Positions 1-64,000 of a stretch of 64,000 bases of DNA are shown piece by piece; within the stretch, counting starts at the first letter, position 1; the number at the start of each line of letters is the position of its first letter. This DNA is from a virus. The notes beneath the pieces are model-generated. The model had not been told where the DNA came from, made no database searches, and worked only from the letters and a program-made list of their open reading frames with translations. The position numbers were made by a program, and so were the translations under genes. The DNA is taken from the IMG/VR virus record IMGVR_UViG_3300025154_000005, positions 1 through 64,000 of that record, one strand, 5' to 3'.

Positions 1-513
1 AGCATTAATTGCATCATTGATATCTTTGTATTTTCCAACATAGATTCTCTTTTTATTCAAAAATATCCAAACTTCCCATTTATTATCATAAAGATAAACT
101 CCTTTATATCCAGATGTATTATTTTTAGACACTCTTTTATTAACAGCTTGTTGAGAATCCGTGGCCCATCTACAATTAGAGCTTTCATAGTTACCATTGT
201 TGTTTATTCTATCTAAAGAATACTTACCTTTTGGTTTATTACCCATTTCTTTATAGAAAATCTTAAAGTCTTTCCATTCATCACATACAGTAATTCCTCT
301 ACCACCATGTGATTTATATCTATTACATTTAGGATTATTACATCTTTCTAACATATGAGCCCAAGCTCTATATTCTGGAGTTCCAAACATATTATGCCAC
401 AAATTTGATTTAAATAAAGGATCCCCAGTTCTTTTAAAATTGCTATAATGGGTAGAACAGTATCCTTTTGCCAAATGTTTTTTGTTGCAATTTAAGATAC
501 TACACGTTCTCAT
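1..513 (-). CDS. HNH homing endonuclease, partial (runs off left edge)
   Basis: Only the first ~171 codons lie in the window; the ATG is at 511-513. Residues 4-22 form a small Cys/His knuckle (CSILNC then CSTH). The HNH core follows: ERCNNP, HGGRGITVCDEW, SLDRINNNGNYE, NCRWAT. After it comes an AP2-like stretch (GYKGVYLYDNKWEVWI). This is the usual layout of phage HNH homing endonucleases with a DNA-binding tail. The start overlaps the end of a C-terminally short DNA ligase by 14 bp, which suggests an intron-borne ORF or an insertion that cut the ligase. Family assignment is secure; whether it sits in an intron cannot be decided without the sequence to the left. Confidence 0.88.
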   Translation of the reverse strand, partial: MRTCSILNCNKKHLAKGYCSTHYSNFKRTGDPLFKSNLWHNMFGTPEYRAWAHMLERCNNPKCNRYKSHGGRGITVCDEWKDFKIFYKEMGNKPKGKYSLDRINNNGNYESSNCRWATDSQQAVNKRVSKNNTSGYKGVYLYDNKWEVWIFLNKKRIYVGKYKDINDAINA

Positions 514-1153
514 TAAAAATAGTTTTTAAAATTTGAAAGCGTTCTCTGAAAGGCTTATCTAAAATAATATCATATATGTTATAATCAACTTTTTCAGTTA
601 ATCCTTTAGTATATTTCTTAATACTTTTCATTTGTTCTTGGAAAGAGCCTACTTCCAAATTAAAGGCTTCTCCGTCATAAATATTATCTGGTATATCTAA
701 TTCTTCCAGTTGTTCAACTATATGTTGTAAAGTAACTATTTCTCTACCACTTCTGGATAAAAGTTTAACTTTTCCGTTCTTTTTTATGGCAAGAACTCTT
801 TGACCGTCATATTTCCTTTGAACATAACAATTAGTCCAATCTATATCACCATTCAATTTCTTAATATCTAATGCTAACATTGGTAAAATTACATCACCAC
901 CTTGAGCCTCTTCTAATGTTTCAAAATATCCTTCCTTAAGTCTCTCTGTAATTTTGCTTTCAGCTTCTAATATAGCTTGTTGTTCAGGAGTTGTTTCATT
1001 ACTTCTACCTATATTCTTGCCTACACATTCACTATAATTAGTAGTTTTTGCACCATCCAATAATCCAGAAACTTGTACAATTTTAGAACCTTCTGTAATT
1101 ATTTGTAAGATTCTGCATTTTCCTTTAGTATCTAACTTATATAATGTTTTCAT
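500..1153 (-). CDS. ATP-dependent DNA ligase, adenylation domain, C-terminally truncated
   Basis: 217 aa. The N-terminus carries a WGR-like segment (GKNIGRSNETT near 45-55) common in phage ligases. It is followed by nucleotidyltransferase motif I KYDG at 114-117 (K114 would be adenylated), motif Ia-like SRSGRE, motif III YDGEAF at 159-164 and motif IIIa-like YNIYDI. The frame then stops at TAG before motifs IV, V and the OB domain, which full-length ligases (~350-480 aa) need to seal nicks. The HNH gene begins inside its last codons. Either the second exon lies left of the window (group I intron) or the ligase is a remnant. Confidence 0.85.
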   Translation of the reverse strand: MKTLYKLDTKGKCRILQIITEGSKIVQVSGLLDGAKTTNYSECVGKNIGRSNETTPEQQAILEAESKITERLKEGYFETLEEAQGGDVILPMLALDIKKLNGDIDWTNCYVQRKYDGQRVLAIKKNGKVKLLSRSGREIVTLQHIVEQLEELDIPDNIYDGEAFNLEVGSFQEQMKSIKKYTKGLTEKVDYNIYDIILDKPFRERFQILKTIFNENV

Positions 1154-1470
1154 AAATTTGTTGTATTAGGAATTACTTTTATTGTTTCTAAACTTGAATA
1201 CCAGCAACGTGCTTCTCTTTTACCAACTTTTCCATCTTGATTAAATAATCGTACAATTGGATAAGATACAGTTACTCCTGAATACTTAAAATGATCAATT
1301 ACTCCAATAACAAGTTTATTTCTCTCTTTAAAGCTAATAGTGTCTCCTATTCTTATTCCATATTTTTGACAAAATAAAATAGTATTGTACCCCTCCTGTA
1401 AACTTCTGTTTTGTGAAAGTTTATCTAATAAGTCTTTTTCTTCCTTAATCAATTCTTCAATCTCATACAT
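1150..1470 (-). CDS. Hypothetical protein, 106 aa
   Basis: Not recognised. An N-terminal helix rich in Glu/Lys (first ~25 residues) precedes a probable small beta domain with RIGDTISFKERNK and VIGVIDHFKYSG, reminiscent of SH3/KOW-like folds. Its stop overlaps the ligase ATG (ATGA type), so it is co-transcribed and probably translationally coupled with the ligase gene. Confidence 0.7.
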   Translation of the reverse strand: MYEIEELIKEEKDLLDKLSQNRSLQEGYNTILFCQKYGIRIGDTISFKERNKLVIGVIDHFKYSGVTVSYPIVRLFNQDGKVGKREARCWYSSLETIKVIPNTTNL

Positions 1471-1474
1471 AAAT

Positions 1475-1717
1475 TTAATTATTACACAGTAATTCTAAAG
1501 AAACTAATCTATCATAGACTTCTTTAGTTGGCTTAAGTTGATACAGTATTTCTAACTTCTGTTTAATCTGGTTAGACTTAAATTTAATCTCGGCAGTTAA
1601 CCATTTAATTTGATTAGCTAGTTCTACTGGATCAACTTCTACCACTTCTTTTAACTCTCTTTTTTGTACATTTGGTAACCAACTTGCACAAGCTCTTTCA
1701 TCTAATTCTAATCCCAT
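1475..1717 (-). CDS. Hypothetical protein, 80 aa, coiled-coil
   Basis: Not recognised. Residues ~30-70 are a heptad-like helix (LANQIKWLTAEIKFKSNQIK). It lies 4 bp from the next gene and 2 bp from the previous one, typical of the tightly packed minus-strand operon. Confidence 0.65.
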   Translation of the reverse strand: MGLELDERACASWLPNVQKRELKEVVEVDPVELANQIKWLTAEIKFKSNQIKQKLEILYQLKPTKEVYDRLVSLELLCNN

Positions 1718-1719
1718 TC

Positions 1720-2145
1720 TTATAATGTGGTTTTAATAGATTCATTTACTTTATTTTCATATAACATTGTAAATAATATTGAAAATCCGGATTTAAAATA
1801 TGTTAGTTTAGCAACACATCTACCATCTTTCATATAATATTCCCAAGTTGTTTCATTAAGCTTTATAAAGTTATCATTTAAATCTTTAACATCTGCTGTT
1901 AAATATCTGTAGTCGTCTATTACTGCATATATATAACATACTTTAGATTTATCAAAATAATAAAGCTCATATTTAGTTTCATTTGCTTTATAAGCAATAT
2001 AATATACTTCCTCAGTTATATCAACTTTAAAATCAGGACTACCTTTAACCAAGATAATAGATTCTTTATCCTGGTTAATGTAGTTCTGACTAAAGCCAAT
2101 TATGCTAAGAAGCATTATGCTAATTAGTATAATTATTCTTTTCAT
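1720..2145 (-). CDS. Small exported protein, 141 aa
   Basis: Starts with a clear signal peptide: basic MKR, hydrophobic IIILISIMLLSIIG, and cleavage expected after GFS. This is the form common in Bacteroidetes secreted proteins. The mature part is beta-rich with no recognised motif. It would act in the periplasm or at the cell surface, possibly in superinfection control, but that role is a guess. About 170 bp without a gene separate it from the upstream gene. Confidence 0.7.
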   Translation of the reverse strand: MKRIIILISIMLLSIIGFSQNYINQDKESIILVKGSPDFKVDITEEVYYIAYKANETKYELYYFDKSKVCYIYAVIDDYRYLTADVKDLNDNFIKLNETTWEYYMKDGRCVAKLTYFKSGFSILFTMLYENKVNESIKTTL

Positions 2146-2316
2146 ATTTTTTAATTCTATTACTAATATTTTTATTCATACTCCATTTATTTGGATTTGC
2201 AAAAAACCAATAGTATTCAAGTATAATATTATTACATTTTAACTAGTCGCATCCATATCTATGTTTGTACATTTTCTTTAGTAACTTCTTTTTCTTTCTT
2301 GGGATACGTTTGTATA

Positions 2317-2580
2317 TTATAATTCTTTAATTAATTTATCTGCTACTGAGAGAATTGAAGATTTCACTACCATATATTCAGATTCTTCTAATTCTGGATA
2401 ATCCTCATCCGGCGGGTGTATCATATCACAATAAGCATTTTCAGCACACTCTTTAACAGTTTTTCTAATGGCATCTTTCTGAGCAAATTTAATAACTTCA
2501 ATAACACTATCTTCAGTTAATGGTTCACCAGATAGTTCTTCATCAAATATTTGTTTTGCTGTTTTGATTGTCTTCATCAA
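2317..2580 (-). CDS. Hypothetical acidic helical protein, 87 aa
   Basis: Not recognised. It is helical and acidic, with MKTAKQIFDEEL-like N-terminal wording also seen in other Bacteroidetes phage proteins. The only plausible starts are the two adjacent Met codons at 2575-2580, so it truly overlaps the upstream 94-aa gene by 35-38 bp in another frame. Confidence 0.65.
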   Translation of the reverse strand: MMKTIKTAKQIFDEELSGEPLTEDSVIEVIKFAQKDAIRKTVKECAENAYCDMIHPPDEDYPELEESEYMVVKSSILSVADKLIKEL

Positions 2581-2827
2581 TAATTCGTTTTAATTCTTGT
2601 TCAACTTCAACTACAGCATCATCTGACAGTTCGTCACAATAAAAGCAATAATAGTGAAATTTTGATTTTATTTGCTGGAACTTAAATCCAGGAACTTTGA
2701 TAAATTCCTGAAATTTACTGTCTAAATAAGCAATAGCCTTTTCATTTGTAATAGCACATCCATAATGTCTACCATCTAAGTAATCCTTATACTTAGTATT
2801 AAATTGGTCTGCTGTCTTTACTACCAT
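2543..2827 (-). CDS. Hypothetical protein, 94 aa
   Basis: Not recognised. Contains a CFYCDEL segment near residue 62; two cysteines are too few for a full zinc site. It overlaps the uracil-DNA glycosylase stop by 7 bp and the downstream gene by 38 bp. Confidence 0.65.
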   Translation of the reverse strand: MVVKTADQFNTKYKDYLDGRHYGCAITNEKAIAYLDSKFQEFIKVPGFKFQQIKSKFHYYCFYCDELSDDAVVEVEQELKRIIDEDNQNSKTNI

Positions 2828-3501
2828 ACCACAATTTCCTTATTTCTAATTTGTAATTCAAAGTTACACTTACTAAAACATTTGCAACCCTTGAAAGGAT
2901 TAGCAGTGTTGAGAGGACTCGGGTGCCCGACAGCAATAATAGCATGAGAAGGATTGGTTATTAACTTCTTATAATTAGCTGCTTTATTGCCCCATAACAT
3001 CCATACAATATCATTCTTCTTGTTAATAGCTTCAACTACTGCTTTAGTGAAGGGTTGCCATATATGAAGATGTGATTCAGGTTGATTCCATCTTACAGAT
3101 AATGCAGTATTAAGAAGTAAAACTCCTTGTTCCGCCCATCCAAATAGACTAATATTAGCAACTCTTTCCAATGCAAATCCATCATATATATCATCTTCCA
3201 CTTCTTCAAGTATATTGGATAAAGATGGTTGAGCTTTATGTAATGTTGAGTTACTGAATGCTAATCCATCATAAGCATTTACAGGATTAGAGTATGGGTC
3301 CTGAGCTAACACTATGACCTTCAATGAGTTATAGTCTGTAACCTGAAATACTTTAAAGAACAGTTCTGAACCTTCTGGAGGAATAACCATATATTCATTT
3401 CTCTCCTGCATGAGTTGTTTTGAAATCTCATACATTTGTTGAGAATTTAGGAATTCCTTCAGGGGTTCGTACCAACTTCCGAATGTTTGCTGCAAATTCA
3501 T
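2821..3501 (-). CDS. ung: Uracil-DNA glycosylase, family 1
   Basis: 226 aa, the usual length. The water-activating motif reads AQDPYS at residues 66-71, where most family members have GQDPYH; the catalytic Asp is kept. The uracil-binding and leucine-loop motif is HPSPLN at 193-198, and WGNKAANYKK at 170-179 matches the family core. The enzyme removes uracil from DNA to start base-excision repair. UDG is a recurrent crAss-like phage replication-module gene. The exonuclease and ligase in the same operon could finish the repair. Confidence 0.92.
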   Translation of the reverse strand: MNLQQTFGSWYEPLKEFLNSQQMYEISKQLMQERNEYMVIPPEGSELFFKVFQVTDYNSLKVIVLAQDPYSNPVNAYDGLAFSNSTLHKAQPSLSNILEEVEDDIYDGFALERVANISLFGWAEQGVLLLNTALSVRWNQPESHLHIWQPFTKAVVEAINKKNDIVWMLWGNKAANYKKLITNPSHAIIAVGHPSPLNTANPFKGCKCFSKCNFELQIRNKEIVVW

Positions 3502-4271
3502 TTATTTAACGTTTCAGAGTTTATATTAAATTTTGATTCTAATTCCATCATATCACAATTAATTTTCAAATCCATTCGCAATTCTTCTTCATACTCTTTA
3601 GTTTTATAAAGAATATTAAAAGTTTTACCGGTTCTGTCTAAATTATGAAATGATAGAATCTTTTGTTTAGACTTACTAGATATAATAGAATAATCTCCGT
3701 CTATTATTAACTGAGTATCTTCAAGAAATATATCAGGAATTTTAAACACATATAAATATTCAAAATTATTGAAATATCTATCTAATTCTACAAAGTTAGT
3801 ACTTTCCCTCAAATTTGTAAAGAAGGGAGCGTAATCCTTTAAATATCTATATCTCACAAACACGTACCCATTGTTGTTGTACATAGACAGTTCTGGAATA
3901 TTAGTCCTAATATAGGAATTAATCATAACGGTATCATACCCGAAATAACCTTCATTCTTTCCTATAAAAGGTAATATCCAATGAGATGTTTTATTGATTC
4001 TGTCACACGAAATACTAAAAATTAACTCTTTCTTTGATTCCGAAACTAGATTAATAGTTTTAATTCTGAATACTGTTTTCGTGTCACATTCTGATATTAA
4101 AGGAAATACGTCCCCTTGCTTTATAAAGAAATTTGTTGTAAATTCTAATTCTGTAATTATGTCTAAAATCTTGCTAATCTTTACTTGAGATGGTTCAGTT
4201 GTTAAAAGAAATACTCTTCCATTATGTATTGATAAATCTATTATTTTGTCTTCTTTTAATTCAACTATCAT
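3498..4271 (-). CDS. Hypothetical protein, 257 aa
   Basis: Not recognised. It is beta-rich, with no signal peptide or membrane segment and no catalytic motif that I can see. It overlaps the UDG start (ATGA) and lies 3 bp after the exonuclease gene, so a DNA repair or replication accessory role is possible by context only. Confidence 0.7.
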   Translation of the reverse strand: MIVELKEDKIIDLSIHNGRVFLLTTEPSQVKISKILDIITELEFTTNFFIKQGDVFPLISECDTKTVFRIKTINLVSESKKELIFSISCDRINKTSHWILPFIGKNEGYFGYDTVMINSYIRTNIPELSMYNNNGYVFVRYRYLKDYAPFFTNLRESTNFVELDRYFNNFEYLYVFKIPDIFLEDTQLIIDGDYSIISSKSKQKILSFHNLDRTGKTFNILYKTKEYEEELRMDLKINCDMMELESKFNINSETLNK

Positions 4272-4274
4272 ATA

Positions 4275-5201
4275 TTAAAATTTGTTAGGAACCTCAACAA
4301 TAGTTATTCCTCGTTCCCTTTCAATTTCTTTAATTGCTGGAAATTCTGGTAACTTACCAATTTCTCTTATAAAATCTTGATCGCAATTTAACAAACGAAG
4401 TAATCTATAATTCTTTTGGAATTCAAATATACCTTGAGATTGACCGTATTTTAAACAATATTCATTTAAAATAATAGTCCTAAATACATCTTTTTTGTCT
4501 AAAGAATCATATAATTTGTCTGCAAATGAAATTCCTCTTCCTTCAATACCTTTGATTCCATCAGTTGCATCCCCACAAATCATTGATTTCCAGAAAGTTA
4601 CATAAGAGTTTTCACTATTATTTTCAACCCACCAACCTTTAATTACACTTTCAGGATTAGTCTTATCTTCTAATTTATAAGTATAATTAAAATGCCTGCC
4701 TGGAATAGATTGTAATAAATCTTTATCTGGACTACATAATATTTTTTCTATAATAACTTTTGTAATACTACTAGATAATCCTAATTTAAAAGCTTCTTGA
4801 AATCTTTCTTGATCTGTTAATTCAATAATTTTACTTATTGTTTCTTCAGATGAATCAATTGGTAAATCAAAATCTAGATTTTTACTTATCCAATACGCAC
4901 ATAAATCATCGGCTTCTACATTTTTCATAGACTGAGCACCATATTCTTCGATTAAGTACGATTTTAAGCTCTTTAACCACTTTAAAGGTTGAGGATACTT
5001 ATTTCTACCAATCTTATAATTGGGGTCAATAGAGTGTCTAAAATAGGGTGTAAATGAGATGAAAATTACATAGTGTGTTGCTTGAGTTTGGTCAAAGATA
5101 TTCTGAATTTTTGCATCCAGAATATCTATTGATTCCATGAGAGATTCCTTTGATGATTGATATATTAACCCATCACCATCTATTATTGCTAATTTATTCA
5201 T
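4275..5201 (-). CDS. 5'-3' exonuclease, PIN/FEN-like (RNase H-like flap nuclease)
   Basis: 308 aa. Metal-binding acidic residues are visible in the family order: D8 and D10 (IIDGDGLIY), the VEADDL cluster at 94-99, SPDKD at 156-160, and the helix-hairpin-helix region GDATDGIKG at 209-217. This matches phage FEN/T4 RNase H-type nucleases that remove RNA primers and flaps during lagging-strand synthesis. It shares 8 bp with the PrimPol-like gene, so the two are co-translated. Confidence 0.85.
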   Translation of the reverse strand: MNKLAIIDGDGLIYQSSKESLMESIDILDAKIQNIFDQTQATHYVIFISFTPYFRHSIDPNYKIGRNKYPQPLKWLKSLKSYLIEEYGAQSMKNVEADDLCAYWISKNLDFDLPIDSSEETISKIIELTDQERFQEAFKLGLSSSITKVIIEKILCSPDKDLLQSIPGRHFNYTYKLEDKTNPESVIKGWWVENNSENSYVTFWKSMICGDATDGIKGIEGRGISFADKLYDSLDKKDVFRTIILNEYCLKYGQSQGIFEFQKNYRLLRLLNCDQDFIREIGKLPEFPAIKEIERERGITIVEVPNKF

Positions 5202-5691
5202 GAATTTTTTTACCTTTCTTAATTTTACTACAAAATAATTCTTCTAACCATTTATTTAATTCTGGAGAAGAACGTTTTACTTGATCCAGAACATCTATGA
5301 TATTCATATTGTTTCTAGGATGCCACTTTACATATCCTCCATTAGTCCATTCCTTAGCATTATACCTTTTATTTCCAGTTCTCAAATCTATACCCAGGTT
5401 ACTAGCTTTATTTATCAGGAACTTATCTCCAGTATAATAAAACCAGTAATGTCTGCCATTATGTTTTGTAGGATAATTAAAAGTAGAATCTAATTCATCT
5501 TTTAAATGTTCTGGTATATTTAGAAATCCATCTTTTTTACCATGTCTATCAACATCAACTATTATATAAGGACGATGGGGATTAACGGCTAGATCATAAC
5601 CTTCTGGTATTTTCCCATGGTACATAGTTCCATCCGTTAAAAGTCCCCATTTAATAATAGGCTCGTTATTCTTTAATAAAAAGCTTCTCAT
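5194..5691 (-). CDS. PrimPol-like protein (archaeo-eukaryotic primase superfamily)
   Basis: 165 aa. Shows the three AEP motifs: DVD at 46-48 (IIVDVDRHG), the HNGRHYWF stretch at 77-84 supplying the motif II His, and GIDLRT plus GGYVKWHP at 100-125. This is the bifunctional primase/polymerase N-terminal fold without any helicase attached. A role in primer synthesis or lesion bypass follows from the family. A separate TOPRIM primase is at 10460-11512, so this phage has two primase-type proteins. Confidence 0.75.
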   Translation of the reverse strand: MRSFLLKNNEPIIKWGLLTDGTMYHGKIPEGYDLAVNPHRPYIIVDVDRHGKKDGFLNIPEHLKDELDSTFNYPTKHNGRHYWFYYTGDKFLINKASNLGIDLRTGNKRYNAKEWTNGGYVKWHPRNNMNIIDVLDQVKRSSPELNKWLEELFCSKIKKGKKIHE

Positions 5692-5693
5692 AA

Positions 5694-5987
5694 TTAGAAA
5701 ACGTATTGTTTACTTGCATCATCTGTTGTCCAAAACTCTTTATAATTATTATAAAATGCGTAGTAAAATACATTCTTAAGTTCTTTACTAGCATTTGCGG
5801 AAAGATCTAATGCACTTGTAATTTTATAGCCTTCATCAACATATTCCATATCATTCTCTGTAAGAATATAACACATAAATCCTGCTAATATAGCACAATT
5901 ACTGTTTAATTCACTACCCACTCCTTCAAATTTTAGATCATTATCTTTTATGAATCTTTTTACTTTATTTATTATTGCTTTTGTCAT
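5694..5987 (-). CDS. Hypothetical protein, 97 aa
   Basis: Not recognised. Mostly helical, with the segment CAILAGFMCYILTENDMEY in the middle. Located 2 bp upstream of the PrimPol-like gene in the same operon. Confidence 0.65.
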   Translation of the reverse strand: MTKAIINKVKRFIKDNDLKFEGVGSELNSNCAILAGFMCYILTENDMEYVDEGYKITSALDLSANASKELKNVFYYAFYNNYKEFWTTDDASKQYVF

Positions 5988-5998
5988 AATATATTGAT

Positions 5999-6190
5999 TT
6001 ACAGATTATTATAAGGATTTTCCGAGATCCATTCTGCTAAGAATTGATCTAATTCACTTCTTTCTAGTCCAAGTTCTGCAAAGTCGTTTTTACTTCCTAT
6101 TCTAGCCCAAGTATCTTTACTATTCTCTAATGAAGCGGATTTCTCTGGATTTTGCAGTGCCTGCAAAAGTTGATCTATTGTTAATGTCAT
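5999..6190 (-). CDS. Hypothetical protein, 63 aa
   Basis: Not recognised. I chose the Met at 6188-6190, directly after the upstream stop; a start at 6214 would overlap that gene by 23 bp. Small acidic helical protein. Confidence 0.55.
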   Translation of the reverse strand: MTLTIDQLLQALQNPEKSASLENSKDTWARIGSKNDFAELGLERSELDQFLAEWISENPYNNL

Positions 6191-6191
6191 A

Positions 6192-6941
6192 TTATATTTC
6201 TTTAATTTTTTCATTTAATAATTCCAATTGTGCCTCTGATATCTCATGTGTTTTCAACCAGATTTGACAGATGTCTTTAACAATTTTAGTGTTACTTTTC
6301 CTAATCTTCAGTTTCTCACTAAAATTGTCAGAGTTAAAAATATTCTGAAACTTTTGTACTTCATCTATTAACTCTATATATTTAACACACACTGCATCAG
6401 TATTATAGCCTCTTTTGTAATACTTAATTACTCTTTGTAATTGTTTTAAAATTCTACTGATTTGCCATAATTCTGGATCATAGAAATTAGTATTCCATTT
6501 GTTCCAGGTAGCGTGTTTGTCAGGAAGGTTCTCCGACAAATCCAAATACTGTCTAGTTTGTATATCATATCCTCTACATATTATATCTAAGTCAAAAGAT
6601 GATAATACTGAAAATATATTACTACAACCTTTTTTGAAGGTTATATTAACTGGAATACATGTATTATAAACAAATTTAAGAGTTGTAATTCCAAAAGAAG
6701 TTTTATTACCATACTCCTTATTTAAGAATTGATCTAATTTCCATTGTTCTAAAGGATCCAAAATGAGGAAATCCTTATTATAATGTAAATTGAATAGTAT
6801 TTTATTAAGTGATTTTTCGTCATAGACAAATAAGTCTACATCTTGACCTTCAAAGTATCCTAAGAGGCAACTTCCAGTAATACATCCTTTAATAGGTTGC
6901 TTTTTTAAATATTCTATTATATATTTTACGTGTTCTTCCAT
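6192..6941 (-). CDS. Nucleotidyltransferase-fold protein
   Basis: 249 aa. The N-terminal part has the DNA polymerase beta-type signature: GS at 23-24 followed by the DVDLFVY acidic pair at 34-36. A later SSFDLDIICRGYD at 114-126 would supply the third acid. This layout occurs in viral proteins that carry a diverged nucleotidyltransferase domain. A nucleotide-transfer role on RNA, protein or a small molecule is inference. It lies immediately downstream of a rho-independent terminator, so it may be expressed by readthrough or its own promoter. Confidence 0.55.
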   Translation of the reverse strand: MEEHVKYIIEYLKKQPIKGCITGSCLLGYFEGQDVDLFVYDEKSLNKILFNLHYNKDFLILDPLEQWKLDQFLNKEYGNKTSFGITTLKFVYNTCIPVNITFKKGCSNIFSVLSSFDLDIICRGYDIQTRQYLDLSENLPDKHATWNKWNTNFYDPELWQISRILKQLQRVIKYYKRGYNTDAVCVKYIELIDEVQKFQNIFNSDNFSEKLKIRKSNTKIVKDICQIWLKTHEISEAQLELLNEKIKEI

Positions 6942-6950
6942 AATTTAAGT

Positions 6951-6981
6951 AAAAAAAGAGCAGATATTTTCTATCTGCCCT
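6951..6981 (-). terminator. Rho-independent terminator (minus strand)
   Basis: GCAGATA/TATCTGC stem (6960-6966 with 6972-6978) and a 5-nt loop, followed on the minus strand by seven T (A run at 6951-6957). It would end transcripts coming from the 7003-7680 genes. Confidence 0.8.
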
Positions 6982-7002
6982 TTATATTAAAATTAATAAT
7001 AA

Positions 7003-7182
7003 TTATTCTTCAATTATTTCATAGGAAATTTTGTCTTCTGTAATTTCTAAGTCTTCTCTTGAAGAACACTCTTCATATCCAGACCAATTATCAACTCCCC
7101 ATGATTCTAATTCTGCTAATTCCCTACTATCTGTTTCTAAATCAATATAAACAGATAGTGGTACTTTTACAAATTTACTCAC
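7003..7182 (-). CDS. Small acidic protein, 59 aa (GTG start)
   Basis: The frame begins at GTG 7180-7182, three bases after the stop of the 164-aa gene, and encodes SKFVKVPLSVYIDLETD and an acidic C-terminus. No known family. Spacing on both sides and the terminator just after it support a real last gene of this transcript. Confidence 0.6.
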   Translation of the reverse strand: MSKFVKVPLSVYIDLETDSRELAELESWGVDNWSGYEECSSREDLEITEDKISYEIIEE

Positions 7183-7185
7183 GAT

Positions 7186-7680
7186 TTATTCTATAATATC
7201 AACTACTAATGTAACAGCATCTACAATTTCTTTAATTGTATAGATATTACTAAGTTTGCAAATATCTTCTTCAAAATATAATCCAAAATCTTCAAATTCT
7301 TGAATAACATTGAATTGTTGTAAGAATGCATTAATCTTCTCAGTCTTTGAAACTTCATCATCATGTTTGATAAAAGCTAATGCTTCAGCTTGTAATTTAT
7401 CATGTAATTCAAGTTTTACTGCTTTAGGCATTTTCACATACTGAGTATCCGATTTTGATAAAATATCTTCAACTTCATTTCTAACATCTTCAATAGAATC
7501 TGGCATTTTACCATTGAAGTCCTTACCTTTAGCTTTTGCAGCGAAAGTTACTACCCACTGAGCAGCTTTTTGTGCTAAAAAGAAGTCTTCATTAAATACT
7601 GGAGTTTCCTCTTTTCCTGTCGTTAAATAACCGCCATTAACTAATACTAATTGTCCTTTTTTTACAAATGTTTTTTTCAT
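7186..7680 (-). CDS. Hypothetical protein, 164 aa
   Basis: Not recognised. Soluble and helical. Only 3 bp separate it from the 59-aa gene. The 22 bp upstream separate it from the broken small gene at 7702-7884. Confidence 0.7.
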   Translation of the reverse strand: MKKTFVKKGQLVLVNGGYLTTGKEETPVFNEDFFLAQKAAQWVVTFAAKAKGKDFNGKMPDSIEDVRNEVEDILSKSDTQYVKMPKAVKLELHDKLQAEALAFIKHDDEVSKTEKINAFLQQFNVIQEFEDFGLYFEEDICKLSNIYTIKEIVDAVTLVVDIIE

Positions 7681-7701
7681 AATTTTAATTTAATTTAATT
7701 A

Positions 7702-7884
7702 TTAATTTGTTTGCTTTTTAATATATTCTAACGCTTCATCTCTTGATTCAGCTTTGAAGGGGTAAACTACTTATTCTACAAAAGGACTTTGCTCGGCTTC
7801 ATCTGTATCTTGTTTGTCAAAATACCTTTTTGCTTGATAAGTCCCAGAAACATGTTTATATCCCCACCATAATAATTCATTCAT
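7702..7884 (-). pseudogene. Small conserved phage protein interrupted by an in-frame TAA
   Basis: From ATG 7882-7884 the frame reads MNELLWWGYKHVSGTYQ and on to SPFVE, then TAA at 7771-7773. The same frame then continues without a break as VVYPFKAESRDEALEYIKKQ to a stop at 7702-7704. The two halves read as one 60-aa protein (YWWGY-type start, VVYPF and DEAL C-terminus) of a kind seen in other phages. A nonsense mutation, sequence error or suppressed stop are all possible. Other genes here end with TAA, so recoding is unlikely. Confidence 0.6.
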
Positions 7885-7886
7885 TG

Positions 7887-8912
7887 TTAATGATTTAAGT
7901 ATTTTACCCAATCTTTAATGTGTTCTACATTTCTTTTCTCAACATCAAACCAACGGGCATAACCAGCTATTATTTCATTAGATTTTGTATGAAAAGATAT
8001 TACTTTATCTATCTTCCATTTACACATCTTTTTACCATCTGCATCACTAATATTTCTAGTGCCTTTATTGTAAAGATTATTCCATTTACTTCCTGGATGA
8101 TGATTATCTCCAAATACTATAGCTGTTTTATAACTCTTTATGTCACTGGTTAATAACTTCATAAAGTAAACTTGGTCATTATCCATTTCATTTTCTGAGT
8201 AAATAGTATCTACATTTAATTTTTGCAAATTTTCATAAGCATATAATGTAGATTTACTTCCTGTTATCAGTAAATCAGCATAAAAAGTTTCTGCTAAACT
8301 TTTACTTAATGCTAAGCAAGTGGAAGATACAGCTTTAGGTATACTTCCAGAGATATCAATAATTATAAGATTTCTATCTGGTGCAACTAATTCTAATGCA
8401 CCATACATACCTTCTAACTTCTTGTTGTACATATTTACATTGTATACAGCAAAATTATGAATGTTTGTACGTATAGCATCTTCAATCTTGTCTAACCATA
8501 ACGGGAAGATATTAAGATTCTTAATCTTTCTAATATCTACATAAACTGCAGAGTCTCTTATAAATTGTCTAAATAAAGATTTGTCTTTTCCAATAACTTT
8601 ATCTTGTGTGAAATATGAACTTTCACTACCTTCTTCAGTAGCATAGTCAATATACACAGTATGATTCCACCAAAAGTCTTGTAAATCTCTATATCCAGCA
8701 TCAAATAAGATTCTCTTAAAATTAAAAGGTAGACCACTTGAGCGTGCCTTTTCATATAAAATCTCAAATTCCAATATTTGTATTATTTGAGGTTCTAGAT
8801 GTTCATCCCCATATATAAAAGGTACCCCAATAGGTAACTTCTTAATATCTTCTCTATCTGTAATAAAATAGAGAGTAGGGAGTTTAAACTTTTTACTTGT
8901 TAGTAACTTCAT
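7887..8912 (-). CDS. VWA-domain protein, partner of the MoxR ATPase
   Basis: 341 aa. The C-terminal half has the MIDAS metal-site motif DISGS at residues 186-190 inside a hydrophobic strand (NLIIIDISGSI), followed by a VWA-like fold. The N-terminal ~170 residues are of unknown type. The gene overlaps the MoxR gene by 20 bp. MoxR/VWA pairs in bacteria act together as ATP-driven remodelling or chaperone systems. In a phage, it might assemble or dismantle a virion or host complex; that is inference. Confidence 0.75.
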   Translation of the reverse strand: MKLLTSKKFKLPTLYFITDREDIKKLPIGVPFIYGDEHLEPQIIQILEFEILYEKARSSGLPFNFKRILFDAGYRDLQDFWWNHTVYIDYATEEGSESSYFTQDKVIGKDKSLFRQFIRDSAVYVDIRKIKNLNIFPLWLDKIEDAIRTNIHNFAVYNVNMYNKKLEGMYGALELVAPDRNLIIIDISGSIPKAVSSTCLALSKSLAETFYADLLITGSKSTLYAYENLQKLNVDTIYSENEMDNDQVYFMKLLTSDIKSYKTAIVFGDNHHPGSKWNNLYNKGTRNISDADGKKMCKWKIDKVISFHTKSNEIIAGYARWFDVEKRNVEHIKDWVKYLNH

Positions 8913-9687
8913 CGTTTTTCATTTTTATTCTAATTAATTGTAGCCAAGACATTTGTTCATTAGGAGCCATTTTGCTATCCCCTTCTAATTTAACTTCATT
9001 CTTACTCTTATTCTCAACCAATGTTTCTAAAATAGGTTTAACTACTGGCTCATAAGGAGTAGGAACATCATTAATTATCATGTTCACAGCTTTATCTATA
9101 CTTCTTGGAGTACAAAAATTGTTTGTAGTAAAGTCCTCTGCCTTTATAAGAGTCATTAATTTACGCGTTATAGGTAGTACTAATGAGTATTTTTTAAACA
9201 TATATTTAACCCACATCGCGTCATTAAATGTTACATTATACCACACAAACCTCTCCTTAATTTGAGGTGTTAATGGAGCCATTCCTTGAGGATTAGCTGC
9301 AGCAACAATCATTATGTTAGGTAAAGGTTTACCAGAAATAAATCTTCTCTGTTCAAGTATTGTTAAACATGCATTTAACACTACAGGGTTTCCATTTAAT
9401 AGTTCATCAAAAAATAATATGTCTCCATCCTCTAAATTCTCCAATTTATCAAAATTAAAGTATGTCATCTTTTTACTATCTTTGTCAGGCATAGCAATAC
9501 CTGATATTTCAAATGGAGACATTTGAGAAGTTATTAATTCTACTATTTTAACTCCTTTATCCTCAGCGAATTGCTCTATTACTACAGTTTTACCTACTCC
9601 TGGATTACCTATAAATAAAGGAACAATAGTTTTTCGTAATGAATCATTAGTATATACTTTCTCTAATATTTTATATATATTATGCAT
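8893..9687 (-). CDS. MoxR-family AAA+ ATPase
   Basis: 264 aa. Walker A GNPGVGKT at 27-34, Walker B ILFFDE at 90-95, sensor 1 AAANP near 130-133 and the arginine-finger region KERF at 144-147. The MoxR signature of substrate loop and FDELLNGNP order is present. It is the motor of the pair with the VWA protein immediately downstream. Confidence 0.88.
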   Translation of the reverse strand: MHNIYKILEKVYTNDSLRKTIVPLFIGNPGVGKTVVIEQFAEDKGVKIVELITSQMSPFEISGIAMPDKDSKKMTYFNFDKLENLEDGDILFFDELLNGNPVVLNACLTILEQRRFISGKPLPNIMIVAAANPQGMAPLTPQIKERFVWYNVTFNDAMWVKYMFKKYSLVLPITRKLMTLIKAEDFTTNNFCTPRSIDKAVNMIINDVPTPYEPVVKPILETLVENKSKNEVKLEGDSKMAPNEQMSWLQLIRIKMKNDEVTNK

Positions 9688-9701
9688 TTTTACCTTATTT
9701 A

Positions 9702-10226
9702 TTAAACTGTTTTAATTTTAAATTCTAATAACCTATCGTCTATATGATTAATAGGATAAAATGTAATAGGCCCATGTGACTTAACGAAGTCAACACTATC
9801 ATTTGGCAAGACACCACTTAATTGTAAAGCATCTTCAAAGGTTTTTAACCATAGCTCACCAAGATTACCTATATCCCAGGTAGCCTTATAGTTTTCATCC
9901 GGTTCCTTCCAACAAATAGTCCATCCCTTATCTTTTAGATTCCTTCTTGCTACATCCCCATAGTTAATGGGAACATATATGTCAAGAGAAATTTGGTAAG
10001 GTGGATCATCAAATTTACAAATTATATGTTTATTGATATTGTCAATTAGATATTCATGTAAATTATTAACAACTACGTTACGAGCAAACCTATTAAGATT
10101 TGAATTGTAAATTAGTTGATTATTAATTTTAATGAATTTGTTGGGAGCTTTCTTATTATCTGTCTTTGCAATGTGTGTGATGAATTGTGGAATGATTACG
10201 CTATAAGTACTAGTGAGTTTCCTCAT
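9702..10226 (-). CDS. RusA-like Holliday junction resolvase (probable)
   Basis: I start at the ATG at 10224-10226 (MRKLTSTYSV, 174 aa); a start at 10301 would lie deep inside the upstream gene. The C-terminal half follows the RusA pattern: WDIGN at 117-121, EDAL at 131-134 and PNDSVDFV at 141-148, where RusA has D-x-DN, D-A-L and DD-x-x-V acidic sites. Only some acids match, so the family call is moderate. It would cut branched recombination or replication intermediates before packaging. Confidence 0.5.
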   Translation of the reverse strand: MRKLTSTYSVIIPQFITHIAKTDNKKAPNKFIKINNQLIYNSNLNRFARNVVVNNLHEYLIDNINKHIICKFDDPPYQISLDIYVPINYGDVARRNLKDKGWTICWKEPDENYKATWDIGNLGELWLKTFEDALQLSGVLPNDSVDFVKSHGPITFYPINHIDDRLLEFKIKTV

Positions 10227-10476
10227 ATACTTCCGTTTTGAATTCACCTTCAAATCTAGGATTATATACCCTATTACAATATATAATTCCTTCCTTTTCA
10301 CTAACTCTATGTATAAAAGAGTTAGGAATACTAAATTTAGTACTAAGTTTAGCAGTAGCTATAGTTTCATCTGTAGCAGTCAAAATAATTGGTGGCTGTA
10401 TTTTAAATTCTCCATCAACATTCTTTTTGTAACATAGTATAAACCTTTTAAGAGAACTTTTAATAGATTCCGACAT
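10210..10476 (-). CDS. Hypothetical protein, 88 aa
   Basis: Not recognised. Small beta-rich basic protein. It overlaps the primase stop by 17 bp and the RusA-like start by 17 bp, so these three genes are translated as a chain. Confidence 0.6.
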   Translation of the reverse strand: MSESIKSSLKRFILCYKKNVDGEFKIQPPIILTATDETIATAKLSTKFSIPNSFIHRVSEKEGIIYCNRVYNPRFEGEFKTEVYEETH

Positions 10477-11512
10477 TATGTAATTGTTGTTTAATTACTA
10501 ATTTTAATTCTTTTTTACCAAATGTTTTAGCAAAATCACTTGGATCCTTTTCTGTATTATCTGGAAGCATTATATGAGGGATATTATGTAACTGAGAATA
10601 TTTCTCAGCAAACATCTTTCCCCAATTTTGTTCCTTTGTAAAATCATTATCATAAAATAATACAATATTCTTAAATCTATTTTTTACATCTTCAAAGATA
10701 TGCGGTTGTACAAAAGTATTTTCATTTGAGGGAGCAATAGCATAAAATCCATTATGCTTTAATATTACTATATCTTTCATAGAAGATGTTATAAACAACA
10801 ACTCTCCTTTATCAGGAAGTTGTTCATATCCTTGTGTAATAAGTTTATTTGAATTTGTATAAAATTCACTACCGGTCTTCTTAGGAAGATAAATCTTTCT
10901 TAAGAATATTCCTAGATGCCAATGATAATCGTAATCAAATGCAATATCATTCACGACATACATTTTATTAGCTTTCTCATTGTTTATCCAGAAATGACTG
11001 ATAGGAAATATTTTAAATAAATTTAAACTGTCTACAACATCTTTATTTGGTATATCATACTGACTCCAAAATTGTACATGTCGTTTAGTCAAGTCTATCT
11101 TTCTTACTTTAATTTCAGTTAATACAGAATCCTTATTTTCATATGTAACATCCGACTTTAATACAACATCATTTACAACTGGTGCAATTTGTGTTGTGGA
11201 CTTAAATCCAAGTCCCAGATTAAAATCTGAATTTATTTTATTTAAGCATTGGTCAAATTTGAGACTATATTTTTGCATTATAAACTGATAAATGTTATAT
11301 GGTTTACTTTGCATAGGATTACCAAAATCGTTATACCATAATCTACCATTGTGGCGTGTAATTATTGCAGATGGATTGTTATCCTTTCTTAAGTCTGCCT
11401 TAAATTTTACATCTTCTTTATCAAAATTATCACAATAGTATTTGAATAATGTATAGTCATCCTTACGTTTCTCTATTTCTTCCGCTGTTAGATTAGGTCG
11501 TACAAAAAACAT
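10460..11512 (-). CDS. DnaG-type primase with TOPRIM domain
   Basis: 350 aa. The C-terminal part shows a TOPRIM fold: LLFITSSMKDIVIL near 238-251, with Ser where DnaG usually has Glu, and the metal site FYDND at 286-290, then KDPSDFAK. The N-terminus resembles the DnaG zinc-binding region in order (KADLRKDNNPSAII, LWYNDFG) but lacks the cysteines. It makes RNA primers for the replication fork together with the DnaB helicase at 16486-17631. Confidence 0.8.
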   Translation of the reverse strand: MFFVRPNLTAEEIEKRKDDYTLFKYYCDNFDKEDVKFKADLRKDNNPSAIITRHNGRLWYNDFGNPMQSKPYNIYQFIMQKYSLKFDQCLNKINSDFNLGLGFKSTTQIAPVVNDVVLKSDVTYENKDSVLTEIKVRKIDLTKRHVQFWSQYDIPNKDVVDSLNLFKIFPISHFWINNEKANKMYVVNDIAFDYDYHWHLGIFLRKIYLPKKTGSEFYTNSNKLITQGYEQLPDKGELLFITSSMKDIVILKHNGFYAIAPSNENTFVQPHIFEDVKNRFKNIVLFYDNDFTKEQNWGKMFAEKYSQLHNIPHIMLPDNTEKDPSDFAKTFGKKELKLVIKQQLHNVGIY

Positions 11513-11524
11513 ATGATTTGGATT

Positions 11525-11559
11525 TAAAAACAGGTAGGTATTAACTGGTAATACCTACC
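11525..11559 (-). terminator. Rho-independent terminator (minus strand)
   Basis: Perfect 11-bp stem GGTAGGTATTA/TAATACCTACC (11533-11543 with 11549-11559), 5-nt loop, then TTTTT on the minus strand. It ends or attenuates the transcript from the 255-aa gene before the primase gene. Confidence 0.8.
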
Positions 11560-11567
11560 AATTAATA

Positions 11568-12335
11568 CTAAAACTTTAGTTTCTCTGGTGCTGAAGTGTC
11601 AACATCTGATGATGGTAATACAGCTTTCCACTCTTTAAACTCTAAAGAATATGAATCTTTTAATGGGTAACCTGAATTTGCCTGATCATTAACATGTTTT
11701 GTCCAATATGTAAATGATGTGTTGGTAGCTCTGTCAAAATATCTATTGTAAATATTCTGATAGTTTTTACCATCATCCATATGCTTAACTGTTAACATCA
11801 CGCGAACCTTATTATTAACAAATGCTTTGAATACATCTTTTAATTCTGTAAAGTTTCCTTTAACTAAAGCACCAGAATTATTTAATCTAGCTTCATCACC
11901 TGGTTTAATATTTAACCATGCAATTAAGAAATTAGTTAAATCTTCTTCACCTTTTAAACAAGGTCTTGCAGTTTCACTTTTAAACCAATCTTTGTAGTCA
12001 GGATTAGAAGGATCTATATAGGTAGTTTTACCAGTAATATCAATCATTTGATGTTTGCCACTAGTTTTACCTATCATTGCACCTTCTTCTAAAAAGAAAG
12101 CTATCTTTTGTAATCTGTCGATTTGATCAACTTTTACATAGAAATCTATTCTTACTTTATTTATTCCTGCCTCATCTATTGATACATATACCGGTTCCTT
12201 TTCAGTTTTCAAACCTAACTTATTAAGTTCTTCCATTGTAGGACAGATTGCTTTAACTTGTGCTAAAACTAATCCTGTATACTGTTTAACATCTGTTACT
12301 ACCGCTGTACTACTGTTGTTACCTTTAATTGCCAT
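11568..12335 (-). CDS. Putative DNA-binding replication/recombination accessory protein, 255 aa
   Basis: No motif recognised with certainty. It sits between the TOPRIM primase and the Sak4-like ATPase, where phages often place their single-strand DNA-binding protein. The long beta-rich N-terminal part (VYVSIDEAG, VRIDFYVKV) could be an OB-like domain. The C-terminus lacks the acidic tip of typical SSBs. A strong terminator directly follows it, which fits an abundantly made protein. Confidence 0.4.
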   Translation of the reverse strand: MAIKGNNSSTAVVTDVKQYTGLVLAQVKAICPTMEELNKLGLKTEKEPVYVSIDEAGINKVRIDFYVKVDQIDRLQKIAFFLEEGAMIGKTSGKHQMIDITGKTTYIDPSNPDYKDWFKSETARPCLKGEEDLTNFLIAWLNIKPGDEARLNNSGALVKGNFTELKDVFKAFVNNKVRVMLTVKHMDDGKNYQNIYNRYFDRATNTSFTYWTKHVNDQANSGYPLKDSYSLEFKEWKAVLPSSDVDTSAPEKLKF

Positions 12336-12399
12336 AAATTGTTTGTTTTAAATTGTAAATTTATTAATTATTATTTATTTTTTCAAGAATATTCATCAA

Positions 12400-12930
12400 T
12401 TAAATTTCATTAGCTGTATCGGTTATATCACCACTACCGCTATTACAGCCATCATTTCCTACTACACCATTCAACACAAATCTTTTCAAAGTTGCAACTG
12501 GAAAATCTTGTATATTTTCATCAGTGCGGTCAAATTCCAAACCAAATAACACATCCTCGCTATTGTCTAATTCAAGAGTTTTAGCAATAAATAAGTAAGT
12601 ATTTCTATTAGAGAATACTCCTTGCATACTTACACCGTATGCACTTTTGGGATCGATAGATCCTATAATACTGGTGGTATTAGCTAGTAATATTCCACCT
12701 TCTTTAGGAAACGAGAATGATACACATTTAAGATCATCTCCATTTTCCTTAGCAACATCCAACAACTCACAAGCTCTTTTTGTTAATTTAAACTTGTAAG
12801 TTCCACCTTTAGTTTCAGGTGCCTTTTGCATGATCAATAATGCTAAATCAGCATATGGATCAACTTTTTCAACTTTTCCTTTTTTAGGAATTCCAAACTC
12901 AATACTTCTTCCTGTTAACATTTTATTCAA
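12400..12930 (-). CDS. Hypothetical protein, 176 aa
   Basis: Not recognised. Soluble alpha/beta protein ending in a Gly/Asn/Asp-rich tail (NDGCNSGSGDITDTANEI). It is in the recombination-replication cluster, 1 bp after a 67-aa gene. Confidence 0.65.
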   Translation of the reverse strand: MNKMLTGRSIEFGIPKKGKVEKVDPYADLALLIMQKAPETKGGTYKFKLTKRACELLDVAKENGDDLKCVSFSFPKEGGILLANTTSIIGSIDPKSAYGVSMQGVFSNRNTYLFIAKTLELDNSEDVLFGLEFDRTDENIQDFPVATLKRFVLNGVVGNDGCNSGSGDITDTANEI

Positions 12931-12931
12931 T

Positions 12932-13132
12932 TTAAGTTAAATATTTATTTATTATTTCTAGTCCAACGCCAAAGTTGTCTATAAACAAATCAGATTTTTT
13001 ATAACCATTATCTCTTAACCATTTTATTAACGATTCAAATATATCAAATGATGGACAGTCTTTTAAATTATTAACTGACCAACCATGATCAAACATTATA
13101 AATAATGGTACTTTAAGATTCTTAGATTCCAT
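12932..13132 (-). CDS. Hypothetical protein, 66 aa
   Basis: Not recognised. I use the Met at 13130-13132, giving an 11-bp overlap with the ATPase gene; a Met at 13153 is also possible. Small soluble protein with VPLFIMFDHGW near the start. Confidence 0.55.
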   Translation of the reverse strand: MESKNLKVPLFIMFDHGWSVNNLKDCPSFDIFESLIKWLRDNGYKKSDLFIDNFGVGLEIINKYLT

Positions 13133-13835
13133 AATATTTACGGATTGTGTCATCTACCAATTTCAGTGAATTCGGTATTAGAAAACTATCAAACATTCCT
13201 ATTGGACTCTTACCAGAACTTCTATTCTTTTGAGTCTCAAATTTGAATGTATTATCACCACCTTGTCCTAATTCTACTTCTGTATGTAGAACAATCGGTA
13301 CTTTAGTTTCTAAATGTATCTTCTCCAATTTCTTACCATTAGTAACTAGATGACGTAATTCATTACCATCTTGTTGAGTAGTTAATACAGTATGTCCAAA
13401 CATATAGATAACTAAGTCTGACCTCATAGAGTTTGCTTTAACCACTAACCTGTAATAATCTTTAGCTAAATCACTCCATTTGTCAAACGTCATTTTCTTT
13501 GTCTCAAGCATCTCCTTATCATTCATTGAACCATTAATTGTATCAATTATGACACATTTAATTTTAGTTCCTTTATTAATAGCCTCCAAATAGATTTCTA
13601 TTAATTCAGCAGTCAATGGTTTATCATAAGTTGATGTGAACAAGTTTTCTCCTTCTATCCAACCAAGTTTAGTATAAGGAAATGGTAAATCCTTTCCGTC
13701 TGTATTAAATATTACTGTACTATTAGGATCTAATCCTAGATAATTATCAAAGTCCACTTTTCCATTTGGATTAACCACTAATGAAGTTGATTTACCATCT
13801 CCCGATGGTCCTAATAACATACATACTTTTGCCAT
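13122..13835 (-). CDS. Sak4-like RecA-fold ATPase
   Basis: 237 aa. Walker A GPSGDGKST at 9-17, Walker B CVIIDT at 94-99 and a later basic region. The length and layout match the AAA_24/Sak4 group of phage recombinases. These pair with an SSB to promote strand annealing or exchange. The unknown 255-aa protein downstream is the best SSB candidate by position. Confidence 0.72.
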   Translation of the reverse strand: MAKVCMLLGPSGDGKSTSLVVNPNGKVDFDNYLGLDPNSTVIFNTDGKDLPFPYTKLGWIEGENLFTSTYDKPLTAELIEIYLEAINKGTKIKCVIIDTINGSMNDKEMLETKKMTFDKWSDLAKDYYRLVVKANSMRSDLVIYMFGHTVLTTQQDGNELRHLVTNGKKLEKIHLETKVPIVLHTEVELGQGGDNTFKFETQKNRSSGKSPIGMFDSFLIPNSLKLVDDTIRKYYGI

Positions 13836-13838
13836 ATT

Positions 13839-14390
13839 TTATTTTGATAAATATTTGGTATTGTTTATAATTACGTATTCAACAGTTCTAGGATCAACAG
13901 CTTTAGGTACAGATATTGTAGTATCTTCCATGTCAATAAAATTAATTCTACCTCTTTCATCCTGTGTTCCACTATGATAACCTTTAATAAGTCTCATTTC
14001 ACCTGGAATTATATTAAGAATAGGATTATCAATTAAATTAGACAATAAAGCTTCTACTTCAGATACTTTAGCGTTTTTAATTTGCTCAATCTTTTTAGCC
14101 TTTTCTTCATTATAGGCTTTCTTAGTCTTTTCCTTATCCTGTTTCTTGAAATAAATACTACAAGCAGTTCTAGGATGAGCTATAATAATATTAATAATAT
14201 CTGTCTGACTCAATTTTTCTTCTTTACCATACGTATCTGCAGATTGCAAACATTTATCTATATAATCTTGTCCAACAACTATATTTTCTTTATTAGCATT
14301 TATTAATTGTACTTTATCACCAGCAGTTTTCACTACTGTATAAAATTGTACTTCACTAAAAATTTGTCCAGTTCTTACTTTTGCACTCAT
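13839..14390 (-). CDS. Hypothetical protein, 183 aa
   Basis: Not recognised. A Lys/Glu-rich helix (residues ~80-110) separates an N-terminal part from a C-terminal beta part (IPGEMRLIKGYHSG). It lies 1 bp from the second VWA gene and 3 bp from the Sak4-like gene. Confidence 0.65.
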   Translation of the reverse strand: MSAKVRTGQIFSEVQFYTVVKTAGDKVQLINANKENIVVGQDYIDKCLQSADTYGKEEKLSQTDIINIIIAHPRTACSIYFKKQDKEKTKKAYNEEKAKKIEQIKNAKVSEVEALLSNLIDNPILNIIPGEMRLIKGYHSGTQDERGRINFIDMEDTTISVPKAVDPRTVEYVIINNTKYLSK

Positions 14391-14391
14391 A

Positions 14392-15252
14392 TTATAATGT
14401 TTTTAATTGTTTATAAACTCCTATTAATTCAGCATCTCCAGATTTTTCTACTCTTTCCATAGATTTAGCAAACATTGCTGTTGAACCCGATCTTGTATAA
14501 ACATATCCGTCTAATAAATCTTGTGTTTTACTAGCAGATTGAAATCTTAAATGAACTCCATTGGTTATTTCAGATAATTCCTTATACCAACGTGATTCGC
14601 CACATGCTAATGTATCTACTTTTATTCCAAAAGAGCCATTTAATATAGCCTCTTCTTTCCAATCAATAGTATTATTTTGTATTCTATTAGCATATGAATA
14701 TCCTGTTGGATGTGGTGTCGCATCCGCTATAAGTAATATAGATTTATTGCTTCCGTCTCTCCAAGATGTTTCTAATCTAATCTTTCTTAAAACTAATTCA
14801 TAGAACTCATCTCCGTCTCCACCATTAGTAGTTTTAGCATTAGCTACAAAAGCAATTAATTTACTAGGATTATCAGTTAAATTAATTACTTGATACGCTT
14901 TACCAAACTCTGTATTAGTTTCCATATCACAATAGTCTCCAAACGCAACTATACTAATTTTTAAATTTTTAGTATTTTTAAACAATTCAGGAATTAATTC
15001 TTTAACGTGTTTTCTAACAGCGCTTATGTAACCACTCATACTACCTGTAGTATCAAAAGCTATAACAATATCTGTTAAAACTTCTTTTTCTTCTACTCTT
15101 TCAGAAGTAAAAGGATGTGTTGATGCAATATCTTCAAGATATTCTAAATACTCTTTTGGAGTTTTAAATCCATATCTTTTTGCAAGAGTTATTTTTCTTG
15201 CTTTATTAGACCTTTTAAAGTCTTCTAAAAGTTTTTTCTTTACTTTATCCAT
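14392..15252 (-). CDS. Second VWA-domain protein
   Basis: 286 aa. A canonical MIDAS motif DTTGSM at residues 67-72 follows an N-terminal helical segment. Further VWA landmarks are VAFGDYCD and LLIADATPHP. It is cytoplasmic, with no signal peptide. It is the second VWA protein of this phage, about 4.7 kb from the MoxR gene, and may be another adaptor for the same ATPase (inference). Confidence 0.82.
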   Translation of the reverse strand: MDKVKKKLLEDFKRSNKARKITLAKRYGFKTPKEYLEYLEDIASTHPFTSERVEEKEVLTDIVIAFDTTGSMSGYISAVRKHVKELIPELFKNTKNLKISIVAFGDYCDMETNTEFGKAYQVINLTDNPSKLIAFVANAKTTNGGDGDEFYELVLRKIRLETSWRDGSNKSILLIADATPHPTGYSYANRIQNNTIDWKEEAILNGSFGIKVDTLACGESRWYKELSEITNGVHLRFQSASKTQDLLDGYVYTRSGSTAMFAKSMERVEKSGDAELIGVYKQLKTL

Positions 15253-15256
15253 TTAA

Positions 15257-15835
15257 TTAAAATTTAAAATTTGAAAATTCTTTTAAATAATCTGTAAGTT
15301 TTGTTCCATACTTATCTTTTGTAATATGTTTACCTTTACTTACAAGAAACTTCTTAACGTTCATATAACCTGCTAAATGAGCTGCAGCAATAATACCACT
15401 TTTAGTTATATATATTCCGTTAATAGTAGAGTGTTCATACATAGCTATATAATAATCTAATAATTTAGTATTATAATTAATTAGTACTCTTATAGCTATT
15501 TCTTGTTCATTTTCTGTAAATATTAAAGGATTCTTTTTAAATCGCTTAGATGTTATATCTATATAACCTAAAGTAATTAAAGTACTCCTACCAAATTGGT
15601 ATTTTCCGATATAACCTATGCTATTGGTAATATTCCATCTATGACTAGATTCCCTTAATGAAAGTTGAAATAAAAATTTTGATAGTTCCTGTTCTTTTTG
15701 TAACTGTTGTTGCTGTATCAAATATTGATAGTTACGTCTAATAAAGTAGTCTTCCTGATGTACAGGAGCTTTAGTACTGTAAGGTAGTAGTCCTAACATC
15801 AATACCGATATAACAATAAGTAACAATTTCTTCAT
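15257..15835 (-). CDS. Exported lytic transglycosylase-like protein
   Basis: 192 aa with an N-terminal signal or anchor (MKKLLLIVISVLMLGLL). The lysozyme-like signature is RESSHRWN at 61-68 with E62 as likely catalytic acid, then SIGYIGKYQFG at 72-82. It would cut peptidoglycan in the periplasm. It lies among replication genes, far from the late lysis cassette at 59.3 kb, so it may serve remodelling or be exported early. Confidence 0.7.
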   Translation of the reverse strand: MKKLLLIVISVLMLGLLPYSTKAPVHQEDYFIRRNYQYLIQQQQLQKEQELSKFLFQLSLRESSHRWNITNSIGYIGKYQFGRSTLITLGYIDITSKRFKKNPLIFTENEQEIAIRVLINYNTKLLDYYIAMYEHSTINGIYITKSGIIAAAHLAGYMNVKKFLVSKGKHITKDKYGTKLTDYLKEFSNFKF

Positions 15836-15855
15836 ATCATTTATTTTGGTTTATA

Positions 15856-16230
15856 CTAAGTTGATTCGTTACGTCGTCTCTCCATAAGTAATGCCTCAAG
15901 TAATACCATATAGTTACGGACGTCCCCAAGTTTTTCGCGTACATATTCAGGAGAAGGTGTTTTTTTGCCCTTTTCAATATCATTAAGCATATCTAACATA
16001 CTAATCCAATGTTTCATTACAAATCCAAGTAATGCTTTTTCTGGAGTAGTGTTAAGATGTAATCCTGCTATTTTAAAGTTATGCATTCTGTCAGCAGTAG
16101 CATATTCATCTGCTTTACGATCAAGAGTAGCTTTCATATCAATTGTAATATCATCCAATAATCTATTGAATAATTCTACAGTAATGACATTCTCAGGTAA
16201 ATTTAAATCTAATTTTAATTGATTACTCAT
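15856..16230 (-). CDS. DUF1599/Nmad-like all-helical protein
   Basis: 124 aa. The pattern KADEYATADRMHNFK, then MKHWISMLD, then REKLGDVRNYMVLLEALL resembles phage proteins of the DUF1599 nucleotide-modification-associated group, a MazG-like helical fold. The function of that group is not settled; nucleotide handling is likely. Overlaps the next upstream gene by 4 bp. Confidence 0.5.
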   Translation of the reverse strand: MSNQLKLDLNLPENVITVELFNRLLDDITIDMKATLDRKADEYATADRMHNFKIAGLHLNTTPEKALLGFVMKHWISMLDMLNDIEKGKKTPSPEYVREKLGDVRNYMVLLEALLMERRRNEST

Positions 16231-16493
16231 ACTTTTTTATTTTGTTTATCAATAATTTTTTGCGATAATTCTTTATTGTAATTTTTATTATTAGGATCTG
16301 CTATTTCATAAATAGCTAATCGGCACATTAAAGCATTTAATTTAGGATCATTTAATTCGGAAGCCCTTTCACCAACTTCAAGTAATATAGATGCAAAAAT
16401 AACTAATGGTTTATACAATACTGCTACTCCATTGTTACTCATAATCTCATTTAATAATCCAGGTGTATTTACTTTCCAAGTAAGTTTATTCAT
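16227..16493 (-). CDS. Hypothetical protein, 88 aa
   Basis: Not recognised. Start chosen at ATG 16491-16493, which overlaps the helicase stop by 8 bp; a start at 16535 would overlap by 50 bp. Helical (LVIFASILLEVGERASEL). Coupled to the DnaB helicase gene, so a helicase partner is possible. Confidence 0.55.
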   Translation of the reverse strand: MNKLTWKVNTPGLLNEIMSNNGVAVLYKPLVIFASILLEVGERASELNDPKLNALMCRLAIYEIADPNNKNYNKELSQKIIDKQNKKV

Positions 16494-17631
16494 ACTGTAT
16501 AGTTTGTAGTTTCGTAATTTGATTGTACTTTTCATCCGTTAACTTTTCGGGTATTGGTAGTTCTAAGTAATAACTACACGCCCCATGAAAGAATAATGGA
16601 AGTTTTACATTTGATTGAGAGAAATTACTTTTAAGAATTATTAATGCTCTAAAGGCATCGCCTAATCTTTCAATATTATATCCTTCATATCTTTTAATGC
16701 CAAATCTACTTGGTGAATATAATGCAAATATTAGGTGAAAATCCCTGCTAACAACTTTATTGTCTCCCAAAGCATTTAGCGTAGGTTCAGTCTTTTCAAT
16801 AATCTGTTCTCCTCTAAATGCAGTAAACTCCTTCTTATCATATTCAAGAGCTGTTTGCATAATATTCCATACTGTCCAATTCCAATGTTTACATATCTGT
16901 AATCGAGCATAATCTCTTGCCCACTTACCCATAGCATCACGTACTGTTAAACTACGTTGTAAAGTTTTATCATATTCTTCAGCAAGATTATTTAAATTGT
17001 CTACAATTACTATATTATGCAATTCTGGGTCATTTGGGACATAATGAGAGTATATAGGTTTAACTTCATAAAATTTACTTCCATCTGGATTCTTATATTC
17101 AAATTTATGATCCTTCATATGATGTTCACCAAGTTTAGTTGATTCAGTCTTAAGCCACATATATAATCCTGTTGCAGTATAAATACTGGTTACTATCGTA
17201 CAATAGCTTAACACATCTTCTACTATTTCATCTACCTCTTTAAAATATTTTTCTATACTATCAGTAGGAAGAGCCTCTCGCATTGAATTTAGATACATTG
17301 GATCAATAGATATTCCATGTTTATCATAAAGTATATGACAGAATAACCTATCTTCAAATAATTCAAGTGGATCCTCCAATAAAGCAATATAAAAGTGTGC
17401 TTTATATCCTTTAGTTTTAATAATATTATAAATAGGCATAATTGTAATTCCTATTACACTTTGACTTTTTCCCAGTCCATTGCCTGCTACAGTGGTTATC
17501 TGCTTTCCACGTGGGATAGTAGGCACAATTTTACCTAATCTTGGAAATCTATAAAATATTGGAGCACCATTAAATTTACCAGCTAACCTATTATCTTTAG
17601 CTAATTTGTATCGTTCTAATCTTCCACTCAT
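16486..17631 (-). CDS. Replicative DNA helicase, DnaB-like (SF4)
   Basis: 381 aa. The RecA-like motor has Walker A GNGLGKSQ at 50-57 and Walker B IVIVDN at 207-212. The C-terminal part with FALYSPSRFGI and LGDAFRALIILKSN follows the DnaB C-terminal domain order. It lacks the DnaB N-terminal helical domain, as phage versions often do. It unwinds the fork and works with the primase and family B polymerase in this window. Confidence 0.8.
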   Translation of the reverse strand: MSGRLERYKLAKDNRLAGKFNGAPIFYRFPRLGKIVPTIPRGKQITTVAGNGLGKSQSVIGITIMPIYNIIKTKGYKAHFYIALLEDPLELFEDRLFCHILYDKHGISIDPMYLNSMREALPTDSIEKYFKEVDEIVEDVLSYCTIVTSIYTATGLYMWLKTESTKLGEHHMKDHKFEYKNPDGSKFYEVKPIYSHYVPNDPELHNIVIVDNLNNLAEEYDKTLQRSLTVRDAMGKWARDYARLQICKHWNWTVWNIMQTALEYDKKEFTAFRGEQIIEKTEPTLNALGDNKVVSRDFHLIFALYSPSRFGIKRYEGYNIERLGDAFRALIILKSNFSQSNVKLPLFFHGACSYYLELPIPEKLTDEKYNQITKLQTIQYE

Positions 17632-17667
17632 ATAAGAGTTAATTTATTAATTTTATATTTAATTGTT

Positions 17668-17701
17668 ACTCGCTTTACTCGCCGAGCGTTAGGGCTCATT
17701 G
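17668..17701. repeat. GC-rich repeat, copy 1 (also left arm of 23-bp inverted repeat)
   Basis: Positions 17668-17692 are identical to 18278-18302 (direct, 25 nt). Positions 17679-17701 are a perfect inverted match of 17890-17912 (23 nt). Both are far richer in G+C than their surroundings. A CCC-TTCG-GGT hairpin follows at once. Confidence 0.85.
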
Positions 17702-17859
17702 CCCTTCGGGTCGTTTACCTTCATTTTAAAACCTAGAGCATTCATTAATATTTTATGCCTTATTTCTTCGATTCTGTTCTCTATTTGCTTATCTTTTTCA
17801 TTGCAATGTTTGATATAAGCATTTAATTGTTTTCTTTGTTTTCGATTTACTATAAACAT
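17689..17859 (-). CDS. Hypothetical basic protein, 56 aa, inside an inverted repeat
   Basis: Frame from ATG 17857-17859 (MFIVNRKQRKQLNAYIKH); a TTG start at 17892 would add 11 residues. Its last codons and TAA lie in the left arm of the 23-bp inverted repeat. Basic helical protein with no family match. It is probably the cargo of a small mobile or repeat unit, or a chance frame. Confidence 0.4.
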   Translation of the reverse strand: MFIVNRKQRKQLNAYIKHCNEKDKQIENRIEEIRHKILMNALGFKMKVNDPKGNEP

Positions 17860-17889
17860 ATTGTAAGGTTTTAAAATTCTCGTTAAACT

Positions 17890-17912
17890 CAATGAGCCCT
17901 AACGCTCGGCGA
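17890..17912. repeat. Right arm of 23-bp perfect inverted repeat
   Basis: Exact reverse complement of 17679-17701. It is followed by TAATGCGCC (17913-17921), which is itself inverted at 17997-18005. The nested repeats would fold into a hairpin-rich stretch between 17.89 and 18.03 kb. Confidence 0.85.
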
Positions 17913-18046
17913 TAATGCGCCTTAAATTCTGTATTTCAATTAACTTTCTCAAGTCCACAGGGCAACGTAGTCCTAACATCGAGTAAAAGCTAATATGGCG
18001 CATTAAAAGCTATCGTATGGCTTCTAATTGAGTTTAATGTAAAAAA
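17913..18046. other. Non-coding structured stretch upstream of the helicase
   Basis: No gene seen. Holds the inverted pair TAATGCGCC/GGCGCATTA (17913-17921, 17997-18005) and a direct repeat AAAAGCTA around 17985 and 18005. It is richer in G+C than neighbouring intergenic DNA. Candidate regulatory or replication-start region by position next to dnaB; not proven. Confidence 0.4.
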
Positions 18047-18220
18047 TTATTTACCTATTTTCATAATTATTAAATTGATTTCTATATGATCGTAAAATGT
18101 CAATAATAATTCTCTTGTTATTGCATGTTTTTTATCATATAAATAATTTAATCTTTCATAACATTCTTTTACAGTCATATTATTGACACTTTCCTTTAAC
18201 TTTTCAATAACTTCTTCCAT
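18047..18220 (-). CDS. Small helical protein, 57 aa
   Basis: Frame from ATG 18218-18220 to TAA 18047-18049: MEEVIEKLKESVNNMTVKEC, then a helical rest. No known family. Amphipathic helices suggest a small folded protein. Confidence 0.5.
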   Translation of the reverse strand: MEEVIEKLKESVNNMTVKECYERLNYLYDKKHAITRELLLTFYDHIEINLIIMKIGK

Positions 18221-18277
18221 AATAATTTTTTTATTAGTTTTTCAATTAATATTATCTGTTATATTTAATTGCGCCAT

Positions 18278-18302
18278 ACTCGCTTTACTCGCCGAGCGTT
18301 AG
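18278..18302. repeat. GC-rich repeat, copy 3 (direct copy of 17668-17692)
   Basis: 25-nt exact copy, also preceded by the same TATATTTAATTG as copy 1. It sits just before the 3' end of the 103-aa gene. Confidence 0.85.
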
Positions 18303-18312
18303 CGACAACCCC

Positions 18313-18624
18313 CTAATAGACATCACCAGGCAAATCACCCATTGTGCATTTACCTTCTGATTCCAGTTTGGTTAATGCTTTGAATATGTCAATCTTTGAA
18401 TCATTACTTATTTTCTTTGAAGTGCAAAGCCCATCAACAATATTCCAAACTAATGTATAATCAGGTATGTTGCTAACACACGGTAAAACTTTATATTCAT
18501 TAGGCTTATAATTAATTGATTTTAAGTATCTATCAACTGTAATATCTATATTATTCATACTTAAAAATGGTTGTCTTGTTGCCCAATTTTGAAAATCAAT
18601 TAATTCTTGTCTTAAGTCTTTCAT
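18313..18624 (-). CDS. Hypothetical protein, 103 aa
   Basis: Not recognised. Soluble, mixed alpha/beta. It ends 11 bp from the GC-rich repeat and starts 1 bp from the 214-aa gene. Confidence 0.65.
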   Translation of the reverse strand: MKDLRQELIDFQNWATRQPFLSMNNIDITVDRYLKSINYKPNEYKVLPCVSNIPDYTLVWNIVDGLCTSKKISNDSKIDIFKALTKLESEGKCTMGDLPGDVY

Positions 18625-18625
18625 A

Positions 18626-19264
18626 TTATATCATTCTATTTAAACTTATCAGATCTTGAATAACATCTCCGGACTTAATTCTTTCACAATACATAGTTAA
18701 TCTACTTGTTGGTATCTTATCCATTCCTGATTTGTAAATAAAGTAATCAGCTTGTTGTATGTAAGTTGGATCAGTCTCAGATATATACAGGTCTACTGCC
18801 TTAAATATATCATCTTTAGAGTATTGTGGATTATCTGTTAGAAACATTTTCATTTTCTTAAGACAAGCCTTAGGATCACCCATAGCATTATGTCTTAAAC
18901 TTTTAAACTTGCCTCTATAATCGTTAATCCACCCATCTACTTCATTTAATTTATTTGATAATTCATTAGATTTGAATAGCTTAGTAGCTTTCTCAAGCAA
19001 TATAAAATCACTAACTTCTATAGTGTTTATATTGCTTAATAGATAATCCTGAAAATGTTCAAGATCTATAGTATCTTGTCCTGCATATTTTATATAGGAC
19101 AATTTACAAAGATACAAAATATTTTCGGTTCCAAATATATTATCCTTATATTTTTCAAATAATTCTTCATGTTTTTCATAAATTATTTGAAGCATTACAA
19201 AGCTTCCCAAGTCTAACTCACTATCTAATAAAGATTTAGTATTAATTTCTAATTTTTGTCTCAT
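18626..19264 (-). CDS. Hypothetical replication-module protein, 212 aa
   Basis: Not recognised. All-helical; the C-terminal part (KACLKKMKMFL, DIFKAVDLYI, SRLTMYCERI) looks like the helical end of phage replisome-organiser or helicase-loader proteins. That is a resemblance only. It lies between the DnaB helicase and SF2 helicase genes. ATG 19262-19264 overlaps the upstream TGA; ATG 19270 is an alternative. Confidence 0.6.
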   Translation of the reverse strand: MRQKLEINTKSLLDSELDLGSFVMLQIIYEKHEELFEKYKDNIFGTENILYLCKLSYIKYAGQDTIDLEHFQDYLLSNINTIEVSDFILLEKATKLFKSNELSNKLNEVDGWINDYRGKFKSLRHNAMGDPKACLKKMKMFLTDNPQYSKDDIFKAVDLYISETDPTYIQQADYFIYKSGMDKIPTSRLTMYCERIKSGDVIQDLISLNRMI

Positions 19265-19515
19265 TGACATTGTAGTGTATAAAATTGTTTACGCGATTCA
19301 TCCTCAAGACATTCTGTTATTATATCATCAAATCCATAATAGCTATCAATATCTTGCTTAGAAATATTTAATTTGAATTTTGTCTTAAGTAAATAAGCAA
19401 TAAGAGAATGATCCTTTAAATCTGCGTAGTCTTGTCTAAGATTAAATATAAAAAAGGCAATTTGTAATGAACTCACTCTCTTCTGCTTAACAGAATTCTT
19501 TTTCTTTAATAACAT
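19261..19515 (-). CDS. Hypothetical basic protein, 84 aa
   Basis: Not recognised. Start at ATG 19513-19515, because the longer frame would overlap the upstream gene. The N-terminus is very basic (MLLKKKNSVKQKRVSS). A LNISKQDIDSYYG stretch could be a helix-turn-helix. Confidence 0.55.
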   Translation of the reverse strand: MLLKKKNSVKQKRVSSLQIAFFIFNLRQDYADLKDHSLIAYLLKTKFKLNISKQDIDSYYGFDDIITECLEDESRKQFYTLQCQ

Positions 19516-19547
19516 AATAATTGGTTTTAAGTTAATAATAAGAATTC

Positions 19548-19775
19548 TTATTTTATTGGTGTATCCCAATAATGAGATATAGCTATAATTAATAGTATTA
19601 TTATTACAAGTATTCCTAATATATTAGTAACACCTGTTATAAATGTCCATAATCCATGTCGCAATGGAGAACTAGTATATAATAATTCATTATAAGTTAC
19701 TTTATATATTATTCCGTTTACAATTATTCCTATACATACAAGAATAGCTATTAATTTTCCATATGTTAGTTTCAT
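19548..19775 (-). CDS. Small membrane protein, 75 aa, two TM segments
   Basis: Two hydrophobic segments, residues ~8-25 (LIAILVCIGIIVNGIIY) and ~50-68 (ILGILVIIILLIIAI), separated by a polar loop. No family recognised. Overlaps the SF2 helicase stop by 4 bp. Confidence 0.6.
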   Translation of the reverse strand: MKLTYGKLIAILVCIGIIVNGIIYKVTYNELLYTSSPLRHGLWTFITGVTNILGILVIIILLIIAISHYWDTPIK

Positions 19776-21097
19776 AATTTCAAATCATTAATATTGTCTA
19801 TAATTAAAGCATTAGTCAGGTCTATACCCTTAATGGCCTTATTAAACCATTCTTCTGCTTGAGTTTGCAATGGTACAATAGCAATTATAGTAGAAATATC
19901 ATCAACTTCTAATCTATCTAATCTTCCCATCTTTTGTATAATTCCTGTATTACTACTGTTATAACTTTCCATTATACCATATTTTGCTCCAACAAGATTT
20001 AATCCTAATGTTAAACTTCTTACAGATGATAATTCCTTAATTTCTCCGGAATCAAACATTTTAATTAGTTTCTTATTAGTATCATCATCTTGTTTAGAAT
20101 GAACTGAATAGGCTGATAGTTTATTAGCTTGAGATGTTAATTCTGAGAACAATAATACCTTATTACTTGAACTGTTTTCAAATATCTTATGCTTAATTTG
20201 CAATGCAATATCAGCACTACTGCTTAATTTCCATAGAAATTCCTTTCTATATTTGATTGCATTAAGATATATCATAGCAGCATTCTTTTGTACAGAATCC
20301 CCTAATCCTTTCCAGAACCAATCTCCAGCATCTCTAAACCAATCTTCACTTCCTGTTTGAGCCATAAGTTTTTGTCCCTTACGAATCTGTTCAGTTAAAT
20401 AATCATATTGAGTAGCCTCTCCAACAGTAAATTGGCTTTTCTTAGTACCTGCTATTACTGAATAATCATCAGTTAAATTGTATTTGTAAATAATATATTT
20501 ACGTTTATTAACTAATCCATCTTCAGCACTATCGTAATATTCATATATGATTGGACACACAAAGTTATAAAAATCTTCTTTATTTTTCCAATCAGCAAGA
20601 TAATCATTAGATACATGATCAAATTTACCGTCTTTGTCTGGAGTAGCTGTTAATCCTAGTCTATGAATATTTAAACAGGTAGCATTATATATTAATCTAC
20701 CATATTCAGGAGTAACTATAGTATGAATTTCATCAAATATGATTAAATCAAATTGTTTAATTGTTTCTATACTCCATTTATAAACAGTTTGAATGTTTTC
20801 GATAGTTATAATTGGACCATTAGACATGAATTCAGAAACTTGTCCAAAACACTCGTATCCTTTTTCAACTCTAATTCTAAAAGTTTTTAACCATTTTAAT
20901 AATTCTTTCTTCCAATTCTCTTTCAGATTAGTTCTAGGACTAGTAATAAGAATATTCTTATAATTACCATGTTTAATTATATCAATAGCTACCTTACTTT
21001 TACCACTTCCAGTTGACAATACTACACATCCTATACATCCATTATTATTCCATGCCTCTTCTGCTTCTGATTGAATTTGTTGTCTAGTTTTTATCAT
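19772..21097 (-). CDS. SF2 DNA helicase (UvsW/RadD-like)
   Basis: 441 aa. Helicase motifs are clear: I STGSGKS at 28-34, II DEIH at 122-125, III LTATP at 149-153 and VI QKMGRLDR in the C-terminal domain. UvsW-type helicases of this size unwind branched DNA and help recombination-dependent replication. It is the second helicase of the module beside DnaB. Confidence 0.85.
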   Translation of the reverse strand: MIKTRQQIQSEAEEAWNNNGCIGCVVLSTGSGKSKVAIDIIKHGNYKNILITSPRTNLKENWKKELLKWLKTFRIRVEKGYECFGQVSEFMSNGPIITIENIQTVYKWSIETIKQFDLIIFDEIHTIVTPEYGRLIYNATCLNIHRLGLTATPDKDGKFDHVSNDYLADWKNKEDFYNFVCPIIYEYYDSAEDGLVNKRKYIIYKYNLTDDYSVIAGTKKSQFTVGEATQYDYLTEQIRKGQKLMAQTGSEDWFRDAGDWFWKGLGDSVQKNAAMIYLNAIKYRKEFLWKLSSSADIALQIKHKIFENSSSNKVLLFSELTSQANKLSAYSVHSKQDDDTNKKLIKMFDSGEIKELSSVRSLTLGLNLVGAKYGIMESYNSSNTGIIQKMGRLDRLEVDDISTIIAIVPLQTQAEEWFNKAIKGIDLTNALIIDNINDLKL

Positions 21098-21114
21098 ATA
21101 GTATTAAATATTAA

Positions 21115-21142
21115 AGATAGCTACCCAATAGGATAGCTATCT
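21115..21142 (-). terminator. Rho-independent terminator (minus strand)
   Basis: 12-bp stem with one mismatch (AGATAGCTACCC/GGATAGCTATCT) and a 4-nt loop, followed on the minus strand by TTTAATATTT. Positioned just after the 153-aa coiled-coil gene. Confidence 0.75.
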
Positions 21143-21151
21143 AAAAAGTAA

Positions 21152-21613
21152 TTACTTTGTAATCATATCAATATCAAGATTCTTGTTAGCAATTTGCTTA
21201 TCAATTCTCTCAATTTTCTCTTCAAAATCTTTAGTTGTATTAACTAATTGTTTCTCTAATTGGTCAATTGCATTACGTTTTGCATAAATATTTTGCCAGT
21301 AATTATCCCTAAAGTAATCAATAGCTGCATTATTCTTAACATCTTCTACAGTAATTAATAATTTAGCATCTTCAAGATTTTGTTTAGCATCTTCTAATGA
21401 ATCATTAAGTGCTTCAATCTTTCTGTCGCGATCCATAATAACTACTGTTTTATTACCTTCAAGAGTTTTAATATCGGTTTTTAACCGTTTAACTTCTTTC
21501 TCAAAGAATTTACTAATTTGACCTGCATCATCCATTTTTAATAGATTCATAATCACTTTTACAATAGGAAAACTAAATATTCCTTCTGATTGTGTTGTTG
21601 TTTTTGTTGCCAT
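21152..21613 (-). CDS. Coiled-coil protein, 153 aa
   Basis: Residues ~35-150 are two long charged helices with heptads (KRLKTDIKTLEGNK, DSLEDAKQNLEDAKLL, QLEKQLVNTTKDFEEK). No family recognised. It has its own terminator, so it may be made in quantity. Confidence 0.65.
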   Translation of the reverse strand: MATKTTTQSEGIFSFPIVKVIMNLLKMDDAGQISKFFEKEVKRLKTDIKTLEGNKTVVIMDRDRKIEALNDSLEDAKQNLEDAKLLITVEDVKNNAAIDYFRDNYWQNIYAKRNAIDQLEKQLVNTTKDFEEKIERIDKQIANKNLDIDMITK

Positions 21614-21652
21614 AAAATTTAAATTTTAAATTGTTTAATTAATTAATTGTTT

Positions 21653-23305
21653 TTATTTAATACTATAATCTTTAATTTCTTTTATTATTCCTTTAACTGG
21701 TTCAATCTTAGATATTAATACTGAAGTATTTACACAAATTGAATTTATACCTCCTCTATAACTACCAGGTATCCTATTCTCATCTTTTTTATTTATAATA
21801 CCCAAATTTTTTAAAGATATTTCTTTATTGGATTGACTGTCAAAATAATTTAGTCTTGTACCTGTAGAATACGATAATGTCTTATCTTCATCAAGGTATA
21901 ATCCCGTACTATCTGTATATTTTACAATATCATCCTCCTCTCTCCATTTATATCCTAATTCAAATATTCTCTTTTGAACTTGTTCATTTAATTTAGGATT
22001 GTCACCTATCCATATTTTACAGTTGTCAAAGTTAGTTTGCATTGGAGTAGATTTCAATACATATTTTTTAAATTGCTCAAAGGTTATTTCTGTATGAAAA
22101 TCTGGAATTGAATCATATCCAACGCCTAAATTACTATAACATACATAATATCCATTCTTTTTAAAATGTTTACTTATAATTTGACCAGGATCTTCTTTAA
22201 CATACCATTTTTCAGGTAATACAAATTCATCAGATTTAAAGTTTTCTCTAGGAATAAATTTATCATCTTTAATACAAGCTTCTAACCAATCTTTCTCTTG
22301 TTGAGTTGCAATTCTAACTTTAGAATTATCGTTATTGTATGAATTATCTTTATAATAATCATATTTTTGATCGTGTATTCTAATATTATAGTCAGATTTA
22401 TTTCCACCTGTAGATTTAAGAATATAATTAGAGTTACAACATGTATATTCTAAATAATATATTTCTCCAGCAACTAAGTTATTTAATGTTAATTCACTAC
22501 TAGTTTTAATAGAAGCATCATGAGTTATCTTACACCATCCATCTTTCTCAGTATATATTGTTGGGTTAGAACATATATATTTATTATCAATACTTTTTCT
22601 ATACATTCCACCATGACAATATACTGTTTTAATTCCTTCTCTTATAACAATTTGCCAATTAAATGGTTCATTACGATTATCGTAATATGAGCACTCTCTT
22701 TCATTCCCTACATCACTTATATGTGATATAAATTTAGTACCTAATACAAAATGAGTATTTGCATATTCTAATAAAAATTCATTTGTCATTTTATTTATTA
22801 TCTTATTAAGATGCTCGTCTGGTAAATATTGTTGTATTTCAGATAAATCTGTTAATAATGTAATTTTTATATTATCATGAGTTAGTACAATATGATGACA
22901 GTCGTTTGATATACCTTTATCACTATTTATATACCAATCATCTATACAATAAAATTCATCTCCTTTACTTCCTTTACATTTACCATAAATAGTATGATTT
23001 TTTTTACAATAATCATAATTAAACTTATACCATTTACCAACTTCAAACTTAGGTTTATCTATAAATTCTTTAATAAATGCTTTATCTGTATGAGTTGAAT
23101 TATTTCTACTCCAACTTTGACAATCTGTAAAGTTTTTAGTGACTTTTAAACCTGAATTTTCACAATTATCTATTAAAGAACTATATTCTGATAGTCTTTT
23201 TGTATACTTTCCTGCATTAGTTGTGGTTTTATAAGTATTATACAACCAATCAAGAATAAGTATCAATCTTTCTTTATTACTAATTTTTATTATATAATGT
23301 TCCAT
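21653..23305 (-). CDS. Large repeated-module protein, 550 aa, unknown function
   Basis: Not recognised as an enzyme. A small module of the form GKWYKF / KCKGSKGDEFYCIDDWYIN / HIVLTHDNIKI recurs later as GEIYYLEY / LKSTGGNKSDYNIRIHD / KVRIATQQEKDWLEACI, so it looks built from duplicated units. Its many Cys, Tyr and Trp suggest a stable multidomain binding protein. AT-rich codon use is like its neighbours. Confidence 0.6.
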   Translation of the reverse strand: MEHYIIKISNKERLILILDWLYNTYKTTTNAGKYTKRLSEYSSLIDNCENSGLKVTKNFTDCQSWSRNNSTHTDKAFIKEFIDKPKFEVGKWYKFNYDYCKKNHTIYGKCKGSKGDEFYCIDDWYINSDKGISNDCHHIVLTHDNIKITLLTDLSEIQQYLPDEHLNKIINKMTNEFLLEYANTHFVLGTKFISHISDVGNERECSYYDNRNEPFNWQIVIREGIKTVYCHGGMYRKSIDNKYICSNPTIYTEKDGWCKITHDASIKTSSELTLNNLVAGEIYYLEYTCCNSNYILKSTGGNKSDYNIRIHDQKYDYYKDNSYNNDNSKVRIATQQEKDWLEACIKDDKFIPRENFKSDEFVLPEKWYVKEDPGQIISKHFKKNGYYVCYSNLGVGYDSIPDFHTEITFEQFKKYVLKSTPMQTNFDNCKIWIGDNPKLNEQVQKRIFELGYKWREEDDIVKYTDSTGLYLDEDKTLSYSTGTRLNYFDSQSNKEISLKNLGIINKKDENRIPGSYRGGINSICVNTSVLISKIEPVKGIIKEIKDYSIK

Positions 23306-23311
23306 AAATTA

Positions 23312-23644
23312 TTAAGTTTTAAATTTCCAAATAAATCCACCTGCTGAGTGTCGTTTTTCACTACAAGTTAATGATATTCCTTCTTTTGGAGCACCTGTTT
23401 GTCTTGAAGCATCAGCAATACTTTCAAATGAATTAATTTTCTTACCAAATTTATCTAACTGAATTACACATCTTTTCTTGGAATTATTTGTGGTTCTATA
23501 TTTAAATTTAGATGAACCAATATCTATAGCTTTGTTTAGTTGAGATTCAATTATTGCATAATCAAATACTTCAGCTGTTAAACTATTTTTTAATAAAAGA
23601 ATTGTTTCTTCAGTTAATTTCTTTAATACTACTGTTCGTGTCAT
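23312..23644 (-). CDS. NUMOD1-domain DNA-binding protein, 110 aa
   Basis: Residues ~60-108 match the NUMOD1 repeat: VIQLDKFGKKINSFESIADA, then SRQTGAPKEGISLTC and GGFIWKF. NUMOD1 is a helix-turn-helix module normally attached to GIY-YIG or HNH homing endonucleases. No nuclease domain is present here, so it is an orphan DNA-binding piece, perhaps a decayed homing gene. Overlaps the next gene by 35 bp. Confidence 0.7.
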   Translation of the reverse strand: MTRTVVLKKLTEETILLLKNSLTAEVFDYAIIESQLNKAIDIGSSKFKYRTTNNSKKRCVIQLDKFGKKINSFESIADASRQTGAPKEGISLTCSEKRHSAGGFIWKFKT

Positions 23645-23951
23645 TAATACAATTGTTTTTAAAGTTGTGAATTAAGTCTAGGAAATCATTATATTTATCT
23701 ATTGGAATGTCCATTGCAACATTTACTACATCAAACATATAAGCACCTAATTCATCAAATGCCATATTAGTATCTTCAGATACTTTTTGAGTAGAAACAT
23801 TTAATTCCTTCCATAGAGTATTTCCAGTATTTCTAAATCGTTTAAACCACAATTTAGCACGTTGTTTATAATATTTATCATCTATATCAGATGTAAATAT
23901 TGTAAGTACATTAAACATTATAAATGTTTTATTCAATTTTGTTAATTCCAT
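23610..23951 (-). CDS. Hypothetical protein, 113 aa
   Basis: Not recognised. Soluble, helical, with KYYKQRAKLWFKRFRNTGN in the middle. Three bp from the 193-aa gene. Confidence 0.6.
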   Translation of the reverse strand: MELTKLNKTFIMFNVLTIFTSDIDDKYYKQRAKLWFKRFRNTGNTLWKELNVSTQKVSEDTNMAFDELGAYMFDVVNVAMDIPIDKYNDFLDLIHNFKNNCINDTNSSIKEIN

Positions 23952-23954
23952 AAG

Positions 23955-24536
23955 TTATTTCATATTAGGTCTAAAGCTTCTTTTTATATTGAATCCTTTA
24001 CTAACAATCTTCTCGTTATCACTTCTATTATTAGATTTAGATTCATTTTGATTCCTTATATCTGATAAATAATTTATCAATAATTGATAAATAACTGGTG
24101 CGGGTAAGATTTGTTGTAAACTATATTTAGAGAGTTGAGGATATTTAATAAAGTGATCTGATAAGTATCCTTGTAATAATATAGGACAATCATATATTTT
24201 ATTATAATTTTTATCATTTGATAAATTTATAAGTTTTGTTGCTACATATGTGTCAATTTCTTTTATGTAGACCATGTCTTTGAATCTATCTTTATTATAA
24301 TATACTAAGTATCTTTTCTCAGGTTCTCCAAATTTCCTTAGATTATCTCCATAATAAAATTTCTTACCATCAAAATATCCCTCTATTTGCATTCCACATA
24401 TATAAAATATTAATTTTTGTTTATTATATAATGTGAAATTATCATGATTACGCCTATCTAATACAAGTAATAGATCTATTCCATATGTACCAGTTAAATA
24501 GTCATAATAATCTTTTCTATTGTCTAATATTTTCAT
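23955..24536 (-). CDS. Hypothetical protein, 193 aa
   Basis: Not recognised. N-terminal alpha/beta part and a basic Asn/Ser-rich C-terminal tail ending FNIKRSFRPNMK. It follows the polymerase gene and a small membrane protein gene in the same operon. Confidence 0.65.
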   Translation of the reverse strand: MKILDNRKDYYDYLTGTYGIDLLLVLDRRNHDNFTLYNKQKLIFYICGMQIEGYFDGKKFYYGDNLRKFGEPEKRYLVYYNKDRFKDMVYIKEIDTYVATKLINLSNDKNYNKIYDCPILLQGYLSDHFIKYPQLSKYSLQQILPAPVIYQLLINYLSDIRNQNESKSNNRSDNEKIVSKGFNIKRSFRPNMK

Positions 24537-24693
24537 ACTTTATATAATAATTGAATAATAAAATAAATTCAATAATATTAGATGTTCCTGATATAATCAT
24601 TTCATTATAAGTTATTGGGTATGTATTAGTAGATGCTATTAGAGCTATTATAAAACATGGTATTGATAGTATTAATAATATATTTTTCTTCAT
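24517..24693 (-). CDS. Small membrane protein, 58 aa
   Basis: Frame from ATG 24691-24693, sharing ATGA with the polymerase stop, to TAG 24517-24519. N-terminal KKNILLILSIPCFIIALIA is a signal/TM helix and a second hydrophobic stretch is IIEFILLF. No family known; the coupling to the polymerase gene argues for a real gene. Confidence 0.55.
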   Translation of the reverse strand: MKKNILLILSIPCFIIALIASTNTYPITYNEMIISGTSNIIEFILLFNYYIKYENIRQ

Positions 24694-26585
24694 ATTTGAA
24701 ACATTGTTAATTGTTGTTTATTTTCTACTGAATATATCCAATCTTTAGTTTTACTAATATAATATGAATAATCAATATTATAATTTTCAAACTTTTCAGG
24801 ATAGAATGTTTTATTAAAATATGTAACTTTCCAATCTTTCTTAAATTTACCTATTGCTTTAGGAGCTTCTACATGTTCTTGTGAACCATTCTCATAACAT
24901 TTTATTAGATATTTTCCTTTATTAGAAATATAATATCTAACAGTTTTAGATAGCTTATCTTTTGATAAATTACCATCTTTAATATAATGTAATTCATAAT
25001 GAGATTGTCCACTTTGAGCAGAACGTTTAGATTTTACTCCTGCACAAAAGTCAAATATATTATTATGACTCTTTATAAAATCATCAACTAGAATATTGTT
25101 TTTGAAATAATTATAAAATGTTAATGGTATGATATTATGAGATTGATTCTTATGTAAAGGAACATTCTCAAATTCACATTTACCTTTAGCTTTATACTTA
25201 CCATTTGTATAAAATGCTAAATAATTATTTACATCAAATATTATCATTTTAGAGTATTCAGCATATTCTAATTGTAAGTTAGTTAATTTTTGCCAATCAT
25301 TACATATTCTATAATAATTACTTAATTCAGTTTTTGGAAGTCTTACAGTTATACCATCAGTATTTACTTGTATTATTTGAAGATTATTAATTTTAAATAA
25401 TTGTTCAGATAACATTGTTAATAATAATTGACCATTTACTGTAATAGATAATGTATATTGTGGATCATATAACCAGGAAAATTTATCATTAGATTTACCA
25501 TAAGCACTATTAGCAGCTTCTTTAAATCCATTAATAATTGCTTTATTTCCCATTGGTCCTCTAGCCTTTTCAGCTAATCTTACATCAACAATATCATGTT
25601 TATATACTTCATAGAATGCTGGTCCAAGATGTTTAGGATATAATTTATTAACTACACCTATACTTGGATATAGAGATGATACATCACAATCAATTATAAC
25701 ATATTCATCATCTGATATAATTACTTTATTTTTAACAGATCCATGAATTCCACCACTACCATAATCAAATTGAAATCCTTTATATTTAATAGAAAATTCT
25801 AATTCACCTTTAGTAGATGAAACATTTGAATCTTTAAAAGTTTTTAATAATGTATTAAACTCTGTAGATTCAAATCTGATATATGGAAATATTATTTTAC
25901 CTATATCAATATGTTTTCTATAAGTTCTTAAACTTCTTATATCAGATTTCAATTTACCAGTCTTTTTACAATATAAATCCAATAATATTTCAGATCCTAT
26001 TTTTGAATTAGAAGCATTTTGTAAATTTAATTTGTACATTGATGTCAAAGTATTTCTTAAATCTATTAATTCTCTACTAACTACATACAATTTATTAGTT
26101 GCAACACAATCATTATAATTATATGATAATACTTGTTCAACCCAATTATTTCCTGTTCCTTGTAATGGCATATCTTCAATATTATCCATTCTCATCATAA
26201 ATTCACACCATTTTAAACCTGTACGTTTATTTTTATTATCAAAATGATGTATTTTATATAAATCAAGATGTGGTATTCGTAATTTCCATTCAGGTACATC
26301 AAGAAATTCTTTTTCAGAAGATATTAATAAATTAACATAATTTTTTAATTCAATTAATGTAAAATTAGGATTTCTATACATATATTCAAGTACTTGACTA
26401 TCAAAATTAATACAATTAAATCCTATTAGTCCTCCAACTTCATTATTAAGAAATTCAAATAATTCTTTACGTTGATCAATATCTTTTGTAATTATAAATT
26501 GAAATTTATTTAAAGTTTCTCTTTCAAGAAAAGTTGCAGTAAATATATCTAGTATTTCTAAATCATATATATATATTTGTTTCAT
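24690..26585 (-). CDS. DNA polymerase, family B (compact)
   Basis: 631 aa, short for the family. 3'-5' exonuclease motifs: Exo I YDLE at 7-10, Exo II FNCINFD at 56-62, Exo III YNYND at 155-159. Polymerase motif A DVSSLYPS at 301-308, motif B KEAANSAYG at 355-363. Motif C reads NTDG at 408-411 instead of the usual YxDTDS, with D410 kept. It is the replicative polymerase. crAss-like phages carry either family A or family B; this one has B. Confidence 0.9.
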   Translation of the reverse strand: MKQIYIYDLEILDIFTATFLERETLNKFQFIITKDIDQRKELFEFLNNEVGGLIGFNCINFDSQVLEYMYRNPNFTLIELKNYVNLLISSEKEFLDVPEWKLRIPHLDLYKIHHFDNKNKRTGLKWCEFMMRMDNIEDMPLQGTGNNWVEQVLSYNYNDCVATNKLYVVSRELIDLRNTLTSMYKLNLQNASNSKIGSEILLDLYCKKTGKLKSDIRSLRTYRKHIDIGKIIFPYIRFESTEFNTLLKTFKDSNVSSTKGELEFSIKYKGFQFDYGSGGIHGSVKNKVIISDDEYVIIDCDVSSLYPSIGVVNKLYPKHLGPAFYEVYKHDIVDVRLAEKARGPMGNKAIINGFKEAANSAYGKSNDKFSWLYDPQYTLSITVNGQLLLTMLSEQLFKINNLQIIQVNTDGITVRLPKTELSNYYRICNDWQKLTNLQLEYAEYSKMIIFDVNNYLAFYTNGKYKAKGKCEFENVPLHKNQSHNIIPLTFYNYFKNNILVDDFIKSHNNIFDFCAGVKSKRSAQSGQSHYELHYIKDGNLSKDKLSKTVRYYISNKGKYLIKCYENGSQEHVEAPKAIGKFKKDWKVTYFNKTFYPEKFENYNIDYSYYISKTKDWIYSVENKQQLTMFQI

Positions 26586-26600
26586 AATTTAATTTAATTT

Positions 26601-26634
26601 AAAATATAGAGAGTACATTTCTGCACCCTCTATA
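26601..26634 (-). terminator. Hairpin terminator with GAAA tetraloop (minus strand)
   Basis: 13-bp stem (26605-26617 with 26622-26634, two G-U pairs) closed by GAAA on the minus strand and followed by TTTT. It ends or attenuates the 126-aa gene transcript before the polymerase. Confidence 0.8.
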
Positions 26635-26647
26635 TAAGTTATATTTA

Positions 26648-27028
26648 CTAGCTTCTTTTTGCTTCAGCTTGAAGTTTGCTAGTTTCTTTTACAGTTTCTT
26701 TAGCTGTATCAAAACTAAACATATCAATTGTTGCTCTGTTATCAACATATGGAAGATGTGATAAACGAATATAAGCTCTACCATCTGGGCCTGGAGATGC
26801 AACAGCTAAATAGCTTTGTCCTACTTCCATTCCTTTACTGTAGTTACCTTCGTAAATCAATGCTGTACTTTTCTGTACTTTTCCAGCTCTGTCGATAAAC
26901 TTTACATTAGCAATCTTAAAAGATTTGCCATTTGTGTTCTCAAAAGTATTTTCACTAAGTGGAGCTATAAGTTCTGCACTAAATACTACTTCATTCTGTT
27001 TTGTTTTTTCGTTAAAAATTGTTCTCAT
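26648..27028 (-). CDS. Putative OB-fold single-stranded DNA-binding protein
   Basis: 126 aa. Alternating strands (VVFSAELIAPLS, KSFKIANVKFIDRAG, STALIYEGNY, QSYLAVASPG, AYIRLSHLP) suit a five-strand OB barrel, and a charged tail follows. It sits directly upstream of the polymerase gene with its own strong terminator. SSB is inferred from fold pattern and context; there is no diagnostic motif. Confidence 0.4.
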   Translation of the reverse strand: MRTIFNEKTKQNEVVFSAELIAPLSENTFENTNGKSFKIANVKFIDRAGKVQKSTALIYEGNYSKGMEVGQSYLAVASPGPDGRAYIRLSHLPYVDNRATIDMFSFDTAKETVKETSKLQAEAKRS

Positions 27029-27126
27029 GATAATTTTTTGTTTTAAAAATGTTAAATTTTGATTAATTTTGGTTAAATATATAGAAATAACTTAGTTAAT
27101 TTATTTCAAGCGCATACTTCTGGAAG

Positions 27127-27354
27127 TTATTTACTTACCGTTTTCTCGCGTTGTTTTAATGAATTTACTAAATTAGTGTCTATCACATAGATAATTTTGG
27201 ACTTAACCATCTGTCTGGTATAGTTATTCCAATATTCAGTAGGAAATGATATATGATAGTTAGTGCCAACTATTGTCACTTTCTCCGCTATAGCCATATT
27301 CTTTACAATATTCTGTATTCTAATAATATTTGATTTGCCTAATATATGTTCCAT
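27127..27354 (-). CDS. Hypothetical protein, 75 aa
   Basis: Not recognised. Small soluble protein with KVTIVGTNYHISFPTEYW in the centre. Two bp from the next gene. Confidence 0.6.
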   Translation of the reverse strand: MEHILGKSNIIRIQNIVKNMAIAEKVTIVGTNYHISFPTEYWNNYTRQMVKSKIIYVIDTNLVNSLKQREKTVSK

Positions 27355-27356
27355 AG

Positions 27357-27773
27357 CTATAATGTTTTACCTAATTTTAATACTAATTCCATTACTTTAA
27401 CAAATGTTAAAGAATGCTGTTTGTGCTTAATAGTTTTAAGTACAACTTTATAATTAATTACTTTCTTCTTTTTAGCTAAAAAAGCATTTAATTTTACTTG
27501 TACATCATAAGGTAATATATTATGACTCAATGGACATTTCGATGTAGAAAATGATAATATTTTATTATTTTTATCATCTACTATATTATAAATATATTGA
27601 TAATGAATATCTCTACCACGGGTAGTTTTTCTATTATTACCAACAGTACTTACAATTTGAGTGGCCATTCTTCTGATACGTCTGTTTTGACCAGAAAATG
27701 TAGGAAGTTTTAAAGATTCTAATTTAGCATTTTCTCTAGCTTCACGTCTTAATATTTGTCTTGACTTTTGCAT
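27357..27773 (-). CDS. Hypothetical very basic protein, 138 aa
   Basis: Not recognised. Rich in Lys/Arg (RQILRREARENAKLESLK, NRRIRRMA, LAKKKKV), so nucleic-acid binding is likely. Two bp from the 128-aa gene. Confidence 0.6.
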   Translation of the reverse strand: MQKSRQILRREARENAKLESLKLPTFSGQNRRIRRMATQIVSTVGNNRKTTRGRDIHYQYIYNIVDDKNNKILSFSTSKCPLSHNILPYDVQVKLNAFLAKKKKVINYKVVLKTIKHKQHSLTFVKVMELVLKLGKTL

Positions 27774-27775
27774 AC

Positions 27776-28162
27776 TTAGTTTCCTTTCATGCTAAATTTT
27801 ACATTATTAATCATATCATCCGAATGAAATACATCTTTTATTGATGATATTTCAGATTCTTTACATTTGTAATTGTAAGTAGTTTTAAATGTATTAAGTT
27901 TCTTCTCATTTACAATATGTAATACTAGTCTACCTTTAGGAGAACAGCTACATATATGTACAGTCTTACCACTAGATAATCTTTGTGTACGTCTGTACTT
28001 TTTAACTAATTCTTTTTCGCTATCAGTCTTCTTAAACTGATTAAAATCAATTCGTAATTTAGGTGGATGAATACCAATTCGTATCATTTCTTCTGTATCA
28101 GAACAGTTTATACTTGGTGCTAATGGGCCACCACAAATGTTAACTTTCTTTTTAGTTTGCAT
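27776..28162 (-). CDS. Hypothetical basic Cys-containing protein, 128 aa
   Basis: Not recognised. Contains NICGGP, INCSD, HICSCS and YKCKES; a metal site is possible but no ribbon spacing is clear. First coding gene left of the tRNA/ncRNA stretch. Confidence 0.6.
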   Translation of the reverse strand: MQTKKKVNICGGPLAPSINCSDTEEMIRIGIHPPKLRIDFNQFKKTDSEKELVKKYRRTQRLSSGKTVHICSCSPKGRLVLHIVNEKKLNTFKTTYNYKCKESEISSIKDVFHSDDMINNVKFSMKGN

Positions 28163-28231
28163 AATAAATAAGCATTATATTCAATTAAATCACTTACAAG
28201 TCTGATTCATAATAGACTTTTATATTGTTGA

Positions 28232-28361
28232 GATCAAGAGCAAGATTCGAACTTGCATTCAACTTTTGGACTGTCAGTTGATTATTATATACTTCCTACC
28301 ACCTTCCTGTCCTGGCTAGATGTACATATATAATAGCGTCTACCAATTCCGCCATCTGATC
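28232..28361 (-). tRNA. tRNA-Leu-like gene with a long anticodon-loop insert
   Basis: 130 nt. Acceptor GATCAGA pairs with ...TTGATC with one bulged base. The D arm GCGGAATTGGTAGACGC is typical of leucine tRNAs; the T arm is GCAAG-TTCGAAT-CTTGC. A class II-type variable hairpin TCAAC...GTTGA precedes it. The anticodon stem (ATTAT/ATAAT, extendable to 9 bp) closes a 41-nt loop, about 34 nt too long. The anticodon cannot be read without knowing how the insert is removed. A decayed tRNA is the alternative. Confidence 0.5.
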
Positions 28362-28373
28362 ATTATTATAAAA

Positions 28374-28531
28374 CAACTAATACAATTACTTCTACTACCA
28401 TTACTATACTCTGGTAACTCGAAAGTATATCTATAACTAGTATATATTTCATAGATATTATAGGTCTCTTTCTGTGTATATAGTAGCTACTGATCAACAC
28501 TCCAAGAGAAATGGCAAATTGTAATTAGTTG
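28374..28531. ncRNA. Structured element A, 158 nt, nested helices
   Basis: Ends pair over ~14 bp with one bulge (28374-28387 with 28517-28531). Inside, further helices nest on the minus strand: TGCCATT/AATGGTA, CTC(T)TGG/CCAGAG, then GAAAG/CTTTC around TATCTAT/ATAGATA and a GTGT/ACAC hairpin. The nesting order is hard to get by chance. No coding frame. Strand of expression unknown. Confidence 0.5.
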
Positions 28532-28551
28532 TTTATATTGTTTATAAATTA

Positions 28552-28620
28552 ATAAGTGAAATTGGTAGCTTTGGCATCTCAATCCACTGTAAGGAAGTAA
28601 AGACTACCAAAATCACTTAT
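28552..28620. ncRNA. Structured element B, 69 nt
   Basis: ATAAGTG/CACTTAT end helix continues, after a 3-nt internal loop, as TTGGTAG/CTACCAA, giving a 17-position rod with a ~35-nt loop. Confidence 0.45.
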
Positions 28621-28631
28621 ATTATCAAAAT

Positions 28632-28772
28632 AGTTTGTAATAGTTTATAAAAGAAACATCTTACTTATTGAAGACTTTTAAATCTATACCACTTCTGGTT
28701 GCACTATACTCCTATTCCAACTGTGCTTCAATGGATTTTTAATGTTGGATTTGCATTGCTGCATTACAAACT
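28632..28772. ncRNA. Structured element C, 141 nt
   Basis: Perfect 10-bp end helix AGTTTGTAAT/ATTACAAACT. Inside lies ATTGAAG/CTTCAAT enclosing CAC..GTTG/CAAC..GTG. Confidence 0.45.
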
Positions 28773-28800
28773 TCCAAATATATAATAATCTGACTTGTAT

Positions 28801-28868
28801 ATAATACTACTATTTCTACTCTACTTTACACCAGATAGTATCCTTTAGTTTGGTTTAGATAGTATTAT
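28801..28868. ncRNA. Structured element D, 68 nt
   Basis: Perfect 9-bp end helix ATAATACTA/TAGTATTAT around a ~50-nt interior with short secondary pairings. Confidence 0.4.
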
Positions 28869-28873
28869 AACTG

Positions 28874-28935
28874 GTTTGATAATATTTTAATATTTTAAAA
28901 AGATAGTTTTTAAATTATCCCCAGAACTATCAAAC
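28874..28935. ncRNA. Structured element E, 62 nt, with terminator-like hairpin
   Basis: 8-b end helix GTTTGATA/TATCAAAC. Within it, on the minus strand, GATAGTT...AACTATC is followed by TTTTT, so it could also stop minus-strand transcripts that contain the tRNA at 29052-29125. Confidence 0.45.
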
Positions 28936-29051
28936 TGTGCTAACATACGATTTAGGCATTCAGTGGCAATACATAGGTATTGACTTTTGCATCTTCGATT
29001 CCTTGCGGGACTTATGTCCAAGTTCCAAATACATTTCAGATTTTGGATTAG

Positions 29052-29125
29052 AATAGGCAACCAGAATCGAACTGGTACGAATGTTATTTTTAACATCCAC
29101 AGGAAACCGTCCCTGTTATACCTAT
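29052..29125 (-). tRNA. tRNA-like gene with an unreadable anticodon loop
   Basis: 74 nt. Acceptor ATAGGTA/TGCCTAT (one G-U), D arm ACAGG-GACGGTTT-CCTGT and T arm ACCAG-TTCGATT-CTGGT are all intact; no CCA is encoded. The anticodon arm folds either as GATGT/ACATT with an 8-nt loop TAAAAATA or as ATGTT/AACAT with a 6-nt loop. Neither has the conserved U33, so no amino acid can be assigned. Confidence 0.65.
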
Positions 29126-29141
29126 TAGTGGTTATTTATAT

Positions 29142-29447
29142 TTAATCTAATAATTGAACAAGTAATATAAATCCAAATACTATTATTGCGAATATTAAGA
29201 TTATTAATATTCCATTATGTACTATTACATAATTACCTTTATCAATATTTGTTACCTTGTATTCAACTGTGTTATCTTCATTGAAAACATATAATTTGTC
29301 TTCATCAATAGAGATAGCTACAGTATCTTTTGGTAACTGTTGTAAATATACAGTAGTTTTCTTTTCAGGATCCTTTATCTCTTCAATGTTGTTTGTACAA
29401 CTTGCAAATATTACAAGTGTAATCAAAAATAAGAATAATTTTTTCAT
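29142..29447 (-). CDS. Lipoprotein with C-terminal TM segment, 101 aa
   Basis: Signal peptide KKLFLFLITLVIFASC with lipobox Cys at residue 16. The middle is beta-rich, and a second hydrophobic helix (GILIILIFAIIVFGFILLVQLL) ends the protein. It would be anchored at the cell envelope; a superinfection-exclusion type role is possible but unproven. Confidence 0.7.
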   Translation of the reverse strand: MKKLFLFLITLVIFASCTNNIEEIKDPEKKTTVYLQQLPKDTVAISIDEDKLYVFNEDNTVEYKVTNIDKGNYVIVHNGILIILIFAIIVFGFILLVQLLD

Positions 29448-29478
29448 TGTTATTTGATTTAGATTAGATTAATAATAA

Positions 29479-29588
29479 AATAAAGGCTCTAATGATTCCT
29501 TTTTTGTTTACTCATATACTATGTAGTATAATATGTTTTAGTGTCTGGATGTTCTCATCACTATGTTATTACTTTAAGAGCCTTTATT
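29479..29588. ncRNA. Structured element F, 110 nt
   Basis: Perfect 12-bp end helix AATAAAGGCTCT/AGAGCCTTTATT. Inside are ATACTA-TG-TAGTAT and GATG-TTCT-CATC hairpins. No coding frame. It directly abuts element G. Confidence 0.5.
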
Positions 29589-29589
29589 A

Positions 29590-29681
29590 CGTAATTATGG
29601 CACTTCTGCTTTTACTTATTACGTACATTTAAACGTATATATTTACCTATACTGTAAGTTTCGTGTTTAAGTATAATTACG
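29590..29681. ncRNA. Structured element G, 92 nt
   Basis: 9-bp end helix CGTAATTAT/ATAATTACG, with an inner CAC/GTG, ACTTA/TAAGT and a TACGT/ACGTA hairpin. Starts one base after element F. Confidence 0.45.
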
Positions 29682-29695
29682 ATTAGTATTTTAAT

Positions 29696-29878
29696 TCAAT
29701 TCAGTTCAACTATTACTACTTTCTTTTTCATAATAATTTTAGAGTTTGCTTTATTACAAGCATCAACAAAGTATTTTTCTACCATGTCAAGAGTGTCATT
29801 AACTATACTTTTCCTATAGTCAAACTTAATAGTTTTATCATGGTCTTTTATTATCACATCTTTGGTTATTATACACAT
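29696..29878 (-). CDS. Hypothetical protein, 60 aa
   Basis: Not recognised. Small basic protein ending KIIMKKKVVIVELN. Overlaps the stop of the 61-aa membrane protein gene by 10 bp. Confidence 0.5.
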   Translation of the reverse strand: MCIITKDVIIKDHDKTIKFDYRKSIVNDTLDMVEKYFVDACNKANSKIIMKKKVVIVELN

Positions 29879-30054
29879 ATTTTTACAATTAATCGGATTA
29901 GTATGTATATTAATCCTAAATCAATAGTGATTAATAATGAGGATTCCATTAAATAATACCACGTGAATGTATAACCGTGTTTTATATATTTAATGATTAA
30001 TGATGTAAAGATTACAATAACCATCAATAAAAAGAACGCAATAAAATGTAACAT
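29869..30054 (-). CDS. Small membrane protein, 61 aa
   Basis: Two hydrophobic helices: HFIAFFLLMVIVIFTSLII and LLITIDLGLIYILIRLIV. No family recognised. Confidence 0.55.
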   Translation of the reverse strand: MLHFIAFFLLMVIVIFTSLIIKYIKHGYTFTWYYLMESSLLITIDLGLIYILIRLIVKICV

Positions 30055-30057
30055 AAT

Positions 30058-30192
30058 TTAATTATTAGGGTTATTACTAAGAAACTCTGGATTCTTAATA
30101 CACTTAGTTAAACTGCAACCAGAACAGTTATTAATATCTTTACAAAAGGATAAAACTATTCTATCCAATTGATGCTTTAAAAATTTTCTCAT
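30058..30192 (-). CDS. Small Cys-rich protein, 44 aa
   Basis: Frame from ATG 30190-30192: MRKFLKHQLDRIVLSFC, then NNCSGCSLTKCIKNPEFLS. Four cysteines, three of them in CSGCSLTKC, suggest a small metal-binding protein. Placed 3 bp from the membrane protein gene. Confidence 0.5.
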   Translation of the reverse strand: MRKFLKHQLDRIVLSFCKDINNCSGCSLTKCIKNPEFLSNNPNN

Positions 30193-30240
30193 TAATTATT
30201 AATTTGTTATATGTAGTGCTTAAAAATAATTGTCAAATTG

Positions 30241-30272
30241 ATTGATTATGTTATTTTTTTTACGTAACTTTG
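30241..30272 (+). promoter_or_regulatory. Bacteroidetes-type promoter, plus strand (candidate)
   Basis: ATTG (30241-30244), 20-nt spacer, TAACTTTG (30265-30272), which fits TAnnTTTG. It points right, against the minus-strand small genes, and no plus-strand protein gene follows. TACGTAACTT also pairs with AAGTTAC-TA-CGTA just downstream, so a hairpin is an alternative reading. Confidence 0.4.
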
Positions 30273-30351
30273 CGTATACTTAAGTTACTACGTAGCCACT
30301 GTCATACATAGAGGAGGTTGTTTTTCTTTTGGTTACTTTTCTTAAACTAAA

Positions 30352-30546
30352 TTATTCATCAAAACTATATTCTCTTATAATTACAATTTTAGATTCCGTT
30401 TTTGTATCTATTTCATAACAATTATTTGTATCCCAAACATAACTACATGTTTTGGCTAATTTGATAGCTTTGTCTTTAGTTTCAGCATATACTATTGCTG
30501 CCCCTAAATCATAATTTGTGCTATATGCAAATATAAATGCTCTCAT
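30352..30546 (-). CDS. Hypothetical protein, 64 aa
   Basis: Short alpha/beta protein: MRAFIFAYSTNYDLGAAIVYAETKDKAIKLAK. This sequence-to-helix pattern is seen in small phage proteins of unknown role. Confidence 0.6.
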   Translation of the reverse strand: MRAFIFAYSTNYDLGAAIVYAETKDKAIKLAKTCSYVWDTNNCYEIDTKTESKIVIIREYSFDE

Positions 30547-30576
30547 ATATTTATTTATTAAGTTTAAATTAATTGT

Positions 30577-30618
30577 AAAGGACTCAGTTGAATAGATTCT
30601 TTATCATCTGAGTCCTTT
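30577..30618. terminator. Hairpin terminator after the 92-aa gene
   Basis: Perfect 11-bp stem AAAGGACTCAG/CTGAGTCCTTT around a 20-nt loop. Ends with A/T on both sides so could work in either direction; on the minus strand it follows the 30627-30905 gene. Confidence 0.6.
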
Positions 30619-30626
30619 TAGCATCT

Positions 30627-30905
30627 TTATTTGGTAGGTGCTTTACCTTTTTCAATCATCTTATCTAATCCTTTATTGATTAAATCTTCAGGAGATTCAT
30701 CAAGTTTTGGATCAATATCTTCATCACTACCTTTTTCAAGTTCATTGCTTTTTTCTGATATCTTTTGCATAGCAGTAGTCATAGAATTTATTGCAATGGT
30801 TCTAATTTCATCCAATGTAAAAGATTCTTTACCTGTCTTTTTTAAATCTATCATTAATTGACTAATCAATGCAAGATTTGCTAAAGAAAACATTATTTCC
30901 ATCAT
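30627..30905 (-). CDS. Hypothetical acidic protein, 92 aa
   Basis: Not recognised. N-terminal hydrophobic helix (MEIMFSLANLALISQLM), then an amphipathic helix and an acidic/Lys tail (KGSDEDIDPKLDESPEDL). Followed by a terminator hairpin. Confidence 0.6.
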   Translation of the reverse strand: MMEIMFSLANLALISQLMIDLKKTGKESFTLDEIRTIAINSMTTAMQKISEKSNELEKGSDEDIDPKLDESPEDLINKGLDKMIEKGKAPTK

Positions 30906-30923
30906 AATTTTAAGAGTTAATTG

Positions 30924-31079
30924 TTAATTAATATAGTTCAATTCTTCATTGGTTTGAACTGTGACCATTTTTAATAATTCAGTATATTTTAGATGATTAT
31001 CTAATTGAAGGTTTGCTTCAACATAATCAAATAATTGTATTTGTTTAAGTGATCTACAGATTCTAATAAATGTTTTCAT
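30924..31079 (-). CDS. Hypothetical protein, 51 aa
   Basis: Frame from ATG 31077-31079: MKTFIRICRSLKQIQLFDYV, helical rest to TAA. Unknown; supported by close spacing (18 bp) to the next minus-strand gene. Confidence 0.5.
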   Translation of the reverse strand: MKTFIRICRSLKQIQLFDYVEANLQLDNHLKYTELLKMVTVQTNEELNYIN

Positions 31080-31133
31080 GTTGGTATAGTTTAGTTAATA
31101 TCTCTCAACGTATTAATAGTTGAGTCGCACAAT

Positions 31134-31192
31134 TAGTTTAATAATAAGATACGAACACTCCTATCAGGTGCATCAGCTTCATTATTAAACTA
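31134..31192. ncRNA. Structured element H, 59 nt
   Basis: Perfect 12-bp end helix TAGTTTAATAAT/ATTATTAAACTA, with an inner CCT-ATC-AGG hairpin. Confidence 0.45.
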
Positions 31193-31218
31193 TACGATAG
31201 CATATTTCTATACTAAAG

Positions 31219-31264
31219 GCTAACATATCTAATACAATTATCTCTAGTTAGATCAAGTGTTAGC
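31219..31264. ncRNA. Structured element I, 46 nt
   Basis: GCTAACA/TGTTAGC end helix continuing as ATCTAA/TTAGAT: two stacked helices of 7 and 6 bp around a 15-nt loop. Confidence 0.45.
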
Positions 31265-31268
31265 TGCC

Positions 31269-31316
31269 AATACAATCATCTCAATGCTTTGATATGCATG
31301 TACAAGACATTGTATT
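31269..31316. ncRNA. Structured element J, 48 nt
   Basis: 8-bp end helix AATACAAT/ATTGTATT. The loop has TGCATGTACA, sharing the ATGTACA core with the inserts of both long tRNA-like genes. Confidence 0.4.
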
Positions 31317-31332
31317 ATATTATCACTATATC

Positions 31333-31448
31333 AATCAGCGCATCTCTGATTAATTGATTTAAGTGTAATTATTAATAGTCCAATCTACTCTATTGAGATA
31401 TATTTCGACTGGACTATGTTATAGTATCATTATACTCCTATAATGATA
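31333..31448. ncRNA. Three consecutive hairpins (K, L, M)
   Basis: K: AATCAG-CGCATCT-CTGATT (31333-31351). L: AGTCCA/TGGACT (31377-31415). M: TATCATTAT-ACTCCT-ATAATGATA (31425-31448), a perfect 9-bp stem. Confidence 0.4.
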
Positions 31449-31574
31449 ATTATATTGTATTAATGCTATATTATTACAAATTTAAAGGGATTAGAGTACT
31501 CTTAAAAACATGAAATTACTAATATTAATTAACCCTAATTAACTAAAAACCTATTTTATCCCTAATCCCTTTTG

Positions 31575-31679
31575 AATGTCTAGTTGGGCTCGAACCAACG
31601 ACCTAATTCCGAACTTAGGATTTAGTATGTACATACTTATTCCGTCAAAAAATTTGCTCTACCTCTGAGCTATAGACAT
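31575..31679 (-). tRNA. tRNA gene with a ~33-nt insert in the anticodon loop
   Basis: 105 nt. All outer parts are canonical: acceptor ATGTCTA/TAGACAT, D arm GCTC-AGAGGTA-GAGC, variable loop AGGTC, T arm GTTGG-TTCGAGC-CCAAC; no CCA is encoded. The anticodon stem AATTT/GAATT (one G-U) closes a 40-nt loop instead of 7. The insert contains a hairpin centred on GTATGTACATAC (GGAATAAGTAT/ATACTAAATCC with two mismatches). Identity cannot be assigned until the junctions are known. Confidence 0.7.
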
Positions 31680-31692
31680 TACCATAAAATAA

Positions 31693-31780
31693 CCTGACAC
31701 TATTTCAACTTCACTAACTAACAATGGTGTGTTTAATTAAAAATGAGTAACTTCGAGATGTATTCAACACTAGTGTCAGG
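31693..31780. ncRNA. Structured element Q, 88 nt
   Basis: Perfect 10-bp end helix CCTGACACTA/TAGTGTCAGG filling the gap between the tRNA-like gene and the lipoprotein stop. May also end lipoprotein transcripts. Confidence 0.45.
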
Positions 31781-31782
31781 TA

Positions 31783-32079
31783 TTATTTTATTGTATCTCC
31801 AATTTGTCTTGAAGCTCCTATATTATTAGCAAATGTACTCATATTACCATATGTAGCAATTATATTATTACTATCTTTTATAGTAATATTATAAAGTCCC
31901 ATATTTTTTTCCTTCCCTATCAATATAACAGGTGAAGTTAATGAATTAATATGAGCTACAGTATAATGTGTATAATCACTGTAATATACACCATTAACTG
32001 TTCTACGATTAATGTCTTCTTGAGATGGATCACAAGATATGGCTGTTATTAATATTATTAGCGTTAATAATTTTTTCAT
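31783..32079 (-). CDS. Lipoprotein, 98 aa
   Basis: Signal peptide MKKLLTLIILITAISC with lipobox Cys at residue 16; the mature part is beta-rich. Second phage lipoprotein in this stretch; envelope location is expected, function unknown. Confidence 0.7.
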   Translation of the reverse strand: MKKLLTLIILITAISCDPSQEDINRRTVNGVYYSDYTHYTVAHINSLTSPVILIGKEKNMGLYNITIKDSNNIIATYGNMSTFANNIGASRQIGDTIK

Positions 32080-32109
32080 AAGTTTATATTTTAATTTACT
32101 ATATAAATG

Positions 32110-32155
32110 TAATGGTAGTGGCTAAGCTCTTAACCGACTTTCACGGATACCATTA
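32110..32155. ncRNA. Structured element O1, 46 nt
   Basis: 8-bp end helix TAATGGTA/TACCATTA with an inner GGTTAA-GAGC-TTAGCC hairpin on the minus strand. Confidence 0.45.
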
Positions 32156-32161
32156 GGTTAA

Positions 32162-32242
32162 ACATCAACAGTATCAAATTACAGACACTCCAATCGTGTT
32201 ATCTGTAACAATTATTGAATACCAGGGTGATACTGTTGATGT
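32162..32242. ncRNA. Structured element O2, 81 nt, 15-bp perfect end helix
   Basis: Perfect 15-bp inverted repeat (32162-32176 with 32228-32242). Inside, the minus strand has TTACAG/CTGTAA, a 3-nt bulge and ACAC-GATTGGA-GTGT with a 7-nt loop. Confidence 0.55.
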
Positions 32243-32253
32243 AATGTTTAATA

Positions 32254-32544
32254 TTATTTCTTAATTTTTAATTGATCTACAGAGATATTGAATTTATCTG
32301 CTATTTCTTCAAGGGTTAGTTCAATTGAAGATTGAGGTTCTTGAGCGTATTTAAAAAAACCCCCAGACCCCGCCCCCGGAATATTTTCAATATCTTTTGA
32401 TGTTTTGATATTTGAAGAATAAGTAAAGTAAGGGTAGTAGAATTTAGGATTATGCGCCCAAACAACTCTTAATTGTCCAGGATTAGTTTTAGTAATAGGG
32501 TAATCAGATACCATCATTACTTTTGGAAATGTTAATGTTGACAT
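32254..32544 (-). CDS. Conserved phage protein, 96 aa
   Basis: The N-terminal FPKVMMVSDYPIT and C-terminal SIELTLEEIADKFNISVDQLKIKK occur in a widespread family of small phage proteins of unknown function. The C-terminal helix pair looks like a helix-turn-helix-type unit. The middle Gly/Pro-rich run is unusual. Confidence 0.65.
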   Translation of the reverse strand: MSTLTFPKVMMVSDYPITKTNPGQLRVVWAHNPKFYYPYFTYSSNIKTSKDIENIPGAGSGGFFKYAQEPQSSIELTLEEIADKFNISVDQLKIKK

Positions 32545-32555
32545 AATATTAGTTA

Positions 32556-32765
32556 TTAAAGGTTTGATTCATTATTTAACATATATTTAAATCCTATATA
32601 TAACGCTATTATTATTAAAAAGAAATATATAGTTGGAAATAATAGTATTGCTACATAAGGATGATTAAACCATTTATTCTTATTCATATGAATGAGTGGT
32701 TTATAAGAAATTATCATTAATAATATGTAAATGACAATTAATAAAAATACAATTAGTGGTGTCAT
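32556..32765 (-). CDS. Small membrane protein, 69 aa
   Basis: Two hydrophobic helices: PLIVFLLIVIYILLMIISY and VAILLFPTIYFFLIIIALYIGF. No family recognised. Confidence 0.6.
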   Translation of the reverse strand: MTPLIVFLLIVIYILLMIISYKPLIHMNKNKWFNHPYVAILLFPTIYFFLIIIALYIGFKYMLNNESNL

Positions 32766-32831
32766 ATAATTATGTTTTAGTTATAATATAAATTCGGGGT
32801 AAATTCAATAATGTTTATGAGCAAGGTTATT

Positions 32832-32865
32832 GTGTGGTGTTGGGTAATGTCACCAACTATCACAC
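32832..32865. ncRNA. Hairpin P1
   Basis: GTGTG and TTGG pair with CCAA and CACAC across a 3/4-nt internal loop. Confidence 0.4.
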
Positions 32866-32918
32866 TCTAAAACTACTATATCTATTGATACTTAGCCAAC
32901 TTCAATGTAGATTGATAA

Positions 32919-32988
32919 CATTCTAACCCTAAACTTCGTAATATCCTCTTAACTACTGCTAAGATTGTTTCTGTATAGAGTTAGGATG
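32919..32988. ncRNA. Structured element P2, 70 nt
   Basis: 13-bp end helix with one mismatch (CATTCTAACCCTA/TAGAGTTAGGATG) and an inner CTTA/TAAG hairpin. Confidence 0.45.
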
Positions 32989-33023
32989 TTTAATATGGTG
33001 AATTGTGTGCCATAATTATTGAC

Positions 33024-33050
33024 TCAAAAAAGAGAGACTATGCTCTCTTT
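33024..33050 (-). terminator. Rho-independent terminator overlapping the end of the 99-aa gene
   Basis: 8-bp stem AAAGAGAG/CTCTCTTT with a 6-nt loop that contains the TAG stop of the gene, then a T run on the minus strand. Confidence 0.8.
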
Positions 33051-33337
33051 GCTACTAGATACTTCAAAGTACCAGTAACTTCTTCACCTGATTCTTTATC
33101 AGTCCAGGTACGCACACGAGCTACTATCTCAAATTGTTCTAGGTCTAGCTTACCTTGCTTGTTCAGCTTTTTGGTAGCATCGCCTTTAACAAATCTGAAG
33201 TAACTAACAGCATTCTCTGAAGTACCCCAATCATCCTTAACAGATGCTGAATCTTGGAACTTAAGTAGAGTATTAGTATCGCCGTTATTATCTGTGCATA
33301 ACGTAGCTTTAACGCAAGAAACTGTAATTTCTGACAT
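33038..33337 (-). CDS. Early 99-aa protein with its own promoter and terminator
   Basis: Start at ATG 33335-33337 (MSEITVSCVKATL), since the longer frame has no conserved look. Small soluble beta-rich protein (SYFRFVKGDATKK, FEIVARVRTWTDKE). No known family. A consensus minus-strand promoter lies at 33430-33460 and an intrinsic terminator overlaps its stop, so it is a single-gene transcript at the head of the leftward genes, as expected for an abundant early product. Confidence 0.7.
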   Translation of the reverse strand: MSEITVSCVKATLCTDNNGDTNTLLKFQDSASVKDDWGTSENAVSYFRFVKGDATKKLNKQGKLDLEQFEIVARVRTWTDKESGEEVTGTLKYLVAKRA

Positions 33338-33354
33338 AGTAGTATAGATTATAT

Positions 33355-33430
33355 GGGTACCGCTATTAAATCGGGTACGGTACATCCCCTTTTGGATTTA
33401 GTACGGGTGGGTGAAAGGTAGGTACCCCAC
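33355..33430. repeat. GGTAC-rich repeat block in the divergent control region
   Basis: GGTAC occurs at five places within ~75 bp (GGGTACCG, CGGGTACGGTAC, AGTACGGG, AGGTACCCC), with inverted GTACC/GGTAC pairs and higher G+C than surroundings. It lies in the 5' leader of the 99-aa gene. Operator or leader-RNA structure possible. Confidence 0.55.
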
Positions 33431-33460
33431 AAAATTATACGCATACAAAACTTTTTCAAA
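33430..33460 (-). promoter_or_regulatory. Bacteroidetes-type promoter, leftward
   Basis: Minus strand: TTTG (33457-33460), 19-nt spacer, TAATTTTG (33430-33437). Matches the TTTG/TAnnTTTG consensus and drives the 99-aa gene. Confidence 0.75.
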
Positions 33461-33529
33461 ATATAAAAAATTTTATACGGTACTATATAATAAATAAAAG
33501 TAGTTTTCCTAAAAATAATTGTTAAAATA

Positions 33530-33561
33530 TTTGGAAATCAATTTTAACTACATTATATTTG
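33530..33561 (+). promoter_or_regulatory. Bacteroidetes-type promoter, rightward
   Basis: TTTG (33530-33533), 20-nt spacer, TATATTTG (33554-33561), a full consensus match 22 bp before the first plus-strand gene. Probable promoter of the virion operon or its early part. Confidence 0.82.
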
Positions 33562-33583
33562 TAGAGAATTAAAATAAGGATAT

Positions 33584-33862
33584 ATGAAACGAAATGGATT
33601 AAATGAGCAAATGAAAGCAGTGGAATCAGGTACAATTACTTACACTCCACTCACACTGGAGATGTTGGAGGAATTTATAAAAGAACTTTCTGAGACAGCA
33701 ATACCACCTGCACAACCTATGCAAATTCATGCAACTAAGACATTCCTAGAATCACACGATGATGAATTATTCTTAAGTTTATGTAATAACTATAAAATTA
33801 TAGGTGGTTCAGAAGCCATTGATTATGCAATAGAAAGATATAATAAATTAACAAATAAATAA
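33584..33862 (+). CDS. Hypothetical protein, 92 aa
   Basis: Not recognised. First gene of the rightward operon, helical (EMLEEFIKELSETAIPPAQ, EAIDYAIERYNK). ATG follows the consensus promoter directly. Confidence 0.65.
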   Translation: MKRNGLNEQMKAVESGTITYTPLTLEMLEEFIKELSETAIPPAQPMQIHATKTFLESHDDELFLSLCNNYKIIGGSEAIDYAIERYNKLTNK

Positions 33863-33873
33863 AAACTAAAAGT

Positions 33874-34251
33874 ATGGCAAAGCAAGAAGCAATTAAAGGA
33901 CCAGTTACTAATAAGTTATCTGAGAAGATACGAGACATTAGTAAGATTATTATTCCAAGAGGATCAGTTCTCTTAGAGATTGTAGAAAAGAATGATACCG
34001 GATTGTATCTACCAGAAGGATTTGATAAGACTGGATATGTATTTTTTAAAGTAGTTAAAACAGGTAATGCAGATTTTGCAATAACTCATAAAGAGTTTAA
34101 GGATGAAGGAATAACTAAGGAAGGTAATATAGTATTGTACTTAAGACCTAATCAATCTCCTATTCTTGTCAATAAAGGCAAAGAATATATTATTGTATCA
34201 GAGAGTCTAATAGAATCTCAGGTAACATCAGATAATTTCAGTTTAAGCTAA
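33874..34251 (+). CDS. GroES-like co-chaperonin
   Basis: 125 aa. Order of elements follows GroES: IIPRGSVLLEIVE at the first strand, GLYLPEG where GroES has GGI-x-LP, FKVVKTGN for the V-x-x-V-G strand, EGNIVLYL for D-x-V-x-F, and KEYIIVSESLIE for the end strand. Phages such as T4 (gp31) encode co-chaperonins so that host GroEL can fold the capsid protein. A terminator hairpin follows. Confidence 0.55.
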   Translation: MAKQEAIKGPVTNKLSEKIRDISKIIIPRGSVLLEIVEKNDTGLYLPEGFDKTGYVFFKVVKTGNADFAITHKEFKDEGITKEGNIVLYLRPNQSPILVNKGKEYIIVSESLIESQVTSDNFSLS

Positions 34252-34259
34252 GGAATCAG

Positions 34260-34294
34260 AAAGAGGATACTATAATAGGTGTCCTCTTTTAAAA
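34260..34294 (+). terminator. Rho-independent terminator (plus strand)
   Basis: 11-bp stem AAAGAGGATAC/GTGTCCTCTTT (one T-G), 8-nt loop, then a T-containing tail. Between the GroES-like gene and the next gene; may trim expression of the first two genes. Confidence 0.7.
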
Positions 34295-34305
34295 ATTAAA
34301 AGATT

Positions 34306-34566
34306 ATGAAAAAGAATAAAATAATAGCATATGATATAGTATCAGCTCCTAGTGGAATGGATCTAGAACATATGGTTAAGATTAAGAATGGTACAGGATT
34401 TATATTATGGGATAGAGATAAAGGTGGAATGGAGCCTAAGAGTATTGATGGTAGTAAATTAGAATTTGCACTCGATGTTTCAATACCTAAAAATAAGGAA
34501 TTGTTAGATAAACTAATGAAAGAATTAGATGGCGAAGATAACAATACCACTCAGTCAACTGAGTAA
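34306..34566 (+). CDS. Hypothetical protein, 86 aa
   Basis: Not recognised. Small alpha/beta acidic protein (YDIVSAPSGMDLEHMVKI, IPKNKELLDKLMKELDGE). Overlaps the next gene by 38 bp. Confidence 0.6.
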   Translation: MKKNKIIAYDIVSAPSGMDLEHMVKIKNGTGFILWDRDKGGMEPKSIDGSKLEFALDVSIPKNKELLDKLMKELDGEDNNTTQSTE

Positions 34567-34750
34567 GAGAGAGTTTGATGAAGCATATGGAGAAGTATAT
34601 GGAGTACGCAAACATTTAGGTAAGTCTGTATTAAGTAAAGATATAATAATTTATATAGCTTTACAATTGGGACAAATAACACAAGAGAAAGCAATAGAAT
34701 TTCAAACAACTATACAAGATGGAGATAACAATACCACAACCAAAGTTTAA
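34529..34750 (+). CDS. Hypothetical protein, 73 aa
   Basis: Not recognised. Helical, basic middle (GVRKHLGKSVLSKD). Overlaps its neighbours on both sides by about 32-38 bp; the two overlap zones share the sequence GATAACAATACCAC. Confidence 0.55.
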   Translation: MAKITIPLSQLSKREFDEAYGEVYGVRKHLGKSVLSKDIIIYIALQLGQITQEKAIEFQTTIQDGDNNTTTKV

Positions 34751-34916
34751 TATAAATGATGATATTTATCATATAACTCCAGGTTCAAATAAAGGAATAA
34801 TACTTGATATATCATATTCATTCAGATTGAAGATGTACAGATATAGAGTAGTATTTGGAATAGGAGATGATAATTGGTATGATGAAGAAGAAATTAATAA
34901 AGATAAAAGGAGATAA
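34719..34916 (+). CDS. Hypothetical protein, 65 aa, SH3-like
   Basis: Not recognised. FNINDDIYHI, KGIILDIS and RYRVVFG are spaced like a small SH3-type barrel. Confidence 0.55.
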   Translation: MEITIPQPKFNINDDIYHITPGSNKGIILDISYSFRLKMYRYRVVFGIGDDNWYDEEEINKDKRR

Positions 34917-34920
34917 ATAA

Positions 34921-35238
34921 ATGAAAATACAAATAACAATAAACGATACCTATAAAGGTATAAGAATATTAGAAAGTGCAACATTCGAGAAAGTTATAGA
35001 AGCATTAGATAAGATGTTTCCTAACAATTCTTGGAAAGAGTTTACATTAGAAATAACTAATGATATTATATATTGGCAAGACCCTTTAGTTTATTCGGTA
35101 TATCCTTCATATCCAACTTATCCCTGGTATGCCGGTTATACAACTGCAATTAACGTAGTTGATAATATTGAAGTTACAAGTAATACTACACATACATATT
35201 ATAATAATGGTACATATAATGTACAGACAGGAGAATAA
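34921..35238 (+). CDS. Hypothetical protein, 105 aa
   Basis: Not recognised. The C-terminal third is rich in Tyr/Pro (VYSVYPSYPTYPWYAGY) then Thr/Asn, giving a flexible tail. Confidence 0.6.
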   Translation: MKIQITINDTYKGIRILESATFEKVIEALDKMFPNNSWKEFTLEITNDIIYWQDPLVYSVYPSYPTYPWYAGYTTAINVVDNIEVTSNTTHTYYNNGTYNVQTGE

Positions 35239-35239
35239 T

Positions 35240-35620
35240 ATGGAAACAATCACTAATATTATAAAAACTTTAAATAATATTTATAAGAAGCAAAATCCTA
35301 AAGGAACTGGAGAATTTCAAGTAGAATGTTTTTCAAACACTTACGTACTAGAACATGTAGAGTATAAAGAAATACGACTAGAATTTACTTTTATAAAAAG
35401 ACATGAAGACCCTTATATTATTTTACAATTTATGTATAAGATTAGATTATCTGAATGGAATGAAGATATTATAATGAATAATATTTATAGTCAATTCTTA
35501 GAAGAACTTATAAGATTCATGCTATTTGCTAAAGATACTGACAACTTAAGGGATTCAGAAAATAATCCATTATGTATTAAATTTATTCAAACTTTAATAC
35601 GAAAAGAAAATGGAAAATAA
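35240..35620 (+). CDS. Hypothetical protein, 126 aa
   Basis: Not recognised. Start chosen at ATG 35240, just after the upstream stop; the longer frame runs inside the previous gene. Alpha/beta soluble protein. Confidence 0.6.
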   Translation: METITNIIKTLNNIYKKQNPKGTGEFQVECFSNTYVLEHVEYKEIRLEFTFIKRHEDPYIILQFMYKIRLSEWNEDIIMNNIYSQFLEELIRFMLFAKDTDNLRDSENNPLCIKFIQTLIRKENGK

Positions 35621-36086
35621 ATATTACATTCCTACAATTGAAGAATTGTTAAAACATATAATAGATGAGAAGTTCATATATACTCATTTAAACCCATCTA
35701 GTAATGATGGGAATATGGTAGAGATAAGATTTGAATCAGATACTGTTAATTCAATTCATTTCTTTATAGAAGTGAATGATGTTGATGGAAATATTTATAG
35801 TATAAACACTGAGTTATATAGAATTAAATACTTAGATCAAGAAGATATTGAGAGTTTAGAATTAAAATACACTGGTAAAGCAACACATATATGGTTTGAA
35901 AAAGAAGGTTCCTTTAATATGGGAAGTTGGACATCTTATAAAATAAGATTACATTATGGATTGCGTGATCAGAGAATGTTTATAGTTGCCTTGGATAGTG
36001 GAGATGAATATACAATATTCCAAGGAATTGTTAAAAATAAATCAGAATTAAAACAAGTACTTAAAATGATAGGAGTAATAGAATAA
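35610..36086 (+). CDS. Hypothetical protein, 158 aa
   Basis: Not recognised. Alpha/beta soluble protein similar in style to the previous gene (both have an N-terminal helix and long beta part), perhaps a diverged duplicate. Shares 11 bp with it. Confidence 0.6.
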   Translation: MENKYYIPTIEELLKHIIDEKFIYTHLNPSSNDGNMVEIRFESDTVNSIHFFIEVNDVDGNIYSINTELYRIKYLDQEDIESLELKYTGKATHIWFEKEGSFNMGSWTSYKIRLHYGLRDQRMFIVALDSGDEYTIFQGIVKNKSELKQVLKMIGVIE

Positions 36087-36313
36087 TGAAAGAAACAGTA
36101 ATTGAGAACAAATACAATTGTTCTAAACCAATATGGAGAAAGTTTAGTAATGAACAGAAATTATTATGGAATATGATAATGGAATGTACATTAGATTATC
36201 AGAAGATAATAATACATCCAGCAGGTCCAGTATTAGAACAAGCTCATTGGCATACAATATGCTACAACATAGCCTGTGAAGCTACTTGGGCATTAGAAAG
36301 GATTGAGGAATAA
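36086..36313 (+). CDS. Hypothetical protein, 75 aa
   Basis: Not recognised. Helical; contains HPAGPVLEQAHWHTICYNIACEA. Overlaps the previous stop (TAATG). Confidence 0.6.
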   Translation: MKETVIENKYNCSKPIWRKFSNEQKLLWNMIMECTLDYQKIIIHPAGPVLEQAHWHTICYNIACEATWALERIEE

Positions 36314-36315
36314 TT

Positions 36316-36522
36316 ATGGGAAAATATAAATGTTTAAATAAAGAGTGCAAGAAATACAATGAGATTGTAACAGCACCCACACATATAATATATGAACAAG
36401 GAAAGGATGACATTGACAAAGGAGCTCCTTGTCCCGAGTGTAACACAATAAGAGAAATGATATTTGAAGGAACTTATGCTAGAACTCTAGCAAGAGGTAA
36501 TCCTAATATATGCACTAAATAA
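36316..36522 (+). CDS. Zinc-ribbon protein, 68 aa
   Basis: Two Cys pairs, CLNKEC at 5-10 and CPEC at ~39-42, form a zinc ribbon separated by ~30 residues. Function unknown; such small ribbons often bind nucleic acid or RNA polymerase. Confidence 0.65.
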   Translation: MGKYKCLNKECKKYNEIVTAPTHIIYEQGKDDIDKGAPCPECNTIREMIFEGTYARTLARGNPNICTK

Positions 36523-36530
36523 ATAAAGTA

Positions 36531-36890
36531 ATGTTAAAATTAAATGTAAAGACAAATAGTAAGTTGGAATTCTTTATCAAACTGGTTACTATTCTTTCAT
36601 TAGCTGATCCAATAAAGAAACTACGACCTAAAGAAAGGTTGTTGTTTGCATACGTATTATATTACAATGATAAGTATAAGATGTTGGATATAGAAGAAAG
36701 GTCACGTATAGTGTTTGATAAAAAGACTAGAATTGACATCTGTGAAGCGATGGGAATTGATCAACAAACTTTTTATAATAATAAATCTCAATTAAAAATA
36801 AAAGGTTTATTAAAAGATGATTATTTAACGAAAAATTTCGTAAGTTTGTACCATAAAGAAAATTATGAGGTTATATTCACATTCGACTAG
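36531..36890 (+). CDS. Putative winged-helix DNA-binding protein, 119 aa
   Basis: The second half (TRIDICEAMGIDQQTFYNNKSQLKIKGLL) reads as a helix-turn-helix followed by a wing. Possibly a transcription regulator or small virion-module protein; the family is not identified. Confidence 0.5.
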   Translation: MLKLNVKTNSKLEFFIKLVTILSLADPIKKLRPKERLLFAYVLYYNDKYKMLDIEERSRIVFDKKTRIDICEAMGIDQQTFYNNKSQLKIKGLLKDDYLTKNFVSLYHKENYEVIFTFD

Positions 36891-36894
36891 TTAT

Positions 36895-37104
36895 ATGCTA
36901 AAGAAATTTGAAGGTAGTGGTATTCTATACACTGAAGCAACATTTGATAACATAGATGATATGTTAGACGCCAAAAGAGATTTTGAGGAAATTCTGGAAG
37001 AGAATAAAGATTCTCTTGATGAATTAGTAGTTAACTCAAGACTTAATATAGGTACAGAATATACCTTCATTGTTGAAGCCTATAAAAAATATATGCTAAA
37101 TTAA
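36895..37104 (+). CDS. Hypothetical protein, 69 aa
   Basis: Not recognised. Start at ATG 36895, 4 bp after the upstream stop. Acidic helix (DDMLDAKRDFEEILEENKD) in the middle. Confidence 0.55.
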   Translation: MLKKFEGSGILYTEATFDNIDDMLDAKRDFEEILEENKDSLDELVVNSRLNIGTEYTFIVEAYKKYMLN

Positions 37105-37117
37105 TTTAAATAAATAT

Positions 37118-38095
37118 ATGACTAACAATAAAATTGTTGAAGCAAAAGAATTTTTGGAAAAACATCCTGGATATGTTAAATGGGGATGCCAAAAACTTGC
37201 AAATAAATTTGATATAAATAAAGAGGATGTTAAAAGAATAAAAAAGTTATTAGAAAAAATTACAGATTTTATAAATGAAGTAGATAATGTAGCATCTGTA
37301 GAAGAATTACCGCATACGATTCAAATGCCTAATATTTTAATATTAGATATAGAAACTGCTCCTATTAAGGCTAGTGTTTGGGGATTATGGAATCAAAATA
37401 TTTATATAGATCAAATTATATCTGATTGGTTTATGTTAACTTGGAGTGCAAAATGGTTAAACTCTCCTAATGTAATGTCTAATAAACTTACAAGTACAGA
37501 AGCTCTTAATGAAGATGACAGTAGAATAGTTAAAAATCTTTGGAATTTATTAAATGATGCAGATATAGTTATTGCTCATAATGGGGAAAAATTTGATATT
37601 CCTAAGATAAAGGCTAGATGTTTAATTCATAACTTACCTCCTACAAGTTTTTATCAACAAATAGATACTTTAAAAGTTGCCAGGAAAGAATTTGGATTTA
37701 GTTCAAATAAACTAGATCATTTGGCAAAACAATTAGGAGTAGGATGTAAAATTAAAACTACTTTTGAATTATGGACCAAATGCGTTAATGGCGATGAAAA
37801 TGCACTAAGTGAGATGAGTACATATAATGACGAGGACGTAAGAGTTCTTGAAAGAGTATATATGAAATTAAGACCTTATATTAAGAATCATCCAAATGTT
37901 ACTTTATTTGATGATGTTGTAACAGCTCATAGATGCCCTACTTGTGGAGGAGTACATCTAGTTGAAGAGGATTATTATTATACCACAGTTGGACAGTTTC
38001 AAGTATATAGATGTACTGATTGCAAAGCTTTAAGTAGAGGAAGAAAGGCTTTAAAGAGAGGTATTATTACAGCAAATTTAAGTTTAGGAAAATAA
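37118..38095 (+). CDS. DEDD 3'-5' exonuclease (RNase H-like, YprB-type) with zinc ribbon
   Basis: 325 aa. N-terminal helix-turn-helix-like part; then DEDD motifs: LDIETAP (D-x-E), IVIAHNGEKFD (N-x-x-x-F-D), DTLKVAR and YNDEDVRVLERVY. A C-terminal zinc ribbon has CPTC and CTDC. DNA or RNA trimming nuclease; its place just before the packaging genes suggests a late role such as DNA processing. Some related phages carry a similar gene. Confidence 0.8.
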   Translation: MTNNKIVEAKEFLEKHPGYVKWGCQKLANKFDINKEDVKRIKKLLEKITDFINEVDNVASVEELPHTIQMPNILILDIETAPIKASVWGLWNQNIYIDQIISDWFMLTWSAKWLNSPNVMSNKLTSTEALNEDDSRIVKNLWNLLNDADIVIAHNGEKFDIPKIKARCLIHNLPPTSFYQQIDTLKVARKEFGFSSNKLDHLAKQLGVGCKIKTTFELWTKCVNGDENALSEMSTYNDEDVRVLERVYMKLRPYIKNHPNVTLFDDVVTAHRCPTCGGVHLVEEDYYYTTVGQFQVYRCTDCKALSRGRKALKRGIITANLSLGK

Positions 38096-38097
38096 TT

Positions 38098-38298
38098 ATG
38101 ACACAAAAAGAGTTGCTAACATTAGTTACTATTCAGGTTCAACTGACTAAGTTACAAAAGCAGATTTCTAATTCTTCTTTACACCCAAGAGAATATCAAC
38201 TGATGGATACAACTCTTTCTCCAGTATTACATAAGTTATTGGATATTATAGAATCAAATAAAAATAAACAATATGACTACAAGAAGACGGGCGAATAA
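38098..38298 (+). CDS. Hypothetical helical protein, 66 aa
   Basis: Not recognised. Two helices (LVTIQVQLTKLQKQIS, LSPVLHKLLDIIESNK). Overlaps the next small gene by 26 bp. Confidence 0.55.
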   Translation: MTQKELLTLVTIQVQLTKLQKQISNSSLHPREYQLMDTTLSPVLHKLLDIIESNKNKQYDYKKTGE

Positions 38299-38419
38299 AT
38301 TTCTATCTACTATTAGTAAAGTAGACAGAGCAACTCTATTAGCTAATTTGGCTAATAACAGTTTAGTTATCTCGCTCAAGAAAAAGTTTAAATTAAATAG
38401 TAAAATCCAGAGGGTCTAG
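38273..38419 (+). CDS. Small basic protein, 48 aa
   Basis: Frame from ATG 38273: MTTRRRANKFLSTISKVDRA, ending KKKFKLNSKIQRV and TAG. Very basic; nucleic-acid or capsid-interior binding is possible. Confidence 0.45.
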   Translation: MTTRRRANKFLSTISKVDRATLLANLANNSLVISLKKKFKLNSKIQRV

Positions 38420-38429
38420 TAGTGTTTTT

Positions 38430-38687
38430 ATGCATAGCAACGAAATGAGGGATGAGATTAAGCAACTCTCCCTAAAACACAATGTACATCAGGATGCAAT
38501 CAAGGAACTTGTATACCTGGTATTTAAATTTGTCAGAACTATAATTACTAGTACTGATAAAAATAAAGAATATTACCCAACCATTAGATTAATGGGTCTG
38601 GGTATATTCTTTGTAAGTAAACATAGACAGAAACGATTACGTGATAAATTATTACTAGCAAATGACGAAAATAATAGTAAGGGATAA
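38430..38687 (+). CDS. Hypothetical basic protein, 85 aa
   Basis: Not recognised. Helical with a basic C-terminal half (VSKHRQKRLRDKLLL). Position upstream of the terminase genes is compatible with a DNA-binding packaging accessory. Confidence 0.55.
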   Translation: MHSNEMRDEIKQLSLKHNVHQDAIKELVYLVFKFVRTIITSTDKNKEYYPTIRLMGLGIFFVSKHRQKRLRDKLLLANDENNSKG

Positions 38688-38844
38688 TAATCATCCTGTA
38701 AGTATATTAAGTACATATGAAACTCAACTTGTACCTATGATGGGAGATTTGATAGATATTCCTAAGATGGGAGCAATGACAGTATGTAAAAGAGTGTTCG
38801 ATGTAACACTACCAGATGAAATAACAATTTTTGTAAAATATTAA
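38662..38844 (+). CDS. Hypothetical protein, 60 aa
   Basis: Not recognised. Beta-rich with two charged ends (VRDNNHPVS, TLPDEITIFVKY). Overlaps the previous gene by 26 bp. Confidence 0.55.
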   Translation: MTKIIVRDNNHPVSILSTYETQLVPMMGDLIDIPKMGAMTVCKRVFDVTLPDEITIFVKY

Positions 38845-38847
38845 TTT

Positions 38848-39390
38848 ATGGCAGAAGCAAGTGTACTAGCTAATTATGAACCTCTAAATAACTTTTGGAA
38901 AATATTTCCATCATTTAGAGCACCTAAGATATACAATGATTTATATGAAGAAGATAAGTCTAAGGGTAAGAAACAATCCAGTGATATAATGTGGGCCCTG
39001 GCATTCATGTTTGATAAGACCGAATACAATCCTTACAAGACATTACAGATGTCAGATAAGATTGAGGTTATCAACGAAGATATCCTGGACAATGCTAAGT
39101 TTGACTGGGAGCCATATAGAAGATTAATAGTCTTTACAGAACTTATATTTATGTCAGAGATTGAGAGAACATATTATGCTTATCTTGAGAAGATGGAACA
39201 AAGGCGTAAACTTATTGAGAACTCTCCTTATAATTTAGCAACTGCAGAAGACTTAGATAAAATTATAAAGAGTACTGATAGCATACGTAAAGAGCTAGAT
39301 AATCTTAAGAAGATTGTTGATCAACAGGAAGCGGACGGTAGAACTAAAGGTGATATAATTGAATCAGCTAGAGAAAGAAAGTTATTTTAA
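38848..39390 (+). CDS. Putative small terminase subunit
   Basis: 180 aa, mostly helical with a C-terminal coiled coil (DLDKIIKSTDSIRKELDNLKKI). Its place immediately before TerL, with a 1-bp overlap, is that of TerS, and a similar protein precedes TerL in crAss-like phages. No sequence motif proves it. Confidence 0.45.
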   Translation: MAEASVLANYEPLNNFWKIFPSFRAPKIYNDLYEEDKSKGKKQSSDIMWALAFMFDKTEYNPYKTLQMSDKIEVINEDILDNAKFDWEPYRRLIVFTELIFMSEIERTYYAYLEKMEQRRKLIENSPYNLATAEDLDKIIKSTDSIRKELDNLKKIVDQQEADGRTKGDIIESARERKLF

Positions 39391-42300
39391 TGGAGTTCAT
39401 AAGAATAAACAATAGGAAGAATTTCCTACTCGAAGAAGTCCCTACAATTAATCCTCACTCACGTAAATATCTGAGTTGGTGGAAGGAACAAACTATGCGT
39501 TGTATTGAGGGATTCTGGTCAATAGATGATGAGAATGTGAAAGTAAATGTAATGTTAGAACATCCAGAATATCCAGATAAATCTTTTGCATGGAGATGGT
39601 TAACGCCAACAGCATATTTCTATTGTAACTATGGAACAATACTTGCTAATCCAATAGGAGCAACTTCCGGAGCTAAGATTCCTATGAGACCATCACTTGA
39701 TGATATTGAATGGGAGTTCGGGTATAACTGGATGGAAGCTAGAGGATTTAGTGGATTTGAAGATGATCCAGATTTCTCATGTAATATACATCTTCTTAAT
39801 AAGGATCTTACAGATAAGGATTTACTAAGAAAATGTGAAAATGAGAATGGAGAAATTATAGACTATCTACAAAAGAATTATTTTAATTCCAGTGGTAAAC
39901 GTAAACAGTTTGTTCCTTGCCGACAATATGTTAGACAATTATTTTCAAAGAATATGGGTCGACCAGTATATGCTAATCCGCCTGAAAACCTTATGATACT
40001 AGCCACCCGCGACGGAGGGAAAGCAATAGCTTGTGATTCAGGTAGTTACGTTTGGACAACTAATGGAAGACTTCAGCTAAAAGATATTAAGGTAAATGAT
40101 AAAATATATGGAGCTGATGGGGAACTTACAAATGTTACAGGAATTTTTCATCAAGATCCTACTAATCTATTTAGAGTTACTTTTATGGATGGTAGATACT
40201 TAGATGTGCATCCAGATCATTTATGGGAAGTTAAAAAATTTGAGAAAAAAGGATTAATTATAGATACAAAAACTATGTATGAAAAATTTATGTATCAAGG
40301 AAATGACAAAGGAGGAAATACATATATTTATTCTGTTAAACAAAATAAACCTATAAATTATCCAGAACAAGATTTACCAATTCATCCATATATTCTAGGA
40401 GCAATGTTAGGAGATGGTACTATGACAACAAATACTCCTAAAATAGCATGTAATGACCTTGATATATTAGATAAATTTAAAGAATTATTACCAGAATATA
40501 AATTTAATTATGATAAACACAGTAATAATAATTATAATATAGTTTGGAAGAAAAGAGCATGTATAAATAATAAAAGTCCTTTTGTTAATGCTTTACGTGA
40601 TAATAATTTAGTGGTAAAGGGAAATAATAAATATATTCCAGATATTTATAAAACATCTTCTGTTGAACAACGATTGGAATTAATAAAAGGATTGATGGAT
40701 ACAGATGGATCTGCAAATAAAGATGGGGCATGTGAATTTACAAATAAGAGTAAAAAATTAATATATGATTTAGCAGAAGTATTCAGAAGTTTAGGGATTA
40801 AATGTCAGATAGGAATTGATAATAGAACAGGATGCGAGGGTAATATAAAAGGACATAAATATATAAGAGGAATATATTATAGATTATATATAAATACAAC
40901 TATTCCTATTTTTCATTTAAAACGTAAATTAGATAAACAAATTAATAAGAAGTATAGATCAGCGCATGACTATACATCAATTATTAATATAGAGAAGTTA
41001 AGGAAAAAAAGGAAAAGTTTATGTATAACTATTGATAATTTAGATCATTGTTTTGTTACGGATGATTATATAGTTACACACAATTCATATTTAACAGCCA
41101 ATCAAGTAATAGCGCATGAATTAATATTTGATGGTATTCGTAGATATAGTCCTGATAATGTTAATAATCCACCATTAGCTGAAATTGTAGTTGGTGCTAG
41201 TATATCAGATAAGTCTAAAGATTTATTGAATAAGGTATCTCTTACAATGAATAATCTTAAAGGCGCGTGGAAGAAAGGTACAAATGAAGAAATTCCTTCA
41301 CCATTCTTTAAACACATGTCTGGTAGTATAACCCCTAATAAAGATTGGGAGCATAAGTATAAAAAGAAAATTGGATCGGATTGGAAAGATATAGGTACCG
41401 GTTCTAAAATTAAGCATAGAATATTTACTACTGAGAATCCTGAGGCTGCAGCCGGAGGTAGACCAGGTACTATTGTAATAGAGGAAGTTGGATTAGTAAG
41501 CAATATTCTTACTATTCACCAATCTAATGATGCCGCGCAAAACAACTCCGGAGAAAAATTTGGTAGTTCGGTATACATTGGTACTGCCGGTAATATGGAA
41601 AAGATTGTTGAAGCCGAAATGATATTCAATGATCCTAAAGGTTATAACTTCTTGGCATTCGAGAATCAAGAAGAGAATGACAGAGGTACGGAGATATGTT
41701 GGTTTATACCAGCTACTCATATGGCTAGGAAGTTTAAAGATGCTAATGGTAATACTATGGTTAAAGAAGCTACTGAACATTTCCTTAAACGTAGAGCTCT
41801 TAAAGAGAAGTCAGCATCTAAACGCGGTCTTGAAGGAGAAATGATGAACTATCCTTTGAAACCATCTGAAATGTTTCTTAATAAAACTAATAATGCTTTT
41901 CCAGTTGCTGATATCAAAGTAAGAATAAGAGATTTAATGAGTACGCTTAATGATGAACTTAAACTTACTCTTAAAGGTAGAATGAATCTTAGTGAAGATG
42001 GTGGAGTTAGCTTTGAGAAATTAAACATAATACCAATTCGCGAATTTCCTCTTAAGAAAGAGGATATTAATATTGAGGGTTGTGTAGAAATATTTGAACT
42101 TCCTATGAAAGATGGTGAAGGTAAAGTTCCATCAGGACTATATATTGCAGCACTTGACCCTGTGGATGATGATGGTAATGATGACAATAGTAGATCATTA
42201 CAATCAACATTTATAATGAATACTCTTACGGATAGAGTGGTTGCCGAATATTCAGGTAGAACTAAGTTTGCTAAAGAATATTATGAACAGGTTAGAAGAA

Positions 42301-42809
42301 TGCTCATATTCTATAATGCTACAATACTTTATGAGAATCAGAAGAAAGGATTCTTTACATACTTCGATAATAAGAATTGTTTATACTTATTGGAAGATAC
42401 TCCACCAGCTCTTAGAGATGTTGATATACAAAAAGGTACTATTATAGGAAATAAAGGTAAAGGTATATATGCAACGGATACTATCAACTATTGGGGTAGA
42501 CAACAACTATTACCTAACTATCTTGAATTACCGGCATACGGTAATAATGATATTATGAATCTTCAAACATTCAAATCTCTTGCAGGACTTAAGGAAATGA
42601 TATATTATAATGGTAAACTTAATACAGATAGAATATCATCATTAGGTTTATTAATGATTCATAGAGAATTAAAACTTAAGTTTAAAACAGATACTAAGAA
42701 GAAGATTCATAAGATAACATCTGATCCTTTCTTTAATAGACATCTAACCAAGGGTATGCGAAAATATGAAGAAGTTAGAAAACAATTAATGGAGAATGAC
42801 CAAACTTAA
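39390..42809 (+). CDS. terL: Terminase large subunit (TerL), intein-containing
   Basis: 1139 aa as encoded, 785 aa after removal of a 354-aa intein (residues 212-565). The ATPase Walker A is split after GGK: ATRDGGK (205-211) joins SYLTANQ after splicing, restoring RDGGKSYL. Walker B is TIVIEEVG. The nuclease domain starts at AALDPVDDDGNDD. TerL docks on the portal, pumps DNA into the prohead and cuts it. Length and layout fit crAss-like TerL proteins. Confidence 0.92.
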   Translation: MEFIRINNRKNFLLEEVPTINPHSRKYLSWWKEQTMRCIEGFWSIDDENVKVNVMLEHPEYPDKSFAWRWLTPTAYFYCNYGTILANPIGATSGAKIPMRPSLDDIEWEFGYNWMEARGFSGFEDDPDFSCNIHLLNKDLTDKDLLRKCENENGEIIDYLQKNYFNSSGKRKQFVPCRQYVRQLFSKNMGRPVYANPPENLMILATRDGGKAIACDSGSYVWTTNGRLQLKDIKVNDKIYGADGELTNVTGIFHQDPTNLFRVTFMDGRYLDVHPDHLWEVKKFEKKGLIIDTKTMYEKFMYQGNDKGGNTYIYSVKQNKPINYPEQDLPIHPYILGAMLGDGTMTTNTPKIACNDLDILDKFKELLPEYKFNYDKHSNNNYNIVWKKRACINNKSPFVNALRDNNLVVKGNNKYIPDIYKTSSVEQRLELIKGLMDTDGSANKDGACEFTNKSKKLIYDLAEVFRSLGIKCQIGIDNRTGCEGNIKGHKYIRGIYYRLYINTTIPIFHLKRKLDKQINKKYRSAHDYTSIINIEKLRKKRKSLCITIDNLDHCFVTDDYIVTHNSYLTANQVIAHELIFDGIRRYSPDNVNNPPLAEIVVGASISDKSKDLLNKVSLTMNNLKGAWKKGTNEEIPSPFFKHMSGSITPNKDWEHKYKKKIGSDWKDIGTGSKIKHRIFTTENPEAAAGGRPGTIVIEEVGLVSNILTIHQSNDAAQNNSGEKFGSSVYIGTAGNMEKIVEAEMIFNDPKGYNFLAFENQEENDRGTEICWFIPATHMARKFKDANGNTMVKEATEHFLKRRALKEKSASKRGLEGEMMNYPLKPSEMFLNKTNNAFPVADIKVRIRDLMSTLNDELKLTLKGRMNLSEDGGVSFEKLNIIPIREFPLKKEDINIEGCVEIFELPMKDGEGKVPSGLYIAALDPVDDDGNDDNSRSLQSTFIMNTLTDRVVAEYSGRTKFAKEYYEQVRRMLIFYNATILYENQKKGFFTYFDNKNCLYLLEDTPPALRDVDIQKGTIIGNKGKGIYATDTINYWGRQQLLPNYLELPAYGNNDIMNLQTFKSLAGLKEMIYYNGKLNTDRISSLGLLMIHRELKLKFKTDTKKKIHKITSDPFFNRHLTKGMRKYEEVRKQLMENDQT
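40023..41084 (+). mobile_element. Intein with LAGLIDADG homing endonuclease, inserted in TerL P-loop
   Basis: Codons 212-565 of TerL. The N-terminal splice block is AIACDSGSYV...TNGRLQLKDIKVNDKIYG, which begins with Ala rather than Cys/Ser if the exteins join as GGK-S. The C-terminal block ends CFVTDDYIVTHN followed by Ser +1, with penultimate His and Asn. Endonuclease motifs are YILGAMLGDGTM and LIKGLMDTDGS. The insertion point at the nucleotide-binding site means only spliced TerL can work. Confidence 0.9.
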
Positions 42810-42878
42810 AGCTATATAGAAATTAAATTTATTAGTTAATAATTAAAATATTACATACTTTTATAAAAATTTTATCAT

Positions 42879-45248
42879 ATGATATTATCAATGAATGCAG
42901 GAGTACCACAGATATTCCCACCTCAAAAGAAATCTGATGCAGAGAAGACTACTAAGTTTTTAAAGTCTTGCGTAGATTCAGGAGTAGAATTAGTTAATTG
43001 GGAACTAAGTTCAGGATTTAGGAAAAGTAAATCTGAAATGGTTCGCTTATATAATATTGTAAATGGAGTGGTAGATGCTGAAGATAAGAAGATGATTACT
43101 AATCCTCTTAACCTACAAGGATATGAATTTCCTGGAACAGCACAGACCTATCCACTTATAACACCATTGTTATCAGTACTTACAGGTGAAGAAAGAAATA
43201 GAGTACATTTCTTTGATGTAAGTGTTGTAAATCATGATGCTATCTCCGAGAAACAAGCATTTCTTAAACAACAGATTGATGGAATAGTTATGCAGGGAAT
43301 ACAAGATACTTCTGCATCACAAGAGGAACTTGAAGCTAAGATTAAGAAGTTTGGAATGTTTGCTAAATTTGAATATCGCGATATGCGAGAACGTATGGCA
43401 CATCAGACTCTTACATACTTAAAGAAACATCTTGATTTAGACTTCCAATTCAGTCGCGGATTTGAAGACCAATTAATTGTTGGTGAACAAATATATGTAA
43501 GTGATATTGTAGGTGGAGAACCTATATGCAGAAAAGGAAATGGACTAAACTTTACATTTGTAAGATCCAATGATTCAGTATATCCTGAAGATTCAGATAT
43601 GATTATAGAAGATGGGTATTTATCCCTCGGTAAAATAATAGATGAATATTATGATGTACTTAAAGATAGCGATATAAAGAAACTTGAAAGTGGTAGTGGA
43701 CTAAATAATAGTTTATCAAATTCAATGTTCTCTCATCAAAATGTACAACCAGATTTTAATCTTGACGACCTAATTGAACAACGTGGTGGACTAGGATTAA
43801 TACTTGGTGCTCCATCTGGAATGGCAAGTTATGGATTATCAGGATCATTTGATCAATATGGACGAATACGCCGTACACGTGTACTATGGAAATCAATGAG
43901 AAAAATTGGATTCTTAACATATGTAGATGAGAATGAAGAAACTCAGAAGATAGTTGTTCCAGAACAGTATGTTCCTAATAAGGAAAGAAATGAAGTTGTA
44001 GAATGGAAATGGATCAATGAATGGTGGGAAGGTACTAGAATTGCAAATGACATTTATGTTAAGATGCAACCAAGACCTATTCAATTTAGAGAGATGGTTA
44101 ATATGGCTAAATGTGGTCCAGGTATTATAGGTATTGTAAATAATATAAATAGTTCTAAAGTAACATCCTTTGTTTCTTCTTTGAAACCAATTCAATATCT
44201 ATATGATGAATTCGTATACAGATTAGAAAGAAACTTTATGACATCTTATGGTGCAATAGCCAGGTTAGACGTATCACAAATTCCTGATGGTTGGGATATG
44301 GACAAATGGTTGTATTATGCAACTACGTTTAAGTGGGCTATACAAGATCCATTTAAAGAAGGTAATGAAGGACAAGCACGTGGTAAACTTGCCGGTACAA
44401 TGAACCAACCTTCCAACGTATTTAATCTTGACCAGGGTAATATGATTCAGCAGAATATTGAGATGTTGAACTACCTTGAGAATAGGGCTAATGATATTGC
44501 GGGTATTACACCTCAACGTAAAGGTTCTACTTCTAGTAGAGAAACTATGGGTGGAATAGAACGTTCAGTTGTACAATCATCCCATCGTACTGAAAAACAT
44601 TTTAGTCTCCACGATCATGTTAAGATGCGCGTATATAAAGCATTACTTGAAACAGCTAAAGTTGCATGGAGAGAAGAGAAATTTAAACGTTCATTCTTGA
44701 TGGATGATTTAACTCAAACTGTACTAGATTTTGATGGACAAGTATTTAATGAAGCTGAATATGGTGTAATGGTTAACAATTCTAAAGAAGATACTAAATT
44801 AAAGAATCTACTTGAAAGTTCAACTAATATTTTATTACAGAATGGAATAAACTTCTCTACAATTCTTGGTATAATGCGTACTGATAACCTTAGTACAATG
44901 CAACGTAAGATTGAACAACTTGAAGAAGAATCTGCACAACGTCAACAAGAACTTGAGCAAGCTACTATTCAACAGAAAGAAGCAGATAGTCAACGAAGAT
45001 TTGAATCTGAGCAAGCTGATAGAGATTTAAAGGATCGTATGAATATTCGAGATAACACAACTAAGATTCTATTAGATAAAGAACCTGATAATACAGCAAA
45101 TGATGCTAAGTCAGCTGCTGATATGCAGAAACATATAGATAAGATGGCATTAGATGAAAAGAAATTATCAGAGTCTATTAGGACAAATAAAGCTAATGAA
45201 CAATTAAAAAAGGAAAGTATTAATAAACCTAGACCAGCTTCAAAGTAA
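42879..45248 (+). CDS. Portal protein
   Basis: 789 aa. Long portal-type protein with the crAss-like N-terminal signature TYPLITPLLSVLTGEE (residues ~87-102) and a Gln/Glu-rich coiled C-terminal tail (EQLEEESAQRQQELEQ). Forms the dodecameric ring at one capsid vertex through which TerL pumps DNA. The Met at codon 5 (42891) is an alternative start. Located directly after TerL, as in other crAss-like phages. Confidence 0.88.
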   Translation: MILSMNAGVPQIFPPQKKSDAEKTTKFLKSCVDSGVELVNWELSSGFRKSKSEMVRLYNIVNGVVDAEDKKMITNPLNLQGYEFPGTAQTYPLITPLLSVLTGEERNRVHFFDVSVVNHDAISEKQAFLKQQIDGIVMQGIQDTSASQEELEAKIKKFGMFAKFEYRDMRERMAHQTLTYLKKHLDLDFQFSRGFEDQLIVGEQIYVSDIVGGEPICRKGNGLNFTFVRSNDSVYPEDSDMIIEDGYLSLGKIIDEYYDVLKDSDIKKLESGSGLNNSLSNSMFSHQNVQPDFNLDDLIEQRGGLGLILGAPSGMASYGLSGSFDQYGRIRRTRVLWKSMRKIGFLTYVDENEETQKIVVPEQYVPNKERNEVVEWKWINEWWEGTRIANDIYVKMQPRPIQFREMVNMAKCGPGIIGIVNNINSSKVTSFVSSLKPIQYLYDEFVYRLERNFMTSYGAIARLDVSQIPDGWDMDKWLYYATTFKWAIQDPFKEGNEGQARGKLAGTMNQPSNVFNLDQGNMIQQNIEMLNYLENRANDIAGITPQRKGSTSSRETMGGIERSVVQSSHRTEKHFSLHDHVKMRVYKALLETAKVAWREEKFKRSFLMDDLTQTVLDFDGQVFNEAEYGVMVNNSKEDTKLKNLLESSTNILLQNGINFSTILGIMRTDNLSTMQRKIEQLEEESAQRQQELEQATIQQKEADSQRRFESEQADRDLKDRMNIRDNTTKILLDKEPDNTANDAKSAADMQKHIDKMALDEKKLSESIRTNKANEQLKKESINKPRPASK

Positions 45249-45286
45249 TATTAAAGCTATACAGGAATTAAAAACTTACCTAATTT

Positions 45287-45318
45287 CTTGGAGTTAATAT
45301 AAAGTAAAATTATTTTTG
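45287..45318 (+). promoter_or_regulatory. Bacteroidetes-type promoter before the scaffold gene
   Basis: CTTG (45287-45290), 20-nt spacer, TATTTTTG (45311-45318). Gives an extra start for scaffold and capsid genes. Confidence 0.65.
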
Positions 45319-45335
45319 AACTAAATTAAATTTTT

Positions 45336-46559
45336 ATGGCAGAGCAAGCTAAGAAACAGGAAACAGCAACATTTGATCAAGATCTAGGAATAACATTAGA
45401 TTTTGGAAACAACGAAGAAATTGAGGATAATCTTATATTTGATAATCCCCCAACGAAAGATACTGATGATTCTGGAGAAGATGATCTATTTAAAACACCA
45501 GAAGGTATAACCAAAGGTGACGATGATATAGATCTAAACGCAGAATTTGAAAAATTATTAAACACTTCAGATACCCCTGAGCAGGTAGTAATTAAACGGG
45601 CAGAAGATAAGAAGGAGTCAGCAAATACAGAAGCTAATAAACAGAAGGAAACTAAAGATGTTTCTGATTCCTTAACTGTTGCTTTTGCTAAGACGCTACT
45701 TGAACTTCAGGGGTTATCTGATTTTAAAGAAGATGAATACAAAGCACTTGTCAAGGAAAAAGGGGAAGCTGCAGCATTCATTGAATTAATGGAAAACGAA
45801 GCTACTAAGAAAGTTGAGAATTACAGAAAGAGTATAGATGAATATGCTCAGGAATATACTCAATTAAGAGAAGTAGGTTTCACTAAAGAAGAAGCATCTA
45901 CTATAGTAGGCAATAAAGAAACTATAAATGCAATATCTGATGAACAACTTAAAGAAGATGAGGAATTGCAAATAGATGTTGTTAGAGAAGTTGGTAAATT
46001 AAAAGGTGAATCTGAAGAAGAAATTGAAGAAAATATTCAACTTCTTAAAGAAACTGATAAATTAGCAACTCGTGCAAAAACTAATCTAGTTCAACTTAAG
46101 AACTATTATGGTAAAGTAGCTGAACAGGAATTAGTTAGAAAAAAAGATGAGGTTAAAGCTAAGGAACAATCACAAGTTGAATTCTTAAAGAGCTTAAAAA
46201 CTGATATTGATTCTACAGAAGAGATATTAAAAGATAAGAAGATTAATCAACCTACTAAAGATAAAATTTATTCAATGCTTACAACTCCCATTAAACAGGA
46301 AGATGGTACAATATTAAATGAAGTTTGGACTAAAAGAAAGGCTGATGTTAAGGCATTTGATAAGAAATTGGCATATTTTATTCATATAGGATTATTTGAT
46401 GGAAAGACAGATTCACTAATAAAGGATTCTAAAACTAAAGCTGCTTCGGAATTACAGAAGTTACTTGATGGTGGAAGAGTTCATACAGCCGGTGATCCAA
46501 TAATACATGATGAAAAGTTAAATGATAGAGTAAGTGCAATGAAAGACTTTTTAGATTAA
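45336..46559 (+). CDS. Scaffold-like head assembly protein
   Basis: 407 aa. Acidic N-terminal third (EEIEDNLIF, SGEDDLFK, DDDIDLN), long charged coiled-coil helices in the middle, and position between portal and major capsid protein. These are typical of internal scaffolding proteins. No sequence family is recognised, so the role is from context and composition. Confidence 0.6.
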   Translation: MAEQAKKQETATFDQDLGITLDFGNNEEIEDNLIFDNPPTKDTDDSGEDDLFKTPEGITKGDDDIDLNAEFEKLLNTSDTPEQVVIKRAEDKKESANTEANKQKETKDVSDSLTVAFAKTLLELQGLSDFKEDEYKALVKEKGEAAAFIELMENEATKKVENYRKSIDEYAQEYTQLREVGFTKEEASTIVGNKETINAISDEQLKEDEELQIDVVREVGKLKGESEEEIEENIQLLKETDKLATRAKTNLVQLKNYYGKVAEQELVRKKDEVKAKEQSQVEFLKSLKTDIDSTEEILKDKKINQPTKDKIYSMLTTPIKQEDGTILNEVWTKRKADVKAFDKKLAYFIHIGLFDGKTDSLIKDSKTKAASELQKLLDGGRVHTAGDPIIHDEKLNDRVSAMKDFLD

Positions 46560-46583
46560 GAAAATTTTTAAATTATATAAAGA

Positions 46584-48077
46584 ATGAAAATAAGTAAATT
46601 ACAAATTGTTGATCCAAAGTATTGGTCAAGTTTACAACGCGAGGATCACTTAGGTGCTATTGGAGCACAACAGCCAGAACTTATCTCTAAGACAATTGAG
46701 AAAGTTTATAAGGCTACATATGGTGGTGAAGATTTTGTGTCGTTTATCAATAAATTTCCTAAGAGATATATTGATGATGATGTTCCTTATCAATGGATGT
46801 TACAAGGTCCAGATGAGAGAAACTTCCCATTAGTAAAAGCAACTAGTGATGCTGCTGGTACTACATCAGTTACATCAGCTGACCGTTTCGGTTTAGGATA
46901 CGGTAAATTCTACTTGTGGTATGCAGAGAGAGCTTTCTCAGCCACATCAGTTATTGTTGGTGAAAACCCAGATAACTTTGCATTACGTTGTGCTACTGAT
47001 CCTATTGAACAAGGTGACTTGTATGGATATGAAGTAGAACTAGTAACAGGTAACTCAGCATTATATGTTCCTTATGAGGATCTTGTTGGTGGTACATTAT
47101 GGTCAGAAGAATATGGTTTGGTTGAACAAACACTTTCTAAAAGAGGTAATGACATTCAAGGAGCATCACATTTCATGATGGAAAATATTCTTTCTCAAAT
47201 TCGTAAAAACTACGAGGTTCCAGGTAATATGTTAATGAAAGGTCGTAACAAACCTATGGCATTTGCATTCATGGACTCTAGTGGTAATTTACATAAGAGA
47301 TGGATTGATATGTTAGGTTGGAACTTTATGATCCAGATGCGTAGAGATATAGCTCGTCTATTACTTTATGGGAAATCTAATCGTAAAGATGATGGTACCT
47401 TTGCAAATAAAGGTGAATCTAAAAATACCATCAGAGCTGGATTTGGTATGTATGAACAACTAGAAGGTTCAAATGAAGGTTATTATAACACATTTGACTT
47501 AGATGCTCTTACAGACTTTGCACTTGATATTTCAGTAGGTAAAGTAACTGAAGATGACAGAACTTTCTTGTTATCAACTGGTGAATACGGAGCTTACGAG
47601 TTCCATAAAGCTGCTGAGAATAAAGCTTCAAGAATTACTTATATCCAAGATAGTAATCGTATTAAAGTTGTTGACGGTAAGATGAAACTTATGGGTGGAC
47701 AATTTGCAGAATACGAAACTGTAAACGGATTGAAATTCAAAGTAATGATTGATCCTATTAAAGACAATCCTGTTCGTAATAAGAAACGCGACAAAAAAGG
47801 CAGATTATTAAGTTCATTAGTATATGAATTACTTGACTTTGGAACATCTAACGGTACTTCCAATATTCAACGTGTTTGTATTAAAGGTGACGAGGAAATC
47901 TATGGTTACAGACCAGGTATGAGAGATCCTTTCAATCCTTATAATAACTTGACTTCTCCACGTATGATCGTGTCTCCAGTAGACGGATATGAGGTATACG
48001 GTATGTTTACAGGCGGAATACAGGTAAACAATCCTTTAAAAACTTTCAAATATATTCCTTCGGAATTATTAGCATAG
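46584..48077 (+). CDS. Major capsid protein (crAss-type HK97 fold)
   Basis: 497 aa. Sequence features of crAss-like capsid proteins: SKLQIVDPKYWSSLQ at the start, PYQWMLQGPDERN near 68-80, FYLWYAERAFS and a C-terminal ending SPRMIVSPVDGYEVYGMFTGG. Length is normal. It assembles into the icosahedral head. A strong terminator follows directly. Confidence 0.92.
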   Translation: MKISKLQIVDPKYWSSLQREDHLGAIGAQQPELISKTIEKVYKATYGGEDFVSFINKFPKRYIDDDVPYQWMLQGPDERNFPLVKATSDAAGTTSVTSADRFGLGYGKFYLWYAERAFSATSVIVGENPDNFALRCATDPIEQGDLYGYEVELVTGNSALYVPYEDLVGGTLWSEEYGLVEQTLSKRGNDIQGASHFMMENILSQIRKNYEVPGNMLMKGRNKPMAFAFMDSSGNLHKRWIDMLGWNFMIQMRRDIARLLLYGKSNRKDDGTFANKGESKNTIRAGFGMYEQLEGSNEGYYNTFDLDALTDFALDISVGKVTEDDRTFLLSTGEYGAYEFHKAAENKASRITYIQDSNRIKVVDGKMKLMGGQFAEYETVNGLKFKVMIDPIKDNPVRNKKRDKKGRLLSSLVYELLDFGTSNGTSNIQRVCIKGDEEIYGYRPGMRDPFNPYNNLTSPRMIVSPVDGYEVYGMFTGGIQVNNPLKTFKYIPSELLA

Positions 48078-48092
48078 TTTCAAAAAAGATTA

Positions 48093-48124
48093 GATAAGGT
48101 ATTGTATTATACCTTATCTTTTCT
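48093..48124 (+). terminator. Rho-independent terminator after the capsid gene
   Basis: Perfect 10-bp stem GATAAGGTAT/ATACCTTATC with a 6-nt loop, then TTTTCTT. Placed 15 bp after the capsid stop. Confidence 0.85.
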
Positions 48125-48132
48125 TATATTTG
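48101..48132 (+). promoter_or_regulatory. Promoter interleaved with the capsid terminator
   Basis: ATTG (48101-48104) lies in the terminator stem-loop, then a 20-nt spacer and TATATTTG (48125-48132). It restarts transcription for the 310-aa gene. Confidence 0.65.
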
Positions 48133-48159
48133 TAAAATTAATTAATTAATAAATAATTT

Positions 48160-49092
48160 ATGACAAGAGAGCAAGCACTGGAAAAAGGAATTCTAGAAAA
48201 CAAAATTGTTAAATTAAAGCCTATTTTAAAGGCGGGTAAGATGATTAAGGACAAAGCACACATTGGATATTTTATGTTTGATGATGCTTTCAAAAATTAT
48301 CCATTACCAAGAGACCCTAAGACCGGTTCATTTAAACCGATTCTTACGACTGAAGAACTTTCATATTTTAATGAAGCATTACAACAAGATTTATCCTTCA
48401 CTAAACGTGTAGATAACTTTTGGGATAAGTATTCTGTTAGGATTAGAAAGACTAAAGATTTATTAGTAAATGGTGTAGTATTTGATATGAGTGATCCTTA
48501 TCAAAATTTAGACTGTAGAATAATGAAATCTTTAAAGATTACAGCTGCTTCATTTGCAGAGAAAGATAATAGTCCAAACTATATGTGGTATCTAGCTGAA
48601 GAAAATGAGGAGCATGTACACGAAGCTAAAGAAATTTCTAAAATTAAAGATGTTTGGTTATTTTTTGGAACTATAATGAATTCTAAGAAGAAACTAATGG
48701 ATATTCTTTCTGTATACAATGCTGAAAAAGCACGTTCAAAAGATATTGATCCAAATGCAACTGTAGAATTCTTTGTGGGAGAAGTAGAGAAGATAGTATC
48801 TACAGATCCTGATTTTATTTTGGAATGTAAAAACAGTCCAATGTATGAATTGAAAGCTATGATTCTCGATGGTGTTAGAGCTGGTGCTATTAACAAATCT
48901 GGAAGAAATAAATATAATATTGTAAGTGACTCTTCAATATATGATTACATGGGAATGACTAAACTTCTATTGAAGTTAAAAGAAGAATCTGATGATGATT
49001 ATATAAGAGTTAAAGAACAGATTGACAAATTCCATAAGGATAAAGAAGTTGGTTCTCTATCTACAAAGAAAACGAATGATGAATCTAAATAA
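48160..49092 (+). CDS. Conserved crAss-like virion-module protein, 310 aa
   Basis: Downstream neighbour of the capsid gene. Soluble alpha/beta; contains HIGYFMFDDAFKNYPLP and DMSDPYQNLDCRIMKSLK. Probably a head-associated protein. No enzyme motif is seen. Confidence 0.55.
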   Translation: MTREQALEKGILENKIVKLKPILKAGKMIKDKAHIGYFMFDDAFKNYPLPRDPKTGSFKPILTTEELSYFNEALQQDLSFTKRVDNFWDKYSVRIRKTKDLLVNGVVFDMSDPYQNLDCRIMKSLKITAASFAEKDNSPNYMWYLAEENEEHVHEAKEISKIKDVWLFFGTIMNSKKKLMDILSVYNAEKARSKDIDPNATVEFFVGEVEKIVSTDPDFILECKNSPMYELKAMILDGVRAGAINKSGRNKYNIVSDSSIYDYMGMTKLLLKLKEESDDDYIRVKEQIDKFHKDKEVGSLSTKKTNDESK

Positions 49093-49103
49093 TACTTAGT
49101 ACT

Positions 49104-49865
49104 ATGACTGCTGTTGAAATGAAATACGAAGCTGAAATACTTTATGAAAGTATTGCTAGTGCTGATGCTCCTGGTTATACTAACAAGGAATGGTCATATT
49201 TATTGACAGCAGGTCAAGAAAAGGTTATTAAAGAAATTATAGACAAAGGTTTGGACAGAGAGGAGAAGTATAAAAAAGCTATCTCCCCTCTATTAACTCC
49301 TGAAAATTTAGCAGGAACAATAACAACTAATGTTTCAAATTTGCCAAATTCCGTAAAAGTACCAATAACAAGTACTTTGACATATCCAGTATTAGGCGTC
49401 ACTATGGAAAGATGTGTTGTGGGAACTGCTGGTAAAATTGTACCTATTAAACCAATTACTCACGATTACTATCTTATCAATATAAGGAATCCTCATAAGA
49501 AACCTAATAAGAAATATGTATACTGGAGACTTGATGAATATGTAGGTGGTGCAAAAGTACATGTACTTATAACTGATATAGCAGATGCTGATGTATTATC
49601 GGCAACAAGTGGAATTACCAGTTATAAATATGTGGCTATAGCTAAGCCTAGACCAATCATTGTACCAGATGCAACTTATACAACAGGCTCTATAGATGGT
49701 GAGAATTTTAGTGCTCATACGGCATCTGCATGGAATTGTATATTAGGTGAAATGGTACACAGATGGATTGTGCAGGAAGCTGTTAATATAGCCTATGCAT
49801 CAGACAGAGATCAGATTGGATACCAAATATCTAATAATGAGAATATTGAAAATATTAAAGAATAG
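49104..49865 (+). CDS. Putative head-tail connector (ring) protein, 253 aa
   Basis: N-terminal helix pair (AEILYESIASADAPGYTNKE, TAGQEKVIKEIIDKG) then a beta domain and a helical end. The same N-terminal style appears in the 62070-62861 protein. Suits a ring protein below the portal. Based on position and pattern only. Confidence 0.5.
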   Translation: MTAVEMKYEAEILYESIASADAPGYTNKEWSYLLTAGQEKVIKEIIDKGLDREEKYKKAISPLLTPENLAGTITTNVSNLPNSVKVPITSTLTYPVLGVTMERCVVGTAGKIVPIKPITHDYYLINIRNPHKKPNKKYVYWRLDEYVGGAKVHVLITDIADADVLSATSGITSYKYVAIAKPRPIIVPDATYTTGSIDGENFSAHTASAWNCILGEMVHRWIVQEAVNIAYASDRDQIGYQISNNENIENIKE

Positions 49866-49890
49866 TATATAAACTTAAAATGAAAAAATT

Positions 49891-50919
49891 ATGAATAGTA
49901 CAAAACTATTGAGTTACACTGGTAGAAATGCTGTGAAAACTCCTGCAGATGCTTTAGGTGTAAGAGCTGTGCATCACAATGATTTATTAGCTGATGTTGC
50001 AGTTATTGATGCTAAAGTTGCCCTTTTAGAACCTACCACTGGTACAACTAGTGTAGATACAATATCTGAAAGAACTTCAGGTGCAGGTGTTACTGTAGAT
50101 AGTGTATTACTTAAAGATGGTACAATAGATCTAAATGGTGTTGCCGATGCATTAATTTTAGATGCTGATGGTGATACCTCAATTTCTGCTTCAACAGATG
50201 ATCAAATTGATATTGAAATTAGTAGTGCAGACGACTTCAGAATTACTGCTAATACATTTACTGCTTTATCTGGTAGTGTAATTGCTACGGATAATATTAC
50301 AGAAACAACTACTGGTTCTGGTATTACTGCAGATGGAGTACTTTTAAAAGATGCTTCTGTATCTGCTGCATCTATTAAACATACTACTATGTTTGGTACA
50401 GCAGCTTCAAATGTTACTACAGTAGAATACGGTGATGGGAGACATATAACAACTACTTTATCATTTACTAACCTTGTATTAGGTGCTCCTACTGCCGGCG
50501 GAAACAGTGCACATGGAATTCTTCTTCATACCTTAGCTACAACAGCAATAACACATCTAGTTAAATGTGTAATGGTTGAAGTAGGACTTACAATTGGAAC
50601 TACTACTACAGATACTCCTGACGTAGGTCTTGGAACAGTTATAGCAAGTGGAGCGGTAGCTACTTTAGACGGAACTGCTACATTTGAAGATATTATAACA
50701 GGACAAACTTGGGACAAGGCTTTGGATGGAACAACAGACAGATTTGCTAGTATATTCACAGGAGTAGTAACAGAGGCAACTGAATTTCCTCTTATTAATG
50801 CTGCAGGATCTGCTACAGCAATTTATCTAAATGCTGCTGATGGATGGGCAGCAGGTGTTACCGGTAATTTAACAGCTACAGGAACTGTAGTGATTGAATA
50901 TATTGTTGTAACTCCTTAA
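49891..50919 (+). CDS. Repeat-containing structural protein, 342 aa
   Basis: A duplicated unit is visible: ISERTSGAGVTVDSVLLKDG (residues ~55-74) and ITETTTGSGITADGVLLKD (~136-154). This T-x-x-x-G-V/I-T-x-D-x-V-L-L-K-D repeat is used in many phage structural beta proteins. Ala/Thr/Gly-rich with a beta-sandwich-like end. Likely a head fibre, decoration or tail-sheath-less appendage component. Confidence 0.55.
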   Translation: MNSTKLLSYTGRNAVKTPADALGVRAVHHNDLLADVAVIDAKVALLEPTTGTTSVDTISERTSGAGVTVDSVLLKDGTIDLNGVADALILDADGDTSISASTDDQIDIEISSADDFRITANTFTALSGSVIATDNITETTTGSGITADGVLLKDASVSAASIKHTTMFGTAASNVTTVEYGDGRHITTTLSFTNLVLGAPTAGGNSAHGILLHTLATTAITHLVKCVMVEVGLTIGTTTTDTPDVGLGTVIASGAVATLDGTATFEDIITGQTWDKALDGTTDRFASIFTGVVTEATEFPLINAAGSATAIYLNAADGWAAGVTGNLTATGTVVIEYIVVTP

Positions 50920-50972
50920 TAATAATAAATAAGTAATAAATAATAAATAAGTCTAATTTAAAATTAAAGACG

Positions 50973-52523
50973 ATGAATCAAAAATTTGTAAAATACCTAA
51001 TGCTAAGCAAGAGTGATATAACTCTTATGGCTGCTGGTACTGTAATTAACGAACCTAGTGACTTAACTGAAGGTCAATTAGCAATTGTAAATAGCGCTAA
51101 TACAACTGTTGTAGCGGATCAAACTGGTACAGCTCCCTATTTAGTAAGAGTGGTTCAAAGAGTAGGTGATGAATTAATTTTCTCTCCTTGGATAGATGCA
51201 AGTAAATTGCGTAAAGTAAGTGCTGTTACAGGTGTTAAATCAACTGAACAAGTATCATTTGTTGGATACAATGGTACAAGTGGTTCCCTAGGCGGTGCTC
51301 CTGCATCAATTGCTGATTATATCTTAAAAGGTATTATCAAGAATACTAAAACTACTTATAACTGTACTCCTTTTATTGCACATTGGTCATATCAAGCTGC
51401 TGCTTCAGCAACTGAACAAACCATTGCTGCAGGATTACTTACTAGTTTTAATACTTGGGCAAAAAGATTTCCTGAGAAAGTATTAGCTTGTGAATTAGTA
51501 GCTGCTACAACTTCTGTTGCTGCATTTACAGGATCAAGTACCATTATTAAAGTTACTAATGGTAGTAAATCTGTTGCAACTTATATTAAAGCTGCTGCTG
51601 GTAATGTTACACTAACTGCTTCTACAGCAAGTGTAGTTACTAGTGCTGTTGTAAACATTCCTTCATGGAATGGTAGAACATTTACTTTTAGTGCTGTTGC
51701 CCTTGGTAGTGGTGCTGGTAGACATGTGGTTTATATTGGTGGAACTACGTATAATGTAGCTGATGCTGGTACAGATGCTCAAAATGCAACTGCTATTGCT
51801 GCTTCTATTAATGCTGGAACTCAAGCAACTGCTTCAGTTGATACTGCTGCATTAACAATAACTTATAATGAAGGTCAGTACTTTTTACCTCCTATGGTAT
51901 TATCAAGTGATGATGACTCTACATTTAGTAATGTAGCTGTAACTATCGCTTCTGGTGATGCTATTCCAGTTAAGTATATTAATGGTGCTGCTACTTCAGC
52001 TGCTGCTACTTTTACATTGGCTACTGAATGGCAAGGACCAACAGGTTATGTATATGAAGGAACAACTGCTGCTACTAATGCTGGTATTACAACTCTTAAT
52101 GGAGATGACTTTGGATTAAAATTCACTGGTAAAGCACTTCCTGTAAACTTTGAAAAACGTAATTATGAAAAAGTACGTTTTGAATTAGGATTAGATGGTG
52201 ACTTCCCCACTGCTGCTTTAGTAACAGATTCTGTTGCTGCTTCAGAAGGTATTGGTGTATATGCTCAGATCGGAACTCTTGAACGTCAAGCTCAAATGAA
52301 TGAAGGTCAAGCATGGTTAAGCGCTTATCCATCTGTTAACTACAGAAATGAAACAGCTAAAATGGCTGCTGAAGATTTTCCATTGTATCAAACAATTGTA
52401 GATTTCTACGATGATGCAATGACTCCTGTTTTAGGTGATACAGTGAAGTCTTACGCTACAGTTATTATAGCTACTCCTAATGCTACTGGACATGGATTAA
52501 TTGGTGATGTATTTGGTATCTAG
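50973..52523 (+). CDS. Large virion structural protein, 516 aa
   Basis: Thr/Ala/Ser-rich beta protein with a long insertion-like middle (residues ~180-350) that resembles an Ig/BACON-type decoration. The ends look conserved: WIDASKLRKVSAVTGVKS and FPLYQTIVDFYDDAMTP. Likely an abundant capsid-surface or tail-tube protein; it is followed by a strong terminator. Confidence 0.55.
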   Translation: MNQKFVKYLMLSKSDITLMAAGTVINEPSDLTEGQLAIVNSANTTVVADQTGTAPYLVRVVQRVGDELIFSPWIDASKLRKVSAVTGVKSTEQVSFVGYNGTSGSLGGAPASIADYILKGIIKNTKTTYNCTPFIAHWSYQAAASATEQTIAAGLLTSFNTWAKRFPEKVLACELVAATTSVAAFTGSSTIIKVTNGSKSVATYIKAAAGNVTLTASTASVVTSAVVNIPSWNGRTFTFSAVALGSGAGRHVVYIGGTTYNVADAGTDAQNATAIAASINAGTQATASVDTAALTITYNEGQYFLPPMVLSSDDDSTFSNVAVTIASGDAIPVKYINGAATSAAATFTLATEWQGPTGYVYEGTTAATNAGITTLNGDDFGLKFTGKALPVNFEKRNYEKVRFELGLDGDFPTAALVTDSVAASEGIGVYAQIGTLERQAQMNEGQAWLSAYPSVNYRNETAKMAAEDFPLYQTIVDFYDDAMTPVLGDTVKSYATVIIATPNATGHGLIGDVFGI

Positions 52524-52555
52524 TAGATAACCTATATTTACTATATATACGTTCT

Positions 52556-52604
52556 GAAAGCAGGAGTATTTTCATACAAAATGAAAGTACCCTGCTTTCT
52601 TTAC
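52556..52604 (+). terminator. Rho-independent terminator
   Basis: Long stem GAAAGCAGG...CCTGCTTTC (52556-52599), extended inward through AGTATTTTCAT/ATGAAAGTAC, then TTTAC. Ends the 516-aa gene transcript. Confidence 0.85.
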
Positions 52605-52657
52605 TTAACAAAATAATTATACTATGAAACATGTACATAATAAAAGAACTTCATAAA

Positions 52658-52954
52658 ATGGAACAAATATTGAATACCACATGGTTTGCTGCCAATCTTG
52701 GTGCCCTTTACGTAGGATTAAAAACTAAACTAATTCTATTACAATTAAATATTATACATTCTGATGTAGAAACTTTACGCTATATAGCCTTGATAATAGG
52801 TATTATATCAAGTATTGTATTCTTAGGATATAATATATCAAAGTGGTATCATCAAGTATTAGTAACAAAAAAGTTAAAAGAAGATAATAATATAGAAAAT
52901 TTGTTTACCTTTGTAAGAAGTAAACGTAGTAATAATATTAAAAATAAGAAATAA
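52658..52954 (+). CDS. Membrane protein, 98 aa
   Basis: Start at ATG 52658 (MEQILNTTWF); ATG 52631 would add 9 residues. Hydrophobic helix YIALIIGIISSIVFLGYNI near 50-68 and a basic C-terminus (RSKRSNNIKNKK). Could be a holin-like or accessory membrane protein. Overlaps the next gene by 1 bp. Confidence 0.55.
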   Translation: MEQILNTTWFAANLGALYVGLKTKLILLQLNIIHSDVETLRYIALIIGIISSIVFLGYNISKWYHQVLVTKKLKEDNNIENLFTFVRSKRSNNIKNKK

Positions 52955-53514
52955 TGCCAGCTTCAACATTAGCAATAGATATTAACTTGTATATTTCATC
53001 TGATGCCACCTCAATAACTATTACGGATGATACCCAAGCTTGGGGAACAGACGGAATAGAAAAGACTAATATTCTTGTAGCAACTTTAGAAATATACGAT
53101 GATGAGATATATACTACTCTATTACATACTGAGGATGTTGTAGATATTCTTGGAGTAGACAGTAGTATTGAAATAGATATAGCAGATTTTTCAGAATCCT
53201 CCCTAGGTACAGAATTACCTAATGGAGTTTATGGATATAAACTTTCTTATACACATGATGTTGTAGGATTTGATAGCCCTGTAGTAAAGACTGATGGCGT
53301 ATTCTTTTCAACAAGATTACTTGAACAAGGAATTAATGATGATTTATTAGAGTTATTAACTGGAGTTCAAGCTTATAATTATAAAATGGATTTTCCTAAA
53401 CTAGAGGAATTACGAAGACGAGATAACATTTTATTTGCGATAGAAGCTGCCGAGTTTCTTTCACAAATAGATAATGTTAAGACTTTAATAGATTTCTCAG
53501 AAAGATTAGAATAA
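52954..53514 (+). CDS. Probable tail/appendage protein, 186 aa
   Basis: N-terminal two thirds is a beta-sandwich-like domain (LAIDINLYISSDATSITITD, VATLEIYDDEIYTTLLH); the C-terminal helix follows. Such a fibronectin/Ig-like start is common in phage tail proteins. Unrecognised family. Confidence 0.5.
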   Translation: MPASTLAIDINLYISSDATSITITDDTQAWGTDGIEKTNILVATLEIYDDEIYTTLLHTEDVVDILGVDSSIEIDIADFSESSLGTELPNGVYGYKLSYTHDVVGFDSPVVKTDGVFFSTRLLEQGINDDLLELLTGVQAYNYKMDFPKLEELRRRDNILFAIEAAEFLSQIDNVKTLIDFSERLE

Positions 53515-53789
53515 TGACTGCACAAGAACTATCAACATATAAGACACTTGTACTAAGTTCATATGTTAATTATGTACTCGAATTGGATAATAGATCTAAA
53601 GTATCAACATTAGACTTAAAATACGAATTTGATAGCAAACTATGGATATTAGGTAAAGCTATAGGAATTATATTAGAATATGATGTTTTAGGCGGAAATT
53701 ACTATAGTGCTGTTGATATGATGAAATGGCAGGATATTATGAACGACATAATGAAAAGTAAATGGTATATTGATTTTGATATAACTTAA
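53514..53789 (+). CDS. Hypothetical protein, 91 aa
   Basis: Not recognised. Helical. Sits between a tail-like protein and a collagen-like fibre, so it may be a fibre assembly helper (inference). Confidence 0.5.
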   Translation: MTAQELSTYKTLVLSSYVNYVLELDNRSKVSTLDLKYEFDSKLWILGKAIGIILEYDVLGGNYYSAVDMMKWQDIMNDIMKSKWYIDFDIT

Positions 53790-53790
53790 T

Positions 53791-55047
53791 ATGAGTACAA
53801 AATTAACTGGTATAGACTTCCGAAAGGAATTAGATAAATTATCATTTATTAATGAAAGTGGTGTTCCTGGTGCAGATGGTACAGATGGAACTGACGGTGC
53901 AGATGGTAGAAGTATTGTTTCCATTATCAGAACTGTTGGTGATGGAAGTCCTGGTACTACGGATACTTATACAATTACTTATAGCATAGCTCCATTAACA
54001 TCTACATTTAATGTATATCATGGTGCAGATGGTGAAGCTGGAGTAATTGGTTTAACAGGTGCTACAGGAGAAACGGGTCTTACTGGAGCAACTGGTGCAG
54101 CAGGAGCTGACGGTGCTGATGGAGTTGATGGTAAAACATTGTATTATGAAAACTATGATCCTACAGATGAGGGAGTAGACGACGATGGATGGATTAACTT
54201 TCTAACATGGGATTTCTTTAAAAAGGAAGCTGGAACTTGGGGAACAATAGGTAATATATTAGGTGCTACAGGTGCTGCAGGTACTGATGGTACTGCTGGG
54301 GATCAATGGACTAATAGTGCAACAGATCCAACCAATGATACAGTATTAGATTATAATCTATATTGTATTCAAACAGTAACTGATCATGTGTGGGTTAAAT
54401 ATATAAATACATCAGAGTGGGTAGACTTATTTTCTATATCAGGAGATAAATATTATGGAACATCTGTTACTGCAACTAACTTAAGTGCTTATACTGTAGG
54501 AGATGATATCACATTGACTGTAGAAGCAGGATTATCTTATTCTATAGGACAATTTCTAGTTATTGCTAGTTCGACATCTTTATACTTTGTAGGTAAAGTA
54601 GTATCTTATTCAAGTACAACTCTTGTAGTTGAAATGACATATAAAGTAGGTAATACAACATCTAGTTCATGGACAGTTAATTTAGCAGGTATTACTGAAT
54701 CCTTATCTAACCCTAGATTTTATTATATAGAATTACCTAATGCTGCAACTCTTTCTCAAAGATGTGATACAATTGCAGAACAACCTGTAGGATGGACAAT
54801 AGATAGTGGGGATCAATTAAGTAATCCTTTATCATCCAATTCTATAGATTTAATAGTTTATCATAATTTAGGTAAAGAAGTAGTAGATGTAATGGTTAAA
54901 TCAATTACTGTAGATAAACAAGTTAAACTCATTGGACCGGTAGCTTATGCTACATTTGAAGATAATGATACTAAAACTTATTTATGTATAAAATCTTTTA
55001 GCGAAACAGCTACTTCTTTAGGAATTTTTATTACATTTGAAGATTAA
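53791..55047 (+). CDS. Collagen-like tail fibre protein, 418 aa
   Basis: Gly-X-Y runs at ~25-45 (GADGTDGTDGADG), ~85-110 (GLTGATGETGLTGATG, GAAGADGADG) and ~160-172 (GATGAAGTDGTAGD) separate beta domains. Gly-X-Y repeats of this kind form trimeric fibres in phages. Likely a side or tail fibre. Confidence 0.75.
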   Translation: MSTKLTGIDFRKELDKLSFINESGVPGADGTDGTDGADGRSIVSIIRTVGDGSPGTTDTYTITYSIAPLTSTFNVYHGADGEAGVIGLTGATGETGLTGATGAAGADGADGVDGKTLYYENYDPTDEGVDDDGWINFLTWDFFKKEAGTWGTIGNILGATGAAGTDGTAGDQWTNSATDPTNDTVLDYNLYCIQTVTDHVWVKYINTSEWVDLFSISGDKYYGTSVTATNLSAYTVGDDITLTVEAGLSYSIGQFLVIASSTSLYFVGKVVSYSSTTLVVEMTYKVGNTTSSSWTVNLAGITESLSNPRFYYIELPNAATLSQRCDTIAEQPVGWTIDSGDQLSNPLSSNSIDLIVYHNLGKEVVDVMVKSITVDKQVKLIGPVAYATFEDNDTKTYLCIKSFSETATSLGIFITFED

Positions 55048-55063
55048 TTTAAAACAAAATAAT

Positions 55064-55491
55064 ATGAATGATTTATTTAAAAGCTTAATATCATTGTTTG
55101 GTAGAAATACTCAAAAAGGATTTGCTGAAGCAGGGTGTCAATTAATTAGTGGTGCTACAACAATAAAAGGAAACTTCTATGGGTTTTCTATTGGTGCAAC
55201 TAAACCCGATACTTTAAAATTGTAACAGCCAATGTAAAATTAAATGGTGTATTATTTAAGAATCCAATAACTGCTGCAACCAAACTATTATATGCAGCCG
55301 AGGGACTAACAACATTAAGTCTTACAAATTGTAGAACAGAAGGAACAAATATGGATTATATTACAGATGTTGTAACTGGTAAAACATTTACAAATTTTAC
55401 GCATATTGGAAATGATTGTGTGGGATTGGTAGGGGCACACAAAACGCAAACCCCAACAAATACATTAACAAGTGGAAGCGTAGGAATTTAA
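55064..55491 (+). CDS. Protein needing a -1 frameshift (52 + 90 codons)
   Basis: Frame 0 from ATG 55064 (MNDLFKSLISLFGRN) ends at TAA 55223-55225. Reading on in the -1 frame from 55219 gives a further 90 codons (IVTANVKLNGVLFKN...) to TAA 55489-55491. The junction is exactly the slippery heptamer T TTA AAA (55213-55219), one codon before the stop. The -1 frame has no good start of its own. It lies between two tail fibre genes, so probably a fibre-associated protein. A simple 1-nt deletion in the A run is the alternative. Confidence 0.65.
55213..55219 (+). promoter_or_regulatory. -1 ribosomal frameshift heptamer
   Basis: T TTA AAA in the correct phase (codons ACT TTA AAA), 3 nt before the in-frame TAA. 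Matches the X XXY YYZ rule; A-rich slip sites work well in bacteria. Confidence 0.6.
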
Positions 55492-55532
55492 TAACACTTT
55501 AAACTAAATGTAATGACAAACGAATATAAAAT

Positions 55533-58500
55533 ATGAGTGAATATACATCCTTAGTTTCTTGGGAAACAAAACTTATTGATGTTCAAGTTGTACTTGGGGA
55601 ACCATTTTATTATACCTGCAAAGTTGCAAGTGTTAATCCAAATGATTTTGCTCCAAATACTCTTGGTATTGATAGATTTTATGTAGTTGATTATACAGGT
55701 AAAATTTACCAAATTACGGAGATAGTCGATGTCCCAACTAAGACAATTAAGATATATGACTTAATAGAAGATGCTGATGAAGGTCCGTATATTTCCGAAT
55801 CAGCATTTGTTTACCAAACAAGAACTGGTATAAATGTTCTCACTCAGGCGCAACGTAAAAGATTACATCCTTCTGCAATGGATCAGATATGGAATATTGA
55901 AAACAATATTATTGGAGGTGATTACTTTTGGAACAAAGCATGGGGTGCTGCAAGAATATATGGTGGTATAATATCATCCAATGGTGATGGAACTATAGAT
56001 ATAACCGCAGGAAAAGGATTTATTAAAGCATCTGATGATGTAATTGAAATGATTCCAGATGATGATCTTGATGCTCCTATCTCAAAGAATAGTTATGTTG
56101 AATGGGACGTAGTATCTTCATTAGCATTAGTTGATAATGCTTATAATTACATTTATTATGATGGTGTTGATGCTCAGATAAAAGTTACAACAGACTTATA
56201 TACAATGTCTTTTTACCAAGACTTTTCATTAGGTAGATGTTATAGAACAGGTAACGATGTGGTTGTTAGATTATGTGGTACGAATGTTTGGAATTTTAAT
56301 CGTAGAGTTCAATTATTTGGAGAAGAAAGGTTTCCAGTTGAACATGCTAAAGGATTAATGATAGGCAATCCTAGTGGTTTATATATCAGTATGACAGAAG
56401 GTATTCTATGGGCTGAATTAGTTAATAGATTCACTGTCGATGCGTTTGATTCAAGTGGTACAGATAGATTTACTTATTGGTATAGGGATGGTGCAGGTGA
56501 TTGGACAAGTGTTGCAACTCAGTCGGTAATAGATAATACTAACTGGGATGATAATACGGGCACACTTAATGAATTAACAGCAAATAGATATGGTGTACAT
56601 TGGGTATATGTTGTACACAATTCAACAATACATGTTGTTTATGGACAAAGTGATTATACATTGGCTAATGCAACTGAAGCAACACCGCCAAGTTCTATCC
56701 CAGGACTATTGGCAGCTTACTCCACTTTAATCGGTAAGATTATAGTACAAAAGGGTGACGTAGTATTTTATTCTGTTGAAAGTCCTTTTGTTGAAAGATT
56801 TAGTGTGTCAGGAATAACAGATCATAGTGAACTGTCAGGATTAACAACAGGTGATCCACATACACAATATCCTTTATTATTAGGTAGATCGGGAGATATA
56901 TTAAAGATCGATGAATTGCAGGAATTTACTTTAGATAATGGTATAACATTAGATTCAGGTTTAATAAAAGATGGCAGATTCTTTAATTCAACAGATGCTG
57001 CCCCAACATTAGATACAGAACTAGTCAATTTAAAATATTTAACAGATACCATTAATAGTGCAAGTAACTATCAATATAAAGGCTACATAAATGTAAACAC
57101 AGATTTTCCCTTAATAGCAGACGTAGTTGATGGGGATTGGTACACAATAGGTACGGATGTAACCGATGATGCAGGCGCAACTTATACCAATACAGGATTA
57201 AGTTTTACCATTGACCAGACTATATATTGGGATGGTTCAACATGGCAAGATTATGCCACAATAAATGATTCAAACTATTTATTATTAGGCGGCAGAGCAG
57301 GCGGACAAATAGCAGCAGGTGGTACTGCTGTAACTGATAGATTGATATTAAAAGGTACGACAGGCAATGGTACATTAACGAGTCCTGCGATACAATTTAA
57401 TGTAGGTAATAATGGGGCAACTAACGCATTGACTATTTTAAATAATGGAGTAGTAACGCTTGGTTACACTTCTACTAATAGATTATTACTACCTTTAAGA
57501 AATGCCCCTGCTACTCCAACTATTGCCTTTGGAGATGGAGATAGTGGTTTTTATGAAGGTTCAGACGACTTATTATATTGTTCAATAGCAGGAACATCTT
57601 CTTTTGTTTTTTCATCCATAGGATTAGCAGCAGGATCGGGTACAACGGGTAATGCATATATGCTAAAACAGGTATCTTCAAATGTATTACCATGTTGGTC
57701 ATTTGCAGGAGATACAAATACGGGAATAGGTAGAGGAGGAGTAGATATATTATCATTAATTGCAGGAGGTATTGAATCAGTTAGAATAACTACTACTGCT
57801 TTATTAACAAATACTATTTCAGAATACACGGCATCCAATGGTGTATGGATAGATGGTTTAGGAATAAAAGATACAGGTATAAACTTCGAGGTTGGTGCAA
57901 CAACCAGGATATTCAAAGACGGTAGTAATAATTTAAACTTTACCGATGCTGTTTTAGGAACTAAAACTTTAACTGAGTTATTTAACAATATTGCTTCACA
58001 TACACATGGTAATATATCTAATGATGGTAAGATAGGTTCTACAACAGGGTTGATGATTAAGACCGGTGCTAGTGGTGTATTAGAAGCATTAGCAGCAGGT
58101 TCAGCAGGACAATTTTTGAAATATGATGGTACTTGGGATATGCCAGCAGGCGGTATTACATTTCCTTATATAGTAGATGATGCTTCTACTAATACGGCTA
58201 TAGAAATAGCCGAATTCAGAAGAACTTCTTCAGGAGCTCCTAGTAGTGGTATTGGTGGATATTTAAGTTTAGGTGTTGAAGATGATTCAGGTACAACACG
58301 CTATTTACGACTTATGCACATTTTAACCGACGCTGTTGGAGCAGGTTCTCCTAATTCTATGATTAAATTACAAGGATATACAGGAAGTGCAATATCTGAC
58401 TTTTTAGCTATAAATTCATCTGGAACAGGAGTTGCTGGGTATGGTAATGATTCTATAGCTATAGGATCAGGGGCGTCCGCTACAGCAGCTAAATCTATAA

Positions 58501-59084
58501 TGTTAGGTAGCGGCTCTAACTCATTAGCTAATTCATTTAAAATTATACTTAACGGAAGTACAGTATTTCATGCCGGCACAACATTAGGAACACAAATAAC
58601 AGTAAATGCTGATCCAGATACAAATTTAATAAATGTCGTCAATGGTGTTATTGCTTACGATAGTACAGATCATGAAATTAGAGCATATAAAAATGGTTCT
58701 TGGGGAAGTATTGTTTCTGGAGAAAAGAATGTTATTCATATAGCCAAAGCAGAAGTACTTTACACAAATCAAACTCAAACAACTATTATTACATTACCTG
58801 CTAATGCTGTAGTATGGAGTATGGGATTAGAAGTAATAACAGTGTTTAATGATAGTGGAACGGACTTTTTAAATATTGGAACCACAAGTGAGCCTAATAG
58901 ATACTTAGACTCAGGAGTTTTGTCAAGTCTCTTGTTTACCTTTGCGACGTTAGATATCTATAGTTATTCCCAAAGTGCAGAAAGATTATCTGCTACAACA
59001 AATATTACATTTACTTACGACGGTCAAAATAATGATGCAACCCAAGGACAAACATTCGTTTACATACATTATAGTTTACACTAA
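55533..59084 (+). CDS. Large tail fibre / appendage protein, 1183 aa
   Basis: N-terminal ~110 residues are an attachment-type domain; then mixed beta domains. The tail-fibre hinge motif TDHSELSGLTTGDPHTQYPL lies near residues 430-449, followed by a long Gly/Thr-rich beta region with a late H-Y-S-L end. This organisation is typical of phage receptor-binding fibres. No chaperone or endosialidase end motif is seen. Confidence 0.75.
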   Translation: MSEYTSLVSWETKLIDVQVVLGEPFYYTCKVASVNPNDFAPNTLGIDRFYVVDYTGKIYQITEIVDVPTKTIKIYDLIEDADEGPYISESAFVYQTRTGINVLTQAQRKRLHPSAMDQIWNIENNIIGGDYFWNKAWGAARIYGGIISSNGDGTIDITAGKGFIKASDDVIEMIPDDDLDAPISKNSYVEWDVVSSLALVDNAYNYIYYDGVDAQIKVTTDLYTMSFYQDFSLGRCYRTGNDVVVRLCGTNVWNFNRRVQLFGEERFPVEHAKGLMIGNPSGLYISMTEGILWAELVNRFTVDAFDSSGTDRFTYWYRDGAGDWTSVATQSVIDNTNWDDNTGTLNELTANRYGVHWVYVVHNSTIHVVYGQSDYTLANATEATPPSSIPGLLAAYSTLIGKIIVQKGDVVFYSVESPFVERFSVSGITDHSELSGLTTGDPHTQYPLLLGRSGDILKIDELQEFTLDNGITLDSGLIKDGRFFNSTDAAPTLDTELVNLKYLTDTINSASNYQYKGYINVNTDFPLIADVVDGDWYTIGTDVTDDAGATYTNTGLSFTIDQTIYWDGSTWQDYATINDSNYLLLGGRAGGQIAAGGTAVTDRLILKGTTGNGTLTSPAIQFNVGNNGATNALTILNNGVVTLGYTSTNRLLLPLRNAPATPTIAFGDGDSGFYEGSDDLLYCSIAGTSSFVFSSIGLAAGSGTTGNAYMLKQVSSNVLPCWSFAGDTNTGIGRGGVDILSLIAGGIESVRITTTALLTNTISEYTASNGVWIDGLGIKDTGINFEVGATTRIFKDGSNNLNFTDAVLGTKTLTELFNNIASHTHGNISNDGKIGSTTGLMIKTGASGVLEALAAGSAGQFLKYDGTWDMPAGGITFPYIVDDASTNTAIEIAEFRRTSSGAPSSGIGGYLSLGVEDDSGTTRYLRLMHILTDAVGAGSPNSMIKLQGYTGSAISDFLAINSSGTGVAGYGNDSIAIGSGASATAAKSIMLGSGSNSLANSFKIILNGSTVFHAGTTLGTQITVNADPDTNLINVVNGVIAYDSTDHEIRAYKNGSWGSIVSGEKNVIHIAKAEVLYTNQTQTTIITLPANAVVWSMGLEVITVFNDSGTDFLNIGTTSEPNRYLDSGVLSSLLFTFATLDIYSYSQSAERLSATTNITFTYDGQNNDATQGQTFVYIHYSLH

Positions 59085-59127
59085 AGAAAGTTGAATTAAC
59101 ATAACTTATATAAACAATTAAATAGAT

Positions 59128-59158
59128 ATTGTTAATTAAAATAAATATTGTATATTTG
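59128..59158 (+). promoter_or_regulatory. Bacteroidetes-type promoter before the lysis cassette
   Basis: ATTG (59128-59131), 19-nt spacer, TATATTTG (59151-59158). Provides separate control of the lysis genes. Confidence 0.72.
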
Positions 59159-59182
59159 TAAAATAAAGTAATAATTAAAATT

Positions 59183-59341
59183 ATGACAAAAGAAACATTG
59201 GAGATTAGGAAACAGGAATTAATGCAACAACGTGAACAAGCTATTGCACAGTTAAATCAAATTATAGGAGCTATTGCTATAATAGATGAAATGATTCAAA
59301 AATGTGATATTGAAGAACCTATTAAGAAAGTTAAGGAGTAA
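59183..59341 (+). CDS. Small coiled-coil protein, 52 aa
   Basis: Frame from ATG 59183: MTKETLEIRKQELMQQREQA, then a hydrophobic-amphipathic helix (IAQLNQIIGAIAIIDEM). First gene after the promoter and 2 bp before the endolysin, so part of the lysis unit. Family unknown. Confidence 0.6.
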   Translation: MTKETLEIRKQELMQQREQAIAQLNQIIGAIAIIDEMIQKCDIEEPIKKVKE

Positions 59342-59343
59342 TT

Positions 59344-59772
59344 ATGTATAACTTTGGTAAAGTATCTAAAGATAGATTAAATACTTGTCATGTAGATTTG
59401 AAACTTATTATGACTACTGCTATTGCAATTTCCAATATAGATTTTGGTATTGCAGAAGGATATAGGTCCATCGAAGATCAGTATAAGTATTTTAAGGAAG
59501 GTAAAAGCAAAATAGATGGTATTGCAAAGATGGGTAAACATAATTATAAGCCGTCTTTAGCTGTTGACATTTATATATTTGTAAATGGAAAAGCTGTTTG
59601 GGATAATGAACACCTTAGTTATATTGCAGGAGTAATCCATGCAGTTACAGAATTACTTTTTGAACAAGGTAAAATAACTCATAGAGTTAGATGGGGTGGA
59701 AACTTTGATATGGATGGTGAATTATTAGAAGAAACCTTTGATGATAGACCTCATTTTGAATTAATAAATTAA
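59344..59772 (+). CDS. Endolysin, peptidase M15 (L-Ala-D-Glu type)
   Basis: 142 aa, a single catalytic domain. Motifs are in order: GYRSIEDQ (42-49 region), HNYKPSLAVDI (zinc His and Asp) and WGGNFDMDG with RPHFEL at the C-terminus (second zinc His). Related to small phage endolysins that cut the peptide stem of peptidoglycan. No signal peptide, so it needs the holin that follows. Confidence 0.85.
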   Translation: MYNFGKVSKDRLNTCHVDLKLIMTTAIAISNIDFGIAEGYRSIEDQYKYFKEGKSKIDGIAKMGKHNYKPSLAVDIYIFVNGKAVWDNEHLSYIAGVIHAVTELLFEQGKITHRVRWGGNFDMDGELLEETFDDRPHFELIN

Positions 59773-59783
59773 ATATAAATTAT

Positions 59784-59981
59784 ATGAAAAGTAGATTAAA
59801 AAGTTGGATGACAAGTCTTATTGGATTTGTAATAATAATCTTTGCAGGTGTTATGTTCTATATGGATAAAATTGATCTTACAGCATTTGGAACAATGATA
59901 GCATTAGGATTTACGTATTTTGTAGCCAAAGACACTCTATTAAATGGAGTAACTCTTGGAGCAACTAATATTAAAGAGTAA
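59784..59981 (+). CDS. Holin-like membrane protein, 65 aa
   Basis: Two TM helices (IGFVIIIFAGVMFYM, TMIALGFTYFVA) and charged ends; directly after the endolysin and overlapping the spanin-like gene by 1 bp. Holin by size and context. Confidence 0.6.
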   Translation: MKSRLKSWMTSLIGFVIIIFAGVMFYMDKIDLTAFGTMIALGFTYFVAKDTLLNGVTLGATNIKE

Positions 59982-60553
59982 TGAAAAAAATACTTAATTG
60001 GTTAGTAGTTATAGTTATTATAATAGGATGTTTATTTATTCAACGTAAATTTTTTCCTACTGTAATAACTACAACTACTTCCGATACTGTTTGGCAAGAT
60101 AGTATATATGTATTTAATTATATTCCTAAGCCTTATCCTGTATATATTGACACAACAACTGTTGATTCAGTTATATTACCTATAGATAGTGCTGCAATAG
60201 TAGCTGCATATTTAAAAGTAAATAAACTTTATTATTCAACATATACTTATAAAGACACTTTAAAAAATGATAGTATAGCATATATTGAGTTAACACAAAG
60301 AATTACACAAAATAAACCTATTGAATATAATCTCACTTACTTAAATAAAATACCTTCAGTAATTAATAATACAACTAATATTTATAGTCAAAATGAACTT
60401 TATCTTGGTGCAGGAATAGGATTACATAGTTTTACTCCTGGATTGAAATTTAAGCATAAAAAGGGCTATATAATTGAAGGCAATTATGATGTACTAAATA
60501 GTAGTATTACAGTAGGTGCTTATGTTAATATTAATAAATTAAAATTATGGTAA
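59981..60553 (+). CDS. Spanin-like membrane-anchored protein, 190 aa
   Basis: N-terminal anchor (KKILNWLVVIVIIIGCLFI), a middle region rich in Thr/Asp/Tyr and a C-terminal part with outer-membrane-like beta strands (LYLGAGIGLHSF, SSITVGAYVNI). It completes endolysin-holin-spanin order. An alternative is an exported virion protein. Confidence 0.5.
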   Translation: MKKILNWLVVIVIIIGCLFIQRKFFPTVITTTTSDTVWQDSIYVFNYIPKPYPVYIDTTTVDSVILPIDSAAIVAAYLKVNKLYYSTYTYKDTLKNDSIAYIELTQRITQNKPIEYNLTYLNKIPSVINNTTNIYSQNELYLGAGIGLHSFTPGLKFKHKKGYIIEGNYDVLNSSITVGAYVNINKLKLW

Positions 60554-61248
60554 CACGTAACCAGATGACGTATGATATATTGGAAACTTTACGTTCTGAG
60601 CTTAAGGATGATGAAGCAATTGATTTACGTCAAATAGAAGAATATGTAAAGGATTACAGAGCAGATTTTGCCAAACAACATTTTGAAAAGGATCCATTTG
60701 CAATTGATTATTCTTTTATACAACCTATTACACAATTGTTTGTATCTAAGGTAGATATATCATCTGTAACAGGAGTAACATTAGGCAAATATCTTATACG
60801 TACTGCAGTTACTATTCCTAATACAATAACTCGTCATGGATATGTAGGGACATTACTATCAGTTAGTCCCGCAAATATAATGGGACAATCATTTGAAGTG
60901 GTAGATCATTCTAAGGCTATTGCATCAGGATTTGGAAGATTTAATAGTAGACAAATATATGCCTTTCCTTATAATGGATATATCTATTTAATATCCAATA
61001 GTGATGATTTCAAGATGCTACGCTATGTTAATATAACAGGTGTATTTGATAATCCTGAAGAAGCTTATATAGCTAATAAGGTTGCTAGTGGAATACCTAC
61101 ATATGATTATACAGGGGATGAAGATTACTATACTCCACAATATCTAAAGAGATATATTATAGCAAGTATATTGAAGGATAAGTATGGAATTATATTAAAC
61201 CCGCCTAGTGACAAGAAAGATAATGGAGTTCACGAATTAGAAAAGTAA
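60547..61248 (+). CDS. Virion connector-type protein, 233 aa
   Basis: N-terminal helical part (TYDILETLRSELKDDEAIDL), middle beta domain, C-terminal helix. The pattern DEAIDLRQIEEYVKDYRADF resembles crAss-like head-tail connector proteins. Overlaps the spanin-like gene by 7 bp. Confidence 0.5.
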   Translation: MVTRNQMTYDILETLRSELKDDEAIDLRQIEEYVKDYRADFAKQHFEKDPFAIDYSFIQPITQLFVSKVDISSVTGVTLGKYLIRTAVTIPNTITRHGYVGTLLSVSPANIMGQSFEVVDHSKAIASGFGRFNSRQIYAFPYNGYIYLISNSDDFKMLRYVNITGVFDNPEEAYIANKVASGIPTYDYTGDEDYYTPQYLKRYIIASILKDKYGIILNPPSDKKDNGVHELEK

Positions 61249-61790
61249 TGGTTTATATAGGAAGAGGTATTAATAAAATACCAGTTGATTATGGAATAAA
61301 AGATTTTTATAGGTATTATAAGGAGAATGCCAAGCATCCACTGGAATTTAAACAATTTAAAGAGATATGGTTGGATGTAGCAAAAGTAATAATTAGACTT
61401 ATAGTATATAGAAACTTAGACTTCATGATTCCTGCAAGAATGGGAACATTATGTGTAAGAAAGATTTTAACAAAACCTATAGTTCGCGAAGATGGAACTG
61501 TAGATAAAAGTAAATTGAGTATTAATTATAAAGCATCTTGGGAGAAATGGTTCAGAGAATATCCTGAATTAACTAAAGAAGAGATTGCTAAGTTAGAACA
61601 TAAGAAACCTATATATTATTTGAATGAACATTCAGATGGATATAAGGTAAAATATAAGTGGGATAAATATACATGTACTGTAAAGAATCAATCTATATAT
61701 AATTTACAGATTACAAGGGATAACAAGAAGGAATTATCAGAAGCATTTAGAAATTTTAAAACTGATTACTATGAGTACACGAGAAAATAG
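61248..61790 (+). CDS. Conserved virion-module protein, 180 aa
   Basis: Not recognised. Helical/basic (FKEIWLDVAKVIIRLIVYRN, RMGTLCVRKIL). Conserved-looking among structural genes; may be a packaging or tail accessory. Shares its start with the upstream stop. Confidence 0.5.
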   Translation: MVYIGRGINKIPVDYGIKDFYRYYKENAKHPLEFKQFKEIWLDVAKVIIRLIVYRNLDFMIPARMGTLCVRKILTKPIVREDGTVDKSKLSINYKASWEKWFREYPELTKEEIAKLEHKKPIYYLNEHSDGYKVKYKWDKYTCTVKNQSIYNLQITRDNKKELSEAFRNFKTDYYEYTRK

Positions 61791-62067
61791 CCTGTTTGCA
61801 GGTGATAAAAAAAAGAAGCAATCTTGGTCTAAAGAGATAGAGAAGAATGGAATAAGAAAGAGTATTAGAGTTAGAGAAGCGGATAATGGTGGATATATCA
61901 TTAGACTAGAAGCAAGTGGTGAGATACCTAAGAAAGATGGAGATGGAACAGAATATAAGTATATTGAAAAAGAAATTGTTTCTAAAACTAATCCACTTGC
62001 AAGTACTAAGGAAATTGATCCAATGGATGAATTTTTATCAGACGATATAGAACTTAATGAAATATAA
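61771..62067 (+). CDS. Hypothetical protein, 98 aa
   Basis: Not recognised. Basic N-terminal half (GDKKKKQSWSKEIEKNGIRK), acidic end (DPMDEFLSDDIELNEI). Overlaps the previous gene by 20 bp. Confidence 0.55.
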   Translation: MSTRENSLFAGDKKKKQSWSKEIEKNGIRKSIRVREADNGGYIIRLEASGEIPKKDGDGTEYKYIEKEIVSKTNPLASTKEIDPMDEFLSDDIELNEI

Positions 62068-62069
62068 CT

Positions 62070-62861
62070 ATGGCATTTACAGGTAAATACGTAAGTATAG
62101 ATTTAGTAAGAGAGAAGGCTCTTGACACATCAGGATTTGATGATGTTATCAGTAAATTTCAAATTGCTGAGATGGCTTGGAATCTTATTGCAAGACTAGG
62201 TGATCCATCTATTCTCATAACAAGAGTTACAGATGGAATCAATGGTCCTAAACCAATTGAAATAATAAATTATAGAGGATTACTCCCTGCTGATTTATTT
62301 GAAATTATTAATGGTACAGTAAGAAATTATGAAACTAAGGCTAAATTATCGCCTACAAGTAATCCATATTTCCTTGCAGACAGATTGGAGACAATACCTG
62401 TAGATGAAAGTTTAGATGACGAATTTACTTTTACAGCAAGAAAGACCGGTAGTACTTTAGTTACTCGCGATGAATATTTATTGCAAGATAATGAGATACT
62501 AACTACAATGGATGAAGGCTATCTTGAGATGTCTTATAAAGCATTCCCATTAGATGACAATGGATTTCCTAAAGTACCTGATCATGAGAAAGTTATTATG
62601 ATGTTGGTGTATGCTGTAATAGAACGTACTGCAATTAAATTATGGTACAAAGGAAAGATTACAGAAGCAATATATAAGGATTTGGAACAGAAGTATTTAT
62701 ATTTTAAAGCATCTGCAAGTAGTAGTTTGAAACTTAGAACTATAGATACTACAGAAGTATTTAAGAATAGACACCTTAGACTTAATCCTGATTTCAATCA
62801 ATATAGCAATGACTTTAGAGATTTCGGATATCCTGAAAATTATAATAAACACGGATTTTAA
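62070..62861 (+). CDS. Tail tube/ring protein candidate, 263 aa
   Basis: N-terminal helical bundle (SKFQIAEMAWNLIARLGDP), beta middle and a helical end with KVIMMLVYAVIERTAIKLWYKG. Composition and place upstream of the stabilization protein fit a short-tail ring or tubular protein. Confidence 0.5.
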   Translation: MAFTGKYVSIDLVREKALDTSGFDDVISKFQIAEMAWNLIARLGDPSILITRVTDGINGPKPIEIINYRGLLPADLFEIINGTVRNYETKAKLSPTSNPYFLADRLETIPVDESLDDEFTFTARKTGSTLVTRDEYLLQDNEILTTMDEGYLEMSYKAFPLDDNGFPKVPDHEKVIMMLVYAVIERTAIKLWYKGKITEAIYKDLEQKYLYFKASASSSLKLRTIDTTEVFKNRHLRLNPDFNQYSNDFRDFGYPENYNKHGF

Positions 62862-62863
62862 TT

Positions 62864-64000
62864 ATGGCAAATCAACCTAATACCTTTAAACATATCAATG
62901 GATATAACAAGGCGATGAATAAAGATTTATCTCCTCGTCTATATGATAATCAACATTATCCAGATGCTGAATGGATGTCTCCTGTAAGCAATGAAGAAGG
63001 TAAGGTTGGACCAATGACTAATCCTAAAGGTAATATCTCTAAAATTACTTTTCCTTATTCAGGTATTACACAAACAAAATATACTATTCTAGCAAGTGTA
63101 AAATTAAGGGATAAATTAATTATATGTACTCATAAAATAAAAACTAAATTTATTCCTCCTAGTACTTCGGCTACTTATACCGTATGTTCAATATTTGAAT
63201 TTGTTGATGATGGTACTCTTAATCCTCAAATACCAGATATAACTGTTATGGGAGATGTAAGTATGGGAGATTTTAGACTATTATGGTGTGATGATCCTGA
63301 TGTTAATACTAGTATTACAGACAGTAGCACTCAAGGATTAGGATGGACTGCTACTACGGAATTGGAATTAGTTTCTAGATATGAATCTGAAGATATTCAA
63401 AAAATATATATTACCGATGGAGTACATCCATTAAGGTCTCTTAATACTGTATATAATGCTAATACAAATGACTATATTCATTATACTCAAAAAGATTTTA
63501 ACATAGTTCCAGATGTAGATTTGTCAAAGCCAACATTTAGTTCTTATACTACAGGTAATTTAAGTGCCGGAGTAGTATTCTATGCTTATCAACTTTATAG
63601 AGTTAATGGTGTTGAGACAGCATTCAGTGAAACGAGTGAACCTATAGTATTATCAACAACTGTCAATAAAGCTACTACACTTGAATTAAATGGTTCTGAT
63701 TTAGAAACCAATACTGGTATAGGGGTTAATTTATCTATAAGTAGTATAGATTCTACTTATGATAGAATACGTTGTATAGCAATAGAGTATTCTGAATATG
63801 ATGCAATACCAACAATACGTATATTTTTTGAAGGAACAGTAGTTTCTTCTATATCATTAACTGATACAGGTGTATCTATAGGTACGTATGATCTTGCGGA
63901 GTTTAGAACATTAAATCAATATTATATAATTCCTAATTATCTTACTACTAAAAATAATATATTATTTGCAGGAGGCATAATTGAAAAATATTTTGACTTA
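62864..64000 (+). CDS. Tail stabilization/muzzle protein, partial (runs off right edge)
   Basis: Starts MANQPNTFKHINGYNKAMNK; the early NKDLSPRLYD is the signature of the crAss-like tail stabilization protein family, usually >700 aa. Only 379 codons are in the window. It is a beta-propeller or beta-rich tail protein at the end of the short tail. Confidence 0.75.
   Translation, partial: MANQPNTFKHINGYNKAMNKDLSPRLYDNQHYPDAEWMSPVSNEEGKVGPMTNPKGNISKITFPYSGITQTKYTILASVKLRDKLIICTHKIKTKFIPPSTSATYTVCSIFEFVDDGTLNPQIPDITVMGDVSMGDFRLLWCDDPDVNTSITDSSTQGLGWTATTELELVSRYESEDIQKIYITDGVHPLRSLNTVYNANTNDYIHYTQKDFNIVPDVDLSKPTFSSYTTGNLSAGVVFYAYQLYRVNGVETAFSETSEPIVLSTTVNKATTLELNGSDLETNTGIGVNLSISSIDSTYDRIRCIAIEYSEYDAIPTIRIFFEGTVVSSISLTDTGVSIGTYDLAEFRTLNQYYIIPNYLTTKNNILFAGGIIEKYFDL

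Follow-up and report, generated by a model that had tools for sequence, protein, structure and literature searches.

On balance, a cluster of long inverted repeats, unusual tRNA-like sequences and very small genes in a viral genome is best read as a locus for structured non-coding RNAs of a phage, which are probably stable. Paired ends of some of these elements are kept in relatives of the phage while the sequences inside them are replaced, and this argues for a real, uncatalogued set of RNAs as opposed to chance pairing in AT-rich DNA. The window, by which we mean the whole stretch of 64,000 nt that was analysed, spans positions 1-64000 in a virus record of 92,303 bp, and its gene content points to a divergent crAss-like phage of the gut type; many human gut viromes are dominated by crAss-like phages. 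The window encodes a crAss-type portal, a major capsid protein with 34% identity to cr85_1, and a TerL with 43% identity to Cellulophaga phage phi14:2 that contains an intein at approximately residues 202-580. The replication genes form a minus-strand block with the cluster at its upstream end, by a strand switch with plus-strand genes from 33.6 kb; the cluster holds about nine small minus-strand open reading frames and 2.7 kb of non-coding DNA. Its elements are as follows, with the basis of each in brackets.

28225-28363, minus strand: tRNA-Leu-like RNA T1, weak acceptor stem (homologue in L092)
28371-28534, minus strand: 164 nt, perfect terminal helix of 11 bp (inverted repeat)
28552-28620, minus strand: element A hairpin, terminal stem arms of 17 nt, 88% (z -5.4 and homologues)
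28621-28883, minus strand: element B domain, closing helix around stem (helices kept in three phages)
28632-28641 / 28763-28772, minus strand: inner stem of element B, 10 bp (inverted repeat 28632-28772 and homologues)
28800-28869, minus strand: terminal helix of 10 bp (inverted repeat)
29053-29125, minus strand: tRNA-like RNA T3, 7-bp acceptor, D arm (T-arm plus acceptor scan)
29479-29588, minus strand: perfect terminal helix of 12 bp (inverted repeat; z -4.0)
29590-29681, minus strand: terminal helix of 9 bp (inverted repeat; z only -1.7)
31134-31192, minus strand: perfect terminal helix of 12 bp, 14 with one minus-strand G-U (inverted repeat)
31484-31572, minus strand: terminal helix of 11 bp, 13 with G-U, missed by the first-pass annotation (inverted repeat)
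31575-31679, minus strand: tRNA T2, acceptor 7/7, anticodon arm enlarged by about 37 nt (Rfam RF00005, 49.6 bits)
31692-31781, minus strand: perfect terminal helix of 11 bp, directly upstream of T2 (inverted repeat)
32162-32242, minus strand: perfect terminal helix of 15 bp and inner helix TTACAGA/TCTGTAA (inverted repeat; z -4.7)
32919-32988, minus strand: weaker element, imperfect terminal helix (z -3.5; no perfect arm of at least 9 bp)

The first-pass annotation had described about 16 elements with paired ends, in excess of what AT-rich DNA would give. Inverted repeats were counted as perfect arms enclosing 25-160 nt. When the non-coding segments alone were shuffled as background, those segments held nine arms of at least 10 bp where 0.85 were expected (shuffle maximum 6, n=300), and 12 of at least 9 bp against 3.1 expected (maximum 11). 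Over the whole region, ten arms of at least 10 bp compare with 2.7 in dinucleotide shuffles (maximum 9, n=200), and 42 of at least 8 bp with 29.5 (shuffled maximum 41). A cluster is thus present and its long arms exceed chance, but the proposed count was too high: pairs of 6-8 bp occur at the level of chance, and roughly half of those listed fail to rise above it, among them 31219-31264, 31269-31316 and 32110-32155, with arms of 7-8 bp. The paired ends of 28371-28534, 28552-28620, 28632-28772, 28800-28869, 29479-29588, 31134-31192, 31692-31781 and 32162-32242 are borne out. Folding energies give a more local picture. In a sample of 100-nt windows over the cluster they were only slightly below the rest of the stretch, and this general result counts against the reading as structured RNA. 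Clearly low energies (z of about -4 to -5) are found at 28552-28620, 28874-28935, 29479-29588, 31134-31192 and 32162-32242, and 29590-29681 falls short of them. The segment 28874-28935, taken earlier for an element of its own, was probably mis-parsed, since in each of the three homologues TTTGATAAT, which lies within it, forms a helix with ATTATCAAA (28621-28629).

Relatives were sought by several routes. An alignment of TerL led to 44 related contigs, and a search with the cluster DNA then gave two records that match in the A/B module, G011 and G015, whose sequences agree exactly over 8 kb; pattern scans gave G030, a contig of 324 kb that encodes its own terminase. Searches with single proteins found no relatives, a direct DNA search of the cluster against phage records gave no match, and the candidate homologues L070, L082 and L084 proved to be chance matches in coding sequence. 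Module A/B (28552-28883) recurs in the crAss-like L064 and in the 324-kb phage, with best pieces at E values of 2e-7 and 2e-9. On the plus strand of the window the order in the three distinct phages is hairpin A, ATTATCAAA, hairpin B and TTTGATAAT, the closing helix of element B being formed by ATTATCAAA (28621-28629) and TTTGATAAT (28875-28883). Between hairpin B and the closing strand, the window has an extra paired-end element, 28800-28869. The stem of element A (ATAAGTGA..TTGGTAG with CTACCAA..TCACTTAT) encloses a hypervariable loop and recurs at L064 4072-4156 and L092 9388-9470. In element B, 57 of 57 pairs are kept over the three phages, one of them as a G-U on the minus strand. Both arms of every helix of the module are conserved, and the identity of the loops is that of shuffled loops. 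Pairing is retained among homologues but hardly varies, and there is almost no covariation because the stems are conserved in sequence; for sister elements C and D, covariation is strong.

Element C was found beside A/B in L064 and L092, and also in L096, L097 and L098. On the minus strand it is cloverleaf-like. A 10-bp helix, P1, forms the terminus and has P4 (CCAC/GTGG) stacked on it; P2 (CAGACAG/TTGTCTG) bears a hairpin, and P3 is variable. In a hand alignment that leaves out the long variable loops, 50 of 50 cells of P1 are paired and double changes occur at 10 of 10 pairs. A MAFFT alignment puts one sequence out of register and nevertheless yields 93.3% pairing and 11 pairs with double changes, a level that none of 500 shuffles reached. 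Rfam has no match to element C in any of the five carriers. Within the window, the best plausible site for the element-C model (R1) has 6.2 bits (E 2.8), which is also the score of 28800-28869, whose core (CTAAAGGATACTATCTGGTGTAAAG) resembles element C by eye; the score is too low to identify this element as C, and C was not detected elsewhere in the window. A pattern of the core, run over 84,980 genomes, gave chance matches only, without the flanking structure.

Element D (L064 6601-6740) is conserved between genes in no fewer than ten named crAss-like phages of the gut (cr6_1, cr10_1, cr53_1, cr60_1, cr109_1, cr113_1, cr114_1, cr115_1, cr118_1 and cr128_1). Its core is fixed, its internal loop is invariant and its distal arm varies in length; 97.8% of its positions in helices are paired, and its covariation score is above all shuffles (0 of 500). 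Searched in L064, it has no match in Rfam. Its model (R2) gave no match in the phage of the window at E<=1, and the region in the window scored 10.6 bits (E 0.6). L064 carries A/B, C and D together. Synteny by way of the putative chaperonin of cr60_1 was not found by BLASTP, so the shared location is argued from the strand switch and from the joint presence of A/B, C and D in L064. Elements C and D are further conserved RNAs from the same loci of relatives and are absent from Rfam. For structured non-coding RNA with tRNA-like genes, as first proposed, the conserved helices of A/B and the covariation of C and D speak in favour, but most individual window elements have no homologue among the relatives examined; for 28371-28534 one was looked for and none found. 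A motif, GGAGTGT, present in three window elements, is absent from the relatives' elements apart from one stray match in L097.

The tRNA-like genes noticed earlier are confirmed as one tRNA at the Rfam cut-off and two odd tRNA-like RNAs. T2 passes despite its enlarged anticodon arm; T1 and T3 have no ordinary anticodon arm and lie below Rfam recognition, and ARAGORN reported no tRNA in the window. In T1 both the D arm (GCGGAATTGGTAGACGC) and the T arm (GCAAGTTCGAATCTTGC) are canonical, and a 9-bp helix carrying a 35-nt loop and a hairpin takes the place of the anticodon and variable region. The homologue of T1 in the 324-kb phage (L092 11583-11732, minus strand) keeps the D and T arms around a different interior; a pattern for T1-like genes had no matches in viral contigs. 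In T3 the T arm is ACCAGTTCGATTCTGGT and the anticodon arm is non-canonical. A strict scan for a T arm plus acceptor found two cases in the window (T2 and T3) and none in 100 shuffles of the cluster. RtcB, which would fit tRNA inserts that are spliced introns, was absent from five phage records. An RNA ligase (PF09414) is encoded in the phage of the window and in G015; a role as decoy or inhibitor would fit this ligase together with the anticodon-less tRNA shapes.

Several known RNAs invite comparison. In the T4 tRNA cluster, the stable RNAs C and D are encoded beside phage tRNA genes, and the parallel drawn by the first-pass annotation stands as a resemblance of place only: structured RNAs lie beside tRNAs in both, two in T4 and many here. 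Phage tRNA arrays are another comparison: the relatives L010 and L012 have between 3 and 15 ordinary tRNAs nearby, encoded on the plus strand, in contrast to the single tRNA at the Rfam level and the two odd tRNA-like RNAs of the window. GOLLD and ROOL, whose function is unknown, are large structured RNAs of phages and often lie close to tRNA islands (PMC12286853). They are single RNAs of approximately 600-800 nt, and in the window Rfam matched only T2, with no GOLLD, ROOL or OLE. Two relatives that carry element C also have candidates for catalogued families, both below the cut-off: freshwater-1 RNA (RF02979, 39.3 bits against 72), absent from the window, beside element C in L096, and a YrlA Y RNA (RF02553, 34.9 bits, E 3.8e-4, gathering cut-off 69) in L098, which had at first passed for a permuted tRNA. 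This kind of locus therefore overlaps with catalogued RNAs. A search of the open-access literature, with subscription papers outside its scope, brought up no account of such RNAs in crAss-like phages.

The elements might themselves be Y RNAs bound by Ro60. Y RNAs, too, are paired at their ends and variable inside, and they include a (permuted) tRNA-like part, for which the authors of PMC7790460 suggested a role in YrlA as a competitor of anticodon nuclease; moreover, the YrlA of L098 adjoins a TROVE/Ro60 gene, and G033 has a match to PF05731. Against this, the YrlA covariance model had no match in the window up to E 5, and TROVE (PF05731) is missing from the phage of the window (G000), G015, G030 and G031, which makes an array of Y RNAs a remote prospect here. 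Structures acting at the level of DNA, such as cruciforms, recombination sites like attC, or a segment of a replication origin where the coding strand switches, would suit inverted repeats of 60-160 bp placed end to end, and the cumulative GC skew reaches its minimum at the cluster. Where helices of B, C and D have changed, the minus strand shows G-U and the plus strand would show A-C, as expected of RNA; of 15 window elements, 12 have the better fold on the minus strand, for example 31134-31192 with z of -5.3 against -3.3. Together these point to RNA from the minus strand and argue against structure in DNA only. Conserved unpaired cores and tRNA homology also count against DNA-level elements, which are very improbable; for integron attC sites the counter-argument is the G-U pairs only.

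Chance hairpins and decaying tRNA remnants in AT-rich DNA would account for the many listed pairs of 6-8 bp at chance level and for two of three tRNA-like genes having no usable anticodon loop. The excess of long arms and the sharing of module A/B with two other phages are at odds with this, the conservation of helices already disfavours it, and it is highly unlikely. More serious, although still unlikely, is a purely cis-acting function, in which hairpins only cut, insulate or terminate a polycistronic transcript of tiny genes and the interiors are unconstrained filler. Elements do lie between small genes of the same strand, and the stems of A/B are kept while the loops are free; yet several elements adjoin with no gene between them, the single-stranded cores of C and D are invariant, and tRNA-like RNAs share the array.

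On the preferred reading of stable phage RNAs, the elements would be transcribed with the minus-strand block, the transcripts would fold into closed RNAs that may be cut out in the manner of tRNAs, and the excised RNAs would accumulate as stable small RNAs. A constant stem combined with a variable interior, as seen in A/B, T1 and D, suggests that a fixed handle carries a functional part that changes. Tentatively, processing or protein binding may use the stems as this handle, and the changing interiors, like the tRNA shapes that lack an anticodon, may act as decoys for, or inhibitors of, host defences that target RNA, especially tRNA. A broader proposal, more doubtful than this one, is that Crassvirales and some jumbo phages share a non-coding RNA locus in which unrelated families combine fixed scaffolds, replaced interiors and tRNA mimics into an arsenal of anti-immunity RNAs.

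RNA families that are absent from Rfam, some of them common to crAss-like phages and a 324-kb phage, would represent a new functional layer, and such loci can be tested in cultured crAss-like phages that carry one. Stems that stay conserved while the sequence they enclose is replaced make an unusual pattern of evolution, which suggests an arms race or the exchange of cassettes.

The phage under study and one of its relatives both encode an RNA ligase, and other relatives carry further RNA-related genes, located as follows.

88073-88612 of the record of the window's own phage (G000), minus strand: RNA ligase (PF09414)
44860-45288 of the relative's record (G015), minus strand: RNA ligase (PF09414)
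11459-12883 and 13162-13284 of relative L098, minus strand: phage-encoded TROVE/Ro60 gene with YrlA Y RNA
117-1640 of L010 and 46-286 of L012, plus strand: ordinary tRNA array (relatives, TerL 69%)

The arrays in the last two relatives, with up to 15 ordinary tRNAs, lie close to the start of the plus-strand block. A sub-threshold Rfam match identifies a putative tRNA in L096, a relative with element C (4253-4345, plus strand), in which a perfect anticodon stem of 5 bp closes a loop of 30 nt, about 23 nt above normal.

Within the window, the TerL gene (39390-42809, plus strand) holds an intein at about residues 202-580, which resembles inteins from phage helicases and terminases. In the crAss-like phage cr60_1, translating the annotated TerL with table 11 runs into several stop codons towards the C-terminus, which may reflect stop-codon recoding or merely a wrongly chosen frame.

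Paired-end elements and repeats occur in the 324-kb phage (region L092), where three adjacent elements at 10292-10680 have terminal helices of 10-16 bp and a TATATTTTAAAA-like sequence recurs as the spacer between them. At 15740-16210 of L092, a tandem repeat of ACTTGGGATGAACCCCCCATATAATTT lies within a predicted gene. In L098, the YrlA Y RNA (34.9 bits; gathering cut-off 69) adjoins the phage TROVE/Ro60 gene on its upstream side, and between them are further tandem elements that share the core GGTTACTTCG.

Follow-up and report, generated by a model that had tools for sequence, protein, structure and literature searches.

Does a phage tRNA gene whose anticodon arm carries some 33 extra nucleotides give rise to a decoding tRNA once the insert is removed, or does its RNA act, if at all, in some other way? 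The gene in question lies in a window of 64,000 nucleotides, the first part of IMG/VR record IMGVR_UViG_3300025154_000005. The complete record is 92,303 bp long and has a direct repeat at its ends, the final 100 bases being found again close to the beginning. By its major capsid protein, which comes nearest (34%) to those of crAss-like phages, the phage belongs to Crassvirales or is closely related to it; its host belongs to gut-type bacteria. With about even confidence, we read the gene as a singleton that encodes a non-decoding or decaying tRNA-like RNA.

That the locus belongs to the tRNA family is well supported. cmscan against Rfam matched the tRNA model RF00005 over its full length (1-71) at 31679-31575 on the minus strand, with 49.6 bits against a gathering cut-off of 29 bits (E 1.3e-7), and this is the sole tRNA match of the record at E<=0.001. 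ARAGORN in bacterial mode without introns called no tRNA at the locus; when introns were allowed, it called the gene at c[31574,31679]. The gene and its arms are as follows.

31575 to 31679, minus strand: tRNA-like gene, 105 nt, with U73 and no encoded CCA
31673 to 31679, minus strand: 5' strand of the acceptor stem, ATGTCTA, 7 of 7 pairs with 31576-31582 (pair probabilities 0.67-1.0)
31656 to 31670, minus strand: D arm, GCTC-AGAGGTA-GAGC (sequence and cmscan alignment)
31583 to 31599, minus strand: T arm, GTTGG-TTCGAGC-CCAAC (cmscan alignment)

All three stems are completely paired (acceptor 7/7, D 4/4, T 5/5), and T8, the GG of the D loop, the TTCGA of the T loop, the variable-loop AGGTC and U73 are all found. 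An earlier, sequence-only reading had described exactly these boundaries, canonical acceptor, D and T arms with variable AGGTC, and about 33 extra nucleotides in the anticodon arm that fold as a hairpin; each of these points was borne out.

The anticodon arm itself is less clear-cut, and its elements are listed here.

31610 to 31649, minus strand: 40-nt loop, TTTGACG plus 33 nt, closed by AATTT (31650-31654) and GAATT (31605-31609), the last pair being U.G
31624 to 31637, minus strand: perfect palindromic hairpin AGTAT-GTAC-ATACT within the insert (repeat search; pair probabilities 0.82-0.97)
31639 to 31644, minus strand: first copy of the direct repeat CGGAAT, an alternative 3' strand of the anticodon stem (sequence)
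31606 to 31611, minus strand: second copy of CGGAAT, 33 nt from the first (sequence)
31602 to 31619, minus strand: alternative hairpin CCTAA-GTTCGGAA-TTAGG, which uses the AGG of the variable loop (suboptimal folds, -22.0 kcal/mol)

The palindromic hairpin is lengthened by GGA/TCC over a 3x3 internal loop (pair probabilities 0.85-0.88). Because CGGAAT is present twice exactly 33 nt apart, the position of the insert is ambiguous: it can be placed in ten equal-score registers (cut i=8..17), which slide from the anticodon loop (37/38) through the 3' strand of the stem to the variable loop, and all ten yield the identical product AATTT-TTTGACG-GAATT-AGGTC. Folding showed the distal stem that closes the 40-nt loop to be unfavourable alone (-12.1 vs -14.3 kcal/mol without it), and it has two competitors in the free fold, namely the hairpin of the insert and the alternative CCTAA/TTAGG hairpin. 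A 5-bp anticodon stem on a 40-nt loop, as had been proposed, is thus present in its AATTT and GAATT strands; it is not favoured as a structure by itself, and it does not fix a unique place for the insert.

A proximal stem combined with a two-hairpin variable region has an energy equal to or better than that of the 40-nt-loop form, and this bears on the possibility that nothing is removed at all. The proximal CGGAAT would then close a 7-nt loop (UGA, Ser), and the extra nucleotides would form a giant variable region, an exaggerated class II tRNA. Long variable arms are typical of serine tRNAs, and the proximal ATTT/GAAT stem with both hairpins reaches -20.9 kcal/mol, compared with -12.1 to -18.8 kcal/mol for forms with the distal stem. 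However, such a tRNA would have C37 and a 27-43 mismatch, its U73 differs from the G73 of bacterial tRNA-Ser, and the proximal stem has a pairing probability of only 0.02-0.03, all of which make this structure improbable.

Whether excision would produce a decoding tRNA was judged by a 7-nt anticodon loop with U33 and a purine at position 37, with the insert excised or not. No such loop was found with or without excision: every register leaves C37-G38, the best one giving TTTGACG, and C37 occurs in just 2 of 507 ordinary viral tRNAs from the same loci as the insert-bearing tRNAs. By a splice score that was devised in the present analysis, as were the motif-defined classes, and whose figures describe rather than prove splicing, the best value of the gene was 6.0, against medians of 9-10 in the spliceable families. 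Against fully shuffled sequences this value gave p=0.24; when the loop alone was shuffled, 89% of the sequences equalled or beat it (p 0.89). Because excision restores no normal decoding loop, the gene is more probably non-decoding or decayed than neatly spliced; a decoding loop could conceivably be reached by an unusual register or base modification.

The product without the insert also bears on a simpler origin, a fresh and functionless pseudogene produced by slippage or by insertion with a 6-bp target duplication. Exact CGGAAT copies at both insert borders, in an otherwise intact tRNA, are what such an event would leave. Yet TTTGACG is non-canonical even with the insert taken out, so that one insertion event in a functional tRNA is not enough to account for the sequence, and we consider this origin quite unlikely.

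Among known intron types, group I introns are built around a conserved catalytic core that spans some 200 nt or more. An insert of 33 nt for which an Rfam scan matched no family, group I introns included, does not fit this type, in agreement with the sequence-only reading, and the candidate was dismissed. An archaeal- or eukaryal-type BHB intron was set aside as well, since its signal does not exceed chance. By the criterion of a 3-nt bulge, 4 bp and a 3-nt bulge at the junctions, the gene contains two formal matches, which are equally frequent in shuffled sequences, and no insert class showed archaeal-type geometry more often than its shuffled counterparts did. The gene shares a short anticodon-loop insert with archaeal BHB introns but belongs to a bacterial phage and has no BHB signal above shuffles.

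Searches for relatives of the locus gave little. blastn of the 2.1 kb region and of the gene alone against 50,697 phage records returned ordinary tRNA arms or nothing, and neither the exact insert nor the phage polymerase had a match in viral contigs. In 44 crAss-like records searched for tRNAs, one other long tRNA was found (L287, 115 nt), with no detected relation to the gene. Arm decay in homologues had been named earlier as the observation that would speak against an intron; the absence of a canonical register does favour a decayed or non-decoding RNA, and these searches found no homologue of the exact insert in which decay could be followed.

Short inserts as such are far from rare. The earlier view that they are confined to archaea and eukaryotes does not hold, given the introns already published for Lak megaphages and the insert-bearing tRNAs described here. 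IMG/VR viral contigs were scanned for a D arm, 46-76 nt and a T arm, which gave at least 120 loci, with good acceptor and T stems in 90 of the 121 matches listed; a second scan, for a variant of the D loop, found 83 loci. When all of these loci were scanned for structure, at least 197 distinct tRNAs with enlarged anticodon regions emerged, these counts being lower bounds that are biased to GGTAGAGC/GGTTCGA tRNAs. In three covarying families with inserts of about 30-50 nt, excision usually restores a canonical anticodon arm: among the members listed, best-splice scores were significant (p<=0.05) in 48/59 of class A, 6/6 of class C and 10/11 of class D. In a further set, class B, which is not one of these families, only 3/19 were significant.

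Class A inserts (about 40-50 nt) interrupt the anticodon stem on its 5' strand. Each is a hairpin with ACAGCAA after it, and the 3' exon holds an entire anticodon arm; a single phage may carry several on different tRNAs. In 30 sequences, the hairpin was 92.8% paired, with both sides changed in every pair, and covariation over the whole structure was 0.805 vs 0.242 +- 0.031 for shuffles. Class A also occurs in bacterial genome contigs, mostly of Lachnospiraceae and other Clostridia, where 73 pattern matches were reduced to 60 insert-bearing ones by dropping tandem-tRNA artefacts. No Rfam family matched class A inserts in the loci scanned. A class C insert is itself a tRNA-like minihelix within the anticodon loop, made of a T arm and an acceptor-like stem of 6-7 bp; covariation was 1.104 vs 0.304 for shuffles. 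One minihelix of this type is followed by TCCA and another by CCA, and we infer that such inserts could be cut out by RNase P and RNase Z. Class D has a GTTCCTAT core (covariation 0.501 vs 0.216 for shuffles). In other tRNA-like genes with perfect outer arms, a conserved domain (TCATGGTGAAGGACCAAAnGC...) takes the place of the anticodon arm, and the anticodon is not restorable. A permuted tmRNA (RF04321) was observed at L044:11505-11828, on a viral contig that also bears a class A tRNA.

Class A, bacterial genome contigs: L439, L443, L475, L405-L476
Class A, phages: L036, L050, L102, L117, L286
Class C: L008:4219-4335, L309:837-903, L311:928-996, L383:4423-4490, L059, L252, L346
tRNA-like genes with the conserved domain: L042, L054, L067, L080, L093, L097, L262 and others

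The gene studied here stands outside classes A, C and D, whose models score it at background. The class A model R1 gave no hit with filters off (known members score 21-63 bits), and the class D model R2 gave 7.9 bits (E 0.38) with the core absent. The class C model R3 gave nothing spanning the insert; its signal of only 4.3 bits, at 31584-31598, falls on the T arm of the gene itself, and no internal T arm, a class C trait, was reported inside the insert.

These families nevertheless lend weight to the idea that the 33 nt are a short intron, which a phage or host endonuclease would cut at the hairpin and the phage RNA ligase would join, to give a tRNA of about 72 nt with the loop TTTGACG or, in another register, TTTGTCG with the anticodon UGU. 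Restoration of anticodon arms in other phages, insert-family covariation far above shuffles, and the Lak phage introns all show that such inserts are a real class, and U73 and the possible UGU anticodon are both consistent with tRNA-Thr. An end-to-end alignment with the L008 tRNA-Thr(UGU) intron scored 33, a value reached by 4/200 shuffled queries; however, it was chosen among 197 inserts. Kinship with that intron was dropped, as its T arm, acceptor-like helix and 3' ACTCCAATAA are absent from the insert and other family C members show no likeness and could not be aligned. A GAATAAG-centred pattern in tRNA context had convincing matches only in two more contigs, both carrying the L008 intron. 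Since no register offers a purine 37 and the insert has none of the cores conserved in families A, C and D, we regard splicing of this kind as possible, though on the doubtful side. A narrower version appears doubtful: the 33 nt would be a minimal intron from one more family of short tRNA introns in Bacteroidota phages, cut out by a hairpin-directed endonuclease, with the phage ligase joining the ends to leave a tRNA with an unusual C37 loop.

The RNA ligase on which splicing would depend is encoded by the phage (record positions 88043-89158) as a 371-aa protein with RNA_ligase and OB domains (PF09414, 63.5 bits; PF21189, 97.4 bits); TIGR02306 scored 126 bits, under its cut-off of 151. PF09414 was found in just 4/21 crAss-like relatives, several of which are fragments. 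RtcB and T4 Rnl1 were both absent from the 92.3-kb phage genome, and other records with short tRNA inserts had T4 RNA ligase 1 in 17/29 and RtcB in 4. A ligase of its own thus leaves a splicing route open to the phage, but this evidence is permissive only, because large phages often carry such ligases anyway. As a separate observation, an ATP-dependent DNA ligase is found in two ORFs across the record ends (500-1153 of the window; L289:9722-10147 at the end of the record), about 0.5 kb apart, a split that is possibly an intron.

Against this background, we return to the non-decoding or decaying tRNA-like RNA. In this reading, insertion of the 33-nt hairpin would have broken up the anticodon arm and left, or used, the CGGAAT repeat, while the acceptor, D and T arms recognised by tRNA-processing enzymes stayed intact. 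The gene and the neighbouring stem-loop RNAs would most likely be transcribed together, and the RNase P and RNase Z of the host would trim the tRNA-like RNA at its ends like any other tRNA. No decoding tRNA would form; the product may be a decaying tRNA, or an RNA kept for its ends as a processing signal or decoy. Non-decoding tRNA-like RNAs recur in viral contigs, as shown by the class B set (19 sequences listed; median score 2.3), which is likewise without a restorable anticodon. Also in favour, the gene is the lone tRNA match of its genome, compared with 12 ordinary tRNAs in the array of L125, the nearest relative by exonuclease. On the other side, the acceptor, D and T arms are flawless and no invariant base is lost, which speaks against prolonged decay, and the RNA ligase is just what an excised intron would need.

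The surroundings also favour the non-decoding reading, as the gene sits in a tandem series of stem-loop elements. This minus-strand stretch of about 1.1 kb contains several elements with closing stems of 9-15 bp, several with z below -4.

31692 to 31781, minus strand: stem-loop element closed by 11 bp, 12 nt upstream of the tRNA (z -2.5)
31484 to 31572, minus strand: stem-loop element closed by 11 bp, with its start 2 nt downstream of the tRNA, after U73 (z -2.1)
31134 to 31192, 31370 to 31420 and 32162 to 32242, minus strand: other stem-loop elements of the series (closing stems of 11-15 bp over all five elements listed here)

Because the downstream element begins 2 nt past U73, it would be released when the end of the tRNA is trimmed. 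A structured RNA directly 3' of a tRNA is also seen with theta ribozymes that adjoin phage tRNAs; unlike these, the present locus has no Rfam ribozyme at the gathering threshold, and anticodon inserts are not mentioned for theta ribozymes (PMC10879173).

Other phage systems show partial likeness. In Lak megaphages, introns were predicted in tRNA genes in 2019 and described as enigmatic, with an unknown removal route (Devoto et al. 2019, PMC6784885); they too are inserts in phage tRNAs, and one of them may itself encode a tRNA (PMC6784885). These introns, however, interrupt tRNAs that have assigned anticodons, and they are conserved from one genome to another, whereas in the present gene no anticodon results and no homologue was found. 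The tRNA-Pseudo genes of the cultured vibriophage KVP40 (AY283928) resemble the gene in length (113-124 nt) and in having anticodon-arm inserts of about 40-50 nt; tRNA-Pseudo-3 fits the class A model (25.9 bits), which the present gene does not, and short-insert tRNAs have thus been annotated as pseudo-tRNAs. Tandem tRNA arrays of crAss-like phages (for example DAC15 and L125) belong to the same phage order and lie near the exonuclease and structural module, but nearly all their tRNAs are of normal length.

Short tRNA inserts are widespread in bacterial viruses and also occur in some bacterial genomes, they form at least three families with conserved, covarying structures, and the insert families are a more interesting and more testable outcome than this gene alone. 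If they are spliced, bacteria and phages would own a tRNA-splicing route beyond group I introns, and the predicted tRNA sets of large phages would be incomplete. Within the present phage, GC skew changes sign near 32 kb, at the tRNA-like gene, where early and late modules diverge. Further along the window, adjoining the portal region, a 1139-aa ORF (39390-42809) that is probably the terminase contains an intein-like segment with a LAGLIDADG domain.
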